DNA of 64,000 bases. Source: Desulfuromonas sp. CSMB_57 (GTDB taxonomy: Bacteria; Desulfobacterota; Desulfuromonadia; Desulfuromonadales; Syntrophotaleaceae). The stretch covers positions 62,001 through 126,000 of the forward strand of contig NZ_JAFCIY020000023.1 in the NCBI RefSeq assembly GCF_020194955.2, read 5' to 3'. The translations under genes were made by a program, and so were the position numbers. Below are positions 1 to 64,000 of this stretch, piece by piece; within the stretch, counting starts at the first letter, position 1, and every line of letters begins with the position of its first letter. Under the pieces are notes generated by a model that was not told where the DNA came from, did no database searches, and worked only from the letters and a program-made list of their open reading frames with translations.

Positions 1-197
1 TAGAAAGACCTGATGCGGTGTCCGTTTCCGAGGAAGTCGCCGAGGACGGCAGCGTGCTGCTCAAGCTGGCTGCCTCCTTGGAAGACATGGGCCGGATCAT
101 CGGCAAGCAGGGGCGCACCGCCAAGGCGATGCGAACCCTCCTGAATGCCAAAGCCACCAGGGAGGCCCGGCGGGCGTCCCTGCAAATCATGGAGTGA
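1..197 (+). CDS. khpA: KhpA-type KH-domain RNA-binding protein, 3' end only
   Basis: Only the last 64 codons are present; the gene enters from the left edge and is read from base 3. The visible part holds the KH signature GRIIGKQGRT followed by an amphipathic helix rich in Ala and Arg, as in the small single-KH-domain proteins encoded between rpsP and rimM in many bacteria. Those proteins bind RNA without strong sequence specificity. Its stop TGA (195-197) overlaps the rimM ATG, so the two are probably translationally coupled. The identification rests on the GxxG loop and on the neighbouring rimM-trmD-rplS genes. Confidence 0.88.
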   Translation, partial: ERPDAVSVSEEVAEDGSVLLKLAASLEDMGRIIGKQGRTAKAMRTLLNAKATREARRASLQIME

Positions 198-724
198 TGG
201 CGACCACCGGCAAGGCCTTGGTGGCCTTGGGCAAGGTTGTCGCGACCCACGGTTTGCGCGGTGCCCTGAAAGTGCAGGGGACCACGCCCGATTTTTCAGC
301 GCTGGCGGATGTGCGCCAGGTGCTGATTCAGCAGGCGGGCGAAGAACCTGAAATCTTTCGGTTGCGCGGTGCCAGTTGGCAGCGGGGCGGTTTGGTGGTG
401 AGCCTGGAGGGTCTGGATACGGTCGAAGCGGCGGCCACCCTGGTGGGCGCCTCGGTGCTGGTGGCGCCGGAGATGATGCCGCAGCCGGCGGCCGGTCGCT
501 ATTTCTGGTTCCAGTTGCAGGGCTTGGCGGCCTGGGATCGGCAAAAGGGCGATCTCGGCCGGTTGGAGGATATCTTCGTCACCGCAGCGCATCCGGTATA
601 TGTGGTGCGCGGCCGTTTCGGCGAAGTGTTGATTCCGGCGGTGAGCCAGTTCCTGGTCGAGGTCGACTTCGAGCAGGGGCGGGTACTGTTCGATTTGCCC
701 GAGGGTCTGGTACAGGAAGGCTGA
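197..724 (+). CDS. rimM: Ribosome maturation factor RimM
   Basis: About 175 residues, the usual RimM length. The N-terminal RimM barrel opens with the typical [15 protein letters not shown] stretch, and a C-terminal PRC-barrel-like part ends with the family motif VLIPAV. RimM binds ribosomal protein S19 and helps the 30S head mature. I chose the ATG at 197 because it overlaps the upstream stop (TGATG); a GTG at 194 is in frame and possible. The stop overlaps the trmD start in the same way, which fits one tightly coupled operon for ribosome and tRNA maturation. Confidence 0.95.
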
Positions 725-1467
725 TGATTTTCGATGTTCTGACCCTCTTCCCGGGCTTGTTTGCATCGCCCTTCGCCGACAGCATTCTTGGCAAGGCAGT
801 AGACCGGGGTTTGATTCGGATTGGCGTACACAATCTGCGTGATTGGGCCGAAGGTCGCCATAAGGTGACCGACGATACGCCCTACGGCGGCGGCGAGGGC
901 ATGGTGCTCAAGCCCGAACCGGTGGCACGAGCCCTGGCTGATCTTAAATCGGGGCATCCGACCTCGAAGGTTCTGCTCATGACCCCGCAGGGAAAGCCCT
1001 TCCGGCAGGCCGTTGCCCTTGACCTGGCCGCCGAAGAAGGGTTGATTTTCGTCTGCGGCCGCTACGAAGGCGTCGATGAGCGCGTCCGTGCTTTGGTCGA
1101 TGAGGAATTGTCCCTGGGCGATTTCGTTCTTACCGGGGGCGAACTCGCGGCCATGGCCATGATCGACGCCATTGCCCGACTGCTGCCCGGCGTGCTGGGC
1201 AATCGCGACAGCTCGCTGAGCGATTCCCATGCCGACGGTCTGCTGGAGTATCCACAGTATACCCGGCCGGCGGAGTTCATGGGCATGCGGGTCCCCGAAG
1301 TGCTGCTGTCCGGCAATCATGCCGCGATTTCGGCCTGGCGGCGCCGCGAGCAGTTACGCCGAACCCTGCAGCGTCGACCCGACCTGCTGGAGCAGGCGGA
1401 GCTGGATGCCCGCGATCGGGTCATGCTCGAAGAACTGCGGCGCGAACTGGCCGCCGACCCGGAATGA
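724..1467 (+). CDS. trmD: tRNA (guanine-N1)-methyltransferase TrmD
   Basis: A 247-residue SPOUT methyltransferase that places m1G37 on tRNAs, preventing +1 frameshifting. It starts [13 protein letters not shown], and the trefoil-knot SAM-binding elements [11 protein letters not shown] and [13 protein letters not shown] lie in mid-protein, followed by the C-terminal tRNA-binding domain with YTRPAEF. The ATG overlaps the rimM stop by one base. The frame is open further upstream, but that extension lies inside rimM and is not part of the protein. The stop overlaps the next methyltransferase gene (ATGA at 1464). Confidence 0.97.
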
Positions 1468-2024
1468 AGCTCCATCGGTTGGCAGTAGCGCTGGTGCACC
1501 ATCCGGTTCTGGATCGACGCGGGGATGTGGTCACTTCGGCGCTGACCAATCTGGACGTACACGATATCGCGCGCACGGCGCGCACTTACGGGGTGGGTCG
1601 TTTCTACGTGGTGACGCCGCTGGCCGAGCAGTTGCAGCTGTTGGACCGAATCCTCGGTCATTGGCGCGACGGTCATGGGGCAGGCTACAACCCGGATCGG
1701 AAGGAAGCCCTGTCCCTGGTGGCCGGGGTGCCGAGCCTGGCCGCCGCCCTGGATGACTGGCAACGCCTTTGCGGTGCCGAGCCCCTGCCGGTGCTGACCG
1801 CGGCGGCGCGCGATGGTCGGTTGACCTTTCGGGATTGTGCCCGGATGCTGGCACAACAGCCCCTGCTGCTGGTGCTGGGAACCGGCTGGGGATTGGCGCC
1901 GGAACTGTTTCAGAATGGATGGCCGGTGCTGACGCCGATTCGCGGTGCAGGGTCCTACAATCATTTACCGGTACGTGCCGCCGCCGCCATCATGCTGGAT
2001 CGGTTGGGTGGACAAAGTGGATAA
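1464..2024 (+). CDS. TrmD-linked RNA methyltransferase (SPOUT-like)
   Basis: 186 residues beginning [20 protein letters not shown], with the stretch [19 protein letters not shown]. This is the pattern of the SAM-dependent RNA methyltransferase family found beside trmD in Deltaproteobacteria and some other phyla (Pfam Methyltrn_RNA_4). The C-terminal part has a [10 protein letters not shown] loop and ends near [22 protein letters not shown], consistent with the knot region of SPOUT enzymes. The RNA substrate cannot be told from sequence. The start overlaps the trmD stop, so co-translation is likely; rplS follows after 47 bases. Confidence 0.82.
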
Positions 2025-2071
2025 CCGTTTTTGTCTTTGTTAAAAACAAGACTCGTTGCGAGGAGGAAGAT

Positions 2072-2419
2072 ATGAATATCATCGACCGTTTGGAAATGGA
2101 ACAGATGCGCAAGAATATCCCGGTATTCAAGGCCGGCGATACCCTGCGCGTACACGTCAAGATCGTCGAAGGCGACAAACAGCGCATTCAGGTTTTCCAG
2201 GGTGTCTGCATCAAACGCCACAACGGCGGGGTCGGCTCGACCTTCACCGTGCGCAAGATTTCCGACGGCATGGGCGTGGAGCGCGTTTTCCCCCTGCATT
2301 CGCCCAACATCGAGAAGGTTGAGGTGGTGATGGTGGGCCGGGTCCGGCGCGCCAAACTGTACTACCTGCGGAAACTGCAGGGCAAGGCCGCCCGGATTCG
2401 CGAAAAACGCACGGTCTGA
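2072..2419 (+). CDS. rplS: 50S ribosomal protein L19
   Basis: 115 residues, the standard L19 length, with the family core [19 protein letters not shown] and the conserved [13 protein letters not shown] and RRAKLYYLR segments. L19 sits at the 30S-50S interface. The start is fixed by an excellent ribosome-binding site, AGGAGGA, a few bases before ATG 2072. In frame with it is a longer upstream reading frame that runs through the preceding gene, which is not real. An intrinsic terminator follows the stop by about 20 bases. Confidence 0.98.
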
Positions 2420-2439
2420 TCCAGCCTTTGGCATACCGA

Positions 2440-2471
2440 CCCCGGCAGGTTTCTGTCGGGGTTTTGTTTTT
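2440..2471 (+). terminator. Intrinsic terminator after rplS
   Basis: A nine-base-pair stem (CCCCGGCAG pairing with CTGTCGGGG, one G-U) encloses a four-base loop and is followed by TTTTGTTTTT. It lies between rplS and rnhB, so it may end or attenuate the rimM-trmD-rplS transcript before rnhB. Confidence 0.8.
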
Positions 2472-2508
2472 CAGGGCCGCCGGAGGTGGCCATGGGAGCT
2501 GCAACATC

Positions 2509-3141
2509 TTGAATTTGGAGCTGTTTTCCCTGGCGGAAGAATCACCGCTGTATTTTGAGCAGCGGGCTGCGGCACAGGGCTACCGGGCGGTGGCCGGCGT
2601 CGACGAGGCCGGCCGCGGGCCTTTGGCCGGTCCGGTGGTGGCGGCTGCGGTCATTCTTCCTGCGGTGTTCGAGTTGCCTGGCCTGACGGATTCCAAGCAA
2701 TTGACCGCCGCCGCGCGGGAGCGGCTGTTTCCCTGCATCTGCCGTCAAGCCGTCGCCTGGGGCGTCGGGCTGGCGGATGCCGCGACCGTCGATCGGATCA
2801 ATATCCTGCAAGCCACGTTGCAGGCCATGCGGCGGGCCGTCAACCGCCTCGCCGTCCCCGCCGACTTTCTGCTCATCGACGGCATTACGCCGCTGCCCGG
2901 CACGGTTGCCCAACAGACCTTGAAGCGGGGTGACAGCCGTTCCCTTTCGGTGGCGGCGGCATCCGTGCTGGCCAAGGTCGTCCGTGATCGCTACATGCTG
3001 ATCATGGAAAACCGGTTTCCCGGCTACGGCTTTGCCGGTCATAAGGGTTACGGCAGCGCAGCGCATCGCGAAGCCATCGCCCGGTTGGGCCCCTGTCCAC
3101 TGCACCGTCGCACCTTTCGCGGCGTTCGGGAATACCTGTGA
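2509..3141 (+). CDS. rnhB: Ribonuclease HII
   Basis: About 210 residues. It cleaves RNA in RNA-DNA hybrids, including single ribonucleotides in DNA. The catalytic signature [12 protein letters not shown] is near residues 30-42 (acidic pair about D32/E33). Further conserved parts are [17 protein letters not shown] and the [19 protein letters not shown] block with its acidic residue. The frame stays open upstream into the terminator, but homology begins around the TTG at 2509, which has GGAG about 10 bases before it. No ATG is available in this frame nearby, so the start is the least certain part. It overlaps yraN by four bases. Confidence 0.93.
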
Positions 3142-3512
3142 CGATTCAGCGCCAGAGCCTCGGCCGCTGGGGCGAGGAGCAGGCGGTGCGATTTCTGTGT
3201 GCACGCCGCTGGAAGATTCTGGAGCGCAATGTGCGGACCCCGGTGGGCGAACTGGATATCGTCGCCCGGGACGGCCGGACCCTGGTGTTCATCGAAGTGA
3301 AAACCCGGCGCACTGCCGCTTTCGGCGCCCCCCAGGAAGCTGTCGGGGCGCGCAAGCAGCGGCAGATTGTGCGCGCCGCGCAGTGGTTTCTGGCCCGGGC
3401 CGGAAACCCGTCGGAATCGCTGCGGTTCGACGTGATTGCCGTCATGCCCGCGGCGGACGGGGCCAGGATCGAGCATCTGCCCGCCGCCTTTGGCCTGGAT
3501 GGCGCCGTGTAG
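3138..3512 (+). CDS. yraN: YraN/UPF0102 family endonuclease-like protein
   Basis: 124 residues with the restriction-endonuclease-like fold signature of the YraN family: an N-terminal [12 protein letters not shown] helix, then [21 protein letters not shown], whose spaced acidic residues and EVK match the PD-(D/E)xK pattern. The family is almost always next to rnhB, as here. It starts at GTG 3138, overlapping the rnhB stop (GTGA). The biological role is not settled; a part in DNA processing is often assumed. About 80 bases separate it from nadE. Confidence 0.9.
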
Positions 3513-3592
3513 CAACGGATTTATCTTGTCTGCAGACCCGGTTGAGCGGCCGGTCCGAACCGGCTGTCCGGCCCCGGGGGGAAGGGTGGAGC

Positions 3593-5554
3593 ATGGAAAT
3601 TCATCTATCTTCTTACGGTTACTTTCGGGTCGCCGTGGTGGCTCCGGCTCATCGCGTCGCCGATGTAGCATTCAATACGGAACAGATTCGGCGGGCGGTC
3701 CACGACGCCGATGGGTGCCGTTTCTTTCTTTTTCCCGAACTGTGCCTGACGGCCTATACCTGTGGCGATCTGTTTTTTCAGCCGGTGCTCATCGAGGCAG
3801 CGCGCCAGGCGGTGATGGAACTGGCGGCATTTACCGCCGAACACCGGGTGACCATGGTCATCGGCGCCCCCATTTTGCAGGGTGGGCGGCTGTTCAACTG
3901 CGCCGTTTTCCTGTCCGGGGGGCGTGTGCTTGGCATTGTGCCGAAAACCTATCTGCCCAACAGCCAGGAATTTTACGAGGAGCGCTGGTTCTCATCGGCG
4001 AGGGATCGTACCAGCGACACTCTCCAATGGGACGGTGAAGCCATCCCCTTCGGCACCGATCTGCTGTTTCGTGCCGAGGGTCTGCCCCAGTGTCTGGTGG
4101 GCCTGGAAATCTGCGAGGATGTCTGGGTGGCCAGTCCGCCCAGCGGCCGCATGGCGGTGGCCGGGGCGACGGTCCTGCTGAACCTGTCGGCCAGTCCCGA
4201 ACTCCTCGGCAAGAAGGAATACCGGCGGGCCCTGGTGGAAGCCCAATCGGCGCGTTGTCTGGCTGCCTACCTGTATGCGTCGGCCGGTCCGGGGGAATCC
4301 AGCACCGACCTGGTGTTCTCCGGCCATTCCCTGATCGCGGAAAACGGAACGGTGCTGGCGGAGTCGGAGCGCTTCCGCTTTGATACCCAATGGATTACCG
4401 CCGATGTCGACATCGATCGCCTGATCAACGAACGGCTCAAGAACAACAGCTTCGGCGGGTCATCCCCGGAAGCGGACGGGTTCCGGATTATCGACTTTCC
4501 CCTGGCGGACGGTACCTGCAGCGTGGTGCAGCGGCCGGTTCCGGCAACGCCCTTCGTGCCGCCCCGGGAAGAGGAACGAGCCCGGCGCTGCCGGGAGATA
4601 TTCGATATTCAGACCACCGGGCTGGCCAAGCGTCTGCAGCACACCGGGGCTGCCCGCGCCGTCATCGGTATTTCCGGCGGGCTGGACTCCACCCTGGCGT
4701 TGCTGGTCATGGTCAAGGCCTTCGACAAGCTGGGATTGGCGCGGGATGGCATCGAAGCCATCACCATGCCCGGCTTCGGCACCACCGACCGCACCCGGGG
4801 CAATGCCGAACGCCTGGCCGAACTGTTGGGCTGCCGGCTGCGCATCATCCCCATCGACCAGGCGGTTCGGCAGCATTTCGCCGATATCGGCCATGACGAA
4901 AGGGTGCATGACATTACCTATGAAAATGCCCAGGCCCGGGAGCGGACCCAGATTCTCATGAACATCGCCAACCAGACCGGCGGCCTGCTGGTCGGGACCG
5001 GCGACCTGTCGGAACTCGCCTTGGGCTGGTGCACCTACAACGGCGACCACATGTCCATGTATGGGGTCAATACCGGTGTTCCCAAAACCCTGGTCCGCTA
5101 TCTCGTTTCCTGGTGCGCGGAAGCCGAGTTCGCCGGTGAAATTTCGTCCATTCTGCACGATGTCTGCGACACGCCCGTATCGCCGGAACTGCTGCCGCCC
5201 CATGAAAACGGTGAAATCAAGCAGCGTACCGAGGACAAAATCGGGCCCTACCTGCTGCATGACTTCTTTCTCTACCATGCAGTGCGTTTGCAGTATCGCC
5301 CGTCGAAAATCTTTTTCCTGGCCCGGCAGGCCTTCGCCGACCAGTTTACCAACGGCGAGCTCCTGTCTTGGCTGCAGATCTTCTATCGCCGCTTTTTTTC
5401 CCAGCAGTTCAAACGTTCCTGCCTGCCGGACGGGCCCAAGGTTGGCAGCGTGGTGCTTTCCCCGCGCGGCGACTGGCGCATGCCCAGCGATGCCTGCGCC
5501 GCCCTCTGGCTGCAGGACCTGACGCAGTTGCAAGAGGCGCTCAGTGAAGGCTGA
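3593..5554 (+). CDS. nadE: Glutamine-dependent NAD+ synthetase
   Basis: 653 residues in two domains. The N-terminal carbon-nitrogen hydrolase (glutaminase) domain shows the catalytic triad: Glu in [12 protein letters not shown] (about E49), Lys in PKTYLPN (about K118) and Cys in GLEICEDVW (about C174). The C-terminal ammonia-using synthetase domain begins near residue 330, with the pyrophosphatase loop SGGLDS near 361-366, and has [19 protein letters not shown] downstream. It makes NAD from nicotinic acid adenine dinucleotide using glutamine. ATG 3593 follows GGTGGAG. The last codons and stop fall in a GAAGGCTGA motif related to the dispersed heptamer repeats, and the stop overlaps rsmI by 11 bases. 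Confidence 0.96.
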
Positions 5555-6401
5555 GGAGCATCGGCCCGGTACCCTGTATCTGGTGGCCACCCCCATCGGC
5601 AACCTGGAGGACCTGACCTTCCGCGCTCTGCGCATCTTGCAGGAGGTCGACTTGATTGCAGCCGAGGATACCCGCTACAGCCGCAAATTGTGCAACCATT
5701 ATGGGATCCGCACCCCTCTGACCTCCTATTTCGCCCATAACGAACAGGAAAAGGGCGAGCGTCTGCTGCAGATCCTGGCCGAAGGTCGGTCCGTGGCCCT
5801 GATTACGGATGCCGGCACACCGGCTATTTCCGACCCGGGCTACCTGCTGGTGCGGCGCTGCCGCGATGCGGGTTTGCCGGTGGCGGCGGTGCCCGGACCT
5901 TCGGCGGTCATCGCCGCCCTGTCCGTGGCCGGATTGCCGAGCGAGCGGTTTGCCTTCGAAGGTTTTCTGCCGGCCAAAAGCGCGGCCCGTCGCAAGGCGC
6001 TGCGGGCTCTGCAAGGGGAGCCCCGGACCACCGTATTTTATGAGGCGCCGCACCGCCTTGCCGCCGCCCTCGGTGATGTGGTGGTGGAGTTGGGGCCACA
6101 GCGGGAGCTGGCCGTGGCCAGAGAGTTGACCAAGGTTCACGAAGAACTGTTCCGGGGGTCCGCGGCGGCGGCTCTGGCTCATTTCAGCCAGACCGAGCGG
6201 GTCAAGGGCGAGATCGTGCTGCTCATCGGACCGGCGGCCGACACGGCCCCCGAGGAGACGGTGGAGGAGGCGCTGCACCGCTGGCGGCGGGACACGGATT
6301 TGCCCATGCGGGCCATCGTCAAGGAGGTGGCCCGCCAGTTCAACCTGCCGGGCAGCGAGGTATATCGCCGCAGCCTGCAGTTGAAGGAGACTGAAGGCTG
6401 A
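5544..6401 (+). CDS. rsmI: 16S rRNA 2'-O-ribose C1402 methyltransferase RsmI
   Basis: 285 residues of the tetrapyrrole-methylase fold. Conserved blocks are [15 protein letters not shown] near the N terminus, [20 protein letters not shown] and [17 protein letters not shown], then FYEAPHRL, typical of RsmI. It methylates the ribose of C1402 in 16S rRNA with SAM. The GTG at 5544 overlaps the end of nadE; no ATG lies upstream in frame. The C terminus (LKETEG) and stop are written in the heptamer-like sequence ACTGAAGGCTGAAGG at 6390-6404, so a dispersed repeat appears to have supplied the stop codon. Confidence 0.95.
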
Positions 6402-6404
6402 AGG
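6390..6404. repeat. Heptamer-type repeat (short copy) at rsmI stop
   Basis: Two adjacent units of the GGCTGAA/GACTGAA family. The rsmI stop TGA (6399-6401) lies inside. The convergent acyP gene ends 12 bases further on. Confidence 0.6.
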
Positions 6405-6415
6405 CATTCCTGTCG

Positions 6416-8799
<2,384 letters not shown>

Positions 8800-8821
8800 T
8801 CAAACCGCCATGCCATGGCAA

Positions 8822-8850
8822 TTGTAATCCGCCCCCCGGTAGGATACAAT
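8822..8850 (+). promoter_or_regulatory. Putative sigma70 promoter for the CNNM/CBS gene
   Basis: TTGTAA at 8822-8827 and TACAAT at 8845-8850 are separated by 17 bases. It lies about 45 bases before the start codon of the CNNM/CBS gene, in the divergent ligA/CorC-type gap. Confidence 0.6.
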
Positions 8851-8893
8851 TCTGGCCGATATTTTTCCGGTTTTCAATATGTTGGAGGCTCTG

Positions 8894-10144
8894 ATGGATG
8901 AGGGGACCTGGCTCGAGCTGGGCGCTCTAACGGTTTTGTTGTTCGCCTCGGCGTTTTTTTCCGGTTCGGAGACCGCCTTGCTGTCCATGGATCGAGTGCG
9001 GGTACAGTACCTGGTGCACCAGCAGCGACGCGGCGCCCGGCGGTTGGAGGCCGTTCTGCGGCGCCCCGACGATTTGCTGGGAACCATCCTGGTCGGCAAC
9101 AACCTGGTCAACATCGCCGCCTCGGTATTCGCCACCACCTTTTTTGTTCGAAGGTTCGGCGCGCGCGGGGAGTTGATGACCATTCTCATCCTGACCCCCG
9201 TGTTGCTGATTCTTTCGGAAGTCTGCCCCAAGACCCTGGCGGCCCGGCATCCCGAGCGAATTTCCTTTTTCGTACTGCGCCCCATCCGGGGTGCCATGGT
9301 GTTGCTGCGGCCGGTGGTCTGGCTGGTGACGGGCCTGTCGCGCCTGCTGACCTATTTCATCCGCAGCGAACCGCGTCCGGTCATTTCCGAGGAGGAGATC
9401 CGGGCCATGATCACCGTCGGCGAGCAGACCGGGGTGGTGGAAACAGAAAAACGCCGCATGCTGCACGGCATCTTCGAGTTGTCGGAAATCCGGGTGCGGG
9501 ATGTCATGATTCCACGTACCGAAGTGGTCGGCATCGAGGCTTCGGCCACCTTTGCCGATGCCCTGCTCACCGCCCAGCAGTCCAACCATTCGCGTTTTCC
9601 CGTCTACCGGGAAAGTCTGGACAATGTCATCGGGGTCATCCATTCCAAGGATATTCTGCGCTATGCCGACCGGCCCGAGGCGTTTGCCCTGCCGGAACTG
9701 TTGCGGCCGCCCTTTTTCGTCCCCGAAGCCAAGCCGGTCAATACCCTGCTGCAGGCGTTTCAGAACCGCCGCGTGCATCTGGCCATGGTGGTGGACGAGT
9801 ACGGCGGGGTGGAGGGCATTGTCACCCTGGAGGACGTGGTGGAAGAAATCATCGGTGAAATCCACGATGAATACGATGCCGAGACCGCTCCCTTTCGCGA
9901 TCTGGGCCATGGCCGCTATCTGGTGGATGGCAGTGTTCCCCTGCGGGAACTGAACCAGCACTTCGGTTTCAACCTGGCCGAGGAGCACGCCAACACCCTG
10001 GCCGGATTTGTGCTTCACTCCCTGGGAACGATTCCTGAAGAAGGCGAGCGTTGCGAGGCGGACGGGATGGTCTTCATCGTGCGCCGGATGCTCGACCGCC
10101 GCATCGAACAGGTTGAAATACGTCGCAAGGAAATTCCTTCCTGA
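8894..10144 (+). CDS. CNNM-CBS-CorC_HlyC membrane protein (hemolysin/CorC family)
   Basis: About 416 residues. An N-terminal CNNM/DUF21 transmembrane domain (roughly residues 1-180: SAFFSGSETALLSMDR, the GTILVGNNLVNIAASV helix and further hydrophobic segments) is followed by two CBS domains (RDVMIPRTEVVGIE; HLAMVVDEYGGVEGIVTLEDVVEEIIGEI) and a C-terminal CorC_HlyC transporter-associated domain. The family is implicated in Mg2+/Co2+ transport or its regulation. I chose ATG 8894 because GGAGG sits five bases before it; the ATG at 8879 is in frame but lacks a site. An intrinsic terminator follows. Confidence 0.9.
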   Translation: MDEGTWLELGALTVLLFASAFFSGSETALLSMDRVRVQYLVHQQRRGARRLEAVLRRPDDLLGTILVGNNLVNIAASVFATTFFVRRFGARGELMTILILTPVLLILSEVCPKTLAARHPERISFFVLRPIRGAMVLLRPVVWLVTGLSRLLTYFIRSEPRPVISEEEIRAMITVGEQTGVVETEKRRMLHGIFELSEIRVRDVMIPRTEVVGIEASATFADALLTAQQSNHSRFPVYRESLDNVIGVIHSKDILRYADRPEAFALPELLRPPFFVPEAKPVNTLLQAFQNRRVHLAMVVDEYGGVEGIVTLEDVVEEIIGEIHDEYDAETAPFRDLGHGRYLVDGSVPLRELNQHFGFNLAEEHANTLAGFVLHSLGTIPEEGERCEADGMVFIVRRMLDRRIEQVEIRRKEIPS

Positions 10145-10185
10145 GCTGCTGTCTCCAGGCCTCCTGACGCTGCCCGCCCATTTCG

Positions 10186-10209
10186 GCCCTCCCTGCGAGG
10201 GCTTTTTTT
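10186..10209 (+). terminator. Intrinsic terminator after the CNNM/CBS gene
   Basis: Six-base-pair stem GCCCTC/GAGGGC with a five-base loop, followed by seven T. It insulates the dcw cluster promoter just downstream. Confidence 0.82.
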
Positions 10210-10248
10210 ATTGTTGCCGTAAGCCCTTAAAAAATTTGCAAAAGCTCC

Positions 10249-10277
10249 TTGACACGGGTCAGGGGTGCAATTATAGT
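10249..10277 (+). promoter_or_regulatory. Strong sigma70 promoter of the dcw cluster (PmraZ)
   Basis: A perfect TTGACA (10249-10254), a 17-base spacer and TATAGT (10272-10277) lie about 48 bases before mraZ. Just downstream, at 10292-10306, TGGG and CCCA form an inverted pair seven bases apart. MraZ of other bacteria binds repeated TGGG-type boxes near its own promoter, so this may be an autoregulatory site; only one clear copy is seen, so that part is speculative. Confidence 0.85.
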
Positions 10278-10324
10278 TCGAGCTAAGTGTAAAAAAGTGG
10301 GTAATTGTCCCAAAAGGACTGCGG

Positions 10325-10777
10325 ATGATATTTCAGGGGGAGTTCCACAACGCCATCGACGTCAAAGGCCGTGCCAGCATTCCGGCCCGGTTGCGCGATG
10401 TTTTGGTGGCCGCCTACGGTGAAGAGCGCTTGGTCGTGACCCAGAAGGATGGCGGCCTGGTGGCTTATCCCGTCCCCGAATGGGACAAGATCGTGGCTCA
10501 GGTCAATGCCATGCGACCCGGTCCCGTCAAGGAAGATATCAACCTGACCCTCATTTCTCCGGCCCAGGAATGTCTGTTCGACAAGCAGGGCCGTATCCAG
10601 CTCAGTAAGGCCCAGCGCAGCTATGCGGGACTCGACGGCGAGGGGCGGGACATCGTGGTGGTCGGTTCTTTCAACAAAATCATGCTTTGGGAATGGACCC
10701 GGCATGCCGACATGCGCCGCCAAGCCGAAGCACGCCTCAAAGCCGATCCGCAGGTGCTTTATGACTTGGGGTTCTAG
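10325..10777 (+). CDS. mraZ: Transcriptional regulator MraZ
   Basis: 150 residues with two MraZ/AbrB-type swapped-hairpin domains: FQGEFHNAIDVKGRASIPARLR at the start, and a second copy around FDKQGRIQLSKAQRSYAGL near residues 80-100. MraZ controls the division and cell-wall cluster it heads. It is the first gene behind the strong promoter at 10249-10277 and is spaced three bases from rsmH, the standard arrangement. Confidence 0.95.
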   Translation: MIFQGEFHNAIDVKGRASIPARLRDVLVAAYGEERLVVTQKDGGLVAYPVPEWDKIVAQVNAMRPGPVKEDINLTLISPAQECLFDKQGRIQLSKAQRSYAGLDGEGRDIVVVGSFNKIMLWEWTRHADMRRQAEARLKADPQVLYDLGF

Positions 10778-10780
10778 GCC

Positions 10781-11725
10781 ATGACGCCGGGGGATTTTCA
10801 TCACCTTTCGGTACTGCCCCGGGAAGTGCTGGCGCTGCTTCAGCCGCAGCCGGGCGAACGCTTTGTCGACGGCACCCTGGGCGGCGGCGGTCATGCCGGA
10901 CTGATTCTTGAGGCCATCGGGCCGAACGGGCAACTGCTCGGCCTGGACCGCGATCCCGAAGCGCTGCAGGCGGCAGGGCGGCGATTGGCGACCTTCGGAG
11001 ACCGGGTGATACTGCGGCAGGGCAATTTTTCCGAGGCCGCCCGTTTTGTCGCCGAACTGGGCTGGCAGGGGGTCGATGGCATGTTGCTGGATCTGGGGGT
11101 TTCCTCCCACCAACTCGATACCGGACGGCGCGGTTTCAGTTTCCAGACGGAAGCGCCCCTGGACATGCGCATGGACCCGGAAGCGGACATGACGGCCGAA
11201 ACCGCGGTCAACACCCTGCCGGAGGACGAATTGGCCAGAATTTTCCGCGAATACGGCGAGGAACGCTTTGCCCGGCGCATTGCCCGGCGCATCGTCCAGG
11301 TACGGGCCCGGCAGCCCCTGAAAACGACTTTGGAACTGGCTGAACTGGTGCGCGGCGCTGTCCCCGGCGGACATGTGCCGGCCCGCATACATCCGGCGAC
11401 CCGGGTGTTTCAGGCCTTGCGGATTTTCGTCAATGATGAACTGGATAGTTTGCGCCACGGGTTACAGCAGGGGCTGGATCTGTTGCGCAGCGGCGGCCGA
11501 CTGGCGGTGATCAGCTTCCACTCCCTGGAGGACCGCATCGTTAAGCAGACCTTTCGCCGGGAGGCGCATCCGTGCACCTGCCCGCCGTCCCTGCCGATAT
11601 GCAGCTGTGGACGGCAGCCGCGCATCGAGTTGCTGACCCGCAAGGGCGTGCGCGCCGGCGAGGCGGAAGTCGCCGACAACCCGCGCGCCCGCAGCGCGGT
11701 GTTGCGGGCGGTGCGTCGTTTTTGA
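10781..11725 (+). CDS. rsmH: 16S rRNA (cytosine(1402)-N4)-methyltransferase RsmH
   Basis: 314 residues. Motifs: [14 protein letters not shown], the SAM-binding [16 protein letters not shown] near residues 27-42, [12 protein letters not shown] and the C-terminal [14 protein letters not shown]. It N4-methylates C1402 of 16S rRNA, the nucleotide whose ribose RsmI modifies, so both C1402 enzymes lie in this window. It directly follows mraZ. A gap of about 120 bases separates it from ftsL. Confidence 0.97.
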
Positions 11726-11847
11726 CCCGGGTTGAGGGCTTCGATGGAGGGCTCGCCCCGCCATCGCCCGCCCGGCAGCTCCACAGGCCGAAAGCCTGCT
11801 TGCGCTGACGGTTTTGCTATTGAAGTTCCTGTTGAATTGGAGGCGCC

Positions 11848-12165
11848 ATGGCTCACAGCATTTTGCGACCCATCCCCGGCCTGGCCGGAATTTCCTTCCG
11901 GCAGCCATCCCTCCGGCAGTTTTTCCTGTTTCTGGCCATGCTGACCTTGGCGGGGATCTTCCATGTCTGGTCGCGCAGCGCTCTCATCCAGCTCAATTAC
12001 GACATTTCCCGCCATGAGACCCGGTTACGGGAACTGCAGCGGGAGGAAAGCTGCTTGCGGGTCGAAGTGGCGAGCCTGAAGAGTCTGAGCCGTATCGAAC
12101 GGGTAGCCGTCACCGAGTTGCAGCTTCGCGCCCCGGTGGCAAGCCAGGTTGTCATTGTCCGATGA
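11848..12165 (+). CDS. ftsL: Cell division protein FtsL
   Basis: 105 residues with the FtsL layout: a short cytoplasmic N terminus, one membrane helix near residues 25-45 (LRQFFLFLAMLTLAGIFHVW) and a periplasmic coiled coil. FtsL forms the FtsQLB complex that activates septal wall synthesis. The family diverges strongly, so the call relies on topology, size and position between rsmH and ftsI. ATG 11848 follows TTGGAGG at four bases. The stop overlaps ftsI (ATGA). Confidence 0.85.
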   Translation: MAHSILRPIPGLAGISFRQPSLRQFFLFLAMLTLAGIFHVWSRSALIQLNYDISRHETRLRELQREESCLRVEVASLKSLSRIERVAVTELQLRAPVASQVVIVR

Positions 12166-14138
12166 AGTGGACGCCGGAAAAGTCCTTCCGCATCCGGGTA
12201 CTGCTGGTCCGTGCCTTTTTTGCGATATTTTTTCTGGCCGTGGTCGGCCGTGGTTTCTGGCTGCAGGTGCTGGATCGCGAGCAGACCGTAGCCCGCGCGC
12301 GTCGTCAATATCAGCGCGTGGTGCCCCTTACGCCCCGGCGGGGGGCCATTTATGACCGCAACGGGGAAGAGTTGGCGCGCAGCATCGCGGTCGATTCTCT
12401 GTATGCCGAACCCTGGCGCATCACCGACGCCGAGGCCACCGTCCGCAGCCTGGCGAAGGAATTGAAGTTGTCGCCGGCCAGCCTGAAAAAAAGCCTGGTC
12501 GGCAAGCGTCGCTTTGTCTGGATCAAACGGCAATTGCAGCCGCGGGAAAGCGAGCAGGTGCGCGAGCTGAAGCTGCCGGGCATCGGCTTCACCAAAGAGC
12601 ACCAACGGTTCTATCCCAATGCCGAACTGGCGGCCCATGTGCTTGGGTTTACCGGCCTCGATCCCCGCGGCCTGGAAGGGTTGGAACACCGGTACAACAA
12701 CATTCTGCTCGGTCATGAGGGTTTCCTGGTCACCGCCCGGGATGCCCGCGGCCAGGGTCTGGGAACCAGTCACATCGTGGTAAAGGGGGGCAGTGACGGC
12801 CACAGCCTGTATCTGACCCTGGACAAGAACCTGCAATACATCGCCGAGAAGGAACTGGCCGCCGGACTGGAAAAGGCCGGGGCTCCCGCCGGCAGTGCCC
12901 TGGTGCTGGATCCACGCACCGGGGAGATACTGGCCATGGCCAGTCGCCCGACCTACAACCCCAACGCCTTCGGCCGGTTTCCCGCCGGCCATCGGCGCAA
13001 TCGTACCGTGTGCGATGAATTCGAACCCGGCTCCACCCTCAAGCCCTTCGTGGTGGCGGCGGCCATGAATGCCGGGCTGGTTTCGGCCAACCAGAACATC
13101 TTCTGTGAAAACGGCCGGTATCGGGTGGGGGGCATCACCATTCACGATCATCATCCCCACGGCGACCTGACGGTGGCCGAGGTGGTAAAGGTCAGTTCCA
13201 ATATCGGTGTGGCCAAGATCGGCAAGATGCTGGAGCGCCAACGTCTGTACGATGCCCTGCAGTCCTTCGGGTTCGGCCAGCAGACCGGCATCGATTTCCC
13301 GGGCGAAGTCACCGGCCGGTTGCGCAATCCGGCGCGCTGGTTCGAAAGCGACCTGGCGGTCATCTCCTTCGGCCAGGGCATGACCGTAACACCCCTGCAA
13401 TTGGCGCTGGCAACTTGTGTATTGGCCAACGGCGGCAAGTTGGTGCACGCCGACCTGGTGCGCAAGGTGGTGAATGACCATGGACAGGTGGTTGAGGAAC
13501 GCCGCCCCCGGGTGGTTCGACGAGTCATTTCCGAAACCGTGGCCAATCAGATTCGTGACATGATGCGGGATGTGACCGGCACCGGCGGTACCGGCACCCT
13601 GGCGGCGGTGCCCGGTTTTTCGGTTGCCGGCAAGACCGGCACCGCACAGAAAGTGGATCCGGTGACGGGCGGTTATTCGGCGGACAAACGCATCGCCTCC
13701 TTCGTTGGTTTCGTGCCGGTCGAGAATCCTCGCCTGGTGATTCTGGTGGTGATCGATGAGCCGCACAAAGTCGTCTATGGGGGCCTGGTGGCGGCCCCGG
13801 TGTTTTCGCGCATCGCCTCCCAGTCCCTGCGTTATTTGGGCGTGGCGCCAAGCCAGGCTACCCCGTCTCCGGTCCTGCCGCCGATGCCCGACGTCGCGCC
13901 CGCCGGGCCGATTACGGTGGTGGAAACCTCCGCGTCGTTGACGCAGAATGAGGAGGGCAAGCCGCTGATGCCCGACTTCTCCGGCATGAGCACGCGTCAG
14001 GTGTTGCAGGCCATGGAGCGGTTGGGGCTGAACATCCGCGTGAAAGGTTCCGGGCGAGTTGTCGAGCAGTCACCGCTGCCGGGCCGCCCCATTCAGTTCG
14101 GGGATGAAATCTGGGTCCGGATGATGCCGCCGAGCTGA
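12162..14138 (+). CDS. ftsI: Septal peptidoglycan transpeptidase FtsI (PBP3) with C-terminal PASTA domain
   Basis: 658 residues. One N-terminal membrane helix (residues 11-32), a PBP dimerisation domain from about 50, and a transpeptidase domain with the three active-site motifs: SxxK in GSTLKPF (about residue 290), SxN in VSSNIG (about 346) and KTGT in AGKTGTAQ (about 490). The last 60 residues (from about 600, LMPDFSGMSTRQ onward) look like one PASTA domain, which makes it longer than the E. coli PBP3 (588). It cross-links septal peptidoglycan with FtsW. The start overlaps ftsL. Confidence 0.95.
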   Translation: MKWTPEKSFRIRVLLVRAFFAIFFLAVVGRGFWLQVLDREQTVARARRQYQRVVPLTPRRGAIYDRNGEELARSIAVDSLYAEPWRITDAEATVRSLAKELKLSPASLKKSLVGKRRFVWIKRQLQPRESEQVRELKLPGIGFTKEHQRFYPNAELAAHVLGFTGLDPRGLEGLEHRYNNILLGHEGFLVTARDARGQGLGTSHIVVKGGSDGHSLYLTLDKNLQYIAEKELAAGLEKAGAPAGSALVLDPRTGEILAMASRPTYNPNAFGRFPAGHRRNRTVCDEFEPGSTLKPFVVAAAMNAGLVSANQNIFCENGRYRVGGITIHDHHPHGDLTVAEVVKVSSNIGVAKIGKMLERQRLYDALQSFGFGQQTGIDFPGEVTGRLRNPARWFESDLAVISFGQGMTVTPLQLALATCVLANGGKLVHADLVRKVVNDHGQVVEERRPRVVRRVISETVANQIRDMMRDVTGTGGTGTLAAVPGFSVAGKTGTAQKVDPVTGGYSADKRIASFVGFVPVENPRLVILVVIDEPHKVVYGGLVAAPVFSRIASQSLRYLGVAPSQATPSPVLPPMPDVAPAGPITVVETSASLTQNEEGKPLMPDFSGMSTRQVLQAMERLGLNIRVKGSGRVVEQSPLPGRPIQFGDEIWVRMMPPS

Positions 14139-14187
14139 AAAATTCCCTTTGACTTTTTTGCAAGGGAGAAAGAAAATCGTCGCCTCC

Positions 14188-15699
14188 ATGAAGACTTCCA
14201 GCCTTTGCCGGATTATCTGTCCCCGTCTTGAGAGCGCCTGCAGCGACGCCCCCATCAGCGGGCTGTTTTACGACTCGCGTCAAGTCGTACCCGGTGGGGT
14301 GTTCTTCGCCCTGCCCGGTGCCAGCGCCGACGGTCACGATTTCATCGATGCAGCTCTGAATCGTGGGGCCCGCGTCATCGTCATGGAGCGCGAACGGTCG
14401 CTGCCGGCCGGGGTCATCGGCCTGGTGGTCGAGAACGCGCGTCGTGCCATGGCTTTGGCGGCCGCGGCTTTTTATGGTGATCCGACCCGGGACATGATTG
14501 TGGTCGGGGTAACCGGTACCAACGGCAAGACCACCATCACCTATCTGCTGGAGGCGCTGTTGGTTGCCGCCGGTCGGCATCCGGCCATCCTGGGCACGGT
14601 CAGCTACCGGTTCGCAGGCCGGGAACTGCCCTCGCGCCACACCACCCCGGAATCGGTGGATCTCATGCGGACCATCGCCGAATTCCGGGATCTCGGTGCG
14701 GACAGTTTGGTGTTGGAGGTATCGTCCCATGCCCTGGAACAGCATCGGGCCGACGGTGTCTGGTTCGATGTCGGCGTGTTCACCAACCTGACCCCGGAGC
14801 ACCTGGATTACCATGCCGACATGGAGGCCTATTTCCAGGCCAAATTGCGGCTGTTCAGCGGCCTGGGGGATCACAGCGCCCGGCGGGCGGTGGTCAACCT
14901 CGACGATCCCTGGGGTGAACGTCTGGCCCAATGCCTGCCGGAGGTGCTGGGTTGCGGCACCGGCCCGCAGGCGGCGGTGCGGGCGGAGCGCCATGCCATT
15001 TCCCTGCAAGGCATCGAAGCGGATCTGAGCACGCCTGCGGGACCACTGGACCTGCGCTCGCCGCTCATCGGCGAGTACAACCTGCACAACTTGCTGTGCG
15101 CCGCGGGGGCCGGCCTGGCCCTGGGTATCGATCCACAGGTCATCGCCGCCGGTTTGGCCGAGGCCCGCCAGGTGCCGGGCCGGTTGGAGCGCATTCCCAA
15201 TCAGCGCGGCGCCCTGGTGCTGGTGGATTATGCCCACACCGGAGACGCTCTGGAAAATGTTCTATCGACCCTGCGACAGCTGCAACCTCGTCGCCTGGTT
15301 TGCGTATTCGGTTGCGGCGGCGATCGGGATCGCAGCAAACGCCCGGTCATGGGGGCGGTAGCCGGGCGCCTGGCCGATGTGGCGGTGCTGACCTCGGACA
15401 ACCCGCGCAGCGAAGAACCCCTGGCCATCATGGCGGAAGTGGAGGCCGGTTTGCGCCAGGTGCATGAACATCTTTGGACGCGGAGCGAAGCGGAGCGCGC
15501 GGTGGGGCGGGGCTATGTGGCCATCGCCGATCGTCGCGAAGCCATCGAGTTCGCCGTCTCCCTCCTGGAGACCGGCGATATCCTGTTGGTGGCGGGCAAG
15601 GGCCATGAGGACTACCAGATTGTCGGTTCGCAGCGCCTGCATTTTGATGATCGGGAAGAATTGCGCCGGGCGTTAAGCGGCGCGGCGGGGGCGGCATGA
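14188..15699 (+). CDS. murE: UDP-MurNAc-tripeptide synthetase MurE (meso-DAP adding)
   Basis: 503 residues. N-terminal substrate domain with FYDSRQVVPGGVFFALPG, central ATP loop GVTGTNGKTT (about residues 111-120), and C-terminal ligase domain. The TSDNPRSEEP stretch is the DNPR signature of enzymes that add meso-diaminopimelate rather than lysine. ATG 14188 is the first good start; an in-frame TTG at 14149 would add 13 residues. There is only a weak ribosome-binding site (GGGAG about 19 bases upstream). The stop overlaps murF (ATGA). Confidence 0.96.
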   Translation: MKTSSLCRIICPRLESACSDAPISGLFYDSRQVVPGGVFFALPGASADGHDFIDAALNRGARVIVMERERSLPAGVIGLVVENARRAMALAAAAFYGDPTRDMIVVGVTGTNGKTTITYLLEALLVAAGRHPAILGTVSYRFAGRELPSRHTTPESVDLMRTIAEFRDLGADSLVLEVSSHALEQHRADGVWFDVGVFTNLTPEHLDYHADMEAYFQAKLRLFSGLGDHSARRAVVNLDDPWGERLAQCLPEVLGCGTGPQAAVRAERHAISLQGIEADLSTPAGPLDLRSPLIGEYNLHNLLCAAGAGLALGIDPQVIAAGLAEARQVPGRLERIPNQRGALVLVDYAHTGDALENVLSTLRQLQPRRLVCVFGCGGDRDRSKRPVMGAVAGRLADVAVLTSDNPRSEEPLAIMAEVEAGLRQVHEHLWTRSEAERAVGRGYVAIADRREAIEFAVSLLETGDILLVAGKGHEDYQIVGSQRLHFDDREELRRALSGAAGAA

Positions 15700-17087
15700 A
15701 ACTCGATCTGGCCAGTATCGCCGCCATCCTCGGCGGCAGCCTCACTCCGGAACGGGCCTCGGTAGTCATTACCGGGGTTTCCACGGACAGCCGCACCATC
15801 CGGCCGGGTGATCTGTTCGTGCCCCTGCGCGGACCCAACTACGATGGCCATGACCATATCGGCCAAGCGGTGCGGGGTGGGGCGGCGGCCTGTCTGAGCG
15901 AGGAGGTTATCGCCGGGCTGGCCGTGCCGGTGGTGCGGGTGGGCAATACCATGCAGGCGTTGGGGGATCTGGCTGCCGCGTTGCGTCAGGATTTCGACGG
16001 TCCGGTGGTGGCGGTGACCGGGTCTTCCGGCAAGACCACTACCAAGGAAATGCTGGCCGCGGTGCTGTCCCTGACCGGTTCCGGGCTCAAGACCGAGGGC
16101 AATTTCAACAATCTGATCGGCCTGCCCCTGACCCTGTTCCGATTGCAACCGGAACACCGCTGGGCGGTGCTGGAAATGGGCATGAGCGCCCGCAACGAGA
16201 TCGCCCGACTGACGGAGATCGCCCGTCCCGATGTGGGCATCGTCACCAATGTCGGCCCGGCGCATCTGGAACAACTCGGCAGCATTGAAGGGGTGGCGCG
16301 GGCCAAGGGGGAACTCTATGCCGCACTGCCGGCGGGGGGCACCGCCATCGTCAATACCGATGATCCGCAGGCCCGGCAGCTACCGGTGGCCAACGGTGTC
16401 CAGCGGCTGCTGTTCGGACTGACTGGCGAAGCGCGGGTGCGGGCGAAAGAAATCCGTGTCGATGATTGCGGGGTGCGGTTCGACCTGATCCTGCCGACGG
16501 GCCGTTGGCCGGTCCGTTTGGCGGTGCCGGGGCTGCATAACGTGTACAACGCCTTGGCGGCGGCCGCCGCGGCACACGTGTTGAAAGTCGATGGCGAGGC
16601 CATTGTGCGCGGTCTGGAACAGTTCCGCTCCAGCCCCGGCAGAATGACTGTGACCCGGTTGCCCGGCGATATCCTGTTGCTGGAGGATTATTACAACGCC
16701 AATCCCATGGCCATGCGCGCGGCGCTTGCCTCGTTGGCGGACCTGCCCGGTACCGGGCGGCGTCTGGCGGTGCTGGGCGATATGCTGGAGTTGGGGGCCG
16801 CCGCCGAGGATCTGCATCGGCAGGTCGGCGAGGCCGCGGCGGCGATCGTGGATCGGTTGATCCTGCTTGGCACCCTGGCTCCCTCCGTGGCAGCGGGTGC
16901 CCGTGCCGGAGGGTTGGCCGCGGATGCCGTGCAGGTGGTCGAGTCCCACGAAGCGGCGGCCGATCTGCTGCAGCAGTGGCTGCACCCCGGCGACCGGGTG
17001 CTGGTCAAGGGCTCGCGGGGCATGACCATGGAAAAAATCTGTCACCTGCTCCGGAACGACGGGGCGGCCAATTCTACCGGGCATTAG
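15696..17087 (+). CDS. murF: UDP-MurNAc-tripeptide D-alanyl-D-alanine ligase MurF
   Basis: 463 residues with the Mur ligase architecture: [18 protein letters not shown] in the N-terminal domain, the ATP loop [15 protein letters not shown] near residue 107, [22 protein letters not shown], and the C-terminal ligase domain with [14 protein letters not shown]. It adds D-Ala-D-Ala to complete the pentapeptide, using the product of ddl further down the cluster. The ATG overlaps the murE stop. Confidence 0.96.
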
Positions 17088-17097
17088 GAGTTACCGG

Positions 17098-18174
17098 ATG
17101 CTGTACCATCTTCTCTATCCTCTGCACACCCAGTTTTCGGCGCTGCAGATTTTTCGCTACATCACCTTCCGGGCGATTTACGCGACCATTACCGCGCTGC
17201 TGATCTCCTTTATCCTGGGGCCGTGGCTGATCGAAAAATTGTCCAACCTGCAGATCGGCCAGAGCATCCGCAAGGACGGGCCGCAGTCCCATTTCGTCAA
17301 GGAGGGAACCCCGACCATGGGCGGCACCCTCATCCTGCTGGCGGTGGTGTTGCCGACCCTGCTGTGGACCGATCTGACCAACATCTATATCTGGGTCACC
17401 CTGCTGGTGACGGTCGGCTTTGGGGTGGTGGGGTTCGTCGATGATTACCGCAAGGTCCGGCGGCGCAGCAGCGATGGCCTCAGCGCCCGCGAGAAAATGT
17501 GGTGGCTGATGCTCATTGCGGCCGTGGCGGCCACGATCCTGTATCTGTATCCGCCCTTTAAAACGACCCTGGCCTTTCCCTTCTTCAAGGGACTGGAACC
17601 GGATCTCGGTTTGTTCTACATCCCCTTTGCGTTGCTGGTCATCGTCGGCGCCAGCAACGCCGTCAACCTGACGGACGGTCTTGATGGCCTCGCCATCGGC
17701 CCCACCATCATCGCCTCAGGCACCTACCTGCTGTTTGCCTATGTGGCGGGTAACGTGCGACTGGCGGATTACCTGCAAATCAGTACCGTGCAGGGGGCCG
17801 GCGAACTGGCGGTGCTGTGCGGCGCCATGGTCGGAGCGGGACTGGGTTTTTTATGGTTCAACACCTATCCGGCTCAGGTTTTCATGGGCGATGTCGGCAG
17901 CCTGTCCCTGGGCGGGGCCCTGGGCACCATTGCGGTCATCACCAAGCAGGAGATCGTGCTGGTCATCGTCGGCGGCATCTTCGTGGTCGAGGCTCTTTCG
18001 GTGGTATTTCAGGTCACCTCTTTCCGGCTCTGGGGCCGGCGGATATTTCGCATGGCGCCCATTCATCATCATTTCGAACTGAAGGGCTGGCCGGAACCCA
18101 AGATCATCGTCCGGTTCTGGATTATCAGCATCATTCTGGCTCTGGTGGCTCTGTCCACCCTCAAATTGAGGTAA
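17098..18174 (+). CDS. mraY: Phospho-MurNAc-pentapeptide transferase MraY
   Basis: 358 residues, a polytopic inner-membrane enzyme (about ten helices). Signature residues: [11 protein letters not shown], the Mg2+-binding [15 protein letters not shown] (about residues 115-128), [16 protein letters not shown] and the histidine loop [15 protein letters not shown] near residue 325. It transfers phospho-MurNAc-pentapeptide to undecaprenyl phosphate, making lipid I. Ten bases separate it from murF and three from murD. Confidence 0.97.
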
Positions 18175-18177
18175 CCC

Positions 18178-19536
18178 ATGTCCGTCTATACCGGGCAACG
18201 GATTGTCATCATCGGCGCCGGCAAGACCGGCCTGGCGCTGACCGACTTTTTTCTGGCGCGGGGCGCCAGGGTGGCGCTGTCCGATCGCCGGCCGGCGGCG
18301 CAAGTACCCGCCGCGGCGGAACTGGTCGCCCGCGGTGTGGACCTGGATTGTCCCGGCCATGATGCGACCCTGCTGGCCGCCGCCGATCTCATTGCCATCA
18401 GCCCCGGCGTTGCCCTGGACATGCCGGAATTGGCCGCCGCCATGAGCAGCGGCGTACCGGTGCTGGGCGAAGTCGAAATCGCCGCCCGCGAACTGCAGGC
18501 GCCCATGGTCGCCATCACCGGCACCAACGGCAAATCGACCACCACCACCCTGTTGGGCGAGGTGTTCGGCGCCTGGGGCAAGCGGGCCTTCGTCGGCGGC
18601 AATCTCGGCACTCCCCTGATTGAGGCGACCCGGTGCGACGACTGGGACTGGATAGTGGCGGAAATCTCCTCCTTCCAGTTGGAAGCCATCGATCGCTTCC
18701 GACCCCGCTACGGACTGCTCCTCAACCTCACCGAGGATCATCTGGACCGCTATCCGGATATGGCCGGCTATCTGGCGGCCAAGCTGCGTCTGTTCGAGAA
18801 CATGACGGCCACGGACGTGGCGGTCATCAACCTGGAAGATCCTCTGGTGCGGCAGTTGACCGCCAATCTGCCCTGTCTCCGCATCGGCTTTTCCAGCCGC
18901 GGTCCCGTCGAGGCAGGCATGGGCTTTGACGGCCGCCATCTGATCTGGCGCTGGGCCGGCCGGGAAACGCGGTTTGCCGTCCAAGAACTGCGCCTCAAAG
19001 GGTTGCATAATATTGAAAACGTCATGGCGGCGCTGATTCCGCCCCTGCTGGAAGGGTGCCCGGCGGATACGGCCTGGCGGGCGGTCTGCGCCTTTGCCGG
19101 CCTCGACCATCGCATGGTGCTGGTTCGGCAACTGCAGGGTGTCGACTGGTTCAACGATTCCAAGGGCACCAACGTCGGCAGCGTGGTCAAAAGCCTGGCC
19201 GGCCTGCCCGGATCCGTAACCCTTATTGCCGGGGGCCGGGACAAGGGCGGCGACTATGCGCCGCTGGTCGAGCCGGTGGCGTCCAAAGTGGCCCATTTGA
19301 TCCTTATCGGCGAAGCCGCGGACCGCATCGAACAAGCCCTTGGAACCCTGACGCATACGGTCCGGGCCGGTTCCCTGGAGGACGCGGTGCAGTTGGCCTA
19401 TCGATTGACGGAGCCCGGCGGCGCGGTGCTGCTGTCTCCGGGTTGCTCCAGCTTCGACATGTTTCGCAGTTATGCGGAGCGCGGCGAGGTTTTCATGCGG
19501 GCGGTGGGTGAACTGCCCGAGGAGGCGGCGCACTGA
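18178..19536 (+). CDS. murD: UDP-MurNAc-L-alanine:D-glutamate ligase MurD
   Basis: 452 residues. A Rossmann-like N terminus (VIIGAGKTGLALTDFF), the ATP loop AITGTNGKSTTTTLLGEVF near residues 115-130, GGNLGTPL, and the C-terminal AGGRDKGGDY and LLSPGCSSFDMF motifs that identify MurD. It adds D-glutamate to UDP-MurNAc-L-alanine in the cytoplasm. The stop overlaps the ftsW ATG by one base. Confidence 0.97.
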   Translation: MSVYTGQRIVIIGAGKTGLALTDFFLARGARVALSDRRPAAQVPAAAELVARGVDLDCPGHDATLLAAADLIAISPGVALDMPELAAAMSSGVPVLGEVEIAARELQAPMVAITGTNGKSTTTTLLGEVFGAWGKRAFVGGNLGTPLIEATRCDDWDWIVAEISSFQLEAIDRFRPRYGLLLNLTEDHLDRYPDMAGYLAAKLRLFENMTATDVAVINLEDPLVRQLTANLPCLRIGFSSRGPVEAGMGFDGRHLIWRWAGRETRFAVQELRLKGLHNIENVMAALIPPLLEGCPADTAWRAVCAFAGLDHRMVLVRQLQGVDWFNDSKGTNVGSVVKSLAGLPGSVTLIAGGRDKGGDYAPLVEPVASKVAHLILIGEAADRIEQALGTLTHTVRAGSLEDAVQLAYRLTEPGGAVLLSPGCSSFDMFRSYAERGEVFMRAVGELPEEAAH

Positions 19537-20645
19537 TGGCGACGGGCAGCGGCAGCTACGATTATCGCTTGTTGTCCCTGACGGCGGTGTTGACCGCTTT
19601 CGGGGTGCTGATGGTCTATTCATCCTCAAGTATCATGGCTGCGGCGCGTTATCAGGACGGCTTCTATTTTCTCAAGCGTCAGGGCATTTATGCGGCGGTG
19701 GGGCTGCTGACGATGATCGGCCTGATGCGCCTCGACTATCACAAGCTTCGTCCTTGGGCGGTGCTGGGTATGCTGGCGTCCACCCTGCTGCTGCTGGGGG
19801 TTTTGGTGCCGGGTATCGGCAACACCGCCGGCGGCGCGGCCCGGTGGATTCGCATCGGCGGTCTGACCTTTCAGCCGTCCGAAGCCGCCAAGGTCGGACT
19901 GGTGCTTTACCTGGCCCATTCCCTGGCCCGCAAACAGGACAAGCTGAAGAGTTTCAAGCTGGGGGTCCTGCCCTATATGGTGGTGCTGGCCCTGCTGCTG
20001 CTGCTGCTGTTGATGCAGCCCGATCTCGGCAGCGCCCTGACCATGGGCGGCGTGGCCATGATCATGCTGCTGGCCGCCGGCAGCCGCCTCAGCCACCTGT
20101 TGTCCATCGGTATTCTGGCCCTGCCTTTTTTGCATCACGCGTTATTGGGCGTGGACTATCGCCGCCGCCGGATTATGGCATTTCTCGATCCCTGGAAATA
20201 TCCGACGGACGAGGGATTCCAGATCATCCAAAGCATGATCGCCTTCGGCAACGGGGGTTTGAGCGGCCAGGGTCTCGGCGGCAGCCAACAGAAACTGTTT
20301 TTTTTACCCGAAGCCCACACCGACTTCATCTTTTCCGTCCTTGGGGAGGAGGCCGGGTTTATCGGCGTGCTCATGGTCAGCAGCCTGTTCCTGATCCTGA
20401 TCTGGCGCGGATTCCGGGTGGCCTTGCTGGCGCCGGACGAGTTCGGACGGCTGCTGGCCTTTGGTCTGACCCTGCTGCTCGGCCTGCAAGCCTTCGCCAA
20501 CATGGGCGTGGTCATGGGCCTGCTGCCCACCAAGGGGTTGGCGCTGCCCTTCCTTTCCTACGGCGGTACCAGTCTGGTCACCTCCCTGGCGACGGTGGGT
20601 ATTTTGCTGAATATCTCCAGCCAAATTGAGGAGGGTCGAACATGA
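19536..20645 (+). CDS. ftsW: Septal peptidoglycan polymerase FtsW (SEDS family)
   Basis: 369 residues, about ten transmembrane helices. SEDS-family landmarks: FGVLMVYSSSSI near the N terminus, FQPSEAAKVGLVLYLAHSLA, QPDLGSALTM, and the extracellular loop PEAHTDFIFSVLGEEAGFIG. FtsW polymerises lipid II glycan together with FtsI. The position between murD and murG supports FtsW over the RodA paralogue. It starts at the murD stop (TGATG) and its own stop overlaps murG (ATGA). Confidence 0.95.
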   Translation: MATGSGSYDYRLLSLTAVLTAFGVLMVYSSSSIMAAARYQDGFYFLKRQGIYAAVGLLTMIGLMRLDYHKLRPWAVLGMLASTLLLLGVLVPGIGNTAGGAARWIRIGGLTFQPSEAAKVGLVLYLAHSLARKQDKLKSFKLGVLPYMVVLALLLLLLLMQPDLGSALTMGGVAMIMLLAAGSRLSHLLSIGILALPFLHHALLGVDYRRRRIMAFLDPWKYPTDEGFQIIQSMIAFGNGGLSGQGLGGSQQKLFFLPEAHTDFIFSVLGEEAGFIGVLMVSSLFLILIWRGFRVALLAPDEFGRLLAFGLTLLLGLQAFANMGVVMGLLPTKGLALPFLSYGGTSLVTSLATVGILLNISSQIEEGRT

Positions 20646-21721
20646 GGCTGCTGTTGGCCGGTGGCGGCACCGGCGGTCATCTGTTTCCGGCCGTGGCTTT
20701 GGCCCAGCGTCTGCTGGCCGAGGAGTCCAAGGCGGCCGTGCAGTTCGTCGGTACGGCGCGGGGCATCGAGGCCCGGGTGCTGCCCGACCTCGGGTTGCCC
20801 CTGGAATGCATCGAGGTGCAGGGTTTCGTAAATCGCAACCTGATGGGCAAACTGGCCATGCTGCCCCAGTTGTGGCGCAGCGTGCTGCAGGCGCGACGAA
20901 TCCTGGACCGGTTCCGGCCGGATGTGGTGGTCGGCGTCGGCGGCTACGCGTCGGCGCCGGTGCTGGTGGCGGCCCTGTGGCGCAAAATACCCTATGTGAT
21001 TCATGAGCAGAATGCGTGGCCGGGCTTGACCAATCGTCTGCTGGGCCGCTGGGCGAAGCGGGTCTGCCTGTCCCTGGCGGAGGCGGAGCGGGCCTTTGTC
21101 AGTGCTCCGACCCTGGTCACGGGAAATCCTCTGCGGCCCGGTATGGAGGAGTGTCCTCCCATCAGCGACGGCCCGCCGACATTGCTGGTGTTCGGCGGCA
21201 GTCTTGGAGCGCGGGCCATCAACGACGGCCTGCTGGCGGCGCTGCCGCACCTGGCCGGTCTGCGCGACCACCTGACCATTATTCATCAGACCGGCGCCGG
21301 CGATGTGGAACGGGTTCGGCAGGGCTATGTGGCGGCGGGTTGGCCGGCGGACGGCGTGGTTCCCTTCATTCATGACATGGCCGCCGTCTATGGACGGGCG
21401 CATCTGGTGGTCTGTCGGGCCGGCGCCACCACCATTGCTGAACTGACCGCCTGCGGGCGACCCGCGATCCTGATCCCCTATCCTCACGCGGCCGGCGACC
21501 ATCAGAGCGCCAACGCCCGGGCCCTGGCGCGCAAGGGCGCGGCCCTGCTGCTGCCGCAGGGGCAATTGTCGGGCGAGCATCTGGCCCGGCTGATAGGGGA
21601 TCTGTTGCAGGACCGCCGGCGTCTGCTGAGCATGGCCGGCGCCGCCGGCAGCCTGGCACGCCGAGGCGCGGTCGACACCATTTTGGAAATTTGCCGGGAC
21701 ATTGCGGCCCGGCGTTCGTAA
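20642..21721 (+). CDS. murG: Lipid I N-acetylglucosaminyltransferase MurG
   Basis: 359 residues, a GT-B glycosyltransferase. The glycine-rich LLLAGGGTGGHLFPAVALAQ loop is at the N terminus, with HEQNAWPGLTNRLL, VFGGSLGARAIND and the C-terminal UDP-GlcNAc site RAGATTIAELTACGRPAILIPYP. It converts lipid I to lipid II at the inner membrane face. The start overlaps the ftsW stop. Confidence 0.97.
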   Translation: MRLLLAGGGTGGHLFPAVALAQRLLAEESKAAVQFVGTARGIEARVLPDLGLPLECIEVQGFVNRNLMGKLAMLPQLWRSVLQARRILDRFRPDVVVGVGGYASAPVLVAALWRKIPYVIHEQNAWPGLTNRLLGRWAKRVCLSLAEAERAFVSAPTLVTGNPLRPGMEECPPISDGPPTLLVFGGSLGARAINDGLLAALPHLAGLRDHLTIIHQTGAGDVERVRQGYVAAGWPADGVVPFIHDMAAVYGRAHLVVCRAGATTIAELTACGRPAILIPYPHAAGDHQSANARALARKGAALLLPQGQLSGEHLARLIGDLLQDRRRLLSMAGAAGSLARRGAVDTILEICRDIAARRS

Positions 21722-21766
21722 CTACGGAAAATTCACATTGTTGGGGAAAGCAGGCGAAATCAAGCT

Positions 21767-23143
21767 ATGTACGGGAAAATCAGAACCATTCATTTCGTAG
21801 GGATCGGCGGTATCGGCATGAGCGGCATCGCCGAGGTCCTGCTCAACCTGGGTTACCGGGTCAGCGGCTCGGATCTGCGGGAGACCGATATCACCCGCCG
21901 TTTGGGTGAGTTGGGCGGCGTCATCTATTACGGGCACGCTCCGGAAAACCTGGTGGACGTCGATGTGGTGGTCACCTCCACGGCGGTGCGCGCCAGCAAT
22001 CCCGAGGTCATCGAAGCCCATCGGCGCCTGATCCCCGTGATTCCCCGTGCCGAGATGCTGGCGGAATTGATGCGCATGAAGTACGGCATCGCCGTCGCCG
22101 GAACCCATGGCAAAACCACCACTACCAGCATGGTATCCACGGTGCTGTCCCATGCCGGCATCGATCCGACGGTGGTCATCGGCGGTCGGCTCGACTCCAT
22201 CGGCTCCAACGCCAAGTTGGGCCAGGGCAAATTCCTGGTGGCCGAGGCGGACGAGTCCGACGGTTCCTTCCTGAAACTGTCGCCGACCATCGCCGTGGTC
22301 ACCAATGTCGATGCCGATCACCTCGACTTCTATGAGGACCTCGAGCAGATCAAGCAGACCTTCGTCGATTTCATCAACAAGGTGCCCTTTTTCGGCCTGG
22401 CGGTGCTGTGCCTCGATGATGCCAATGTCCAGTCCCTGATCCCCCAGGTGAAGAAGCGGTTCGTCACCTACGGGCTGAGTACCCAGGCCGACTTCAACGC
22501 CATCGATATCAGTTACCGGGAGGAGCGCACTACCTTCACCGTATGCCATAACGGCGAACGGCTCGGTCAGGTCTCCATCCGCATGCCCGGTCAGCACAAT
22601 GTGCTCAATGCCCTGGCCTGCGTCGCCGTGGCCCGCGAACTGCAGATTCCCTTTGCCGAGATTGCCGAGGCCTTTCAGGACTTCTGCGGCGTGCAACGCC
22701 GCTTTCAGCCCAAATACCAGGGCGGCGGCATCATGGTGGTCGACGACTACGGGCATCATCCGGCGGAAATTCGCGTGACCCTGGCGGCGGCCCGCAGCGG
22801 TTGGGATCGTCGGGTGGTGGCGGTTTTCCAGCCGCATCGCTACAGTCGCACCCAGGCGCTGTTCGATGAATTCGTCACCGCCTTCTATCAGGCCGATCAC
22901 CTGGTGGTCATGGATGTTTATGCCGCCGGCGAAGAGCCGATTCCCGGCGTTTCCTCCAGCGCCCTGGCGGAAGGCATCGCCGGGCATGGTCACCGTGACG
23001 TGCATTATCTGGCCGAAGCCGACGCCGTGGTCCAGCATCTCCTGGAGACGGTGCGCGAGGGCGATCTGGTGATTACCTTGGGCGCCGGCAACGTCTGGCA
23101 GGTCGGGGAGGCCCTGGTCCGCCGTCTGACGGAAAGGCACTGA
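21767..23143 (+). CDS. murC: UDP-MurNAc-L-alanine ligase MurC
   Basis: 458 residues. N-terminal [18 protein letters not shown] dinucleotide-like fold, ATP loop [14 protein letters not shown] near residue 112, EADESDGSF, and in the C-terminal domain [10 protein letters not shown] and FQPHRYSRT, both diagnostic of MurC. It commits UDP-MurNAc to peptide-stem synthesis by adding L-alanine. murB begins two bases after its first stop base context (stop ends 23143, GTG at 23145). Confidence 0.97.
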
Positions 23144-23144
23144 G

Positions 23145-24047
23145 GTGGAAAGTCTGGCGGCAGCATTGCGTTCCGTCCTGCGCGGAGCGGTCCGCGTCGC
23201 GGAGCCCATGAGTCGTCATACCACCTGGCGCATCGGCGGGCCCGCCGATCTGTACCTGGAGCCGCTTGATGCCGACGAGTTGGTGACGGCCTTGCGGATG
23301 CTGGAGGATGCCGGACAGCCTTGGCTGGCGCTGGGAGCAGGCAGCAACCTGCTGGTGCGCGATGGCGGTTGGCGTGGCGCGATTCTGTGCCTGAAGCGCC
23401 TGCGCCGGGCGCAATGGCTGACCGACGGCAGCTTGCGGGCCGAGGCCGGTTTGCCGCTGATGAACGTGATTCGCAATGCCGCCGTGCGTGGCTGGGCGGG
23501 ATTGGAGCAACTCGCCGGAATCCCCGCGACCCTGGGCGGGGCCGTCGCCATGAACGCCGGTGCCGGAGGGCAGGATATGGCGGGTGTGCTGCGGCAGGTG
23601 GTGCTGGCCGGTCCGGAGGGTCTGGAAGAATGGCCGGTAGAGCGCCTGGATTTGGGATACCGGCATGCCTCCCTGCCGGCCGGCAGAGTGGTCGCTCTGG
23701 CGCAGTTGCAGTTTGCGCCGGGGGAACCTTCGGCCCTGGAGACGGCGGTTCGCCGGCGGCTCGAGCAACGGCGGCAGGCCCAGGGCGTCGGCCGGCCCAA
23801 TGCCGGTTCGGTGTTCAAGAACCCGGCCCCGGAGCTTCCCGCATGGCGGCTCATCGAGGCGGCCGGCATGCGCGGCGCCCGGGTGGGGCAGGCGCAGGTT
23901 GCCGACAAACATGCCAATTTCATTATCAACCAGGGGGGCGCCACGGCCGGCGAGGTGCTGGACCTGATTGGCAGGATCCAGCGGGCGGTGCAAAGCCGGG
24001 CGGACATCCTTTTGGAACCCGAGGTTCGGGTCATCGGTACGGATTGA
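23145..24047 (+). CDS. murB: UDP-N-acetylenolpyruvoylglucosamine reductase MurB
   Basis: 300 residues, FAD enzyme that reduces enolpyruvyl-UDP-GlcNAc to UDP-MurNAc with NADPH. FAD-binding ALGAGSNLLVRDGG near residue 63, GLEQLAGIPATLGGAVAMNAGA, and the C-terminal RPNAGSVFKNP block with the catalytic serine. The shorter length and missing insertion loop fit the type II (Gram-positive-like) MurB rather than the E. coli type. GTG 23145 is the start; it lies one base after the murC stop. Confidence 0.95.
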   Translation: MESLAAALRSVLRGAVRVAEPMSRHTTWRIGGPADLYLEPLDADELVTALRMLEDAGQPWLALGAGSNLLVRDGGWRGAILCLKRLRRAQWLTDGSLRAEAGLPLMNVIRNAAVRGWAGLEQLAGIPATLGGAVAMNAGAGGQDMAGVLRQVVLAGPEGLEEWPVERLDLGYRHASLPAGRVVALAQLQFAPGEPSALETAVRRRLEQRRQAQGVGRPNAGSVFKNPAPELPAWRLIEAAGMRGARVGQAQVADKHANFIINQGGATAGEVLDLIGRIQRAVQSRADILLEPEVRVIGTD

Positions 24048-24074
24048 AGGTCAACGGAGCAAGCAGGAATTTTT

Positions 24075-24992
24075 ATGACACGCCAGGAACTGAAAACCAA
24101 GAATATCGCTGTGCTGATGGGCGGATTGTCCGCCGAGCGGGAGGTTTCTCTGCGTACCGGTCACGCCATCAGCCAGGCGCTGCGCGAAGCGGGCTACCGG
24201 GTAACGGACATCGATGCCGATCGGTCCCTGCCGGCAAGGCTGGAGGAGTCCCGGACCGAGGTGGCCTTCATCGCTCTGCACGGCCGCTTCGGCGAAGACG
24301 GCACGGTGCAGGGATTGCTCGAAATGATGGGCATCCCCTACACCGGCAGCGGCGTGCTGGCCTCGAGCCTGGCCATGGACAAGGTAGCGACCAAAAAGAT
24401 GTTGCAGTATCATGGTGTGAATACGCCCGCCTTTGCCGTGTTTCGCCCAGGCTCCCAAGTACAAGGCAGTTTGCCACCCTTTCCGGTGGTCGTGAAACCG
24501 GCGCGCGAAGGGTCGACCATCGGCATCAGTATCGCCAGGGAGCAGGCGGAATTGGCGGCAGGGCTGACCGAAGCCTTCCGGTTTGACAGTCTGGTGCTGG
24601 TGGAGCAGTTCGTGGCCGGTGCCGAAGTCACCGTCGGGGTGCTGGACGGGGAAGCTCTGCCGGTCATCCAGGTGGTGCCCAAGGGCGGCTTTTATGATTA
24701 CCAGGCCAAGTACACGGCCGGGCAGACCGAATATCTGCTGCCGGCGCCCCTGCCCGAGGGGATCTATGCGGGACTTCAGCAGGCGGCCTGCCAGGCCTGC
24801 CAGGCCCTCGGCTGCAGCGGCGCGGCCCGGGTCGATTTCATGGTCGGCGACAACGATTTCACCTGCCTGGAGGTCAATACCATTCCCGGCATGACGGCGA
24901 CCAGCCTGTTGCCCAAAGCAGCGGCGGCAGCAGGGTTGCCCTTTGTCGAACTGGTGCAGCGCATTCTGGAAGGAGCCGCTCTGGGCAAGTGA
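24075..24992 (+). CDS. ddl: D-alanine-D-alanine ligase
   Basis: 305 residues, ATP-grasp fold. AVLMGGLSAEREVSLRTG at the N terminus, HGRFGEDGTVQGLLEMMGIPYTGSGVLAS, VVKPAREGSTIGI for ATP, and LEVNTIPGMT with the metal ligands near residue 270. It makes the D-Ala-D-Ala substrate of MurF. ATG 24075 fits the family N terminus. It lies between murB and ftsQ, as usual for this cluster. Confidence 0.96.
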   Translation: MTRQELKTKNIAVLMGGLSAEREVSLRTGHAISQALREAGYRVTDIDADRSLPARLEESRTEVAFIALHGRFGEDGTVQGLLEMMGIPYTGSGVLASSLAMDKVATKKMLQYHGVNTPAFAVFRPGSQVQGSLPPFPVVVKPAREGSTIGISIAREQAELAAGLTEAFRFDSLVLVEQFVAGAEVTVGVLDGEALPVIQVVPKGGFYDYQAKYTAGQTEYLLPAPLPEGIYAGLQQAACQACQALGCSGAARVDFMVGDNDFTCLEVNTIPGMTATSLLPKAAAAAGLPFVELVQRILEGAALGK

Positions 24993-25041
24993 CCGGGAGC
25001 GTACCGCCGGGTCGAGATCCGATTCTCGAAAGGGAGGCTGT

Positions 25042-25944
25042 GTGCAGAAATCGAGAAACAACAATCGCTGGAACAGTCGCCGCAAAGCAAACCAGCGCCA
25101 GTCCGCCCCGGTTCGCCAAAACCGGCCGCTACGGCAGCCCCGTCAACGGCGACGCCTGCCCTGGGGCGCCCTGCCCTGGGGCCGGATGCTGCGGTTTGTC
25201 TTCCGAAGTTCGGTGGTCCTCGGGGGCCTTGCCGTCATCGGCGGCGCGGCGGTGTTCGGGGTTCGGAGCCTGTTGGCCGCCGAGTATTTCCAGGTCCGCC
25301 AGGTCCGGGTGGAAGCTCAGCAACGGGTCAGCGAGGAACAGGTCGTCGCCCTTTCCGAGGTTTGTCCGGGAACCAACATTTTTGCTCTGGATCTGGAACT
25401 CATCGGCCGCCGCATCGAGCAGAGTCCATGGATCGCTCGCGCCGAGGTCAAACGGGTGTTTCCCAACGAACTGCTCATTCGCATTCAGGAGCGGCAGCCC
25501 AAGGCCATCGTGCGCCTCGACCATCTTTATTACGTGGACGCCGAAGGCGAGGTTTTCAAATCCCTGTCGCGGGGAGAAAGTCTTGACTATCCGGTTATTT
25601 CCGGCATCGAGCGCAGCGAACTGCTGAAAAAACCCGAGGCTGTGCGTAAACGGCTCTTGGAAGCCCTTGCATTATTGGATAAACTGGAGCAGCGTAAGGT
25701 TTTCGGCCTGACGGCTATCTCCGAACTGGCGGTTGACGAGAAGGCAGGCATGACCCTGTTCACCCACGCGGGCGGAGTGCCGGTGCATATCGGCCAGGCC
25801 GATTTTGCTCCGAAGCTGGATCGTCTGGAGCGGATTTACCCGGAGTTGCAACAGCGGTTGAGCGGCATCCAGTCCATCGATCTGAATGTGGCGCAGCGCG
25901 TCATTGTCAAACTGGATAATGGTGGTACCCCTGGCAAGGGGTAA
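25042..25944 (+). CDS. ftsQ: Cell division protein FtsQ
   Basis: About 300 residues: a very basic cytoplasmic N terminus (many Arg, Asn and Gln), one membrane helix near residues 55-75 (SSVVLGGLAVIGGAAVFGV), then the periplasmic POTRA domain (YFQVRQVRVEAQQRVSEEQVV) and an FtsQ domain. FtsQ recruits FtsB and FtsL to the septum. I chose GTG 25042 because AGGGAGG precedes it by four bases; the open frame extends upstream into ddl, which is not meaningful. Only 26 bases separate it from ftsA. Confidence 0.92.
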   Translation: MQKSRNNNRWNSRRKANQRQSAPVRQNRPLRQPRQRRRLPWGALPWGRMLRFVFRSSVVLGGLAVIGGAAVFGVRSLLAAEYFQVRQVRVEAQQRVSEEQVVALSEVCPGTNIFALDLELIGRRIEQSPWIARAEVKRVFPNELLIRIQERQPKAIVRLDHLYYVDAEGEVFKSLSRGESLDYPVISGIERSELLKKPEAVRKRLLEALALLDKLEQRKVFGLTAISELAVDEKAGMTLFTHAGGVPVHIGQADFAPKLDRLERIYPELQQRLSGIQSIDLNVAQRVIVKLDNGGTPGKG

Positions 25945-25970
25945 TTACCCATGGGGGGAAAGGCATAGAC

Positions 25971-27203
25971 ATGAGTAATGGCAGAGATAATCTGATTGTA
26001 GGCCTGGATATCGGCACCACCAAGATCTGCGCCATCGTCGGTCATCAGACTGAAGACGGGCTGGATATCGTCGGCATCGGCAGCAGCCCCTCCAAGGGCA
26101 TGCGCAAAGGCATGGTGATCAATATCGACAGCACCGTCGAGGCCATCCGCAAGGCCCTCAGCGAGGCCGAATTGATGGCCGGTTGCCAGATCAAGAACGT
26201 CTATGCCGGCATCGCCGGCGGTCATATCCGCGGGTTCAACTCCCAGGGCGTCATTGCGGTAAAAAACCGCGAAGTGACGGACGAAGACGTGCGCCGGGTG
26301 CTGGATGCGGCGCGGGCCGTCGCCATTCCCATGGACCGGGAGGTGATCCATACCATCGCCCAGGAATACATCGTCGATGATCAGGACGGTATTCTCGAGC
26401 CCCTCGGCATGTGCGGCATCCGCCTCGAAGCCAAGGTGCATATCGTCACCGCCGCCACCGCCAGCGCCCAGAATATCGTCCGCAGCTGCAACCGCGCCCA
26501 GGTCGATGTTTCCGACATTGTTCTGGAACAGCTGGCTTCGGCCGAAGCAGTGCTGTCGCCGGATGAAAAGGAACTGGGTGTCGCCATGATCGATATCGGC
26601 GGCGGCACCACCGATCTGGCCCTGTTCATCGACGGCGCCATCAAACATACGGCCGTGCTGGCTCTGGGCGGCAACCATCTGACCAACGATATTGCCGTCG
26701 GCCTCCGCACTCCCATGGCCGAAGCGGAAGCCATCAAGAAAAAATTCGGCTGCTGCCTGACCTCCCTGGTCGGCAAGGATGAAACCATTACCGTCCCTTC
26801 CGTGGGCGGCCGGGATTCGCGGGTCCTGTCGCGCCAACTGCTGGCGGAGATTCTCGAACCGCGGGTCGAGGAGATTCTGACCCTGGTGCAGCGCGAGATC
26901 ATCAAGAGCGGGTTCGAGGATCTCATCGCTTCGGGCATCGTGCTCACCGGCGGCAGCTGCATCCTGCCGGGCATGCCGGAGATGGCCGAACAGATCTTCA
27001 ACCTGCCGGTGCGGCGCGGTACCCCCCAGGGCATCGGCGGTCTGGTGGATGTGGTGAATTCTCCCATCTATTCCACCGGCGTTGGTCTGGTCAAATTCGG
27101 CAGCCAGCACGAGGGCGTGGCCGCCAAATTCAAGATCGGCCAGGAAAACCTGTTCGACAAGGTGCTGCGGCGCATGAAAGAATGGTTCACCGAATTTTTC
27201 TGA
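25971..27203 (+). CDS. ftsA: Cell division protein FtsA
   Basis: 410 residues, actin-fold ATPase that anchors FtsZ to the membrane. Phosphate loops LIVGLDIGTTKICAIVG (N-terminal) and VAMIDIGGGTTDLALF (about residues 203-219), the FtsA-specific 1C domain with GMRKGMVINIDSTVEAI, and a C-terminal amphipathic helix ending KVLRRMKEWFTEFF that fits a membrane-targeting sequence. ATG 25971 follows GGGGAAAGG. Confidence 0.97.
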   Translation: MSNGRDNLIVGLDIGTTKICAIVGHQTEDGLDIVGIGSSPSKGMRKGMVINIDSTVEAIRKALSEAELMAGCQIKNVYAGIAGGHIRGFNSQGVIAVKNREVTDEDVRRVLDAARAVAIPMDREVIHTIAQEYIVDDQDGILEPLGMCGIRLEAKVHIVTAATASAQNIVRSCNRAQVDVSDIVLEQLASAEAVLSPDEKELGVAMIDIGGGTTDLALFIDGAIKHTAVLALGGNHLTNDIAVGLRTPMAEAEAIKKKFGCCLTSLVGKDETITVPSVGGRDSRVLSRQLLAEILEPRVEEILTLVQREIIKSGFEDLIASGIVLTGGSCILPGMPEMAEQIFNLPVRRGTPQGIGGLVDVVNSPIYSTGVGLVKFGSQHEGVAAKFKIGQENLFDKVLRRMKEWFTEFF

Positions 27204-27363
27204 GCAAGGCGAAAGGCTTCGCGGCCGTCAGCCGGAGTTTATCTCCGGGGATTGAGCAAACGGTTCACTCCGGGCGGTTCGGCAATTTTAAAGGGGCGGC
27301 AGGGCGACATCAGCGTGGCCGGGTTACGGAGAAATCCGGTCTTTCAAGCATGGGGAGGGAGTC

Positions 27364-28524
27364 ATGACAGAACGCGTTATATTTGAATTCGACGAAGACC
27401 TGGATCAAACGGCGAAGATCAAGGTCATCGGTGTCGGCGGTGGCGGCGGCAACGCCGTCAATACCATGATCATGGCCGAACTGGAGGGGGTCGATTTTGT
27501 TGTCGCCAATACCGACGCCCAAGCCCTGCGCAAGAGCCAGGCGCCGGTCAAGGTGCAACTCGGCAACAAGCTGACCAAGGGGCTGGGTGCGGGCGCCAAT
27601 CCTGAAGTCGGTCGCGAGGCCGCCAACGAGGACCGGGTGCGCCTGGCCGAGATTTTGGAAGGGGCGGACATGGTGTTCATCGCTGCCGGGCTCGGCGGCG
27701 GTACCGGCACCGGAGCCGCGCCGATTATTGCCGAGGTGGCCAAAGAGCAGGGCGCCCTCACCGTCGCCGTGGTCACCAAGCCTTTCACCCGTGAAGGCAA
27801 GCAACGCATGAAGAAGGCCGGTCAGGGCATCGACCTGCTCAAGGATGTGGTGGACTCCCTGATTGTCATACCCAATGATCGTCTGCTCGGTCTGTCAGGC
27901 AAAAATACCAGCATTCTCGACGCCTTCAAACCCTCGGATGATGTCCTGCGGCAGGCGGTTCAGGGGATCTCCGAGCTGATAACCACCAGTGGTCTGATCA
28001 ACGTCGACTTTGCCGACGTCAAGGCGGTCATGAGTGAGCGCGGCATGGCCATGATGGGTATCGGTGTGGCCGAAGGCGAGCGGCGGGCGGCCGAAGCCGC
28101 CCATCGGGCCATCAGCAGCCCGCTGCTGGAGGAGATCGACATCTCCGGCGCCAAGGGCGTGCTGGTCAACATCACCGCTTCTTCCAGCATGACCATGGAG
28201 GAGTTCGACGAGGCATCCAGCATCATCCACGAGAAGGTGCACGAGGATGCCAACATCATCATCGGCCTGGTCATCAATGAAGAACTCGGTGAGCGCATTA
28301 AAATTACCGCCATTGCCACCGGTTTCGGCGATTCCTTCGAGAAGGGGCGCCGCAACGTCGAGGATTTGCGCAGTCGCACCGTTGCCGGGCTGGAGAAGGT
28401 CGACCGCGATCTGCCGACGTTCATCCGGGAGCGCCAGAAGGATGGCCCCAAGCTGTATCGTACTCCCCTGGGCGAAGAACATGAGTTCGACATCCCCACC
28501 TTCCTGCGCAAGCGGGTGGACTGA
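27364..28524 (+). CDS. ftsZ: Cell division GTPase FtsZ
   Basis: 386 residues. The tubulin signature [12 protein letters not shown] is near residues 101-112, with [23 protein letters not shown], and [11 protein letters not shown] in the T7-loop region. The C-terminal peptide [15 protein letters not shown] contains the conserved D-I-P-x-F-L motif that binds FtsA. GGGGAGGGAG lies directly before ATG 27364. The 160-base gap to ftsA has a small CCGGAG/CTCCGG hairpin (27232-27248) without a T tract. It ends the dcw cluster; a strong terminator follows at 28683. Confidence 0.98.
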
Positions 28525-28682
28525 ACGTCATAGCCCGACAGAGGTTCCGGGTCGGAACGCCGTGATGGGAAAGGATCTCCGCCTTTCCCTCTCACCTCCG
28601 CCGCAACGAGCCTTGGTCGCCATGCCCCAAAAGCGTCCCTGAGTTTTCAGGACTCCGCTTTTCGTTCGATGACTCCCTTTTC
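28525..28682. other. ftsZ 3' untranslated region
   Basis: No convincing gene. It holds a perfect eight-base-pair hairpin (GGGAAAGG 28567-28574 with CCTTTCCC 28582-28589, loop of seven) that lacks a T tract. The actual terminator follows at 28683, so the ftsZ message would carry about 180 bases of 3' UTR. Confidence 0.5.
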
Positions 28683-28712
28683 GGGGGCTGCCGTGCTGCA
28701 GCCCCCTTTTTT
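28683..28712 (+). terminator. Intrinsic terminator of the dcw cluster
   Basis: Nine-base-pair stem GGGGGCTGC/GCAGCCCCC with a six-base loop, then six T. It is one of the strongest terminators in the window. Confidence 0.9.
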
Positions 28713-28950
28713 CATTTTTTCCCATCTCACCGCCTCCATCCGACAAGTGGGTTTACCCTTTGCCCCTGTCAGAAGAATCCGCCGATTGGCGTTACTTCAA
28801 AAAATGGCTGTCAAAGAGCGCCCATCGAGGGAGCCCGGCGCCCGGATGACCACTTTATTGCTCTCCAAAACCCCCGATTTGGCAAAAGACCCTGAGATTT
28901 TCTACCATTTTTGTTTGAAGAAACTAAACAATGTGATTCGCCGTTCCCTT
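28713..28950. other. Intergenic stretch without a supported gene
   Basis: Short open frames exist (one ends at 28959, of at most 96 codons), but none has a ribosome-binding site, recognisable family or the host codon bias. GC content falls towards its right end, where the repeat cluster at 28951 begins. Confidence 0.4.
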
Positions 28951-29039
28951 AGGTTATAAACGGTAAACAGGTTATATCAAAAATAACCTAAAATGACCTT
29001 GTGGGAGTAAAAATTACCTTTGACAACCAAAAATAACAT
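28951..29039 (+). promoter_or_regulatory. Phased direct repeats upstream of an unknown transcript (possible operator)
   Basis: Four copies of an A-rich decamer close to AAAATAACCT end at 28989 (ATAACCT), 28999 (ATGACCT), 29019 (ATTACCT) and 29039 (ATAACAT). The spacing is 10, 20 and 20 bases, one or two turns of DNA. Two inverse copies, AGGTTATA, stand at 28951-28958 and 28969-28976, 18 bases apart. The third decamer directly abuts the -35 box at 29020. This is the layout of a multi-site activator or repressor, but the regulator is unknown. Confidence 0.6.
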
Positions 29040-29048
29040 TGATAGAGT
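29020..29048 (+). promoter_or_regulatory. Putative sigma70 promoter of the 29.06-29.63 kb transcript
   Basis: TTGACA (29020-29025), 17-base spacer, TAGAGT (29043-29048). The predicted start site is about 29055, directly at the ATG of the first small frame. A terminator at 29598-29627 on the same strand defines a unit of about 570 bases. Confidence 0.65.
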
Positions 29049-29055
29049 TGGAAGC

Positions 29056-29205
29056 ATGCAGGGCGGTGGGCATGTCCTTTGGATTGCCGACACTTTTCCG
29101 GCCGGAAGTGTCGATGTGGTTGTAACGAGACGAAAAAGGTTTCGTAGGGTTTCGAAGCTCTCCGGCGTGATTTGCTTTCGCTGCTGGTCCGGCTTCGATG
29201 GATGA
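29056..29205 (+). CDS. Small open reading frame of unknown function (49 codons)
   Basis: I do not recognise this product. It would be a basic 49-residue peptide starting MQGGGHVLWIADTF, with a run of Arg and Lys near residues 25-35 and two Cys near the end. It begins at or within one base of the predicted transcription start, so it would be leaderless or nearly so; only GGA lies before it. Codon third positions are far less GC-rich than in the neighbouring genes. A hairpin (29088-29113, CGACACTT with AAGTGTCG) falls inside it. Its stop overlaps the next frame (ATGA at 29202). It may equally be a non-coding RNA segment. Confidence 0.3.
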   Translation: MQGGGHVLWIADTFPAGSVDVVVTRRKRFRRVSKLSGVICFRCWSGFDG

Positions 29206-29534
29206 TAGTTCGTGCCAACAGGGAAACGGGGGTTATCATGGTGGGAAAAAGAGATGCAAAACTGGTAGTCAGGGGCGTAAACGGGACGATCTATGAATTG
29301 CCGGAGCGACTGGTGCGCTTCAAGCAGGCGATTTTGGCCCGCAAGGCTCGCGCAGGGGCGGTGGGAGCGATGGGAACCTGTAGCAGGAAACCGGCCGTGA
29401 GGCATGATCTGCGGTTCCTCTGTGAATTGGCGGCACGGATCGTCCAGTCTAAAAAGTTCCATTTGCACCGGGTCCAGCGTTCCGGCGTTGTGGGTCGCAT
29501 GGGGCGGCAGCAGGTAATCGGGTATAAACACTGA
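29202..29534 (+). CDS. Small open reading frame of unknown function (110 codons)
   Basis: Not recognised. From ATG 29202 it gives a basic protein of 110 residues without membrane segment or signal peptide; a second ATG at 29238 follows a GGGGG run and may be the true start (98 residues). The middle reads ELPERLVRFKQAILARKAR, a plausible helix. It overlaps the preceding small frame by four bases (ATGA), which hints at coupled translation if both are coding. Codon use is atypical. The terminator comes 64 bases after the stop. A structural or regulatory RNA remains an alternative. Confidence 0.35.
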   Translation: MIVRANRETGVIMVGKRDAKLVVRGVNGTIYELPERLVRFKQAILARKARAGAVGAMGTCSRKPAVRHDLRFLCELAARIVQSKKFHLHRVQRSGVVGRMGRQQVIGYKH

Positions 29535-29597
29535 TTGCAGGACAAAAAACCGGCGGCGCGACCTAAAGTCCGTCTGACTGCATTCAAGAAATTTCCA

Positions 29598-29627
29598 GGG
29601 GGACACATGCTGTGTCCCCCTTTTTTT
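29598..29627 (+). terminator. Perfect intrinsic terminator of the unknown transcript
   Basis: Ten-base-pair perfect stem GGGGGACACA/TGTGTCCCCC, three-base loop, seven T. The T tract is on the plus strand only, so it ends plus-strand transcription. Confidence 0.92.
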
Positions 29628-30088
29628 GGTAAAATTTGCCGAGCTTGGTTGTGTACCTGATCCGGCGGTGACAAAACCCATCCAGACCGTTTTGAATTTC
29701 AGCCGTGAAATTGCATAATAATTGTTCAGCTGCTCCCGGAAATGCACAAAAAAAACCTTTGCGTTCCCCGGTTCATTATGCGAAGGTCAAGGAGTTGAAT
29801 GTTATCCGCAGGTAGTTTCTAGCGGGTTTTTGACAAACGAACTCCATGCATTTCGACCGTGGCCGTCCGATTGGCAGGTTCGTGCCGGCAGACAGATTCC
29901 CATTCCGCCTACGACATGCCATCGCGTCCGCTGCGCCTTGCCGAGTCGGGGCGGACCGGGCGCAACAATAAAGGGTTCAACCGGAGCCGCCTCGAAAGAG
30001 GCGGCTTTGGCGTGGTGGGTCCGGTATTGCAGGAGGTGTCGGGTCGTCGTCGCGGACCTTTCAAGCCCAGCGGCAGGAATGGCGTAAC
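29628..30088 (+). promoter_or_regulatory. Long leader/promoter region of the atp operon
   Basis: About 460 bases without a supported gene; no atpI-like membrane protein is present. A possible promoter is TTGAAT (29692-29697), 16 bases, CATAAT (29714-29719). Nearer to atpB is a perfect nine-base-pair hairpin capped by a GAAA tetraloop (AGCCGCCTC 29985-29993 with GAGGCGGCT 29998-30006), followed by only three T, so it looks more like a leader structure than an efficient terminator. Open frames here lack ribosome-binding sites and host codon bias. Confidence 0.45.
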
Positions 30089-30793
30089 ATGAATCATCCT
30101 TTTTTGATTCTGGAATGGCTTGCAAAGCAATTGCCCCTTGGCATGAGTCCGGAGCAGTTAGACCGCTACGGCTATTTCGGGCATGTCACCGGAGTCTGGA
30201 TGGTCATGCTGTTGCTCATTGGTGTGGGGTTGCTGACGCGGCGGCGTCTGGGAGAAACTCCCGGGGCTTTGCAAAATGCGGTGGAATTGATCGTGGAGGA
30301 ACTGGAACGGTTGATGGATGCCACCATGGGTCCGAAAGGCCGCAAATATTTCCCTCTCATTGCCACTCTGGCGCTCTTCATCCTGGTTTCCAATCTCATC
30401 TCCCTGATACCCGGTTTCGCTCCGCCGACCGCCAATATCAACACCAACGCCGCCTTGGCCCTGACGGTGTTCGCCATGACCCACATCATCGGCGTTCGGG
30501 AGCATGGTCTGAGTTATCTCAAGCATTTCACGGGTCCCATCTGGTGGCTGGCGCCCATCATGCTGCCCATCGAACTGATAGGCCATCTTTCCCGACCTCT
30601 GTCCTTGTCGTTACGTCTGTTCGGCAACATGTATGGACATGAAGTGGTGCTTATGATTTTCTTTGCCCTGATGCCAATGCTGGTGCCCATCCCTATGATT
30701 GTTCTGGGAATTCTGGTGGCGTTGATTCAAAGCTTCGTTTTTACCCTGTTGAGCATGATCTACATAGCCGGTGCCCTGGAGGAAACACATTAG
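30089..30793 (+). CDS. atpB: F-type ATP synthase subunit a
   Basis: 234 residues, five to six membrane helices. The essential arginine of the ion channel lies in [14 protein letters not shown] (about R173), and the C-terminal helix ends with [15 protein letters not shown]. Subunit a forms the two half-channels next to the c ring. ATG 30089 starts [15 protein letters not shown]; there is little ribosome-binding sequence before it. It opens the operon atpB-E-F'-F-H-A-G-D-C. Confidence 0.96.
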
Positions 30794-30854
30794 TCAGAAT
30801 TAAAGATGCTTCTTGGTTGTTCAACCTGTTGCTGCATGGAAGGAGACATTGAGC

Positions 30855-31121
30855 ATGGATTATTTTAGCTGGTGTATCATCGTTGCCGGTTTCGGCATGG
30901 CGGTTGGCGCGGTCGGACCGAGTCTGGGGCAGGGGTTGGCGGTCAAATCCGCTTTGGAGGCGGTGGCCCGCAATCCCGGCGCCAGCGGCAAAATCCTGAC
31001 GACCATGATGATCGGCTTGGCCATGGTCGAATCGGTTGCGATTTACGTGTTCGTCGTAGCCATGATCATTCTGTTCGCCAACCCCTTTACAGAGCATGTG
31101 CTGACCCTGCTGGCGAAATAG
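30855..31121 (+). CDS. atpE: F-type ATP synthase subunit c
   Basis: 88 residues forming two membrane helices joined by the polar loop ARNPGASG. The carboxylate of helix 2 is E59 in AMVESVAIY. The helix 1 Gln (Q26 in SLGQGLA) and S60 and Y64 next to E59 match positions that bind Na+ in the Ilyobacter/Propionigenium c subunit, while the threonine of that site is replaced by valine. ATG 30855 follows AAGGAGA at nine bases; an in-frame start at 30813 would add 14 residues and lacks support. Confidence 0.95.
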   Translation: MDYFSWCIIVAGFGMAVGAVGPSLGQGLAVKSALEAVARNPGASGKILTTMMIGLAMVESVAIYVFVVAMIILFANPFTEHVLTLLAK

Positions 31122-31240
31122 AACGAGAAAACCCGGTCGATAATGGCCTCGGCCCGGTTTCTGAAGCAGGCATTCATGCGCCAGTCTGGCCGGGTGCCAT
31201 GCCATGGGACCAGGGGCAGGAAGAACAGAGAGGTTTACGA

Positions 31241-31666
31241 GTGCTCAAGCTTAACTGGACATTCTGGATGCAAGTGCTGAATTTTGCCATCCTGGTTCTG
31301 GTTATGGACTGGCTGCTCTATCGGCCCTTGCGAAACGTCATGCATCGTCGGCGCGAGGGCCTGCGGCAGACCGCGGAGCGGGTCGCCGGCCTGGAATCGG
31401 CGTTGGAGCAACAGGCCCGGGAATATCGCCGGCAACTGGCGGAGGCCAAACTGCAGGCCCAGGTCGAACGGGCGCAGGTGGTGGCGGCGGCCGCCGCCGA
31501 GCGGGATGCCTTGCTGGCCGCCGCCCAGCAGGAGGCGGTGACGCACAGTGCCGAAATCAGGACCGAGGTGGAACGGCAGCGGTTGACAGTCGCCGGGCAG
31601 TTGGCGGCCGAAACCCGACGCATTGCCCGGCAGCTGGCGGGACGGATTCTGGGGAGGCCGCTGTGA
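31241..31666 (+). CDS. atpF': F-type ATP synthase subunit b'
   Basis: 141 residues starting VLKLNWTFWMQVLNFAILV: one N-terminal membrane helix (residues 8-27) and then a long, charged, Ala-, Glu- and Arg-rich helix, the peripheral stalk. GTG 31241 is chosen because AGAGAGG lies seven bases before it. Two different b-type subunits follow one another, as in Geobacter-type and photosynthetic bacteria, so the stator is probably a b/b' heterodimer. The stop overlaps the next gene (GTGA). Confidence 0.9.
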   Translation: MLKLNWTFWMQVLNFAILVLVMDWLLYRPLRNVMHRRREGLRQTAERVAGLESALEQQAREYRRQLAEAKLQAQVERAQVVAAAAAERDALLAAAQQEAVTHSAEIRTEVERQRLTVAGQLAAETRRIARQLAGRILGRPL

Positions 31667-32246
31667 GGGCCTCGCGACGCGGCGGCCGGTTCCTGGTGGC
31701 CGGTATGGTGACGGTTGGCTCTCTGGTGATGATCCCTCCGGCCTGGGGAAATGAGGGGGAACACGCGGTGGGACACCTGCGGGATTTTCTGTATCGCTGT
31801 CTGGATACGGGTGTGACCCTGGGGCTGCTCGGCTATTTCCTGTTCGGTCCCTTGAAACGGGCTCTGGCCGCCCGCCGGAACCGCATCGCCGCGGAACTGG
31901 AGGAGGGTCGCAGAGCCGTGGCTGACATGGAGGCACGTCATGCAGCCGGGTTGCGCGAACTGGCCGCGGCGGGGTCGGTTGTGGAGGAACTTCGGTCCGG
32001 CATCCGTCGGGAGTGCGAAATTCAGCGGGAGCAGATTTTGGCCAGCGGTCGTCAGGCCGTTGCCCAGTTGCAGGCGCAGGTCACGGCGGCCGCGCAACGT
32101 GAGGTGAGCCAGGCCCGGCAGGTCCTGCAGCGCGAAGCGGCCCGGCAGGCAGTGGCGTTGGCCGAACAGTTGGTGCGTGAGGCCATGACTCCGGAAGATC
32201 ATCGCCGGTTGCTGGAAACTGCCTTGCAACAGGTGGCGGAGGAGTC

Positions 32247-32250
<4 letters not shown>
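31663..32250 (+). CDS. atpF: F-type ATP synthase subunit b
   Basis: 195 residues. It is unusual in having two hydrophobic segments: residues 9-28 look like a signal peptide or extra membrane helix (FLVAGMVTVGSLVMIPPAWG, Ala-rich end before NEG), and residues about 47-65 (DTGVTLGLLGYFLFGPLKRAL) are the usual b membrane helix. A long charged coiled coil follows. Such N-terminal extensions occur in Deltaproteobacterial b subunits. GTG 31663 overlaps the b' stop; the stop overlaps atpH. Confidence 0.9.
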
Positions 32251-34312
<2,062 letters not shown>

Positions 34313-34363
34313 TATGCCGTCAATCAGCCGGAACCGGCCGGACCGACCCGGGAGAGCGGTTGC

Positions 34364-36716
<2,353 letters not shown>

Positions 36717-36740
36717 GACTGCTGACGGGGAGGCGACATC

Positions 36741-37154
36741 ATGGCCATTCAACTGCACCTGGAAGTGGTGACCCCGACCCGGATCGTGCTGAGCGAATCC
36801 GTCGATGAAGTCAACGTGCCGGGCACCGTCGGGCAACTCGGCCTGTTGCCGGGGCATACCCCCCTGTTCACCACCCTTGAAGCCGGGGAACTGTCCTATC
36901 GGCAGGGCAAGGAAACCCGTTTCATGGCGGTGAACTGGGGCTATCTGGAAATCGCCGAAGATCGGGTGGTGGTACTGGTGGAAACCGCCGAAGCTGCCGA
37001 TCAGATCGATCTGGCGAGGGCCGAAGCGGCCCTGGGACGCGCCGAGGAAGAATTGCGCAAGCTGACGCCGGAAGACAAGGAATATCTGCTGGTGAGCCAC
37101 GCCCTGCAGCGGGCTCTGACCCGCATTCATGTTGCCTCCCATCATGGACGGTGA
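36741..37154 (+). CDS. atpC: F-type ATP synthase subunit epsilon
   Basis: 137 residues: N-terminal beta sandwich (LHLEVVTPTRIVLSESVDEV, VPGTVGQLGLLPGHTPLFTTL) and C-terminal helical hairpin starting DLARAEAALGRAEEELRKL. It regulates and couples rotation. GGGGAGG precedes ATG 36741. An intrinsic terminator follows the stop by about 24 bases and closes the operon. Confidence 0.96.
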   Translation: MAIQLHLEVVTPTRIVLSESVDEVNVPGTVGQLGLLPGHTPLFTTLEAGELSYRQGKETRFMAVNWGYLEIAEDRVVVLVETAEAADQIDLARAEAALGRAEEELRKLTPEDKEYLLVSHALQRALTRIHVASHHGR

Positions 37155-37177
37155 TATGATGGGCCATCTGTCATTTT

Positions 37178-37212
37178 GCCGGAGCGGCCGGGGTTCTGCT
37201 CCGGCTTTTTTT
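37178..37212 (+). terminator. Intrinsic terminator of the atp operon
   Basis: Eight-base-pair stem GCCGGAGC/GCTCCGGC with a 12-base loop, followed by seven T. Confidence 0.88.
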
Positions 37213-37308
37213 GTTTTGGCGCGCGGTGTCTCCCTATGCCGGGGTTTATTTTTGGGAGTGCGGTAGGTTCAAGGCCAGGATGCAGCTTGCGGCAGGAGAA
37301 TCCACCCT

Positions 37309-39036
37309 ATGTCACGAAAGCTTCTCGAACGGGCGCAGCGGCGCCTGGCGGCGGAAACGGGCACTTTTAGCAAGCCCTGGGGCGGGCGCCTGAGCGTTGC
37401 GCTGGTATTTCCCAATACCTACCACCAGGCCATGAGCAACCTCGGCTTCCAGACCGTTTTTAGGTTGCTGAACAGCCGGGAAGACGTGCTGTGCGAACGG
37501 TTCTTTCTGCCTGACGAGGAAGATCTGGCCGAGCATCTGAAAACCGGCTATCCCCTGTTCTCCCTCGAATCGGGCCATTTTCTGGACGAATTCGACCTGA
37601 TTGCCTTCTCCGTCTCCTTCGAAAACGACTATCTCAACCTGCCGCGTCTGTTCGAGCTGGGGCGGGTGCCCCTGTGGGCGGCGGAACGCGGCGCCGGCTG
37701 GCCCCTGGTGCTGTGCGGCGGGGTCTGTGCCTTCCTGAATCCGGAACCCATGGCGGATATCATGGATGTGTTCGCTGTCGGCGAAGCCGAGGTCATTCTG
37801 CCGGGACTGCTCGCGACCCTTGGGCAGGAGCACGCTGATCGTGCCCAACTGCTGACGCAACTGTCCCGCCAGCCGGGTGTCTACGTACCTTCACGCTACC
37901 GGGTGAGCTATCATGCCGACGGCACCATCGAGGATTATCAGCCGCTGCAGGATGCTCCGCAGCGGATTCGGCGCTGTTGGCTGGCGAACCTCGGCGGCAG
38001 CATCTGCAGCTCCGTCATCCTGACTCCCGATACGGAATTCGGCGACCTGGCCCTGGTGGAGATTTCCAGGGGGTGCGCCCGCAAATGCCGGTTTTGCGCC
38101 GCCGGCTTCATCTATCTGCCGCCGCGGGAGCGCTCCGCCGCAGACCTGGCCCCTCAACTGACCGAGGGGCTGGTCCATCGCCGCCGTCTGGGACTGGTCA
38201 GCGCAGCGGTCTCCGATCACAGCGAAATCGATGCCATCAGCCGGCACATCCTGGAGCAGGGGGGGCAGATCTCCGTGGCCAGCCTGCGCATCGATTCCCT
38301 GACCCCCGAGGCGGTGGCGGCCCTGGCCGATTCCGGCCACAAGACCGTGGCCATCGCACCGGAGGCCGGCAGCCAGCGTCTCCGCGATCTCATCAACAAG
38401 GGGCTGGATGAAACCGATATTCTGGGTGCCGTGGAACTTATCGCCGCCGGCGGCATTCTTAACCTCAAGCTCTATTTCCTCATCGGTCTGCCGACGGAAG
38501 GCCCCGCCGATCTGGAAGAAATGTTAAACCTGGTGGAACGGATCCGCGCGGTGTGGCTGGCTGAAGGCCGCCGGCGCGGCCGTCTGGGTCATTTGACCCT
38601 GTCCGTCAATCCTTTTATCCCCAAGCCTTTCACACCCCTGCAGTGGGCGCCCATGGACGGCGTCGCCGCCCTGAAGAAGAAGCTGCAGCAATTGCGCCGG
38701 GGGATCGGGCGTCTGCCCAACACCAGCCTCATCTGCGAGTCCCTGCGCCTGGCTGAATTACAGGGCCTGCTGGCCCGCGGCGATCGGCGGACGGCCCGGC
38801 TACTGCCGCACTTGGCGGCGGGCGACAACCCGGCCGCCGCCTGCCGCCGGGAAGGCCTCGATCCGGCTTTTTTCCTGACCCGCGAGCGTGCCCAGGATGA
38901 GGTGTTCCCCTGGGAAATCATCGACCAGGGGGTGCCGCGCCGATTCTTGTGGCAGGAATACCGCCGGGCCCTGGCCGGCGAACTGACCCCTCCCTGCGGG
39001 CCGGGTTGCCGGCGCTGCGGCTTGTGCGGCGGTTGA
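37309..39036 (+). CDS. Radical SAM protein with B12-binding-like N-terminal region
   Basis: 575 residues. The N-terminal 230 residues look like a B12-binding or related Rossmann region (LSVALVFPNTYHQAMSNLG, FDLIAFSVSFENDYLNL, CGGVCAFLNPEPMADIMD). The radical SAM core follows, with the iron-sulfur motif CARKCRFC at C256, C260 and C263 after LVEISRG. The C terminus has a second cysteine cluster (PPCGPGCRRCGLCGG). This fits the family of uncharacterised radical SAM proteins (TIGR03960-like) often beside rRNA or RNA-modification genes; related enzymes are methylthiotransferases or B12-dependent. The substrate is not predictable. Confidence 0.8.
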   Translation: MSRKLLERAQRRLAAETGTFSKPWGGRLSVALVFPNTYHQAMSNLGFQTVFRLLNSREDVLCERFFLPDEEDLAEHLKTGYPLFSLESGHFLDEFDLIAFSVSFENDYLNLPRLFELGRVPLWAAERGAGWPLVLCGGVCAFLNPEPMADIMDVFAVGEAEVILPGLLATLGQEHADRAQLLTQLSRQPGVYVPSRYRVSYHADGTIEDYQPLQDAPQRIRRCWLANLGGSICSSVILTPDTEFGDLALVEISRGCARKCRFCAAGFIYLPPRERSAADLAPQLTEGLVHRRRLGLVSAAVSDHSEIDAISRHILEQGGQISVASLRIDSLTPEAVAALADSGHKTVAIAPEAGSQRLRDLINKGLDETDILGAVELIAAGGILNLKLYFLIGLPTEGPADLEEMLNLVERIRAVWLAEGRRRGRLGHLTLSVNPFIPKPFTPLQWAPMDGVAALKKKLQQLRRGIGRLPNTSLICESLRLAELQGLLARGDRRTARLLPHLAAGDNPAAACRREGLDPAFFLTRERAQDEVFPWEIIDQGVPRRFLWQEYRRALAGELTPPCGPGCRRCGLCGG

Positions 39037-39095
39037 CGGGCAAGCCGTTTGCGGTAAGCTTGTTGTCATCATCCCGCTAACGAAAGGATTTCCAT

Positions 39096-39614
39096 ATGAC
39101 TCAAGAACGGACCGGACTGGTGACATTTGTAGGTAACCCTGTGACTTTGCTGGGGCCGGAAATCAAGGTTGGCGACAAGGCGCCACCATTTCAGGTGGTT
39201 GACACGGACCTAAAACCCGTAACCCTGGCAGATACTGCCGGCAAGGTAAGGTTGGTAACTGTTGTGCCGTCCCTCGACACGGGGCCTTGTGACACCATGG
39301 CTCGGAAGTTCAACGAGCATGCGGCGCAATTGCCGGCCGAAGTGGTGATCTATACCATCAGTGTCGATTTGCCCTTTGCCCAGGCCCGTTGGTGCGGCAA
39401 CGCCGGCATCGAACGGATCAAAACCCTGTCCGATTATCAGGAGCGCTCCTTCGGCTTGGCCTACGGCCTGCTGATCAAGGAACTCAAACTCCTCGCCCGC
39501 ACCGTGCTGGTGATCGATCGTGACGATACGGTGCGTTATGTACAACTGGTCAAGGAGGCAGCCAACGAACCGGATTACCAAGCCGCCCTGGCAGCCGTGC
39601 AGAAACTGCTCTGA
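39096..39614 (+). CDS. tpx: Thiol peroxidase Tpx
   Basis: 172 residues, atypical two-cysteine peroxiredoxin. Peroxidatic Cys65 lies in VPSLDTGPCDTMARKF, and resolving Cys100 in ARWCGNAGI; the conserved Thr and Arg of the active site are present. It reduces hydrogen and lipid peroxides using thioredoxin. AAAGGA lies before ATG 39096. A terminator follows at 39645. Confidence 0.95.
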   Translation: MTQERTGLVTFVGNPVTLLGPEIKVGDKAPPFQVVDTDLKPVTLADTAGKVRLVTVVPSLDTGPCDTMARKFNEHAAQLPAEVVIYTISVDLPFAQARWCGNAGIERIKTLSDYQERSFGLAYGLLIKELKLLARTVLVIDRDDTVRYVQLVKEAANEPDYQAALAAVQKLL

Positions 39615-39644
39615 GGTAGGGAAACCTTTTCTGCCGCACTGTGA

Positions 39645-39681
39645 CAAGGCCCCGGCATGCATTGCTGCGGGCCTTGTTTTT
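39645..39681 (+). terminator. Intrinsic terminator after tpx
   Basis: Eight-base-pair stem CAAGGCCC/GGGCCTTG, 16-base loop, then five T. It ends 28 bases before the next start codon, so the following gene probably depends on readthrough or a promoter close to this hairpin. Confidence 0.75.
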
Positions 39682-39709
39682 CTCAGCCAACCATTTTCCG
39701 GAGGGAACT

Positions 39710-40081
39710 ATGGACTTGAAAGAGTATTTCGAAGCTCATACCGGCACCGGTGTCCTGGCCACCGCCGATGTTGAAGGCCGGGTGGATGCGGCGGTGTATG
39801 CCCGTCCCCATGTCATGGATGACGGCAGCGTCGCCTTCATCATGCTGGATCGGCTCAGCCACCAGAACCTGGCCGGCAACCCCCATGCGGCCTACCTGTT
39901 CATCCAGCAGGGCGGCGGTTACCAGGGAGTCAGGCTGTACCTGACCAAAACCGGGGAGAGCGACGACCAGGAACTGATCAAATCCCTGCAGCGCCGCTGC
40001 CCCAGTCATGAAGGGGCGCACGCTCAGGGGCGGAAATTTTTGGTCTATTTCCAGGTAGACAGGGTCAGGGAGTTGATTTAG
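39710..40081 (+). CDS. Pyridoxamine 5'-phosphate oxidase-like flavin-binding protein
   Basis: 123 residues, one split-barrel domain: DLKEYFEAHTGTGVLATADVEGRVDAAVYARPHV at the N terminus, IMLDRLSHQNLAGNPHAAYLF in the middle, as in small FMN-binding PPOX-like proteins. The substrate is unknown; some bind haem or F420. It is too short to be PdxH itself. GGAGGGA precedes ATG 39710. The stop TAG is directly followed by the heptamer-repeat hairpin at 40084-40224. Confidence 0.8.
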   Translation: MDLKEYFEAHTGTGVLATADVEGRVDAAVYARPHVMDDGSVAFIMLDRLSHQNLAGNPHAAYLFIQQGGGYQGVRLYLTKTGESDDQELIKSLQRRCPSHEGAHAQGRKFLVYFQVDRVRELI

Positions 40082-40083
40082 GG

Positions 40084-40224
40084 CAGGCTGAAGACTGAGA
40101 AAGACAGGCTGAAGACTGAAGGCTGAAGGCTGAAGAAAAACCAAGGCAACGTCAAAATCAGGTGAAAGGCGAGTCCCTTGGTTTTAACTCTCTTGCTTCA
40201 GTCTTCGGACTTTAGCCTTCAGCC
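40084..40224. repeat. Inverted pair of heptamer arrays forming a long hairpin
   Basis: The left array (40084-40135, units GGCTGAA and GACTGAA) and right array (40196-40224, complementary units) are inverted. The best 29-base arms are 40107-40135 and 40196-40224, and inside them a perfect ten-base pair AAAACCAAGG/CCTTGGTTTT (40137-40146 with 40176-40185) extends the stem around a loop of about 29 bases. It lies between convergent genes, and the glnE stop codon (40219-40221) is inside the right arm. It could act as a bidirectional terminator or transcript-end protector. Confidence 0.75.
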
Positions 40225-43200
40225 TAATATTCGATTAAAAATAGCGCGGATGTTTTCCGTGACCGTATGGTAGTCGCGGCGCAGGCGTTCGTCGGCCCGG
40301 GTTTCCCGGTAGCCGAGGCGGCGGGCCAACTTCAGAAGGCTGGCGCGATCGTCCCGCAGTTCGCTGATGGACTGGTCGTGCACCAGGCGCAGCCGGTTTT
40401 CCAGTCGCCGCAGGAACTGGTAGCCGCTGGCCAGCAGGCGGTAGTCGGTTTTGGACAGCAGACCGGCGTGGAGCAGCGCCTTGAGGGCCTCCAGGGTATT
40501 GGGGGTCTGCAGTTCGGGGTGGTCGGCGCCGTGCAGCAGTTGCAGGTACTGAACCAGGAATTCGACGTCCACCAGGCCGCCGCGTCCGGTCTTGATGTTG
40601 AGCAGGCCGGCACTTTCCCGGGCGATTTCCTGCTCCATGCGTTGCCGCAGGCGAAAGATTTCCGCGCGATGATCCGCCGGCAGGGGCCGTTCATAGGTAA
40701 TCCGCCGGTTTAATGCCGCGATGCGGCCGGCCAGGGGTTCCGGGCCGGCCACCACCCTCGCCTTGACCAGGGCCTGCCGCTCCCAGAGTTGGGCAGAGGC
40801 CTCGTGGTAGCGGCCATAAGCCGGCAGGCTGGTCACCAGGGGGCCCTGATTGCCCGAGGGACGCAGGCGAGTATCGATTTGGTAGACATAACCCTCGCGG
40901 GTGATCAGGGTCAGGATGGAGATGATGCGCTGCGCCAGGCGGGCGAAATATTCCTGATTGGTGCGTTGCCGGAAACGTTCCGGATCCGTGCCGGCTACGG
41001 GGCGGGTCTGGCCTTCACCCTCATAAATGAAAATGATGTCCAGGTCCGAATGGTAGGTCAGTTCCCGACCGCCGAGCTTGCCCATGCCGATAATGGCAAA
41101 AGCCGCTTCATGGGGCCTGCCCGCCTCATCTTCGCAATAGGGCAGGCCGTAACGCGGCAGCAGTTCCTGGCGGGCCAACTCCATGGCCCGGTTTAGGCTG
41201 GTTTCCGCCACCATGGTCAATTGCCGGGGGCTTTCGCCCGGAGGCACGTTGCCGTGCAGATCGTTAAGAGCCAGGCGCAGGAATTCCTCATTGCGAAAGC
41301 GGCGCAGGGCATCCAGCTGATCTTCATAGTCTTCGGCCCGGCTCAGCATCTGATCCAGGTGTTTCTCCATGGCACCGCGTTCCTGGCGGGAGGCTGCCGA
41401 AGCACGGGATACCAGGGCATCGAGGATTTCCGGATGCTGAATCAGGTTGCGCGACAGAAACTGGCTGGTGCCGAAGAGGGTCACCAGCAGGCGACTGATG
41501 GCGGGATTTTCCGCCAGCAGGGCGTAGAAGGTGGCGCGTGCCCGCAGGCCGGATAAAAAACGTTCCAGGTTACCCAAGGCCATGTCCGGTTCCGGGCAAT
41601 CCAGGACTTCCTGCAGCAGCTGGGGTGCAATCCTCTCCAGCATCCGGCGGGCGCGGGGCGCCAGATGCCCCCGCGGCGGACCGTCCCGCAACACCATGAG
41701 GTTTTCGTAAGCGGCGTCCGGGTTGCGGAAGCCCTGTTCTTCCAGAATATCCTTGGCCAGATCGGCGTCGGTTTTGGGATCCAGCAGCCAGCGCACTTCC
41801 CGGCGGACCTCCGCCTCTTCTTCTTCTGCGGTATAGAACAGGTCATGGTAGATGGCGGTGACGCCGAGGCGATGCTCATCCAGGGCGCGGCGGAAGCCTT
41901 CATGGTCGGCAAAGCCGCAGCAGCGGCCAAGCCGTTGCAAGTCTCCCGCATCCAGGGGCAGGTTGTGGGTCTGCCGCTCCTGCTCCAACTGCAGACGATG
42001 TTCGGTGGTGCGCAGAAAGATGTAGGCTTCGGTCAGGGTGCGGAAAGTGGCCTCGTCGATGAGGCCTTCGCGCCGCAGCAGGGCCAGGGCCCGCAGGGAA
42101 TTGCGCTCCCGCAGGGCCGGGTGCCGGCCGGCATGGATCATCTGCATGGCCTGGATGAAAAATTCGATTTCGCGGATTCCGCCCCGTCCGAGCTTGAGGT
42201 TGCGTTCCCCCTCCCGCTCCCGCACCAGACTGCGGTCGATCTTCTGCTTCATCACTTTCAAATCCTCGATCATGGTGTAGTCGAGGAATTTGCGGTAGAT
42301 GAAGGGTTCCAGTCGCTGCAGCAGCCGTTCGCCGAAGGCCATGGAACCGGCCACCGGCCGGCCTTTGAGGAGCGCCGTGCGTTCCCAGCTCTGGCCCCAG
42401 CTCTCGTAATAGAGTTCCGCGCTGTTCAGGGAGTTGGCCATTTCACCGCTGCGTCCTTCGGGACGCAGGTTGAGATCGACCCGAAAGACAAAACCATCCT
42501 CCGTTGGCGTGCTCATGGCCCGGGTGATGAGTTCACCCAGCTTGACGAAGTACTGGTGCAAGGGCAGGCGGTTCGCCATGGCGCCGTTGCCGTCGGGAAT
42601 GCCGGTGGTCTGCCCGCGCTCGCTGGAATAGAAGTAAATGAGATCGATATCCGAGGAAAAATTCAACTCCCGGCCGCCGAGCTTGCCCATGCCCAGGACC
42701 ACGAACTGGCCTTCGACGTCTCCCGACTCCTCATCCGGCTCATCCAGCAGCGGCCGGCCGTGTTCGGCCCGCAGCAGTATGTCGCAGACTTCCCAGGCCC
42801 GCTGCAAGGCGGCGGAAGCCAGGTCGGCCAGAGCGGCGGCGGTTTCGCTGAGGTTCGCCAGACCGGCCAGATCGCGGGCGGCAATACGCAGGATGGTTTC
42901 CTGCTTGAACAGCCGCAGTCCCTTCTGCAGTTCCGTGAAGGTCACCGTATCGGTCACGGCCAGGCGTAATCCGGCCAGCAGTTCCGACTCCGATATGGGC
43001 TGCAGCAGCGCCTTTTCCAGAAACAGGGGTCGATACAGGGCCGGGCGCCGGCAGAGGATGTTGGTGAGAAAGGGCGAGGCGCCAAGGATGGCCAGCAAGG
43101 CCGGCCGGCTTTCGGTTGCGGCCCACAGAGTGGCTCGTTCGACCTCCGGCAAGTGCCCCGCCAGGCGTTCCAGGTTGTTCAGGGCGCGGTCCCCATCGGC

Positions 43201-43395
43201 GCTGGCCCGTGCCTGGCAAGCCAAGTCGGCCAGAACGGCAGGGTTCGAACCATACTGGTGGAGTTGCAGCAGGTTGGTGGCGGTTTTGCGATTTTCGGCA
43301 AAGCCCAGTTGGGTGACGAGGCTTGCCAGGGAGTCTTCATCGTTGTGGGCGAAGGCCTCCGCCCATTGCTGCAGAAAAGCCGCCGTCAGGGTCAT
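40219..43395 (-). CDS. glnE: Glutamine synthetase adenylyltransferase/deadenylase GlnE
   Basis: 1058 residues, longer than the E. coli protein (946). Two nucleotidyltransferase domains are seen: GMGKLGGRELNFSSDIDLIYFY (about residues 235-256) and GMGKLGGRELTYHSDLDIIFIY (about 780-800), each with the acidic pair for metal binding and a following GlnD PII-uridylyltransferase-like helical domain. They remove or add AMP on glutamine synthetase according to PII. The ATG at 43395 follows the mtnA stop directly (TGAATG). The stop codon is inside the heptamer repeat, so its last residues have probably been reshaped. Confidence 0.95.
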   Translation of the reverse strand: MTLTAAFLQQWAEAFAHNDEDSLASLVTQLGFAENRKTATNLLQLHQYGSNPAVLADLACQARASADGDRALNNLERLAGHLPEVERATLWAATESRPALLAILGASPFLTNILCRRPALYRPLFLEKALLQPISESELLAGLRLAVTDTVTFTELQKGLRLFKQETILRIAARDLAGLANLSETAAALADLASAALQRAWEVCDILLRAEHGRPLLDEPDEESGDVEGQFVVLGMGKLGGRELNFSSDIDLIYFYSSERGQTTGIPDGNGAMANRLPLHQYFVKLGELITRAMSTPTEDGFVFRVDLNLRPEGRSGEMANSLNSAELYYESWGQSWERTALLKGRPVAGSMAFGERLLQRLEPFIYRKFLDYTMIEDLKVMKQKIDRSLVREREGERNLKLGRGGIREIEFFIQAMQMIHAGRHPALRERNSLRALALLRREGLIDEATFRTLTEAYIFLRTTEHRLQLEQERQTHNLPLDAGDLQRLGRCCGFADHEGFRRALDEHRLGVTAIYHDLFYTAEEEEAEVRREVRWLLDPKTDADLAKDILEEQGFRNPDAAYENLMVLRDGPPRGHLAPRARRMLERIAPQLLQEVLDCPEPDMALGNLERFLSGLRARATFYALLAENPAISRLLVTLFGTSQFLSRNLIQHPEILDALVSRASAASRQERGAMEKHLDQMLSRAEDYEDQLDALRRFRNEEFLRLALNDLHGNVPPGESPRQLTMVAETSLNRAMELARQELLPRYGLPYCEDEAGRPHEAAFAIIGMGKLGGRELTYHSDLDIIFIYEGEGQTRPVAGTDPERFRQRTNQEYFARLAQRIISILTLITREGYVYQIDTRLRPSGNQGPLVTSLPAYGRYHEASAQLWERQALVKARVVAGPEPLAGRIAALNRRITYERPLPADHRAEIFRLRQRMEQEIARESAGLLNIKTGRGGLVDVEFLVQYLQLLHGADHPELQTPNTLEALKALLHAGLLSKTDYRLLASGYQFLRRLENRLRLVHDQSISELRDDRASLLKLARRLGYRETRADERLRRDYHTVTENIRAIFNRILG

Positions 43396-44442
43396 TCAGT
43401 CCGTCCTGTTGAACAGCGCCGCCAGACCATTGAGGTAATCGCCCTGCACCACGCCGCGTTCGGTGATGATGGCCGTCACCAGGCGGGCAGGAGTAACGTC
43501 AAACGCCGGGTTGCGCACCTGGATTCCTTCAGGGGCCAGTCGCACATTGCCGCAATGGGTAATCTCTTGGGGACTGCGCTCCTCGATGGGAATCTGATCG
43601 CCGTGGTTCAAACTCAGATCGATGGTCGATAGAGGCGCGGCTACGTAGAAAGGCAGGCCGTGTTCGCGGGCCAGCACCGCGACGCTGTAGGTACCGATCT
43701 TGTTGGCGACATCGCCGTTGGCGGCGATGCGGTCGGCACCGACGATGACACAATCGACGGCTCCCTGCCGCATCAGGGTGCCGGCCATGTTGTCGCAGAT
43801 CAGGGTGACGGGGATGTTGTCCCGGTGCAACTCCCAGGCCGTCAGGCGCGAACCCTGCAAAAACGGCCGGGTTTCGTCGGCCAGTACACTGACCTGCTTG
43901 CCGCTTTCCACCGCGGCGCGAATCACGCCCAGGGCGGTGCCGTAACCGGCCGTGGCCAGGGCACCGGCGTTACAGTGGGTCAGCACCCGCGCTCCATCGG
44001 ACAGGAGTGCAGCGCCGTGGCGGCCCATGGCCCGGTTGATGGCCTCATCCTCGATGGCCATGACCTGCGCCTCATGGAGCAGGGCGGCCTTGATTTCACC
44101 CAAAGCTTTGCCCGTTAACTGTACCGCCCGGGTCTTGATGCGCTCCAGGGCCCAGAACAGATTGACGGCCGTCGGTCGGGTGGCGGCCAGAACCGCGCAG
44201 ACCCGTTCCAGTTCCTGCATGAAGCCGGCGAAGTCGGCAGCTTCGATATCCCGCGCCCCCAGGGCCGCACCATAAGCCGCTGCCACGCCGATGGCCGGCG
44301 CGCCGCGCACCACCATGCTGCGGATGGCCTCGGCTACTCCCTGGTAATCGCGGTATTCCAGCCACACTTCTTCGCTGGGAAGTCGCCGCTGGTCGATCAT
44401 GCGACAGGCACCATTTCGGTATTCAATGGGATTGATGGACAT
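43396..44442 (-). CDS. mtnA: S-methyl-5-thioribose-1-phosphate isomerase MtnA
   Basis: 348 residues, eIF2B-like fold. [15 protein letters not shown] near residues 50-65, the active-site cysteine in [19 protein letters not shown] (about C160) and the aspartate in [19 protein letters not shown] (about D240). It isomerises methylthioribose-1-phosphate in methionine salvage. No other methionine-salvage gene is in the window. ATG 44442 has GGAG seven bases before it; an in-frame ATG eight codons earlier is less likely. Confidence 0.93.
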
Positions 44443-44483
44443 GGAATTCTCCAAATTCGCAGTCAAAGGCCAACAACTTTCTT

Positions 44484-44505
44484 TAGCCTTCAGCCTTCAG
44501 TCTGC
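44484..44505. repeat. Heptamer array at the gatB 3' end
   Basis: Three units of the TAGCCTT/CAGCCTT/CAGTCTG type between mtnA and gatB. The gatB stop (TGA on the minus strand, 44497-44499) lies inside it. Confidence 0.75.
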
Positions 44506-45933
44506 TTTCAACTTCTTCACCAGCAGTTCGTTCAAGGCCGCCGGATTGGCTTTGCCCTTGCTGGCCTTCATCACTTGGCCGACGAAAAAGCCGAGCAGTT
44601 TGTCCTTGCCGGAGCGGAATTCCGCGACCTGGTCGGGATTGGCCGCCAGCACCTGGTCGATGAGGGGCTCGATGGCGCCCAGGTCGCTGACCTGCTTCAG
44701 GCCGCGCTGTTCAATAATGATATCGGCTTCTTCGCCGGTCTGCCACATGGCATCGAAAACCTGCTTGGCCAACTTGCCGCTGAGGGTGCCGTCGTCAATG
44801 CGCTTCAGCAGGGCCGCCAGGGCGGCCGGCGGGATGGGGCAGTCGGCAATGGCCGTGCCGCTGTCGTTGAGGGCCCGCTGCAGTTCGCCCATGACCCAGT
44901 TGGCGCAGGTCTTGCCGTTGCCGTGCAGGGCCACCAGGGCGTCGTAGTAATCGGCCGTGGCCCGCTCCGCGCTCAGCACTTCGGCATCGTAGACGGGAAT
45001 GCCGTATTCCCGGACCAAACGCTCGACCTTCGCCTCAGGCAACTCCGGCAGACCGCGCCGAACCTGCTCCACCCATTCCGGCGAGACCACCAGGGGCACC
45101 AGGTCGGGATCGGGAAAATAGCGGTAATCGTGGGCCTCTTCCTTGCCGCGCATGGAACGGGTGGTGCCGGTGGCGGTATCGAACAGACGGGTTTCCTGGA
45201 TGATGCGGCCGCCGTCCTCGAGAATTTCCGCCTGCCGTTCGACTTCGTAGTCGATGGCCTGCTTGATGAAGCGGAAGGAGTTGATGTTTTTCAGTTCCGC
45301 GCGGGTGCCGAACTCCTTCTGCCCCCAGGGACGGATGGAGACGTTGGCGTCGCAGCGGAAGGAGCCCTCCTCCAGGTTGCCGTCGCAGACGCCGAGATAG
45401 ACGACGATCTGGTGCAACTTCTTCAGGTAGGCGATAGCCTCGTCGGAGGAGCGCAGGTCCGGTTCCGAAACGATTTCCAGCAGCGGGGTGCAGGCGCGGT
45501 TGAGGTCGACACGGGAACCGTCGCCTTCATGCAGCAGCTTGCCGGCATCCTCTTCCATGTGAATGCGGGTGATGCCGATGGATTTCCGTCCGCCGTCCGT
45601 CGTCTCGATATCCAGGCGGCCATGTTCGCAGATGGGCAGCTCGTATTGGGAAATCTGATAGCCCTTGGGCAGATCCGGATAGAAATAGTTCTTGCGGGCG
45701 AAGATGGACCGCGGCGCGATGCTGCAGTGGGTGGCCAGGCCGCTGCGGATGGCGTATTCCACCACCTTGCGGTTCAGAACCGGCAGGGCGCCCGGCAGGC
45801 CCAGGCAGACCGGGCAGGTCTGGGAGTTGGGTTCGCTGCCGAAGGCCGTCGAGCAGTTGCAGAAGATCTTGGTGGCGGTGGTGAGCTGGACATGCACCTC
45901 CAGCCCGATGACAACTTCATATTTCGAGGTCAT
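44497..45933 (-). CDS. gatB: Aspartyl/glutamyl-tRNA amidotransferase subunit B
   Basis: 478 residues. The GatB catalytic domain opens [13 protein letters not shown], with [29 protein letters not shown] including the zinc cysteines and [11 protein letters not shown]; the C-terminal YqeY-like tail ([20 protein letters not shown]) binds tRNA. Together with GatA and GatC it converts Glu-tRNAGln (and Asp-tRNAAsn) to Gln/Asn-tRNA. I chose ATG 45933, which has AAGGA at eight bases; a GTG two codons earlier is also open. The last codons (KLKAD, stop) run into a heptamer array. Confidence 0.96.
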
Positions 45934-45957
45934 GGTCACATCCTTATTCAGCGGCGG

Positions 45958-47415
45958 TTACAGGGGTGCCAGGTGCCGATGCCAGGTGGTTGCCTGTTCA
46001 TAGGCGTAAGCCGCTTTGAGCAGGGCCGCTTCGCCGAAGGGCCGGCCGATGAGCTGCAGGCCGATGGGCAGGCCGTCGCGCGACAGACCGCAGGGCAGGC
46101 TCATGCCGCAGGTCCCGGCCAGATTGACCGGAATGGTGAAAATGTCCGACAGGTACATCTGCAGGGGATCGGCAAGTTTCTCCCCCAGGCGGAAGGCCGG
46201 GGTCGGCGCCACCGGGGTGAGCATGACATCCACCTTGGCGAAGGCATCGAGAAAGTCCTGGCGGATCAGGGTGCGGACCTTCTGGGCTTTCAGGTAGTAG
46301 GCATCGTAGTAACCGGAGGACAGGGCGTAGGTGCCGAGCATGATGCGCCGTTTCACCTCCGGCCCGAAACCGGCGGCGCGGCTCTGCATGAACATGTCGA
46401 TGAGGCCTTGGCCGCGGTCGACGCGGCGACCGTAGCGCACGCCGTCGTAGCGGGCCAGGTTGCTGGACGCTTCGGCGGTGGCGATGAGGTAGTAGCAGGC
46501 CACGGCATATTCGGTGTGGGGCAGGGCCACCTCGACCAGTTCCGCGCCCAGTTCGCGCAGGACGGCGATGGCGTCATCCGTCGCCTGCTGCACGTCCGGA
46601 TCCAGGCCTTCAATGAAATATTCCCGGGGCAGACCGATTTTCAGCCCCTTGACGCCGTCCCGCAAGGTGGCCCGGTAGTCGGGCACCGGCATATCGACGG
46701 AGGTCGAGTCCGCCGCATCGTAGCCGGCCACCGCTTGCAGCAGGATGGCGCAGTCCTCCACATCCCGGGCGATGGGACCGACCTGGTCCAGGGAGGAGGC
46801 GAAGGCGATGACGCCGTAGCGGGACACCCGCCCGTAGGTCGGTTTCAGGCCGACCACGCCGCAATTGGCGGCCGGCTGGCGGATGGAACCGCCGGTATCG
46901 GTGCCGAGGGTGGCCGCCGCCAGGCGTGCCGCGATGCAGGCCGCCGAGCCGCCCGAGGAGCCGCCGGGCACGTAGTCGAGGTTCCAGGGGTTTTTCACCG
47001 CGCCGAAGGCGCTGTTTTCGTTGGAGCTGCCCATGGCGAACTCATCCATGTTGAGTTTGCCGAGGAGTACCGCACCCTGTTCCTTGAGCTTGGCCACGGC
47101 CGTGCCGTCATAGGGCGGCACGAAGTTTTCCAATATGCGTGAGGCGCAGGTGGTGCGGACGCCCTCGGTAATGAAAATATCCTTGAGTGCCAGGGGGATG
47201 CCCGTCAGTTCCGCTCCTTGGCCCTCGGCCAGCCGGCGGTCGGCCCGGGCGGCGTCCTCCAGGGCCTGCTCGGCGGTGACGGTCAGGTAGGCGTTGATGC
47301 TCGGGTCGACGCTGCCGATGCGCTCGAGAAACGCCCGGGTAAGCTCGACGGAGGTCACTTCTTTATTCCGCAGCCGTTGTTGCATGGCGTGCAGGGTCAG
47401 GTCGGTCAATGACAT
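45958..47415 (-). CDS. gatA: Aspartyl/glutamyl-tRNA amidotransferase subunit A
   Basis: 485 residues, amidase-signature enzyme. The Ser-cisSer-Lys triad is visible: Lys in IPLALKDIF (about K76), cis-Ser in [15 protein letters not shown] (about residues 148-162) and the nucleophile Ser in the [12 protein letters not shown] block (about S175). It releases ammonia from glutamine for GatB. ATG 47415 begins [12 protein letters not shown]. It lies 27 bases after gatC. Confidence 0.97.
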
Positions 47416-47442
47416 GGGAAAACTCCAGGTTGGCTGTGAAGC

Positions 47443-47730
47443 TTATTCAATCACCTTGGGCACCACGAAACAGCCGCCGGCGGCTGCCGGGGCGTTTTGC
47501 ACGGCTTTCATCGTTCCCAGGGAGGGGCGCACCGTATCGTCCCGGAAAGCGTTTTCCATGGGTACCGCGTGCGAGGTCGGGACGATATGATCCGTGTCCA
47601 GGCTGTTCAGCGTTTCGACATAACCCAGAATGGCATCCATTTCATCCGTCAGGGCATCCAGTTCCGCATCGGCAAGGGCCAGGCGTGCCAATCGGGCGAC
47701 ATGCTCCACCTGGGCTCGAGTGATTTTCAT
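47443..47730 (-). CDS. gatC: Aspartyl/glutamyl-tRNA amidotransferase subunit C
   Basis: 95 residues: KITRAQVEHVARLARLAL helix, then the extended belt ending near RPSLGTMKAVQNAPAAAGGCFVVPKVIE, typical of GatC, which wraps around GatA and GatB. ATG 47730 is preceded by GGAGG at eight bases. Upstream in-frame sequence is not part of the protein. It heads the gatC-gatA-gatB-mtnA-glnE run. Confidence 0.95.
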   Translation of the reverse strand: MKITRAQVEHVARLARLALADAELDALTDEMDAILGYVETLNSLDTDHIVPTSHAVPMENAFRDDTVRPSLGTMKAVQNAPAAAGGCFVVPKVIE

Positions 47731-47829
47731 AGTCTGACCTCCGTGAGAGTTTTGCAGTGCATCCGTAACAGGGCAAGCTACCATGGGGCAGGGCGCTTTT
47801 TCAAGACCGCCGTAAAGAATATGAGGCAT

Positions 47830-47868
47830 AAAAAAGCCGGGACATTCCATGGAGCGGAATGTCCCGGC
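47830..47868 (-). terminator. Intrinsic terminator of the outer-membrane barrel gene
   Basis: A perfect 13-base-pair stem (GCCGGGACATTCC with its complement, 47836-47848 and 47856-47868), a seven-base loop and, on the minus strand, six T (47830-47835). It insulates gatC from the gene at 47915. Confidence 0.92.
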
Positions 47869-47914
47869 GAAAAGGGGACGGGAGAGACGATTTGAAAGCG
47901 CCGCTGTTCAGATC

Positions 47915-48493
47915 TTAGAAGTAGTAATGAATCCCGAAGGTGGCGCCGATGCCTTTGAGTTCGAGATCGATTTTGGGACCACCGCTGCCGAAGGGGCGGT
48001 CTTCATAGAAGTAGTGTTTGTAGCCGACATCGAAATTGAAGCCGAGTTCAGGGAATTCCTGGAAGTGGAATTCGCTGCCGATGAAAACCCCGAAACCATA
48101 AACTTCATCTTTATAGTTGATCAGGTCGCCATCCAGGTCGAAACTGCCGATGCTGCCCTGGATGCCGCCGTAGAATTTGCTGTATTCCCGGACGATGGGA
48201 GCATACATGAGTTTGATTTCGCCGACATAAAGGTCTGCTTCCTGCTTGAAGCTTGCACCATCGCTGACCCGGAAATCCACTCCGCCATAGAAGAAGTTCC
48301 CCTCGATGCCGAAGCGATCCTGATACCAGGCGCGGCCGGAAATACCGTTGAGGAACTCACCGGCCCACATTCCCTGATAACCGACGCCGACTTTCCAGTC
48401 GCTCTGCTGGTCGGCAGCCGTTGCCGGAGAGCAAAGAAGCAGCGCCGCCATCATGGTGGTGGCGACAAATGTCAGTTTGTTTTTGAGTTTCAT
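47915..48493 (-). CDS. Outer-membrane beta-barrel protein
   Basis: 192 residues. A signal peptide covers residues 1 to about 25 (KLKNKLTFVATTMMAALLLC, cleavage after SPATA). The mature part alternates aromatic and polar residues and ends in YYF, the usual C-terminal aromatic of outer-membrane barrels. The pattern WKVGVGYQGMWAGEF and FGVFIGSEFHFQEFPELGF suggests an eight-stranded OmpA/OmpW-size barrel; the ligand is unknown. ATG 48493 has GGAGG six bases before it. A strong terminator follows. Confidence 0.8.
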   Translation of the reverse strand: MKLKNKLTFVATTMMAALLLCSPATAADQQSDWKVGVGYQGMWAGEFLNGISGRAWYQDRFGIEGNFFYGGVDFRVSDGASFKQEADLYVGEIKLMYAPIVREYSKFYGGIQGSIGSFDLDGDLINYKDEVYGFGVFIGSEFHFQEFPELGFNFDVGYKHYFYEDRPFGSGGPKIDLELKGIGATFGIHYYF

Positions 48494-48902
48494 AAAGCCT
48501 CCGTTCATGCAATTAAGAAAAACAGTCATTAAGCCAAGGGGCGGCTTGGTCGGCTGTTGTGGTGGCCGAGGTAATCCAAAAAGCCAATCCCATCCCTCTC
48601 TGCAGGCAGCCCTATTGAAAAAAATTACAACAATTTCTCTTATGAAAAACAATTAGCGAGACTACTTTAGGTTTGCTTTAACCAAATGTCAATATATTAA
48701 TTTATGTGCTAATCTATAATTAAATTAAAATAATTTTTTCCCTGGTAAACATCTTGAGCAAGTCAAGCGTCACTCGTGCAGAATGAAGTTCACATGCACC
48801 TATTTGTTTATCTCTCGGAGATGTGTTAAAAATAGCAGCGAAATTTTGCTGCCAACTCAGGGCATCTTTTTATCACTTCAATTGTTGCAAAAGGAGTAAG
48901 TC
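48494..48902. other. Divergent intergenic region between the barrel gene and ompA
   Basis: About 410 bases with no gene found. Its centre (about 48640-48780) is markedly AT-rich and rich in TTAATT-type words, which suits promoters in both directions, but no pair of boxes is convincing enough to mark. A short hairpin (GCAGC/GCTGC around 48835-48852) precedes the OmpA gene, whose ribosome-binding site is AAAGGAG. Confidence 0.4.
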
Positions 48903-49553
48903 ATGAAAAAACTTGTTGTTCTGGCGGCGGTTGCCGCCCTGTTTGCAGCCGGTTGCGCGCAACCCATGACCCAGACCCAGAAGGGCACCGCCATTGGCGC
49001 CGGCACCGGCGCAGCGGTGGGGGCGGGCTTGGGTCAGCTCATCGGTCGCGATACGGAATCGACCCTGATCGGCGCCGGCGTCGGTGCGGCGCTGGGCGGT
49101 GTGGCCGGCGGTTTCTTCGCCAACTATATGGAGAAGCAGGAAATGTCCATGCGCCAGGGGTTGGCGGGGGTTGAGGGGGCCAGCGTTCAGCGTGATGCCG
49201 AGGTTCTGGCGGTGACCTTCAAATCGGATGTGCTGTTCGATGTCAACTCCGCGACCATCAAGCCGGGGGCCTATGACGAATTGCAGCGAGTGGCCAGGGT
49301 TCTGAACGACTACCCCCAGACCACCATGCAGATTGCCGGCCATACGGACAGCACCGGCAGTGAACAGTACAACCTGCAGCTATCCCAGCGTCGGGCCGAG
49401 GCGGTGAAGACCATGCTGACCAGCTACGGCGTCGCTCCGACCCGAATGACCACCGTCGGCTACGGGATCAGCCGTCCCATCGCCACCAATGCCACCCCGG
49501 AAGGGCGGCAGTTGAATCGCCGCGTCACCATCACCATCGTGCCGCAGCGGTAA
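48903..49553 (+). CDS. OmpA-family lipoprotein with glycine zipper (Pal-like)
   Basis: 216 residues. A lipoprotein signal ends in the lipobox LFAAGC with Cys18 as the acylated residue. Residues about 27-75 are two glycine-zipper stretches (GTAIGAGTGAAVGAGLGQLIG, GVGAALGGVAGGFFANY) and the C-terminal 110 residues form an OmpA peptidoglycan-binding domain (LFDVNSATIKPGAYDEL, IAGHTDSTGSEQYNLQLSQRRAEAV, NRRVTITI). It probably links the outer membrane to peptidoglycan; it resembles YiaD-type proteins more than Pal. ATG 48903 follows AAAGGAG. A terminator follows. Confidence 0.9.
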   Translation: MKKLVVLAAVAALFAAGCAQPMTQTQKGTAIGAGTGAAVGAGLGQLIGRDTESTLIGAGVGAALGGVAGGFFANYMEKQEMSMRQGLAGVEGASVQRDAEVLAVTFKSDVLFDVNSATIKPGAYDELQRVARVLNDYPQTTMQIAGHTDSTGSEQYNLQLSQRRAEAVKTMLTSYGVAPTRMTTVGYGISRPIATNATPEGRQLNRRVTITIVPQR

Positions 49554-49584
49554 TCGACAACCTTATCCAGCATTCAACAAACCG

Positions 49585-49621
49585 GGCCGGTCGGAGCGAA
49601 GTGCTCCGGCCGGCCTTTTTT
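49585..49621 (+). terminator. Intrinsic terminator after the OmpA lipoprotein gene
   Basis: Thirteen-base-pair stem (GGCCGGTCGGAGC with GCTCCGGCCGGCC, one T-G pair), five-base loop, then six T. Confidence 0.9.
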
Positions 49622-49746
49622 ACGGTCTGCCATCGTCTTGACCCGGGCCATGGATGGCTTTACAGTAGGGACGAACCAACGACTTTTGCAGGGATTGACC
49701 CAAACCATGCCAGCCCTTTGGGGCTGATTTACAGGAGAAAAGCCGT

Positions 49747-52278
49747 ATGCTCGATGCCTACCGGAAGCATGTCGCTGAACGGGCCCGTTTGGGAATCCCG
49801 CCTTTGCCCTTGACGGCGGAACAGACCGAAGCCTTGTGCCGATTGTTGCTTGCGCCACCAGCGGGCGAGGAAACCCTGCTGCTGGAATTGATTCGGCAGC
49901 GAGTGGCGCCGGGCGTGGATCCTGCGGCGCGGGTCAAGGCGGAATTCCTTGGGCGCATTCTGGCAGGCGAGGTCTGCTGTCCCCTCATCGATGGGACGGC
50001 CGCGGTGGAGATGCTTGGCCGGATGTTGGGTGGTTACAATCTGCCGCCCTTGCTGGCTGCCCTGGCCGACGCGCAGCAGGCGGATCTTGCGGCCCAGGCG
50101 TTAAGCGGTCTGACCCTGGTCTACGATGCCTTCGACCAGGTGCTGGCCTTGGCCGATACCCATGCCGCTGCCCGGCAGGTGCTGGAGAACTGGGCTGGAG
50201 CGACCTGGTTCACCGGGCGACCCGAGTTGCCGGAACGCATCCGGGTCAAGGTGTTCAAGGTGGAAGGCGAGATCAATACGGATGACTTTTCTCCCGCCGG
50301 GGATGCCTGGAGCCGCCCCGACATTCCCCTGCACGCCCTGTGCATGGGCAAATCGCGGTTTCCGGGCGGCATCGAGACCATCGCCGCCTGGCGCCGCGAG
50401 GGGCATCAGGTGGCCTTTGTCGGCGACGTGGTCGGAACCGGATCGTCCCGCAAGTCGGCCTGCAACAGCCTGCTCTGGCATATCGGCGAGGATATTCCCG
50501 GGGTGCCCAACAAGCGGCGTGGCGGCGTCGTCATCGGCGGAGTCATCGCTCCGATTTTTTTCAACACCGCCCAGGATTCCGGTGCCCTGCCCATCCGGGC
50601 CGCCGTCGACCGGCTGGAACATGGCGACGAGGTGGTTATCGAAACCCGCACCGGCCGTATCCTGGACGGTGCCGGCGGTGAGCGCAGCACCTTTACCCTG
50701 GCTCCCGAAACCCTGGCCGACGAGTACCGGGCCGGCGGCCGCATCCCCCTGATTATCGGCCGCAACCTCACGGAACGGGCCAGGCAGGCACTGAAACTGC
50801 CGGCGGCGACCATTTTTGCCAAGCCCGGCAATCCTCAGCCTGTGGCCGGACAGGGCTACACCCTGGCCCAGAAGATGGTCGGCCGGGCCTGCGGACTGCC
50901 CGGCGTTCTGCCGGGCACGGCCTGCGAGCCGCGCATGACCACCGTCGCATCCCAGGATACCACCGGCCCCATGACCGCCGACGAGTTGACGGAACTGGCC
51001 TGCCTCAAATTTCAGGCGCCGCTGGTCATGCAGTCCTTCTGCCATACGGCAGCCTATCCCAAACCGGCGGATGTGGCCATGCACCGTCGCCTGCCCGGTT
51101 TCATGGCCGAGCGCGGCGGCGTCGCCCTGCGTCCCGGCGACGGCGTCATTCACAGTTGGCTCAATCGCCTGCTGCTGCCCGACACGGTGGGGACCGGCGG
51201 CGATTCCCATACCCGTTTTCCCATCGGCATCTCTTTTCCCGCCGGCTCCGGCCTGGTGGCTTTCGCCGGCGCCCTGGGCTTCATGCCCCTGGATATGCCC
51301 GAATCGGTGCTGGTCCGTTTCCGGGGAGCGCTGCAACCGGGCATTACCCTGCGCGATGTGGTCAATGCCATTCCCTACCAGGCCATCCGGGACGGTTTGC
51401 TGACGGTGCCAAAGAAAAACAAGCAGAATATCTTCAACGGCCGCATTCTGGAAATGGAAGGGCTGGATGACCTGACCGTCGAGCAGGCTTTCGAGCTGAC
51501 CTGCGCCGCCGCCGAACGCAGCGCCGCCGCCGGCTGTATCCAGCTATCGGAGGACCGGGTGGCGGAATTTCTTCGCTCCAACATCGCTCTGATGAAAAGC
51601 CTCATCCGCGATGGCTACCAGGATGCCGACACCCTGCGGCGCCGTATCGAGGCCGTGGAGGAATGGCTGGAAAATCCCCGGCTGCTGCGGGCCGACGGCC
51701 ATGCCGAGTATGCCGCGGTGCTCGAAATCGACCTGGCTCAACTGACCGAGCCGCTGTTGTGCTGTCCCAACGATCCCGACGACGTACAGCCCCTGTCGGC
51801 GGTGGCCGGAGCACCCCTGGACGATGTCTTCATCGGTTCCTGCATGTCCAACATCGCCCAGTTTCGCGCCGCGGCCGCCGTCTGGCAGGGCCGGCATTTC
51901 AATCCGGCGGTGCGCACCTGGATCTGCCCGCCGACCCGCATGGATCAACAGCAGTTGCGCAACGAAGCCCTGTTTGCGACCTTCAGCGCCATTGGTGCTC
52001 GCATCGAGATTCCCGGCTGTTCCCTGTGCATGGGCAACCAGGCCCGGGTGCCTGACGGGGCCCGAGTGCTCTCCACCTCGACCCGCAACTTCGACAACCG
52101 CATGGGCGATGGCGCAAAGGTCTATCTTGGCTCCGCGGAACTCGCCGCCGTGGCCGTCAACCTCGGCCGCCTGCCGACGACTGAGGAGTATTTTTCCACC
52201 TTTGCCCGCTGTATAGAGCCGCGGAAGGCGGAGATCTATCGCTTTCTGCAATTCGACCAGTTGCCGGAATATGTCTGA
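49747..52278 (+). CDS. acnB: Aconitate hydratase B
   Basis: 843 residues, AcnB type. The AcnB-specific HEAT-like N-terminal domain and the swivel domain (FKVEGEINTDDFSPAGDAW; VGDVVGTGSSRKSACNSL) precede the catalytic domains, the reverse of AcnA order. DTVGTGGDSHTRFPIGISFPAGSG, the iron-sulfur Cys in GSCMSN (about residue 698) and the CxxC in PGCSLCMGN (about 757-760) are present. It isomerises citrate to isocitrate in the TCA cycle. GGAGA precedes ATG 49747, and a small hairpin (CAGCCC/GGGCTG, 49711-49726) lies before the start. A terminator follows. Confidence 0.97.
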   Translation: MLDAYRKHVAERARLGIPPLPLTAEQTEALCRLLLAPPAGEETLLLELIRQRVAPGVDPAARVKAEFLGRILAGEVCCPLIDGTAAVEMLGRMLGGYNLPPLLAALADAQQADLAAQALSGLTLVYDAFDQVLALADTHAAARQVLENWAGATWFTGRPELPERIRVKVFKVEGEINTDDFSPAGDAWSRPDIPLHALCMGKSRFPGGIETIAAWRREGHQVAFVGDVVGTGSSRKSACNSLLWHIGEDIPGVPNKRRGGVVIGGVIAPIFFNTAQDSGALPIRAAVDRLEHGDEVVIETRTGRILDGAGGERSTFTLAPETLADEYRAGGRIPLIIGRNLTERARQALKLPAATIFAKPGNPQPVAGQGYTLAQKMVGRACGLPGVLPGTACEPRMTTVASQDTTGPMTADELTELACLKFQAPLVMQSFCHTAAYPKPADVAMHRRLPGFMAERGGVALRPGDGVIHSWLNRLLLPDTVGTGGDSHTRFPIGISFPAGSGLVAFAGALGFMPLDMPESVLVRFRGALQPGITLRDVVNAIPYQAIRDGLLTVPKKNKQNIFNGRILEMEGLDDLTVEQAFELTCAAAERSAAAGCIQLSEDRVAEFLRSNIALMKSLIRDGYQDADTLRRRIEAVEEWLENPRLLRADGHAEYAAVLEIDLAQLTEPLLCCPNDPDDVQPLSAVAGAPLDDVFIGSCMSNIAQFRAAAAVWQGRHFNPAVRTWICPPTRMDQQQLRNEALFATFSAIGARIEIPGCSLCMGNQARVPDGARVLSTSTRNFDNRMGDGAKVYLGSAELAAVAVNLGRLPTTEEYFSTFARCIEPRKAEIYRFLQFDQLPEYV

Positions 52279-52301
52279 ACAGCAATCGCTGTAAATTTTC
52301 A

Positions 52302-52336
52302 GGGCCGCCTTCCCACAGAAGAGCGGCCCTTTTTTT
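52302..52336 (+). terminator. Intrinsic terminator after acnB
   Basis: Seven-base-pair stem GGGCCGC/GCGGCCC with a 14-base loop, then seven T. Confidence 0.85.
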
Positions 52337-52516
52337 GCGGTCGAAAATTAAAAATATTGAAAAAATTATTCAAGGTGATATTTTCAATGAACCATAACAA
52401 ATCATTTCAAGCCAGGTTGATGTTCTCACAAAAATTCTGGGCCGTTGGGTGAATTCCCAACCAAGGCAGCGGATGGCACCGTAAACCGGCGATGTGTCGC
52501 TCCGGAGGAGATTATG

Positions 52517-52684
52517 ATGGCGAATTATGCACTTTGGCTGATTCTGCTGGCATTGGTCGCAATCATCATGGTTGTCGTGGTTATTTTGGTCGAGCGCAGG
52601 CTTGTCGCTGAACGCGAAAATGTGGCGCAAAGGCTGGAATGCTATGTGGATGGGGCATCTTCCGGGTCGCAAAGGGATGCATAG
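52517..52684 (+). CDS. Small single-pass membrane protein
   Basis: Not a family I recognise. 55 residues: MANYALWLILLALVAIIMVV starts a hydrophobic helix (residues 4-27) followed by a charged tail VERRLVAERENVAQRLE and a polar end. The layout is that of a small inner-membrane protein with a short cytoplasmic or periplasmic helix. GGAGGAG lies six bases before ATG 52517 (ATG 52514 is also possible). It stands alone between acnB and the palindromic element, in a moderately AT-rich stretch. Confidence 0.6.
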   Translation: MANYALWLILLALVAIIMVVVVILVERRLVAERENVAQRLECYVDGASSGSQRDA

Positions 52685-52721
52685 GGTTCGCGCGGCCAGG
52701 GTGCCGATCACTGAAAAGATT

Positions 52722-52888
52722 TAGGAGGCTGTCGGACTATCCATGCGCTGGCTGCAAATTCGGCTATTCGGCCCATATTTCAGCTCCTTTTCGGCCCATA
52801 GCTACGGCTATGAACCTTCAAACGAGCTAAAATCTGTGCTCAAACATCCAAATTTTCGCTTCAACCCGGATAGTCCGACAGCCTCCTA
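52722..52888. mobile_element. MITE-like palindromic element with 21-bp perfect terminal inverted repeats
   Basis: The ends 52722-52742 and 52868-52888 are perfect 21-base inverted repeats beginning TAGGAGGCTG. The outermost TA at both ends can be read as a TA target duplication, as made by IS630/Tc1-mariner transposases, giving a 163-base core. The interior contains a perfect small hairpin CATAGC-TACG-GCTATG at its centre, flanked by imperfectly complementary arms (ATTTCAGCTC with GAGCTAAAAT), so the whole element can fold into one long hairpin. It has no coding capacity. Its right end provides the stop codon of the HD gene. Confidence 0.8.
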
Positions 52889-53425
52889 GAATACTCCGAA
52901 ACGCGCGTGCCAGAGGTTGAAGATGGCCACCTTGTCCGTTCCGAACCGGGCCAGGGAAGCCCGCACCTGGTCCGGGTTGCGCTCTTGCCCTTGTTTGGCG
53001 GGGTTCTTGGAAAAAAACAGATCCGCATAGGCGACGAGCTGTTCCTCCAGAGTGACCGGCAGCATGTCCCGATGGGGCAGGGGGAGTTGCTGGGCCGCGA
53101 TTTCATCGGCGGTCAGCCCGACGCCGATATGCCGCTCGCAAACCATGGCATGGTGCGGCAAGCCCTCGGCCTCCAGCAGTTCACGGCCTTTGATGCCGTG
53201 GCACAGGTAGGGCAAGTCGCCGTTACACCCCAATTCCGGCGCGGCGGTATGCAGGATGCCGATATCGTGCAGCAGCGCCGCCTCGTGAACGAAATCCACG
53301 TCCGCTCCCAGAGTCCGGGCGATGGCCCTGGCTTTGGCGGCAACCCGTTCGCTGTGGTCCAGCAGAATACGGTAAGCAGCGCCGTCGGGCGGGTAATATT
53401 TTTCCAGCAGAGCAAGGGGATTCAT
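52886..53425 (-). CDS. HD-domain (HDIG) metal-dependent phosphohydrolase-like protein
   Basis: 179 residues, one HD domain: RILLDHSERVAAKARAIA (first His), HEAALLHDIGIL (HD pair near residue 53), CHGIKGRELLEAEGLPHHAMVCERHIGVG (further His). Such proteins act on nucleotides or phosphodiesters; the substrate is not known. The frame is open far upstream through the heptamer array and into the MFS gene, but that extension is an artefact; ATG 53425 begins the conserved part. The stop TAG is the first three bases of the palindromic element, so the native C terminus may have been cut or altered. Confidence 0.82.
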   Translation of the reverse strand: MNPLALLEKYYPPDGAAYRILLDHSERVAAKARAIARTLGADVDFVHEAALLHDIGILHTAAPELGCNGDLPYLCHGIKGRELLEAEGLPHHAMVCERHIGVGLTADEIAAQQLPLPHRDMLPVTLEEQLVAYADLFFSKNPAKQGQERNPDQVRASLARFGTDKVAIFNLWHARFGVF

Positions 53426-53543
53426 GGCGACGTTGGGCCTTGTCCGGTAAAGGTAGTCCGACAAGTATACTCCGCACCTTGAGCAGGCTGCAAGCGGCCG
53501 GTGCCGCTCTGACGGATCTGACCGATCCGCCGAATGTTTTTGC

Positions 53544-53620
53544 CCGCCTTCCGCCTTCAGTCTTCCGCCTTCCGCCTTCCGCCTTCCGCCTTCCGCCTTC
53601 CGCCTTCCGCCTTCAGCCTG
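53544..53620. repeat. Heptamer tandem array (11 units)
   Basis: Eleven consecutive seven-base units: nine CCGCCTT, one CAGTCTT (53558-53564) and one CAGCCTG (53614-53620). The array continues in degenerate form to 53640 through the end of the MFS gene, whose stop codon (53623-53625) and last residues (LKAG) are in repeat-like sequence. Confidence 0.9.
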
Positions 53621-53622
53621 CC

Positions 53623-54804
53623 TTACCCAGCCTTCAGCCTGCTTCCCAAAAACCCTTTTGCCGCCAGGGGCAGCAGCAGGGCGAACAGCAGGGCCAGCAA
53701 CAGGAAGGTTGGTCCCAGTCCCTGCTGATCCGCCAGGTGGCCGATGAGGGGGCCGGTGGCGACGAAGCCGACCCGGAACAACAGGCTGTGCAGGGACAGG
53801 ATGCTGGCGCGGTTGCGGCGGCTGCCGGCCTGCTGCAGTTGCTGGCGCAATAGGGGACCTTGCAGGCCGCGCATGAAGGTCAGCAGGAAGTAAAAGAGGA
53901 AGCTGCCCACGGCGGCGGTCAGACCCAGGCCGGCGTAGGCGGTGACGATGAGCAGGATGAACAGCCCGGCCATGAAACGCAGGCCGAACAGGTTGCGCAG
54001 GCGATGGCTGGCAAGGGAGCCCGCTGCCACCATCAGGTTGGCGCCGGCCCAGGCCGGGCCGAACCAGGCCAGGGGGACCCCGGTCTGCTGCATGTAGGGC
54101 TGGATGAGCCAGACGGTATAAAAGGAGGCCAGGCCCAGCAGGGTGCCGAACAGCATGGTATTGCGCACCGCGGGATTGTCCCACAGGGCATAGCGGCAGA
54201 CCGAAAGGGCCTCGGCCAGGTGCGATTTGATGGCCGGAACCTCTTCCACCGGCGGTTCGCACAGGGACAGGGCCAGCAGCAGCGCCAGACTCCAGACCCC
54301 GATCTGCAGCACGAAGGGCAACAGCGGCGCGGTGGCATACAGCAGACCGGCGAACAGCGCCCCGCCGGCTTCGCCGATCTGACCCCAGCCGGTCATGCGC
54401 CCATCGCAACGGGCATATTGCTCTTCACGACCTCCGGCGCGCAGGGTTTCGAACAGCAGAGCGCTGTCCGAGCCGCTGATAAAGGCGTAACAGACCCCCA
54501 GCATAAGTTCCGCCAGCAGAACCCCGGTGAAGGTCGCCGCCACCAGGTAAAAACTCCAGCCGAGTATGCCGAACAGGGTGGCGATGAGCAGGGACGCCCG
54601 GTAGCCGAGACGATCGCTGATATACCCGGACGGATATTCCATCACCACGCTGGCTACGGAGAACAGGCCCTGCAAAACCAGGATTTCTGTCAGGCTCAGC
54701 CCGATATGGTCCTTCCAGAACAGGGTGATGATGGCCATGGGAAACAGGGTCATCTTCAGGAAGGCGAAAACGTAGAGACGAGAAATGTTGGTGTCGAGGG
54801 GCAT
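53623..54804 (-). CDS. Major facilitator superfamily transporter
   Basis: 393 residues with about 12 hydrophobic helices. The MFS loop 2-3 motif is seen as GYISDRLGYRASLL near residues 58-71. The first helices (YVFAFLKMTLFPMAIITLFW) and SGSDSALLFETLRAG resemble small multidrug or unknown-substrate MFS permeases. I placed the start at ATG 54804 (MPLDTNISRLYVF); the open frame continues 28 codons upstream, but that part is translated repeat array. No ribosome-binding site is visible before 54804, because the array occupies its place. Both ends of the gene abut inverted heptamer arrays. Confidence 0.82.
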   Translation of the reverse strand: MPLDTNISRLYVFAFLKMTLFPMAIITLFWKDHIGLSLTEILVLQGLFSVASVVMEYPSGYISDRLGYRASLLIATLFGILGWSFYLVAATFTGVLLAELMLGVCYAFISGSDSALLFETLRAGGREEQYARCDGRMTGWGQIGEAGGALFAGLLYATAPLLPFVLQIGVWSLALLLALSLCEPPVEEVPAIKSHLAEALSVCRYALWDNPAVRNTMLFGTLLGLASFYTVWLIQPYMQQTGVPLAWFGPAWAGANLMVAAGSLASHRLRNLFGLRFMAGLFILLIVTAYAGLGLTAAVGSFLFYFLLTFMRGLQGPLLRQQLQQAGSRRNRASILSLHSLLFRVGFVATGPLIGHLADQQGLGPTFLLLALLFALLLPLAAKGFLGSRLKAG

Positions 54805-54810
54805 AATAAG

Positions 54811-54869
54811 CAGGCTGAAGGCTGAAGGCTGATGAAAACAGGCTGAAGGCTGAAGTCCGAAGGCTGAAG
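54811..54869. repeat. Heptamer array in front of the MFS gene
   Basis: About eight units of the AGGCTGA type with variants (AGTCCGA, TGAAAAC), in the opposite orientation to the array at 53544. It occupies the position of the MFS leader. Confidence 0.85.
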
Positions 54870-54950
54870 TATAACCACTATAGTCCATTCCGGCGGTGCG
54901 TCGAAAGAGGCTTGTTGCCTCGCGACGGGATTTCTCTTGGCCCTTGCCTT

Positions 54951-55013
54951 CCGCCTTCAGTCTTCAGTCTTCAGTCTTCAGTCTTCAGTCTTCAGTCTTC
55001 TGTCTTCAGTCTT
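54951..55013. repeat. Heptamer tandem array (9 units)
   Basis: One CCGCCTT, six perfect CAGTCTT, one CTGTCTT and one CAGTCTT in unbroken register. It lies in the divergent gap between the MFS and sensor-kinase genes, inverted relative to the array at 54811. Confidence 0.92.
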
Positions 55014-55068
55014 CCTGTGCTATGGTCTGAACGTTGTCGCGAAGTTCCCTTTCCCGTTCTGCTTTTGA

Positions 55069-56580
55069 ATGGTTCAAGCCATGCCGCGTACCCATGGCCT
55101 GCGGGCGGAAATCGCCTTGCATCTGGTGTTTCTGGTTGGAGCGGCCCTGCTCATGGGCGGTTTTCTGCTGCTGCGTTTGGGTGAGCGGGAGCTGGTCGAC
55201 CAGCGTGCCGCCATGCTGACCGGTACCATGCAACAGTTGGCCGAGCTGCCCCTTGAAACCGATGCTAATCACTCTGATGAAATGCGTTTGCGCCAGGTGG
55301 CGAGCCGCTTCCATGGTTTGCCGGGACTGATTTCCCTGGAACTCTGGCAGGCGGCGGCGGGAGGCTATCAGCCACTGGATGGTCTGCCGGTCCCACCGCC
55401 GGGCAGGGACTCCGGTGAATCCGCGGCAATGCGTTATTGGCTGGATGGTCCCAGGATGGAAATCGTCTATCCGACCCTCTGGCTGCCGGGATTCGGGTCC
55501 GGAACACCGGGGGTCCGGATCATGCTGCCCCTGTCCCAAGGCGGGCGTTCCGTCGGTCTGGCCCGGGCGCATTTCTCCCTGGCCGATGTCGCCGGCCGGT
55601 TGCGGCGCGGGCAGCACCTGGTGCTGCTCTATGCTCTGTTGTATGCCGTTGTGGTCCTATGGTGCGGCCTCTATCTGCTGCAGCGCCATGTGGTAAAGCC
55701 GACGCGGAAATTGCTTGATTCCACTCGCCAGGTTGCCGCCGGCGATCTCACCGTCCTGGTCCCGGAACAGGGGCCGCGAGAAATCGCCGACCTGGGCGCG
55801 TCCTTCAACGCCATGGTCGGTGCTCTGCGCGACAGCCGCCGGAGCACCGAGGAGCATATCTTCTCCCTGCAGGCCGCCAACCGCGAGTTGCAACAGACCC
55901 GGGACGAACTGGTGCGATCGGCCAAGATGGCCACCGTCGGCCATCTGGCCGCCGGCATGGCCCATGAAATCGGCAATCCCCTGGCCGCCATCGTTGGCTA
56001 CCTGGATCTGATCAAAACCGGGACCGACCAGGGGGTGGCGGACCTGGCAGAACGGGCTTCCGGCGAAGCCGGACGCATCCAGCGGTTGGTGCGGGACCTG
56101 CTCGATTACGCCGCGCCGGCAGCCAGTCAAAAAGAGACCTTCGACCCCATAACGGTGGCCGCCGAAGCCTTGTCGGTGGTCGGCGGGCAGGGGCTGTTGG
56201 AAAGCCTGCCCGTCGACAATGCCTTGCCCGAGGCCTTGCCGCCGATAACCATGGTCCGCCACCAGTTGCTGCAGGTGGTCATCAATCTGTTGCTCAATGC
56301 CCGCGATGCCTGTGTCTCCTCCGGCGGCGGCATCCGCCTGGAGGGCGGCCACGATTCCGACCACGTCTGGCTGGCGGTGGCCGACCAGGGAGCCGGCATC
56401 GCTCCGGATATTCAGGCCCACATCTTCGATCCCTTCTTCACCACCAAGGCGCCGGGCAAGGGCCGCGGCTTGGGGTTGGCCGTCTGCCAGCAGATTATGG
56501 ACAGCGCCGGCGGGCGGATCAGCGTCGCATCGCAACCCGGTCTGGGTACGCGCTTCACCCTCCGGCTGCCGCCGGCATGA
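55069..56580 (+). CDS. Sensor histidine kinase (HAMP, HisKA, HATPase)
   Basis: 503 residues. Membrane helix 1 near residues 16-37, a periplasmic sensor domain to about 180, helix 2 near 185-205, HAMP (RHVVKPTRKLLDSTRQVAAGDL), a short coiled coil, then HisKA with the phospho-acceptor in MAHEIGNPLAAIVGYL (H299) and an HATPase domain with N box NLLLNARDAC, G1 DQGAGI, F and G2 boxes (FDPFFTTKAPGKGRGLGLAV). It probably phosphorylates the regulator encoded next. With only two membrane helices it is not a classical six-helix PilS. ATG 55069 or 55081 could start; neither has a clear ribosome-binding site. Confidence 0.9.
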   Translation: MVQAMPRTHGLRAEIALHLVFLVGAALLMGGFLLLRLGERELVDQRAAMLTGTMQQLAELPLETDANHSDEMRLRQVASRFHGLPGLISLELWQAAAGGYQPLDGLPVPPPGRDSGESAAMRYWLDGPRMEIVYPTLWLPGFGSGTPGVRIMLPLSQGGRSVGLARAHFSLADVAGRLRRGQHLVLLYALLYAVVVLWCGLYLLQRHVVKPTRKLLDSTRQVAAGDLTVLVPEQGPREIADLGASFNAMVGALRDSRRSTEEHIFSLQAANRELQQTRDELVRSAKMATVGHLAAGMAHEIGNPLAAIVGYLDLIKTGTDQGVADLAERASGEAGRIQRLVRDLLDYAAPAASQKETFDPITVAAEALSVVGGQGLLESLPVDNALPEALPPITMVRHQLLQVVINLLLNARDACVSSGGGIRLEGGHDSDHVWLAVADQGAGIAPDIQAHIFDPFFTTKAPGKGRGLGLAVCQQIMDSAGGRISVASQPGLGTRFTLRLPPA

Positions 56581-56623
56581 GGCGGCGATTTCTCAATTGT
56601 ACAGAGGGGCTCGCGACCCCCAC

Positions 56624-56690
56624 GCCGAGGGCCGCATGAACCCATCCCTGTGGCTTGGCCGGCGCCATCCGGGCGCCAGACACCCTCGGC
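56624..56690. repeat. GC-rich inverted repeat between kinase and regulator genes
   Basis: GCCGAGGG (56624-56631) and CCCTCGGC (56683-56690) are inverted around a GC-rich core with a further GGCGCC pair. It resembles an extragenic palindrome (REP-like) rather than a terminator, as no T tract follows. Confidence 0.45.
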
Positions 56691-56765
56691 ATGGGCGCCC
56701 CGAGTCCCCATGCTGGCCAGATTGCACAATGCTTTTGTGAGCCCTCTGCGGGCGGGAAAGAACTC

Positions 56766-58133
56766 ATGAAGGTTGCGAAGGATGGCATGGCGTTGAAAAA
56801 CGTGTTGGTGGTGGACGACGAACCCGCCATGCGGCACATGCTGCAACTGGTGCTGGAACGAGCCGGATTCCAATACGGTGAGGCCGCCAACGGCGCGGCT
56901 GCTCTGGATCTGCTGCAAGGACAATCCTGGGATGCCGTGCTGTGCGACATCCGCATGCCGGAAATGGACGGTCTTGACTTCCTGCGCCAGGCCCTGGCCC
57001 GGGGACTGGCGGTGCCGGTCATCATGATGAGCGCCTTCGGCACCATCGATACGGCCGTCGAATGCCTCAAACTGGGCGCCTTCGATTATATTTCCAAGCC
57101 TTTCAAGCCCGACGAAGTGGTGGTGACTCTGCGCAAGGCGGAGGAGCGCCTGCGTCTGCAAAAGGAAAATGCCCTGCTGCGCCAGGAACTGGCCGGCAAG
57201 GCCGGTGAGCAGGAGATGCTCTACGGCAGCCCCGTCATGGCGGAGGTCATGGGCCTGGTGCATCGGGTGGCGCCCACCCCCTCGTCGGTGTTGGTCTGCG
57301 GTGAAACCGGCACGGGCAAGGAACTGGTGGCCCGCGCTCTGCACCGGCAGAGCCCTCGGGCCCATCGCCCATTTGTCGCGGTCAATTGCGGCGCCATCAG
57401 TCCCGGGCTGGTGGAGAGCGAGTTTTTCGGCCACGCCCGCGGCGCCTTTACCGGTGCCGAGCAGGCCCACGCCGGGCTGTTCGGCGCCGCCCACGGCGGC
57501 ACCCTGTTTTTGGATGAGATCGGCGAACTGCCCATGGAGATGCAGCCCAAGCTGCTGCGGGTGCTGCAGGAGGGTGAATTGCGGCCCGTCGGCAGCGTCC
57601 AGTCCCGGCGCATCGATGTCCGAGTGGTGGCCGCCACGGCCCGGAATCTGCGCGCCGAAATCGACGGCGGGCGCTTCCGTCGCGACCTGTTTTACCGTCT
57701 GGCCGTGGTGGAAATCAACATGCCGCCTCTGCGGGAACGGGGTGAGGATATCTCCCTGCTTGCCGAACATTTTCTGCACCGCATCGCATTGCGTGAAAAC
57801 CGGGCCGCGCCCGCTCTGGAGTCGGACATCCTGGCCCTGCTGCAGAACTACCCGTGGCCGGGCAATGTTCGGGAATTGGCCAATTTCATGGAGAAGGCCA
57901 TGATCTTCTGTCGTGGCGGCCAACTCAAGGCGGAAGACCTGCCATGGGAACTCCGACGCCGGGAACGGGCCGTTCAGGACGACTACTCTCTGAAAGCTGC
58001 TTTGTACCGTCTGGAAAAGGAATACATTCTCAAGGCCCTGCGGCATTGCGACGGCAACCGCACCCAGGCTGCCCAATTGCTGGAAATCAGCCTGCGCAAC
58101 CTGCAATACAAGCTCAAGGAATACGGGCTCTGA
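56766..58133 (+). CDS. Sigma54-dependent response regulator (NtrC/PilR type)
   Basis: 455 residues in three domains. Receiver: acidic pair in VVDDEPAM and phospho-acceptor D61 in LCDIRMPEMDG. AAA+ domain: Walker A CGETGTGKELVARAL (about residues 179-190), the sigma54-contact loop GAFTGA at 226-231, and Walker B TLFLDEIGELP. C-terminal Fis-type helix-turn-helix (DGNRTQAAQLLEISLRNLQYKL). The intact GAFTGA means it can activate sigma54 promoters. One such promoter lies at 58931-58948 in front of fimT2. ATG 56787 has AAGGA close by and is an alternative start. Confidence 0.93.
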   Translation: MKVAKDGMALKNVLVVDDEPAMRHMLQLVLERAGFQYGEAANGAAALDLLQGQSWDAVLCDIRMPEMDGLDFLRQALARGLAVPVIMMSAFGTIDTAVECLKLGAFDYISKPFKPDEVVVTLRKAEERLRLQKENALLRQELAGKAGEQEMLYGSPVMAEVMGLVHRVAPTPSSVLVCGETGTGKELVARALHRQSPRAHRPFVAVNCGAISPGLVESEFFGHARGAFTGAEQAHAGLFGAAHGGTLFLDEIGELPMEMQPKLLRVLQEGELRPVGSVQSRRIDVRVVAATARNLRAEIDGGRFRRDLFYRLAVVEINMPPLRERGEDISLLAEHFLHRIALRENRAAPALESDILALLQNYPWPGNVRELANFMEKAMIFCRGGQLKAEDLPWELRRRERAVQDDYSLKAALYRLEKEYILKALRHCDGNRTQAAQLLEISLRNLQYKLKEYGL

Positions 58134-58179
58134 TGGAAAGGGTAAGATACTTTGATCAATTGCAAATAATTTAAAAAAC

Positions 58180-58207
58180 TTGTCCATTAAAAAAATTAAT
58201 GTATAAT
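58180..58207 (+). promoter_or_regulatory. Putative sigma70 promoter of fimT1
   Basis: TTGTCC (58180-58185), 16-base A/T spacer and a perfect TATAAT (58202-58207). The start site would be near 58214, about 44 bases before the fimT1 ATG. Confidence 0.7.
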
Positions 58208-58257
58208 CGTCTCCTGCTGTCGCGCGTGTTCGACCAAAACGCACCCGGGAGGAAGCG

Positions 58258-58815
58258 ATGCCCTCGAAAAGTTCTTTTCATGGCAGAAGTTCCGGACTGA
58301 CCCTGCTGGAACTCATCGTCACCCTGACCGTAGTCGGAATCCTGTTGACCATTGCCGTGCCCAATCTCAACGCCCTGCTCCAGGGACAGGCGACGGCCAC
58401 TACGGCGGACAACTTGGCTGTATCGCTGGCCTATGCCCGACAGGAAGCCGTCACCCGCTGTCGACGGGTCGCTTTGTGCCCCAGTGTCGATGGCGAAAAC
58501 TGTGTGACCGGCACGGGTCGCTGGGAAGAGGGCTGGATCGTCTTCATCGACGACGATGAGGATTTTATCCGCGCTCCAAACGAGGAGCTGCTGCGGGTCG
58601 GCAACCCCGGCGGCGCCGGAACCACCCTGCGCACCAGCGCCAATTTCCGCGACGGGTTGGCCTATTTGCCCCTGGGCAACAGTCTCGGCCGGACCGGCCT
58701 GGCCACCGGCACTTTCCGCATCTGCGACAGTCGTGGCGCGAATAGCGGCATATCCCTCATCATCGCTCGCGGCGGGCGAGTCCGGCGGGACCGAGGCACC
58801 AGCCAATGCCCGTAA
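58258..58815 (+). CDS. fimT: Type IV pilus minor pilin, FimT/GspH family (copy 1)
   Basis: 185 residues. A type III (class) prepilin leader ends before the cleavage site in RSSG|LTLLELIVTLTVVGILL: Gly at -1, Glu at +5, then the hydrophobic helix. The GspH/FimT beta domain follows, with SLAYARQEAVTR near residues 58-69 and two cysteines. Minor pilins prime pilus assembly at the tip. GGGAGGAAG lies directly before ATG 58258. It is followed by 183 non-coding bases containing a heptamer array and a sigma54 promoter, so it is probably a separate transcript from the following genes. Confidence 0.88.
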   Translation: MPSKSSFHGRSSGLTLLELIVTLTVVGILLTIAVPNLNALLQGQATATTADNLAVSLAYARQEAVTRCRRVALCPSVDGENCVTGTGRWEEGWIVFIDDDEDFIRAPNEELLRVGNPGGAGTTLRTSANFRDGLAYLPLGNSLGRTGLATGTFRICDSRGANSGISLIIARGGRVRRDRGTSQCP

Positions 58816-58838
58816 CCGGTTGACAATTGCCGTCGCCG

Positions 58839-58855
58839 GTGCGCAATATTTGCAC
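58839..58855 (+). promoter_or_regulatory. Possible upstream activator site for the sigma54 promoter
   Basis: GTGC and GCAC are inverted with nine bases between them, the centre being AT-rich. It sits about 110 bases before the predicted sigma54 start, a usual distance for NtrC-type enhancer sites. Only one copy is seen, so this is a weak call. Confidence 0.25.
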
Positions 58856-58886
58856 GGCACGACGAACTGAGCAGAGCCTTGGCCGC

Positions 58887-58920
58887 GCCTTCAGCCTTCA
58901 GTCTTCGGCCTTCAGTCTGC
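58887..58920. repeat. Heptamer array between fimT1 and fimT2
   Basis: Units CGCCTT, CAGCCTT, CAGTCTT, CGGCCTT and CAGTCTG in register. It lies 11 bases before the sigma54 promoter. Confidence 0.85.
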
Positions 58921-58930
58921 CTCACCCCCT

Positions 58931-58948
58931 TTGGCTCGAATTTTGCTT
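58931..58948 (+). promoter_or_regulatory. Sigma54 (-24/-12) promoter of the fimT2-pilV-pilW-pilX-pilY1 cluster
   Basis: TTGGCTCG at 58931-58938, then four bases and TTGCTT at 58943-58948. GG (58933-58934) and GC (58945-58946) are ten bases apart, the required spacing. It differs from the consensus TGGCACG-N4-TTGC by one base. The start would fall near 58958, about 41 bases before fimT2. Confidence 0.8.
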
Positions 58949-58998
58949 AAATAATGAATTGTAATTTTTGATTTCCAAAATCCATCCGAGGAGCTCCC

Positions 58999-59553
58999 AT
59001 GATGCGATCCATGCGTCATCCCCTGCGAAAATTTTCAAGATCGCCGGCCGGATTGACCCTCATCGAACTGATTGTCACCCTAGTCATATTGGGCATTCTG
59101 CTGACCATTGCCATTCCCCTCATGCGCCCCTTGGTTCGCAGCACCAACCTGACCTCTTCCGCCAATTCTTTTGTTGCCGCTCTCAATTATGCCCGCAGCG
59201 AGGCGGTAACTCGCGGCGCCAGGGTGGTTGCCTGCGCCAGCAGCAACCCCATGGCCAATCCGCCCGCCTGCAGTAACAACGCCAATTGGCAGACCGGATG
59301 GCTGGTATTTTTAGATAGCAACGAAAATAACACCTACCAGGCTGCCAACGATACTCTGTTGCGTGTGGCTGGGCCTATTGGCGGCGATTTGACCCTCGCC
59401 GGTGCCAATCCTGCTGTCGCATTCACGAATTTAGGCGCGGCCATCGCGGGTAGTGGCAACTATATTGTTTGCGGTTCGGGGTTGAACCGCTGGACCGTCA
59501 ATGTCACCGCATCTGGCCGGATTAATAATCAAAGGGGGGCAGTATGTCCTTGA
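58999..59553 (+). CDS. fimT: Type IV pilus minor pilin, FimT/GspH family (copy 2)
   Basis: 184 residues, a paralogue of the gene at 58258. Prepilin motif RSPAG|LTLIELIVTLVILGILL with Glu at +5, FimT core VAALNYARSEAVTRGARVVAC, and a similar C-terminal end RINNQRGAVCP (copy 1: RVRRDRGTSQCP). Compared with copy 1 the middle is rich in Asn and Ala. GAGGAG precedes ATG 58999. The stop overlaps pilV by ten bases. It is the first gene behind the sigma54 promoter. Confidence 0.9.
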   Translation: MMRSMRHPLRKFSRSPAGLTLIELIVTLVILGILLTIAIPLMRPLVRSTNLTSSANSFVAALNYARSEAVTRGARVVACASSNPMANPPACSNNANWQTGWLVFLDSNENNTYQAANDTLLRVAGPIGGDLTLAGANPAVAFTNLGAAIAGSGNYIVCGSGLNRWTVNVTASGRINNQRGAVCP

Positions 59554-60023
59554 GGCTTCATAATGCCGCCGTCGGCCGCCGCTATTCCCAGGAGTCCGGT
59601 TTCAGCCTGGTCGAGGTGTTGGTTGCGTTGATGATACTGACGGTCGGTTTGCTTGGTCTGGCCGGCCTGCAGGGGCGGGGACTCCGCGACAGCCAAAGCG
59701 CTCTGGTGCGTTCCCGGGCCGTGCAATGCGCCGAAGATATTCTGGATCGCATGCGGGCCAATCGGGCCAATGCCGGAGCTTATGCTGTCGGTATCGGCGC
59801 GCCCGGGCCCGATGAATGGGATGATATGGATGGCTTGCTTGCTGAATTGAGCGGTTATGCAGGAATCGTTCAGACTGACTTGGGCGAATGGAAGTTCAGC
59901 CTCGCCCAATCCTTGCCCGAAGGCGACGGTTCGGTGGCGGTCAACGGCAACCTTACGACCGTCGTGGTGCAGTGGACCGAATCGGGCGAGGCGCAAACCG
60001 TAACTGTGGTGACGAGGTTATGA
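59544..60023 (+). CDS. pilV: Type IV pilus minor pilin PilV
   Basis: 159 residues. Prepilin motif QESG|FSLVEVLVALMILTVGLLGLAGLQ with Glu at +5 and the PilV-typical helix ending in GLQ. The region RAVQCAEDILDRMRANRANA near residues 60-80 is the conserved PilV block. It overlaps fimT2 by ten bases and pilW by four. PilV, PilW and PilX form the tip complex with PilY1. Confidence 0.92.
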   Translation: MSLRLHNAAVGRRYSQESGFSLVEVLVALMILTVGLLGLAGLQGRGLRDSQSALVRSRAVQCAEDILDRMRANRANAGAYAVGIGAPGPDEWDDMDGLLAELSGYAGIVQTDLGEWKFSLAQSLPEGDGSVAVNGNLTTVVVQWTESGEAQTVTVVTRL

Positions 60024-61114
60024 TGAACTGTCAAAAAATGTTTTTCAGGCGCCTGGTGTCGCAGACCGGCATCACTTTGGTGGAAATGCTGGTGGCAATG
60101 GTGATTGGGCTCATACTGGCCGGCGGTATTTACCAAGTATTTGTCGGCAGTTCGGAAAGCTATCAACTGAACACGCAACTGGCGCGGGTGCAGGAGAGCG
60201 GTCGCTTTGCCATGCAACTCCTGCGGCAGGAAATTCGCGGTGCGGGTTACCTGGGCTGTGCACAGGATGTGGACGCCTATACCTCGTTGCTCAACAATTC
60301 AAATTTCTATCTCTTTGAGTTCAACAACGCCATTTACGGCCTTGAAGCTACCGGCAACAATACCTGGGCTGACAATTCCCAAGGTTTCACCCAGGCGCAA
60401 CTCGGGACCCAGTTGGCCATCGATACTCCCCTGAGTGGAAGTGATATTGTCGTTATTCGAGGTGTTTTCGGTGGCAATATTACCATGTATACGGAAATGC
60501 CTCCTCCTTCGGCGGATATGAAAGTTGCGAACGCTGCTGGCATTATTAACGACAATGACATTCTGATGATCTCGGACTGCAGCCATGCATCCGTTTTTCA
60601 AGTGAGCAGTTTTAATCCAAATAACGGCAACCTCGTTTACAATACCGGCGGCAATTACGTTCTGGGTGATGCGGGGTTTCCAGGGAATGCCACCAAAATT
60701 CTGGGTCATGACTATAAAATCGGAGCTGAGATTGTCCGAATCCGCAGCGCGGTATTTTTCATCCGACTCAATCCTGGCAATCAACCTGCCTTATATATGA
60801 AAGAAGGCGTCGCTCCTGCCGTCGAGCTCGTCGAGGGTGTGGAAAGCATGCAGATTCGCTACGGTGAGGATACCAATAACGACGGTACGGTCGATACTTA
60901 TGTCAATGCCAATCAGGTCGGAAACTGGGAGAGGGTGCGCAGCGTTCGCATCGGCTTGCTGTTGCGCAGCACGGCCGAAGCGGGGCGTGGACCCGTTGAC
61001 AATAATGTCTACGATGTTTCCGGCGATGGCAATGACGATTTCGGACCGGTTGGCGACCGGCGCTTGCGATTGGTCATGAGCGGCACCGTCGGCTTGCGCA
61101 ACCGCCTTCGTTAA
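60020..61114 (+). CDS. pilW: Type IV pilus minor pilin PilW
   Basis: 364 residues. Prepilin motif SQTG|ITLVEMLVAMVIGLILAGGIYQVF with Glu at +5, followed by LARVQESGRFAMQLLRQEIRGAGYLGC, the conserved PilW region. The C terminus RLRLVMSGTVGLRNRLR also fits the family. The middle is Asn-rich and mildly AT-rich. ATG 60020 or 60023 can start; the longer open frame upstream is inside pilV. pilX begins at its stop. Confidence 0.92.
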   Translation: MMNCQKMFFRRLVSQTGITLVEMLVAMVIGLILAGGIYQVFVGSSESYQLNTQLARVQESGRFAMQLLRQEIRGAGYLGCAQDVDAYTSLLNNSNFYLFEFNNAIYGLEATGNNTWADNSQGFTQAQLGTQLAIDTPLSGSDIVVIRGVFGGNITMYTEMPPPSADMKVANAAGIINDNDILMISDCSHASVFQVSSFNPNNGNLVYNTGGNYVLGDAGFPGNATKILGHDYKIGAEIVRIRSAVFFIRLNPGNQPALYMKEGVAPAVELVEGVESMQIRYGEDTNNDGTVDTYVNANQVGNWERVRSVRIGLLLRSTAEAGRGPVDNNVYDVSGDGNDDFGPVGDRRLRLVMSGTVGLRNRLR

Positions 61115-61635
61115 TGGGGGAGATGATGATGCTTCATAGTGCAGCCAACAACAGGGGCGCGGTGTTGGTCACCGGCCTGATTATTCTGGTGGTGCTGTCC
61201 CTCATTGGTCTGGTCGCCATGCAGAGTACCACCTTGCAGGAGCGCATGGCCGGCAACCTGGAACAGCGTGATGCGGCTTTTCAGGCGGCCGAAGCCGGTT
61301 TGCGGGGCGCCGAGGAATGGCTTAACAGCGTCGTTATCTTGCCTGCCTTCGACAGTACCTGCAATAACGGCCTCTGCAAGCCCAAAACCGATGGCACGGT
61401 ATGGTGGAAAACCCTGGATTGGAACAATCCGGCCAAATATCGCACCTACCAGGAAGGCAATATCTCTGCCCGGTATATTATCGAACATGTGGCAAATACC
61501 AACATAACGGGTAGCGATTCAGTAAAATTTGCACCGGTTCCTGAGGAGGGGGCAGGTGTTTACAGAATTATCAGTCGTGGAATCAGCCCCAACGGGTTGG
61601 TAGAAGTTATTTTGCAGACCACATTTGTTCGTTAG
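61114..61635 (+). CDS. pilX: Type IV pilus minor pilin PilX
   Basis: About 170 residues. The N-terminal helix GAVLVTGLIILVVLSLIGLVAMQST and the downstream ERMAGNLEQRDAAFQAAEAGLRGAEEWL are the PilX N-terminal signature. As usual for PilX, the classical G|F(x3)E prepilin site is not obvious (NNRG|AVLV, no Glu at +5). The ATG at 61114 overlaps the pilW stop; GGGGGAG (61116-61122) favours one of the ATGs at 61123, 61126 or 61129 as the actual start. Confidence 0.88.
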   Translation: MGEMMMLHSAANNRGAVLVTGLIILVVLSLIGLVAMQSTTLQERMAGNLEQRDAAFQAAEAGLRGAEEWLNSVVILPAFDSTCNNGLCKPKTDGTVWWKTLDWNNPAKYRTYQEGNISARYIIEHVANTNITGSDSVKFAPVPEEGAGVYRIISRGISPNGLVEVILQTTFVR

Positions 61636-61672
61636 ATTGTAATTTATAAATTAGTAAAAATTCGGAGGCTAT

Positions 61673-62026
61673 ATGATTCTAAATAGGACAAAAATGTCAA
61701 AATTAACTGCTTTGAAGATTTTTATCGCAACGCAGTTTATCCTTTTTTGTGCCAGTGCTTCATTTTCCGCCCAATCGAGTGGATATATTACTAGGGTAGA
61801 GCCTTTGTTGAACATGGTGGCGATTGATGGTCGGTTAAGCGAAGTATCAGGCGAGGCCAAGATTTATCGAGGTTTTTCTGAAAAAAATACAGAAAATATC
61901 AATTCTGTTCGTATAAATAATTACGTTATGTATAGAGTGTATAAAAATAAAATTGTCGAATTGAGAATTTTTGACAACCCAATTGATCCGGTTCGAATTG
62001 TTCCTTTGGTGGAAAGTTCCAAATAA
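61673..62026 (+). CDS. Small exported protein, PilY2-like
   Basis: 117 residues. A signal peptide spans residues 1 to about 33 (KIFIATQFILFCASASFS, cleavage near SFSA-Q). The mature part reads SGYITRVEPLLNMVAIDG, a short beta-rich domain with alternating hydrophobic residues. Size, export and position beside pilY1 resemble PilY2 of Pseudomonas, but sequence similarity is modest and the order is reversed (before pilY1). GGAGG precedes ATG 61673. The gene is very AT-rich, unlike pilX before it. Confidence 0.6.
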   Translation: MILNRTKMSKLTALKIFIATQFILFCASASFSAQSSGYITRVEPLLNMVAIDGRLSEVSGEAKIYRGFSEKNTENINSVRINNYVMYRVYKNKIVELRIFDNPIDPVRIVPLVESSK

Positions 62027-62051
62027 TTTTTCTATTTGAGGAATTAAAATA

Positions 62052-64000
62052 ATGAATAAAAATTTTTTAGCGATAAATATCAAAAGGCTTTTTCTCCTGG
62101 TATTTTTTGCTTTTTTTGGTGGTTCTCCGATTTTGGCAGGGACCATTTCGCAAGCCCCCTTATTTATATCCGGGGCTGATATCGATCCTAATATTATGTT
62201 TATTATTGATGATTCAGGTTCAATGCAATGGGAGTTTATGCCTGATGAAACAATGCATTTTTCTATTTATGTTTTTCCTGTCGTAAACAATGTATATGGG
62301 GGATCTGTTTATACAAATCAGGTTCCAAATTTTGATGACAATAATCTCCATAATTTTTTTAGTCGTTCTAGTGAAAACAATAAGGTTTTTTACAATCCTG
62401 ATATCACTTATAAACCATGGCATAATCATGATGGCACGCCAATGGCTGACGCAAACCCAACATGCGCCTACTATAATCCAGCTTCTACAGGCTTGGGCTG
62501 CATGAATCTGAAAGATCAAAACACAAAATATGCGCTCTGGTTTTATAATACAAGCAACCAAGATTTAAGTCAGGCATGGGGTAACTGGTCTAATCATACT
62601 TTTTGGCCTATCACCTACTATAATTATGTTGGCGGAAGTAGAACTTTGCGTTCCAGTTATACTCGGGTGCAAATCACGAGTTCTACGCCTTCCACGTCAA
62701 CGTTTACCAGTCCAAACGGAACAATCCGCACCCGCGATCAGGAAATTCAGAATTTTGCCAACTGGTACCAATACTATCGTTCAAGGATTCTGGCTTCTCG
62801 CGCGGGTATCGGCAAGGCATTTGCCGCTCAGGGAGAGTCGATCAGGGTTGGTTTCGGTGCTATCAACAAGGAGGCCTCCTCTGTTGATAACGTAAGTACC
62901 ACGACCATCATTCGTGGTGTGCGTCCCTTCAGTGGTTCCGATCGAGAGGATTTTTTTACCAGGCTCTACAACCACATTATCCCTACGTCGGGAACACCGT
63001 TGCGACGGGCTCTGGACGCTGCGGGACAATATTATATGCGAACCGACTCCCGTGGGCCATGCAGCACGACTCCTGGCCAATCCGGCGGGGATGATATCTC
63101 CTGTCGGCAGAACTACACGGTGCTTATGACTGATGGGTATTGGAACGGTTCTGCTGCTGCAACTGCGGCCGCGAGGGACAATGTCGATGGGCAGGCTGGT
63201 TCGTTGATTATCAATCCAAATCCGTCCAAAAGTAACTTTCAATATTCCCCGAAACCTCCCTATGAAGATGCCTGGTCCAATACTCTGGCCGATATTGCCA
63301 TGTATTACTGGAACCGCGATCTGCGGCCGGACCTGGACAACAATGTGCCAACTTCTACCTCCAACGAAGCCTTTTGGCAACATATGGTCACCTTCGGAGT
63401 CGGTCTTGGGGTTGCCGGGACCCTCGATCCAGAAAATGATTTTGCCGGTCTGGTGGCCGGTACCACGCAATGGCCGCAGCCCTACGCAGATGCCGGCCCC
63501 GCCAACGTCGATGATCTATGGCATGCGTCGGTAAATAGTCGTGGCGGCTTTTTCAGTGCTGCCGATCCGGATGTGTTTGCCGAGCGTCTGGGGGAGACAC
63601 TGGATAGCATTGTTTCCCAATCGATGGGGACAGCGGCGGCCATCGCTACCAACTCGACGCGTTTGGTGGATGGCGCCCTGATTTACCAGGCTAAATTCGA
63701 TAGCACTGACTGGAGCGGTGAGTTGGTCTGTTATCGCCTGGACCCTGATACCGGCTATGTCGACGGTACGGCATGGACCACGGATGATGCGGGTAGGATT
63801 CCCAGTCATGAGTCACGCAGGATTTTCACGTGGAATGGGAGTGCAGGGCTCCAGTTCTCGGAGAGTTCCTGGGATTCTCTTTCGGTGGCCCAGCGTACCG
63901 CCTTACAGGCTGGTGGGACCGTACAGCAAGGAAAAGATCGCCTCAACTGGATTCGAGGTCAACAGAGCAAAGAAGAGGGCCAAGCTGGCGGATATTTGCG
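62052..64000 (+). CDS. pilY1: PilY1-type pilus tip adhesin, 3' end beyond window
   Basis: 649 codons are present and the frame is still open at the edge. Signal peptide residues 1 to about 31 (RLFLLVFFAFFGGSPILA). A von Willebrand A-type domain follows directly: metal-site motif FIIDDSGSM (about residues 56-64) and a later LMTDGYW (about 358-364). The C-terminal part visible is the stretch before the PilY1 beta-propeller. PilY1 caps the minor pilin complex and acts in adhesion and retraction control. The first 210 codons are strongly AT-rich; the rest returns to normal GC content. No good ribosome-binding site is seen (AATTAAAATA). Confidence 0.9.
   Translation, partial: MNKNFLAINIKRLFLLVFFAFFGGSPILAGTISQAPLFISGADIDPNIMFIIDDSGSMQWEFMPDETMHFSIYVFPVVNNVYGGSVYTNQVPNFDDNNLHNFFSRSSENNKVFYNPDITYKPWHNHDGTPMADANPTCAYYNPASTGLGCMNLKDQNTKYALWFYNTSNQDLSQAWGNWSNHTFWPITYYNYVGGSRTLRSSYTRVQITSSTPSTSTFTSPNGTIRTRDQEIQNFANWYQYYRSRILASRAGIGKAFAAQGESIRVGFGAINKEASSVDNVSTTTIIRGVRPFSGSDREDFFTRLYNHIIPTSGTPLRRALDAAGQYYMRTDSRGPCSTTPGQSGGDDISCRQNYTVLMTDGYWNGSAAATAAARDNVDGQAGSLIINPNPSKSNFQYSPKPPYEDAWSNTLADIAMYYWNRDLRPDLDNNVPTSTSNEAFWQHMVTFGVGLGVAGTLDPENDFAGLVAGTTQWPQPYADAGPANVDDLWHASVNSRGGFFSAADPDVFAERLGETLDSIVSQSMGTAAAIATNSTRLVDGALIYQAKFDSTDWSGELVCYRLDPDTGYVDGTAWTTDDAGRIPSHESRRIFTWNGSAGLQFSESSWDSLSVAQRTALQAGGTVQQGKDRLNWIRGQQSKEEGQAGGYL

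Follow-up and report, generated by a model that had tools for sequence, protein, structure and literature searches.

Organization of the region between ftsZ and the atp operon

The window analyzed here is the whole stretch of 64,000 nucleotides (64 kb) of Desulfuromonas sp. CSMB_57 DNA. In it, ftsZ is followed by a long gap and then by nine atp genes (30089-37154) in the order BEFF'HAGDC, without atpZ or atpI. The genome contains a second atpB (G000 C64), which is of a distant type and 40% identical. In the family, the usual neighbour of ftsZ is a radical-SAM gene located 300-900 bases after it. This genome is the only one among the relatives compared in which the nine atp genes, together with the transcription unit flagged in the initial annotation (28951-29627), lie between ftsZ and the radical-SAM gene. 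The flagged unit may have come in, or originated, together with the atp operon that now parts ftsZ from its usual neighbour. The gap probably holds two independent things, an orphan transcription unit and a conserved, putatively self-pairing RNA corresponding to the 3' UTR of ftsZ. This RNA occupies the first 190 bases of the gap (28525-28713), upstream of the flagged unit, and had been missed in the initial annotation. The features of the region are the following:

27317..27341, forward strand: 5'-leader hairpin of ftsZ, loop ACGGAGA (GGA in the loop); the stem covaries and was seen in 41 leaders
27356..27365, forward strand: Shine-Dalgarno and start of ftsZ, AGGGAGTCAT, reverse complement of 28669-28678 (10-nt exact complement)
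27364..28524, forward strand: ftsZ, identified by its frame and by 82-91% homology to the ftsZ of the family
28567..28589, forward strand: hairpin A of the ftsZ 3' UTR, with a covarying stem; its loop UCUCCG is the complement of CGGAGA in the leader loop
28669..28678, forward strand: motif B of the ftsZ 3' UTR, AUGACUCCCU, complementary to the ftsZ Shine-Dalgarno and start; GACUCCC is conserved through the order
28683..28713, forward strand: terminator shared by ftsZ and the conserved 3'-UTR RNA (hairpin, covariation)
28951..29039, forward strand: operator-like cluster of phased half-sites (two AGGTTATA and four decamers of the ATNACCT type), supported by shuffles and unique in the genome
29020..29048, forward strand: sigma-70-type promoter TTGACA-17-TAGAGT (promoter score), with the last decamer in its spacer
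29238..29534, forward strand: orphan basic frame of 98 codons, GGGGG before the ATG, coding status putative
29597..29627, forward strand: terminator of the orphan unit (hairpin and T run)

Elsewhere in the window, the atpB leader contains a perfect hairpin, AGCCGCCTCGAAAGAGGCGGCT (29977-30010), followed by three T only, possibly an attenuator or a protein site. At the right end of the window (60001-64000), the GC content drops from ~0.63 to 0.44-0.49, which suggests foreign DNA. A second replication origin was considered and rejected, the GC skew having no turning point.

An orphan transcription unit with a putative operator

The initial annotation had described the flagged unit by its phased repeats, its promoter and its perfect terminator, and these elements were all recovered. 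The decamers AAAATAACCT, AAAATGACCT, AAAATTACCT and AAAATAACAT end at 28989, 28999, 29019 and 29039, with a spacing of 10, 20 and 20 bp, and the two inverse copies of AGGTTATA lie at 28951 and 28969. The promoter, TTGACA at 29020 and TAGAGT at 29048 separated by 17 bases, reached a score of 10/12 and includes an extended TG. The position of the last decamer within the promoter spacer had been overlooked. The terminator is a strong hairpin (stem 29597-29621 followed by the T run), with the caveat that shuffles hold terminator-like sites no less often than the real sequence. When the 126-bp promoter region was subjected to 2000 dinucleotide shuffles, none produced four in-phase copies (1 mismatch) of any 10-mer of its own, and the decamer type AAAATAACCT, with 1 mismatch allowed, has nine matches in the 64-kb window for 1.2 expected. 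Also, the genome-wide search for the decamer cluster that had been advised detected spaced half-site pairs at the flagged unit only, where the perfect inverted AGGTTAT-N7-ATAACCT has its sole occurrence in the genome.

The arrangement is that of an OmpR-type tandem operator, with direct half-sites ~10-11 bp apart near the -35 (here 10/20/20 bp). Head-to-tail half-sites that cover the -35 and the spacer on one helix face point to a tandem-binding regulator acting as a repressor: a protein bound to the ATNACCT half-sites would most simply repress the promoter or compete with RNA polymerase. Every decamer also opens with A4-5 in helical phase, so that the decamers could be phased A-tracts forming curved DNA, an UP-like element boosting the promoter rather than regulator sites. 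However, conservation extends to the ATNACCT portion, and AGGTTAT is present upstream in two inverse copies, which makes this explanation unlikely. A tandem operator near an atp operon has a published counterpart, as ColR, an OmpR/PhoB-type regulator with direct-repeat operators, was proposed for the atp operon of Pelobacter carbinolicus (PMC3543383). The ColR sites of this related genus resemble our cluster in having TNAC half-sites arranged head to tail at intervals of about one helical turn, and in lying beside an atp operon (PMC3543383). Unlike them, the cluster has no match to the ColR consensus YTNACNNTTTTTTSAC within 3 mismatches, and ColR was rejected as its regulator.

The operator pattern was also searched in all GTDB contigs and in viral contigs. 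The 84 and 10 stretches retrieved, respectively, were 10-bp minisatellites or coding sequence, and a group of 8 of them sits inside one conserved gene. None of the matches listed was followed by TTGACA, and no neighbouring family was recurrent. A MAG of Verrucomicrobia subdivision 3 (L106, L108, L121, L131, L136, L139, L155) contains many dispersed 10-bp arrays of TTGAATCACC with similar flanks, apparently a separate repeat family.

A dedicated transcription unit under a multi-site operator of its own fits the sequence; small proteins or a regulatory RNA, also proposed at the time, found no positive support. The promoter under this operator would drive a terminated transcript of ~570 nt, maybe carrying one small basic protein. 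The only sizeable frame on the strand of the unit is 29238-29534, with GGGGG six bases ahead of its ATG. A genuine orphan gene for this 98-aa basic protein, possibly an autoregulator binding the decamers, has in our view a little less than an even chance. It would be in keeping with the unit's own promoter and terminator, the GGGGG, an operator unique in the genome and the fact that the frame scores best of the six frames. However, its length is within chance (an ATG frame of 98 aa or longer arises in 13.7% of shuffles), and with a codon score of 0.05 per codon it falls far short of the genes of the 64-kb window (about 0.12-0.47). Moreover, the structure model (pLDDT 43) presented no confident fold and was too poor for a fold search. 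As the initial annotation had stated, no known protein family was recognized, the frame being unmatched in Pfam, NCBIfam and PHROGs. No credible homologue was found in the genomes of the order and class, GTDB contigs, viral contigs, plasmids or phages, the best outside match (E 1e-3) having two stops inside.

A non-coding regulatory RNA is somewhat less probable, and we regard it as rather unlikely, the coding and non-coding readings being nevertheless of similar weight. The transcript of 570 nt is framed by a promoter and a terminator and has no convincing gene, as would be expected of such an RNA. Against it, the predicted folding of the transcript was just slightly better than that of shuffles for the whole (z -1.8) and no better for the leader (5' part, z 0.1), and the absence of a known RNA family, already noted in the initial annotation, was borne out with Rfam 15 at gathering score. 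Covariation would require relatives, and the search for DNA relatives of the unit yielded just 20-40-bp chance pieces, with none in the 136 genomes of the order. Sub-threshold Rfam matches in the gap (DapZ, AniS, NiCo) were far under their gathering scores and were judged to be chance. An open frame of 256 codons runs antisense to the whole unit (28977-29747, reverse strand), and its codon usage is non-coding. Based on these sequence features, we call the flagged unit a lineage-specific or species-specific orphan, putatively transcribed from a promoter under a multi-site operator. It is of ordinary to moderate interest, and of little importance outside its own species unless expression data say otherwise.

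A conserved RNA in the 3' UTR of ftsZ

The ftsZ tail RNA is the more important part of the gap. A comparison of the ftsZ 3' flanks of relatives revealed that CTCCGC and GACTCCC recur ahead of the terminator, and the alignment of nine ftsZ tails presented a hairpin displaying UCUCCG and the terminator, with covariation. A first covariance model detected the RNA in 43 of the 136 genomes of the order; the fetched loci, many from other families, were directly behind ftsZ. With a second model (E <1e-8), about 88-90 of these 136 genomes were positive, as well as one of 141 genomes from the rest of the class, and a phylum-wide sample of 395 returned order members only. Among further loci of the second model, 28/29 were behind ftsZ and the remaining one was at a short contig end; an additional 7/7 were behind ftsZ. 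The tails have 95.7% of cells paired and 8 pairs with double changes, neither value being reached in any of 500 shuffles. Their loops are invariant, their stems vary, and the distance from the stop codon to the predicted terminator is 150-300 nt in all loci.

No radical-SAM gene was detected downstream of the tail RNA in L200, L201, L203 and L208. Since this gene went undetected downstream in several loci, and since the atp insertion of the window begins right after the terminator of the tail, the RNA belongs to ftsZ. This genome alone has an extra hairpin inside the tail (28629-28662, AAAAGCG...CGCTTTT) with a second CTCCGC.

A search of Rfam 15 at gathering score found no family in the window or in 20 ftsZ loci, and none related at E<=10 in 8 loci. 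Cuckoo RNAs, which present CCUCCUCCC in their loops, were considered and rejected, as the tail loops read UUCUCCGC and GACUCCCUC. A motif name has reportedly been published for ftsZ-linked RNAs; it was absent from the literature searched. As far as Rfam and this literature search can tell, the ftsZ tail would be a new element, although an earlier description is possible.

Complementarity between the tail and the leader of ftsZ

The two conserved tail loops, UUCUCCGC and GACUCCC, are the reverse complements of two elements in front of ftsZ, the leader loop GCGGAGA and the Shine-Dalgarno GAGGGAGUC, respectively. In the 64-kb window, the ftsZ start GGGAGGGAGTCATG and the tail ATGACTCCCT form a 10-nt exact reverse complement that is unique there, and ftsZ was the best match of motif B (10 nt) among the 48 gene starts of the window, the runner-up having 8. 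Across the order, motif B matches the ftsZ start over 8-11 nt in 36 of 41 distinct leaders, the match being weak in L192, L196 and L247. With the radical-SAM start at these loci, taken as a control, it matches over 3-5 nt in 27/28. Loop A (UUCUCCGC and variants) matches the leader element GCGGAGA(A), located about 35-70 nt upstream of the ftsZ start, over 6-12 nt in 38/41, vs 4-5 nt in 27/28 for the radical-SAM leader. In the family, a few of the longest matches to loop A (e.g., L189) fall closer to the start than the leader hairpin. In the window itself, the loop A complementarity is 6 nt, with a p of 0.36 when taken alone.

The stem of the leader hairpin covaries as well (83.7% of cells paired, double changes in 33 cells, covariation 0.660 vs 0.230, 0/500 shuffles). 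With GGA in the hairpin loop and at the Shine-Dalgarno, and the loop CGGAG in 40/41 leaders, the leader is laid out like a CsrA target.

Both sides of the complementarity changed together in L200 (GCGGAGTT/AACTCCGC) and L206 (ACGGAGA/TCTCCGT), and a lineage-matched change at the base after AUG distinguishes L189 (GGGAGTCATGA/TCATGACTCCC) from L193 (GGGAGTCATGT/ACATGACTCCC). For loop A, some genera (L186, L187, L211, L212, L215, L245) present no compensation. Over the unique pairs for this loop, true partners beat permuted ones except in 39 of 2000 permutations, this compensatory 5'-3' evidence being thin because leader and tail are both highly conserved.

Proposed self-control of ftsZ translation

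The complementarity between tail and leader most likely reflects a 5'-3' self-pairing control of ftsZ translation of the icaR kind, which would be new for ftsZ. We propose that the tail loop UUCUCCGC pairs with the leader hairpin loop GCGGAGA and that the tail GACUCCC pairs with the Shine-Dalgarno and start GAGGGAGUCAUG. Whether it occurs in cis or once the 3' end has been cut free, such a pairing would shut the ribosome-binding site and exert a feedback, presumably negative, on FtsZ synthesis. As the leader resembles a CsrA target, with GGA in its loop and at its Shine-Dalgarno, the tail could compete with CsrA.

Two other explanations have to be weighed. The tail could be freed to act in trans as an sRNA and mask, with its CUCC loops, the Shine-Dalgarno of many mRNAs, ftsZ being a special case. 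Its loops indeed carry CUCC, which is generally anti-Shine-Dalgarno and could serve many mRNAs, and the tail folds strongly in the window (z -3.0). However, the match runs past the generic Shine-Dalgarno core into GUC and AUG, it covers 8-11 nt at ftsZ vs 3-5 at the adjacent gene, none of the other starts among the 48 in the window does as well as that of ftsZ, and the partner of loop A is a leader hairpin and not a Shine-Dalgarno. We therefore hold a general trans-acting role to be improbable. Still more doubtful is that the tail would be an elaborate terminator or 3'-end stabilizer, its complementarity arising by coincidence between a purine-rich Shine-Dalgarno and a pyrimidine-rich tail. 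The tail does end in a standard terminator hairpin, but two separate conserved loops fit two separate conserved leader elements, the leader of the next gene is unmatched by these loops, and the loops are invariant while the stems change.

Self-control of ftsZ by its own tail is thus the reading that we retain. In its full form, to which we would give about an even chance, the Desulfuromonadales-type ftsZ mRNA would close on itself via two loop contacts, possibly competing with CsrA, and its own 3' UTR would set FtsZ synthesis as an order-wide RNA switch. Our comparisons suggest that FtsZ synthesis may be self-controlled across a whole bacterial order.

Comparison with known systems

The FtsZ level sets the time of cell division. 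To our knowledge, trans-acting RNAs such as DicF are the only native RNA regulators described for ftsZ. DicF, an sRNA of Escherichia coli, is prophage-derived and represses ftsZ in trans (PMC9438474). The putative action of the ftsZ tail, an RNA pairing that inhibits ftsZ translation, would be similar, except that the RNA is here the own tail of ftsZ. OppZ and CarZ of Vibrio cholerae are autoregulatory sRNAs derived from 3' UTRs; they correspond to the 3' end of an operon and pair with a translation start of their own transcript (review PMC9438474). The same relation was found in silico for ftsZ. OppZ, however, requires Hfq and RNase E processing and targets an internal cistron (PMC9438474), whereas the ftsZ case is deduced from genome sequences. 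The general features of CsrA/RsmA target leaders, described in a paper where ftsZ is unmentioned, include an upstream hairpin-loop GGA and a Shine-Dalgarno GGA (PMC11934962); the ftsZ leader is a predicted target of this type, which differs from these leaders by its additional complementary tail.

The closest likeness is with the icaR mRNA of Staphylococcus aureus, in which the pairing of a 3'-UTR motif with the Shine-Dalgarno blocks the initiation complex and creates an RNase III substrate (PMC3868564). As in icaR, the 3'-UTR motif of ftsZ is complementary to the Shine-Dalgarno region of its own mRNA (PMC3868564). The gene, the phylum and the sequence are different, and ftsZ is further distinguished by two loops facing two leader elements, by the covariation of the leader hairpin and by order-wide conservation. 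The ftsZ tail would act by a type of regulation that is known but rare, here applied to an essential gene and extending over an order. If true, an order-wide self-pairing ftsZ mRNA would represent a conserved bacterial case of communication between the 5' and 3' UTRs of an essential gene.
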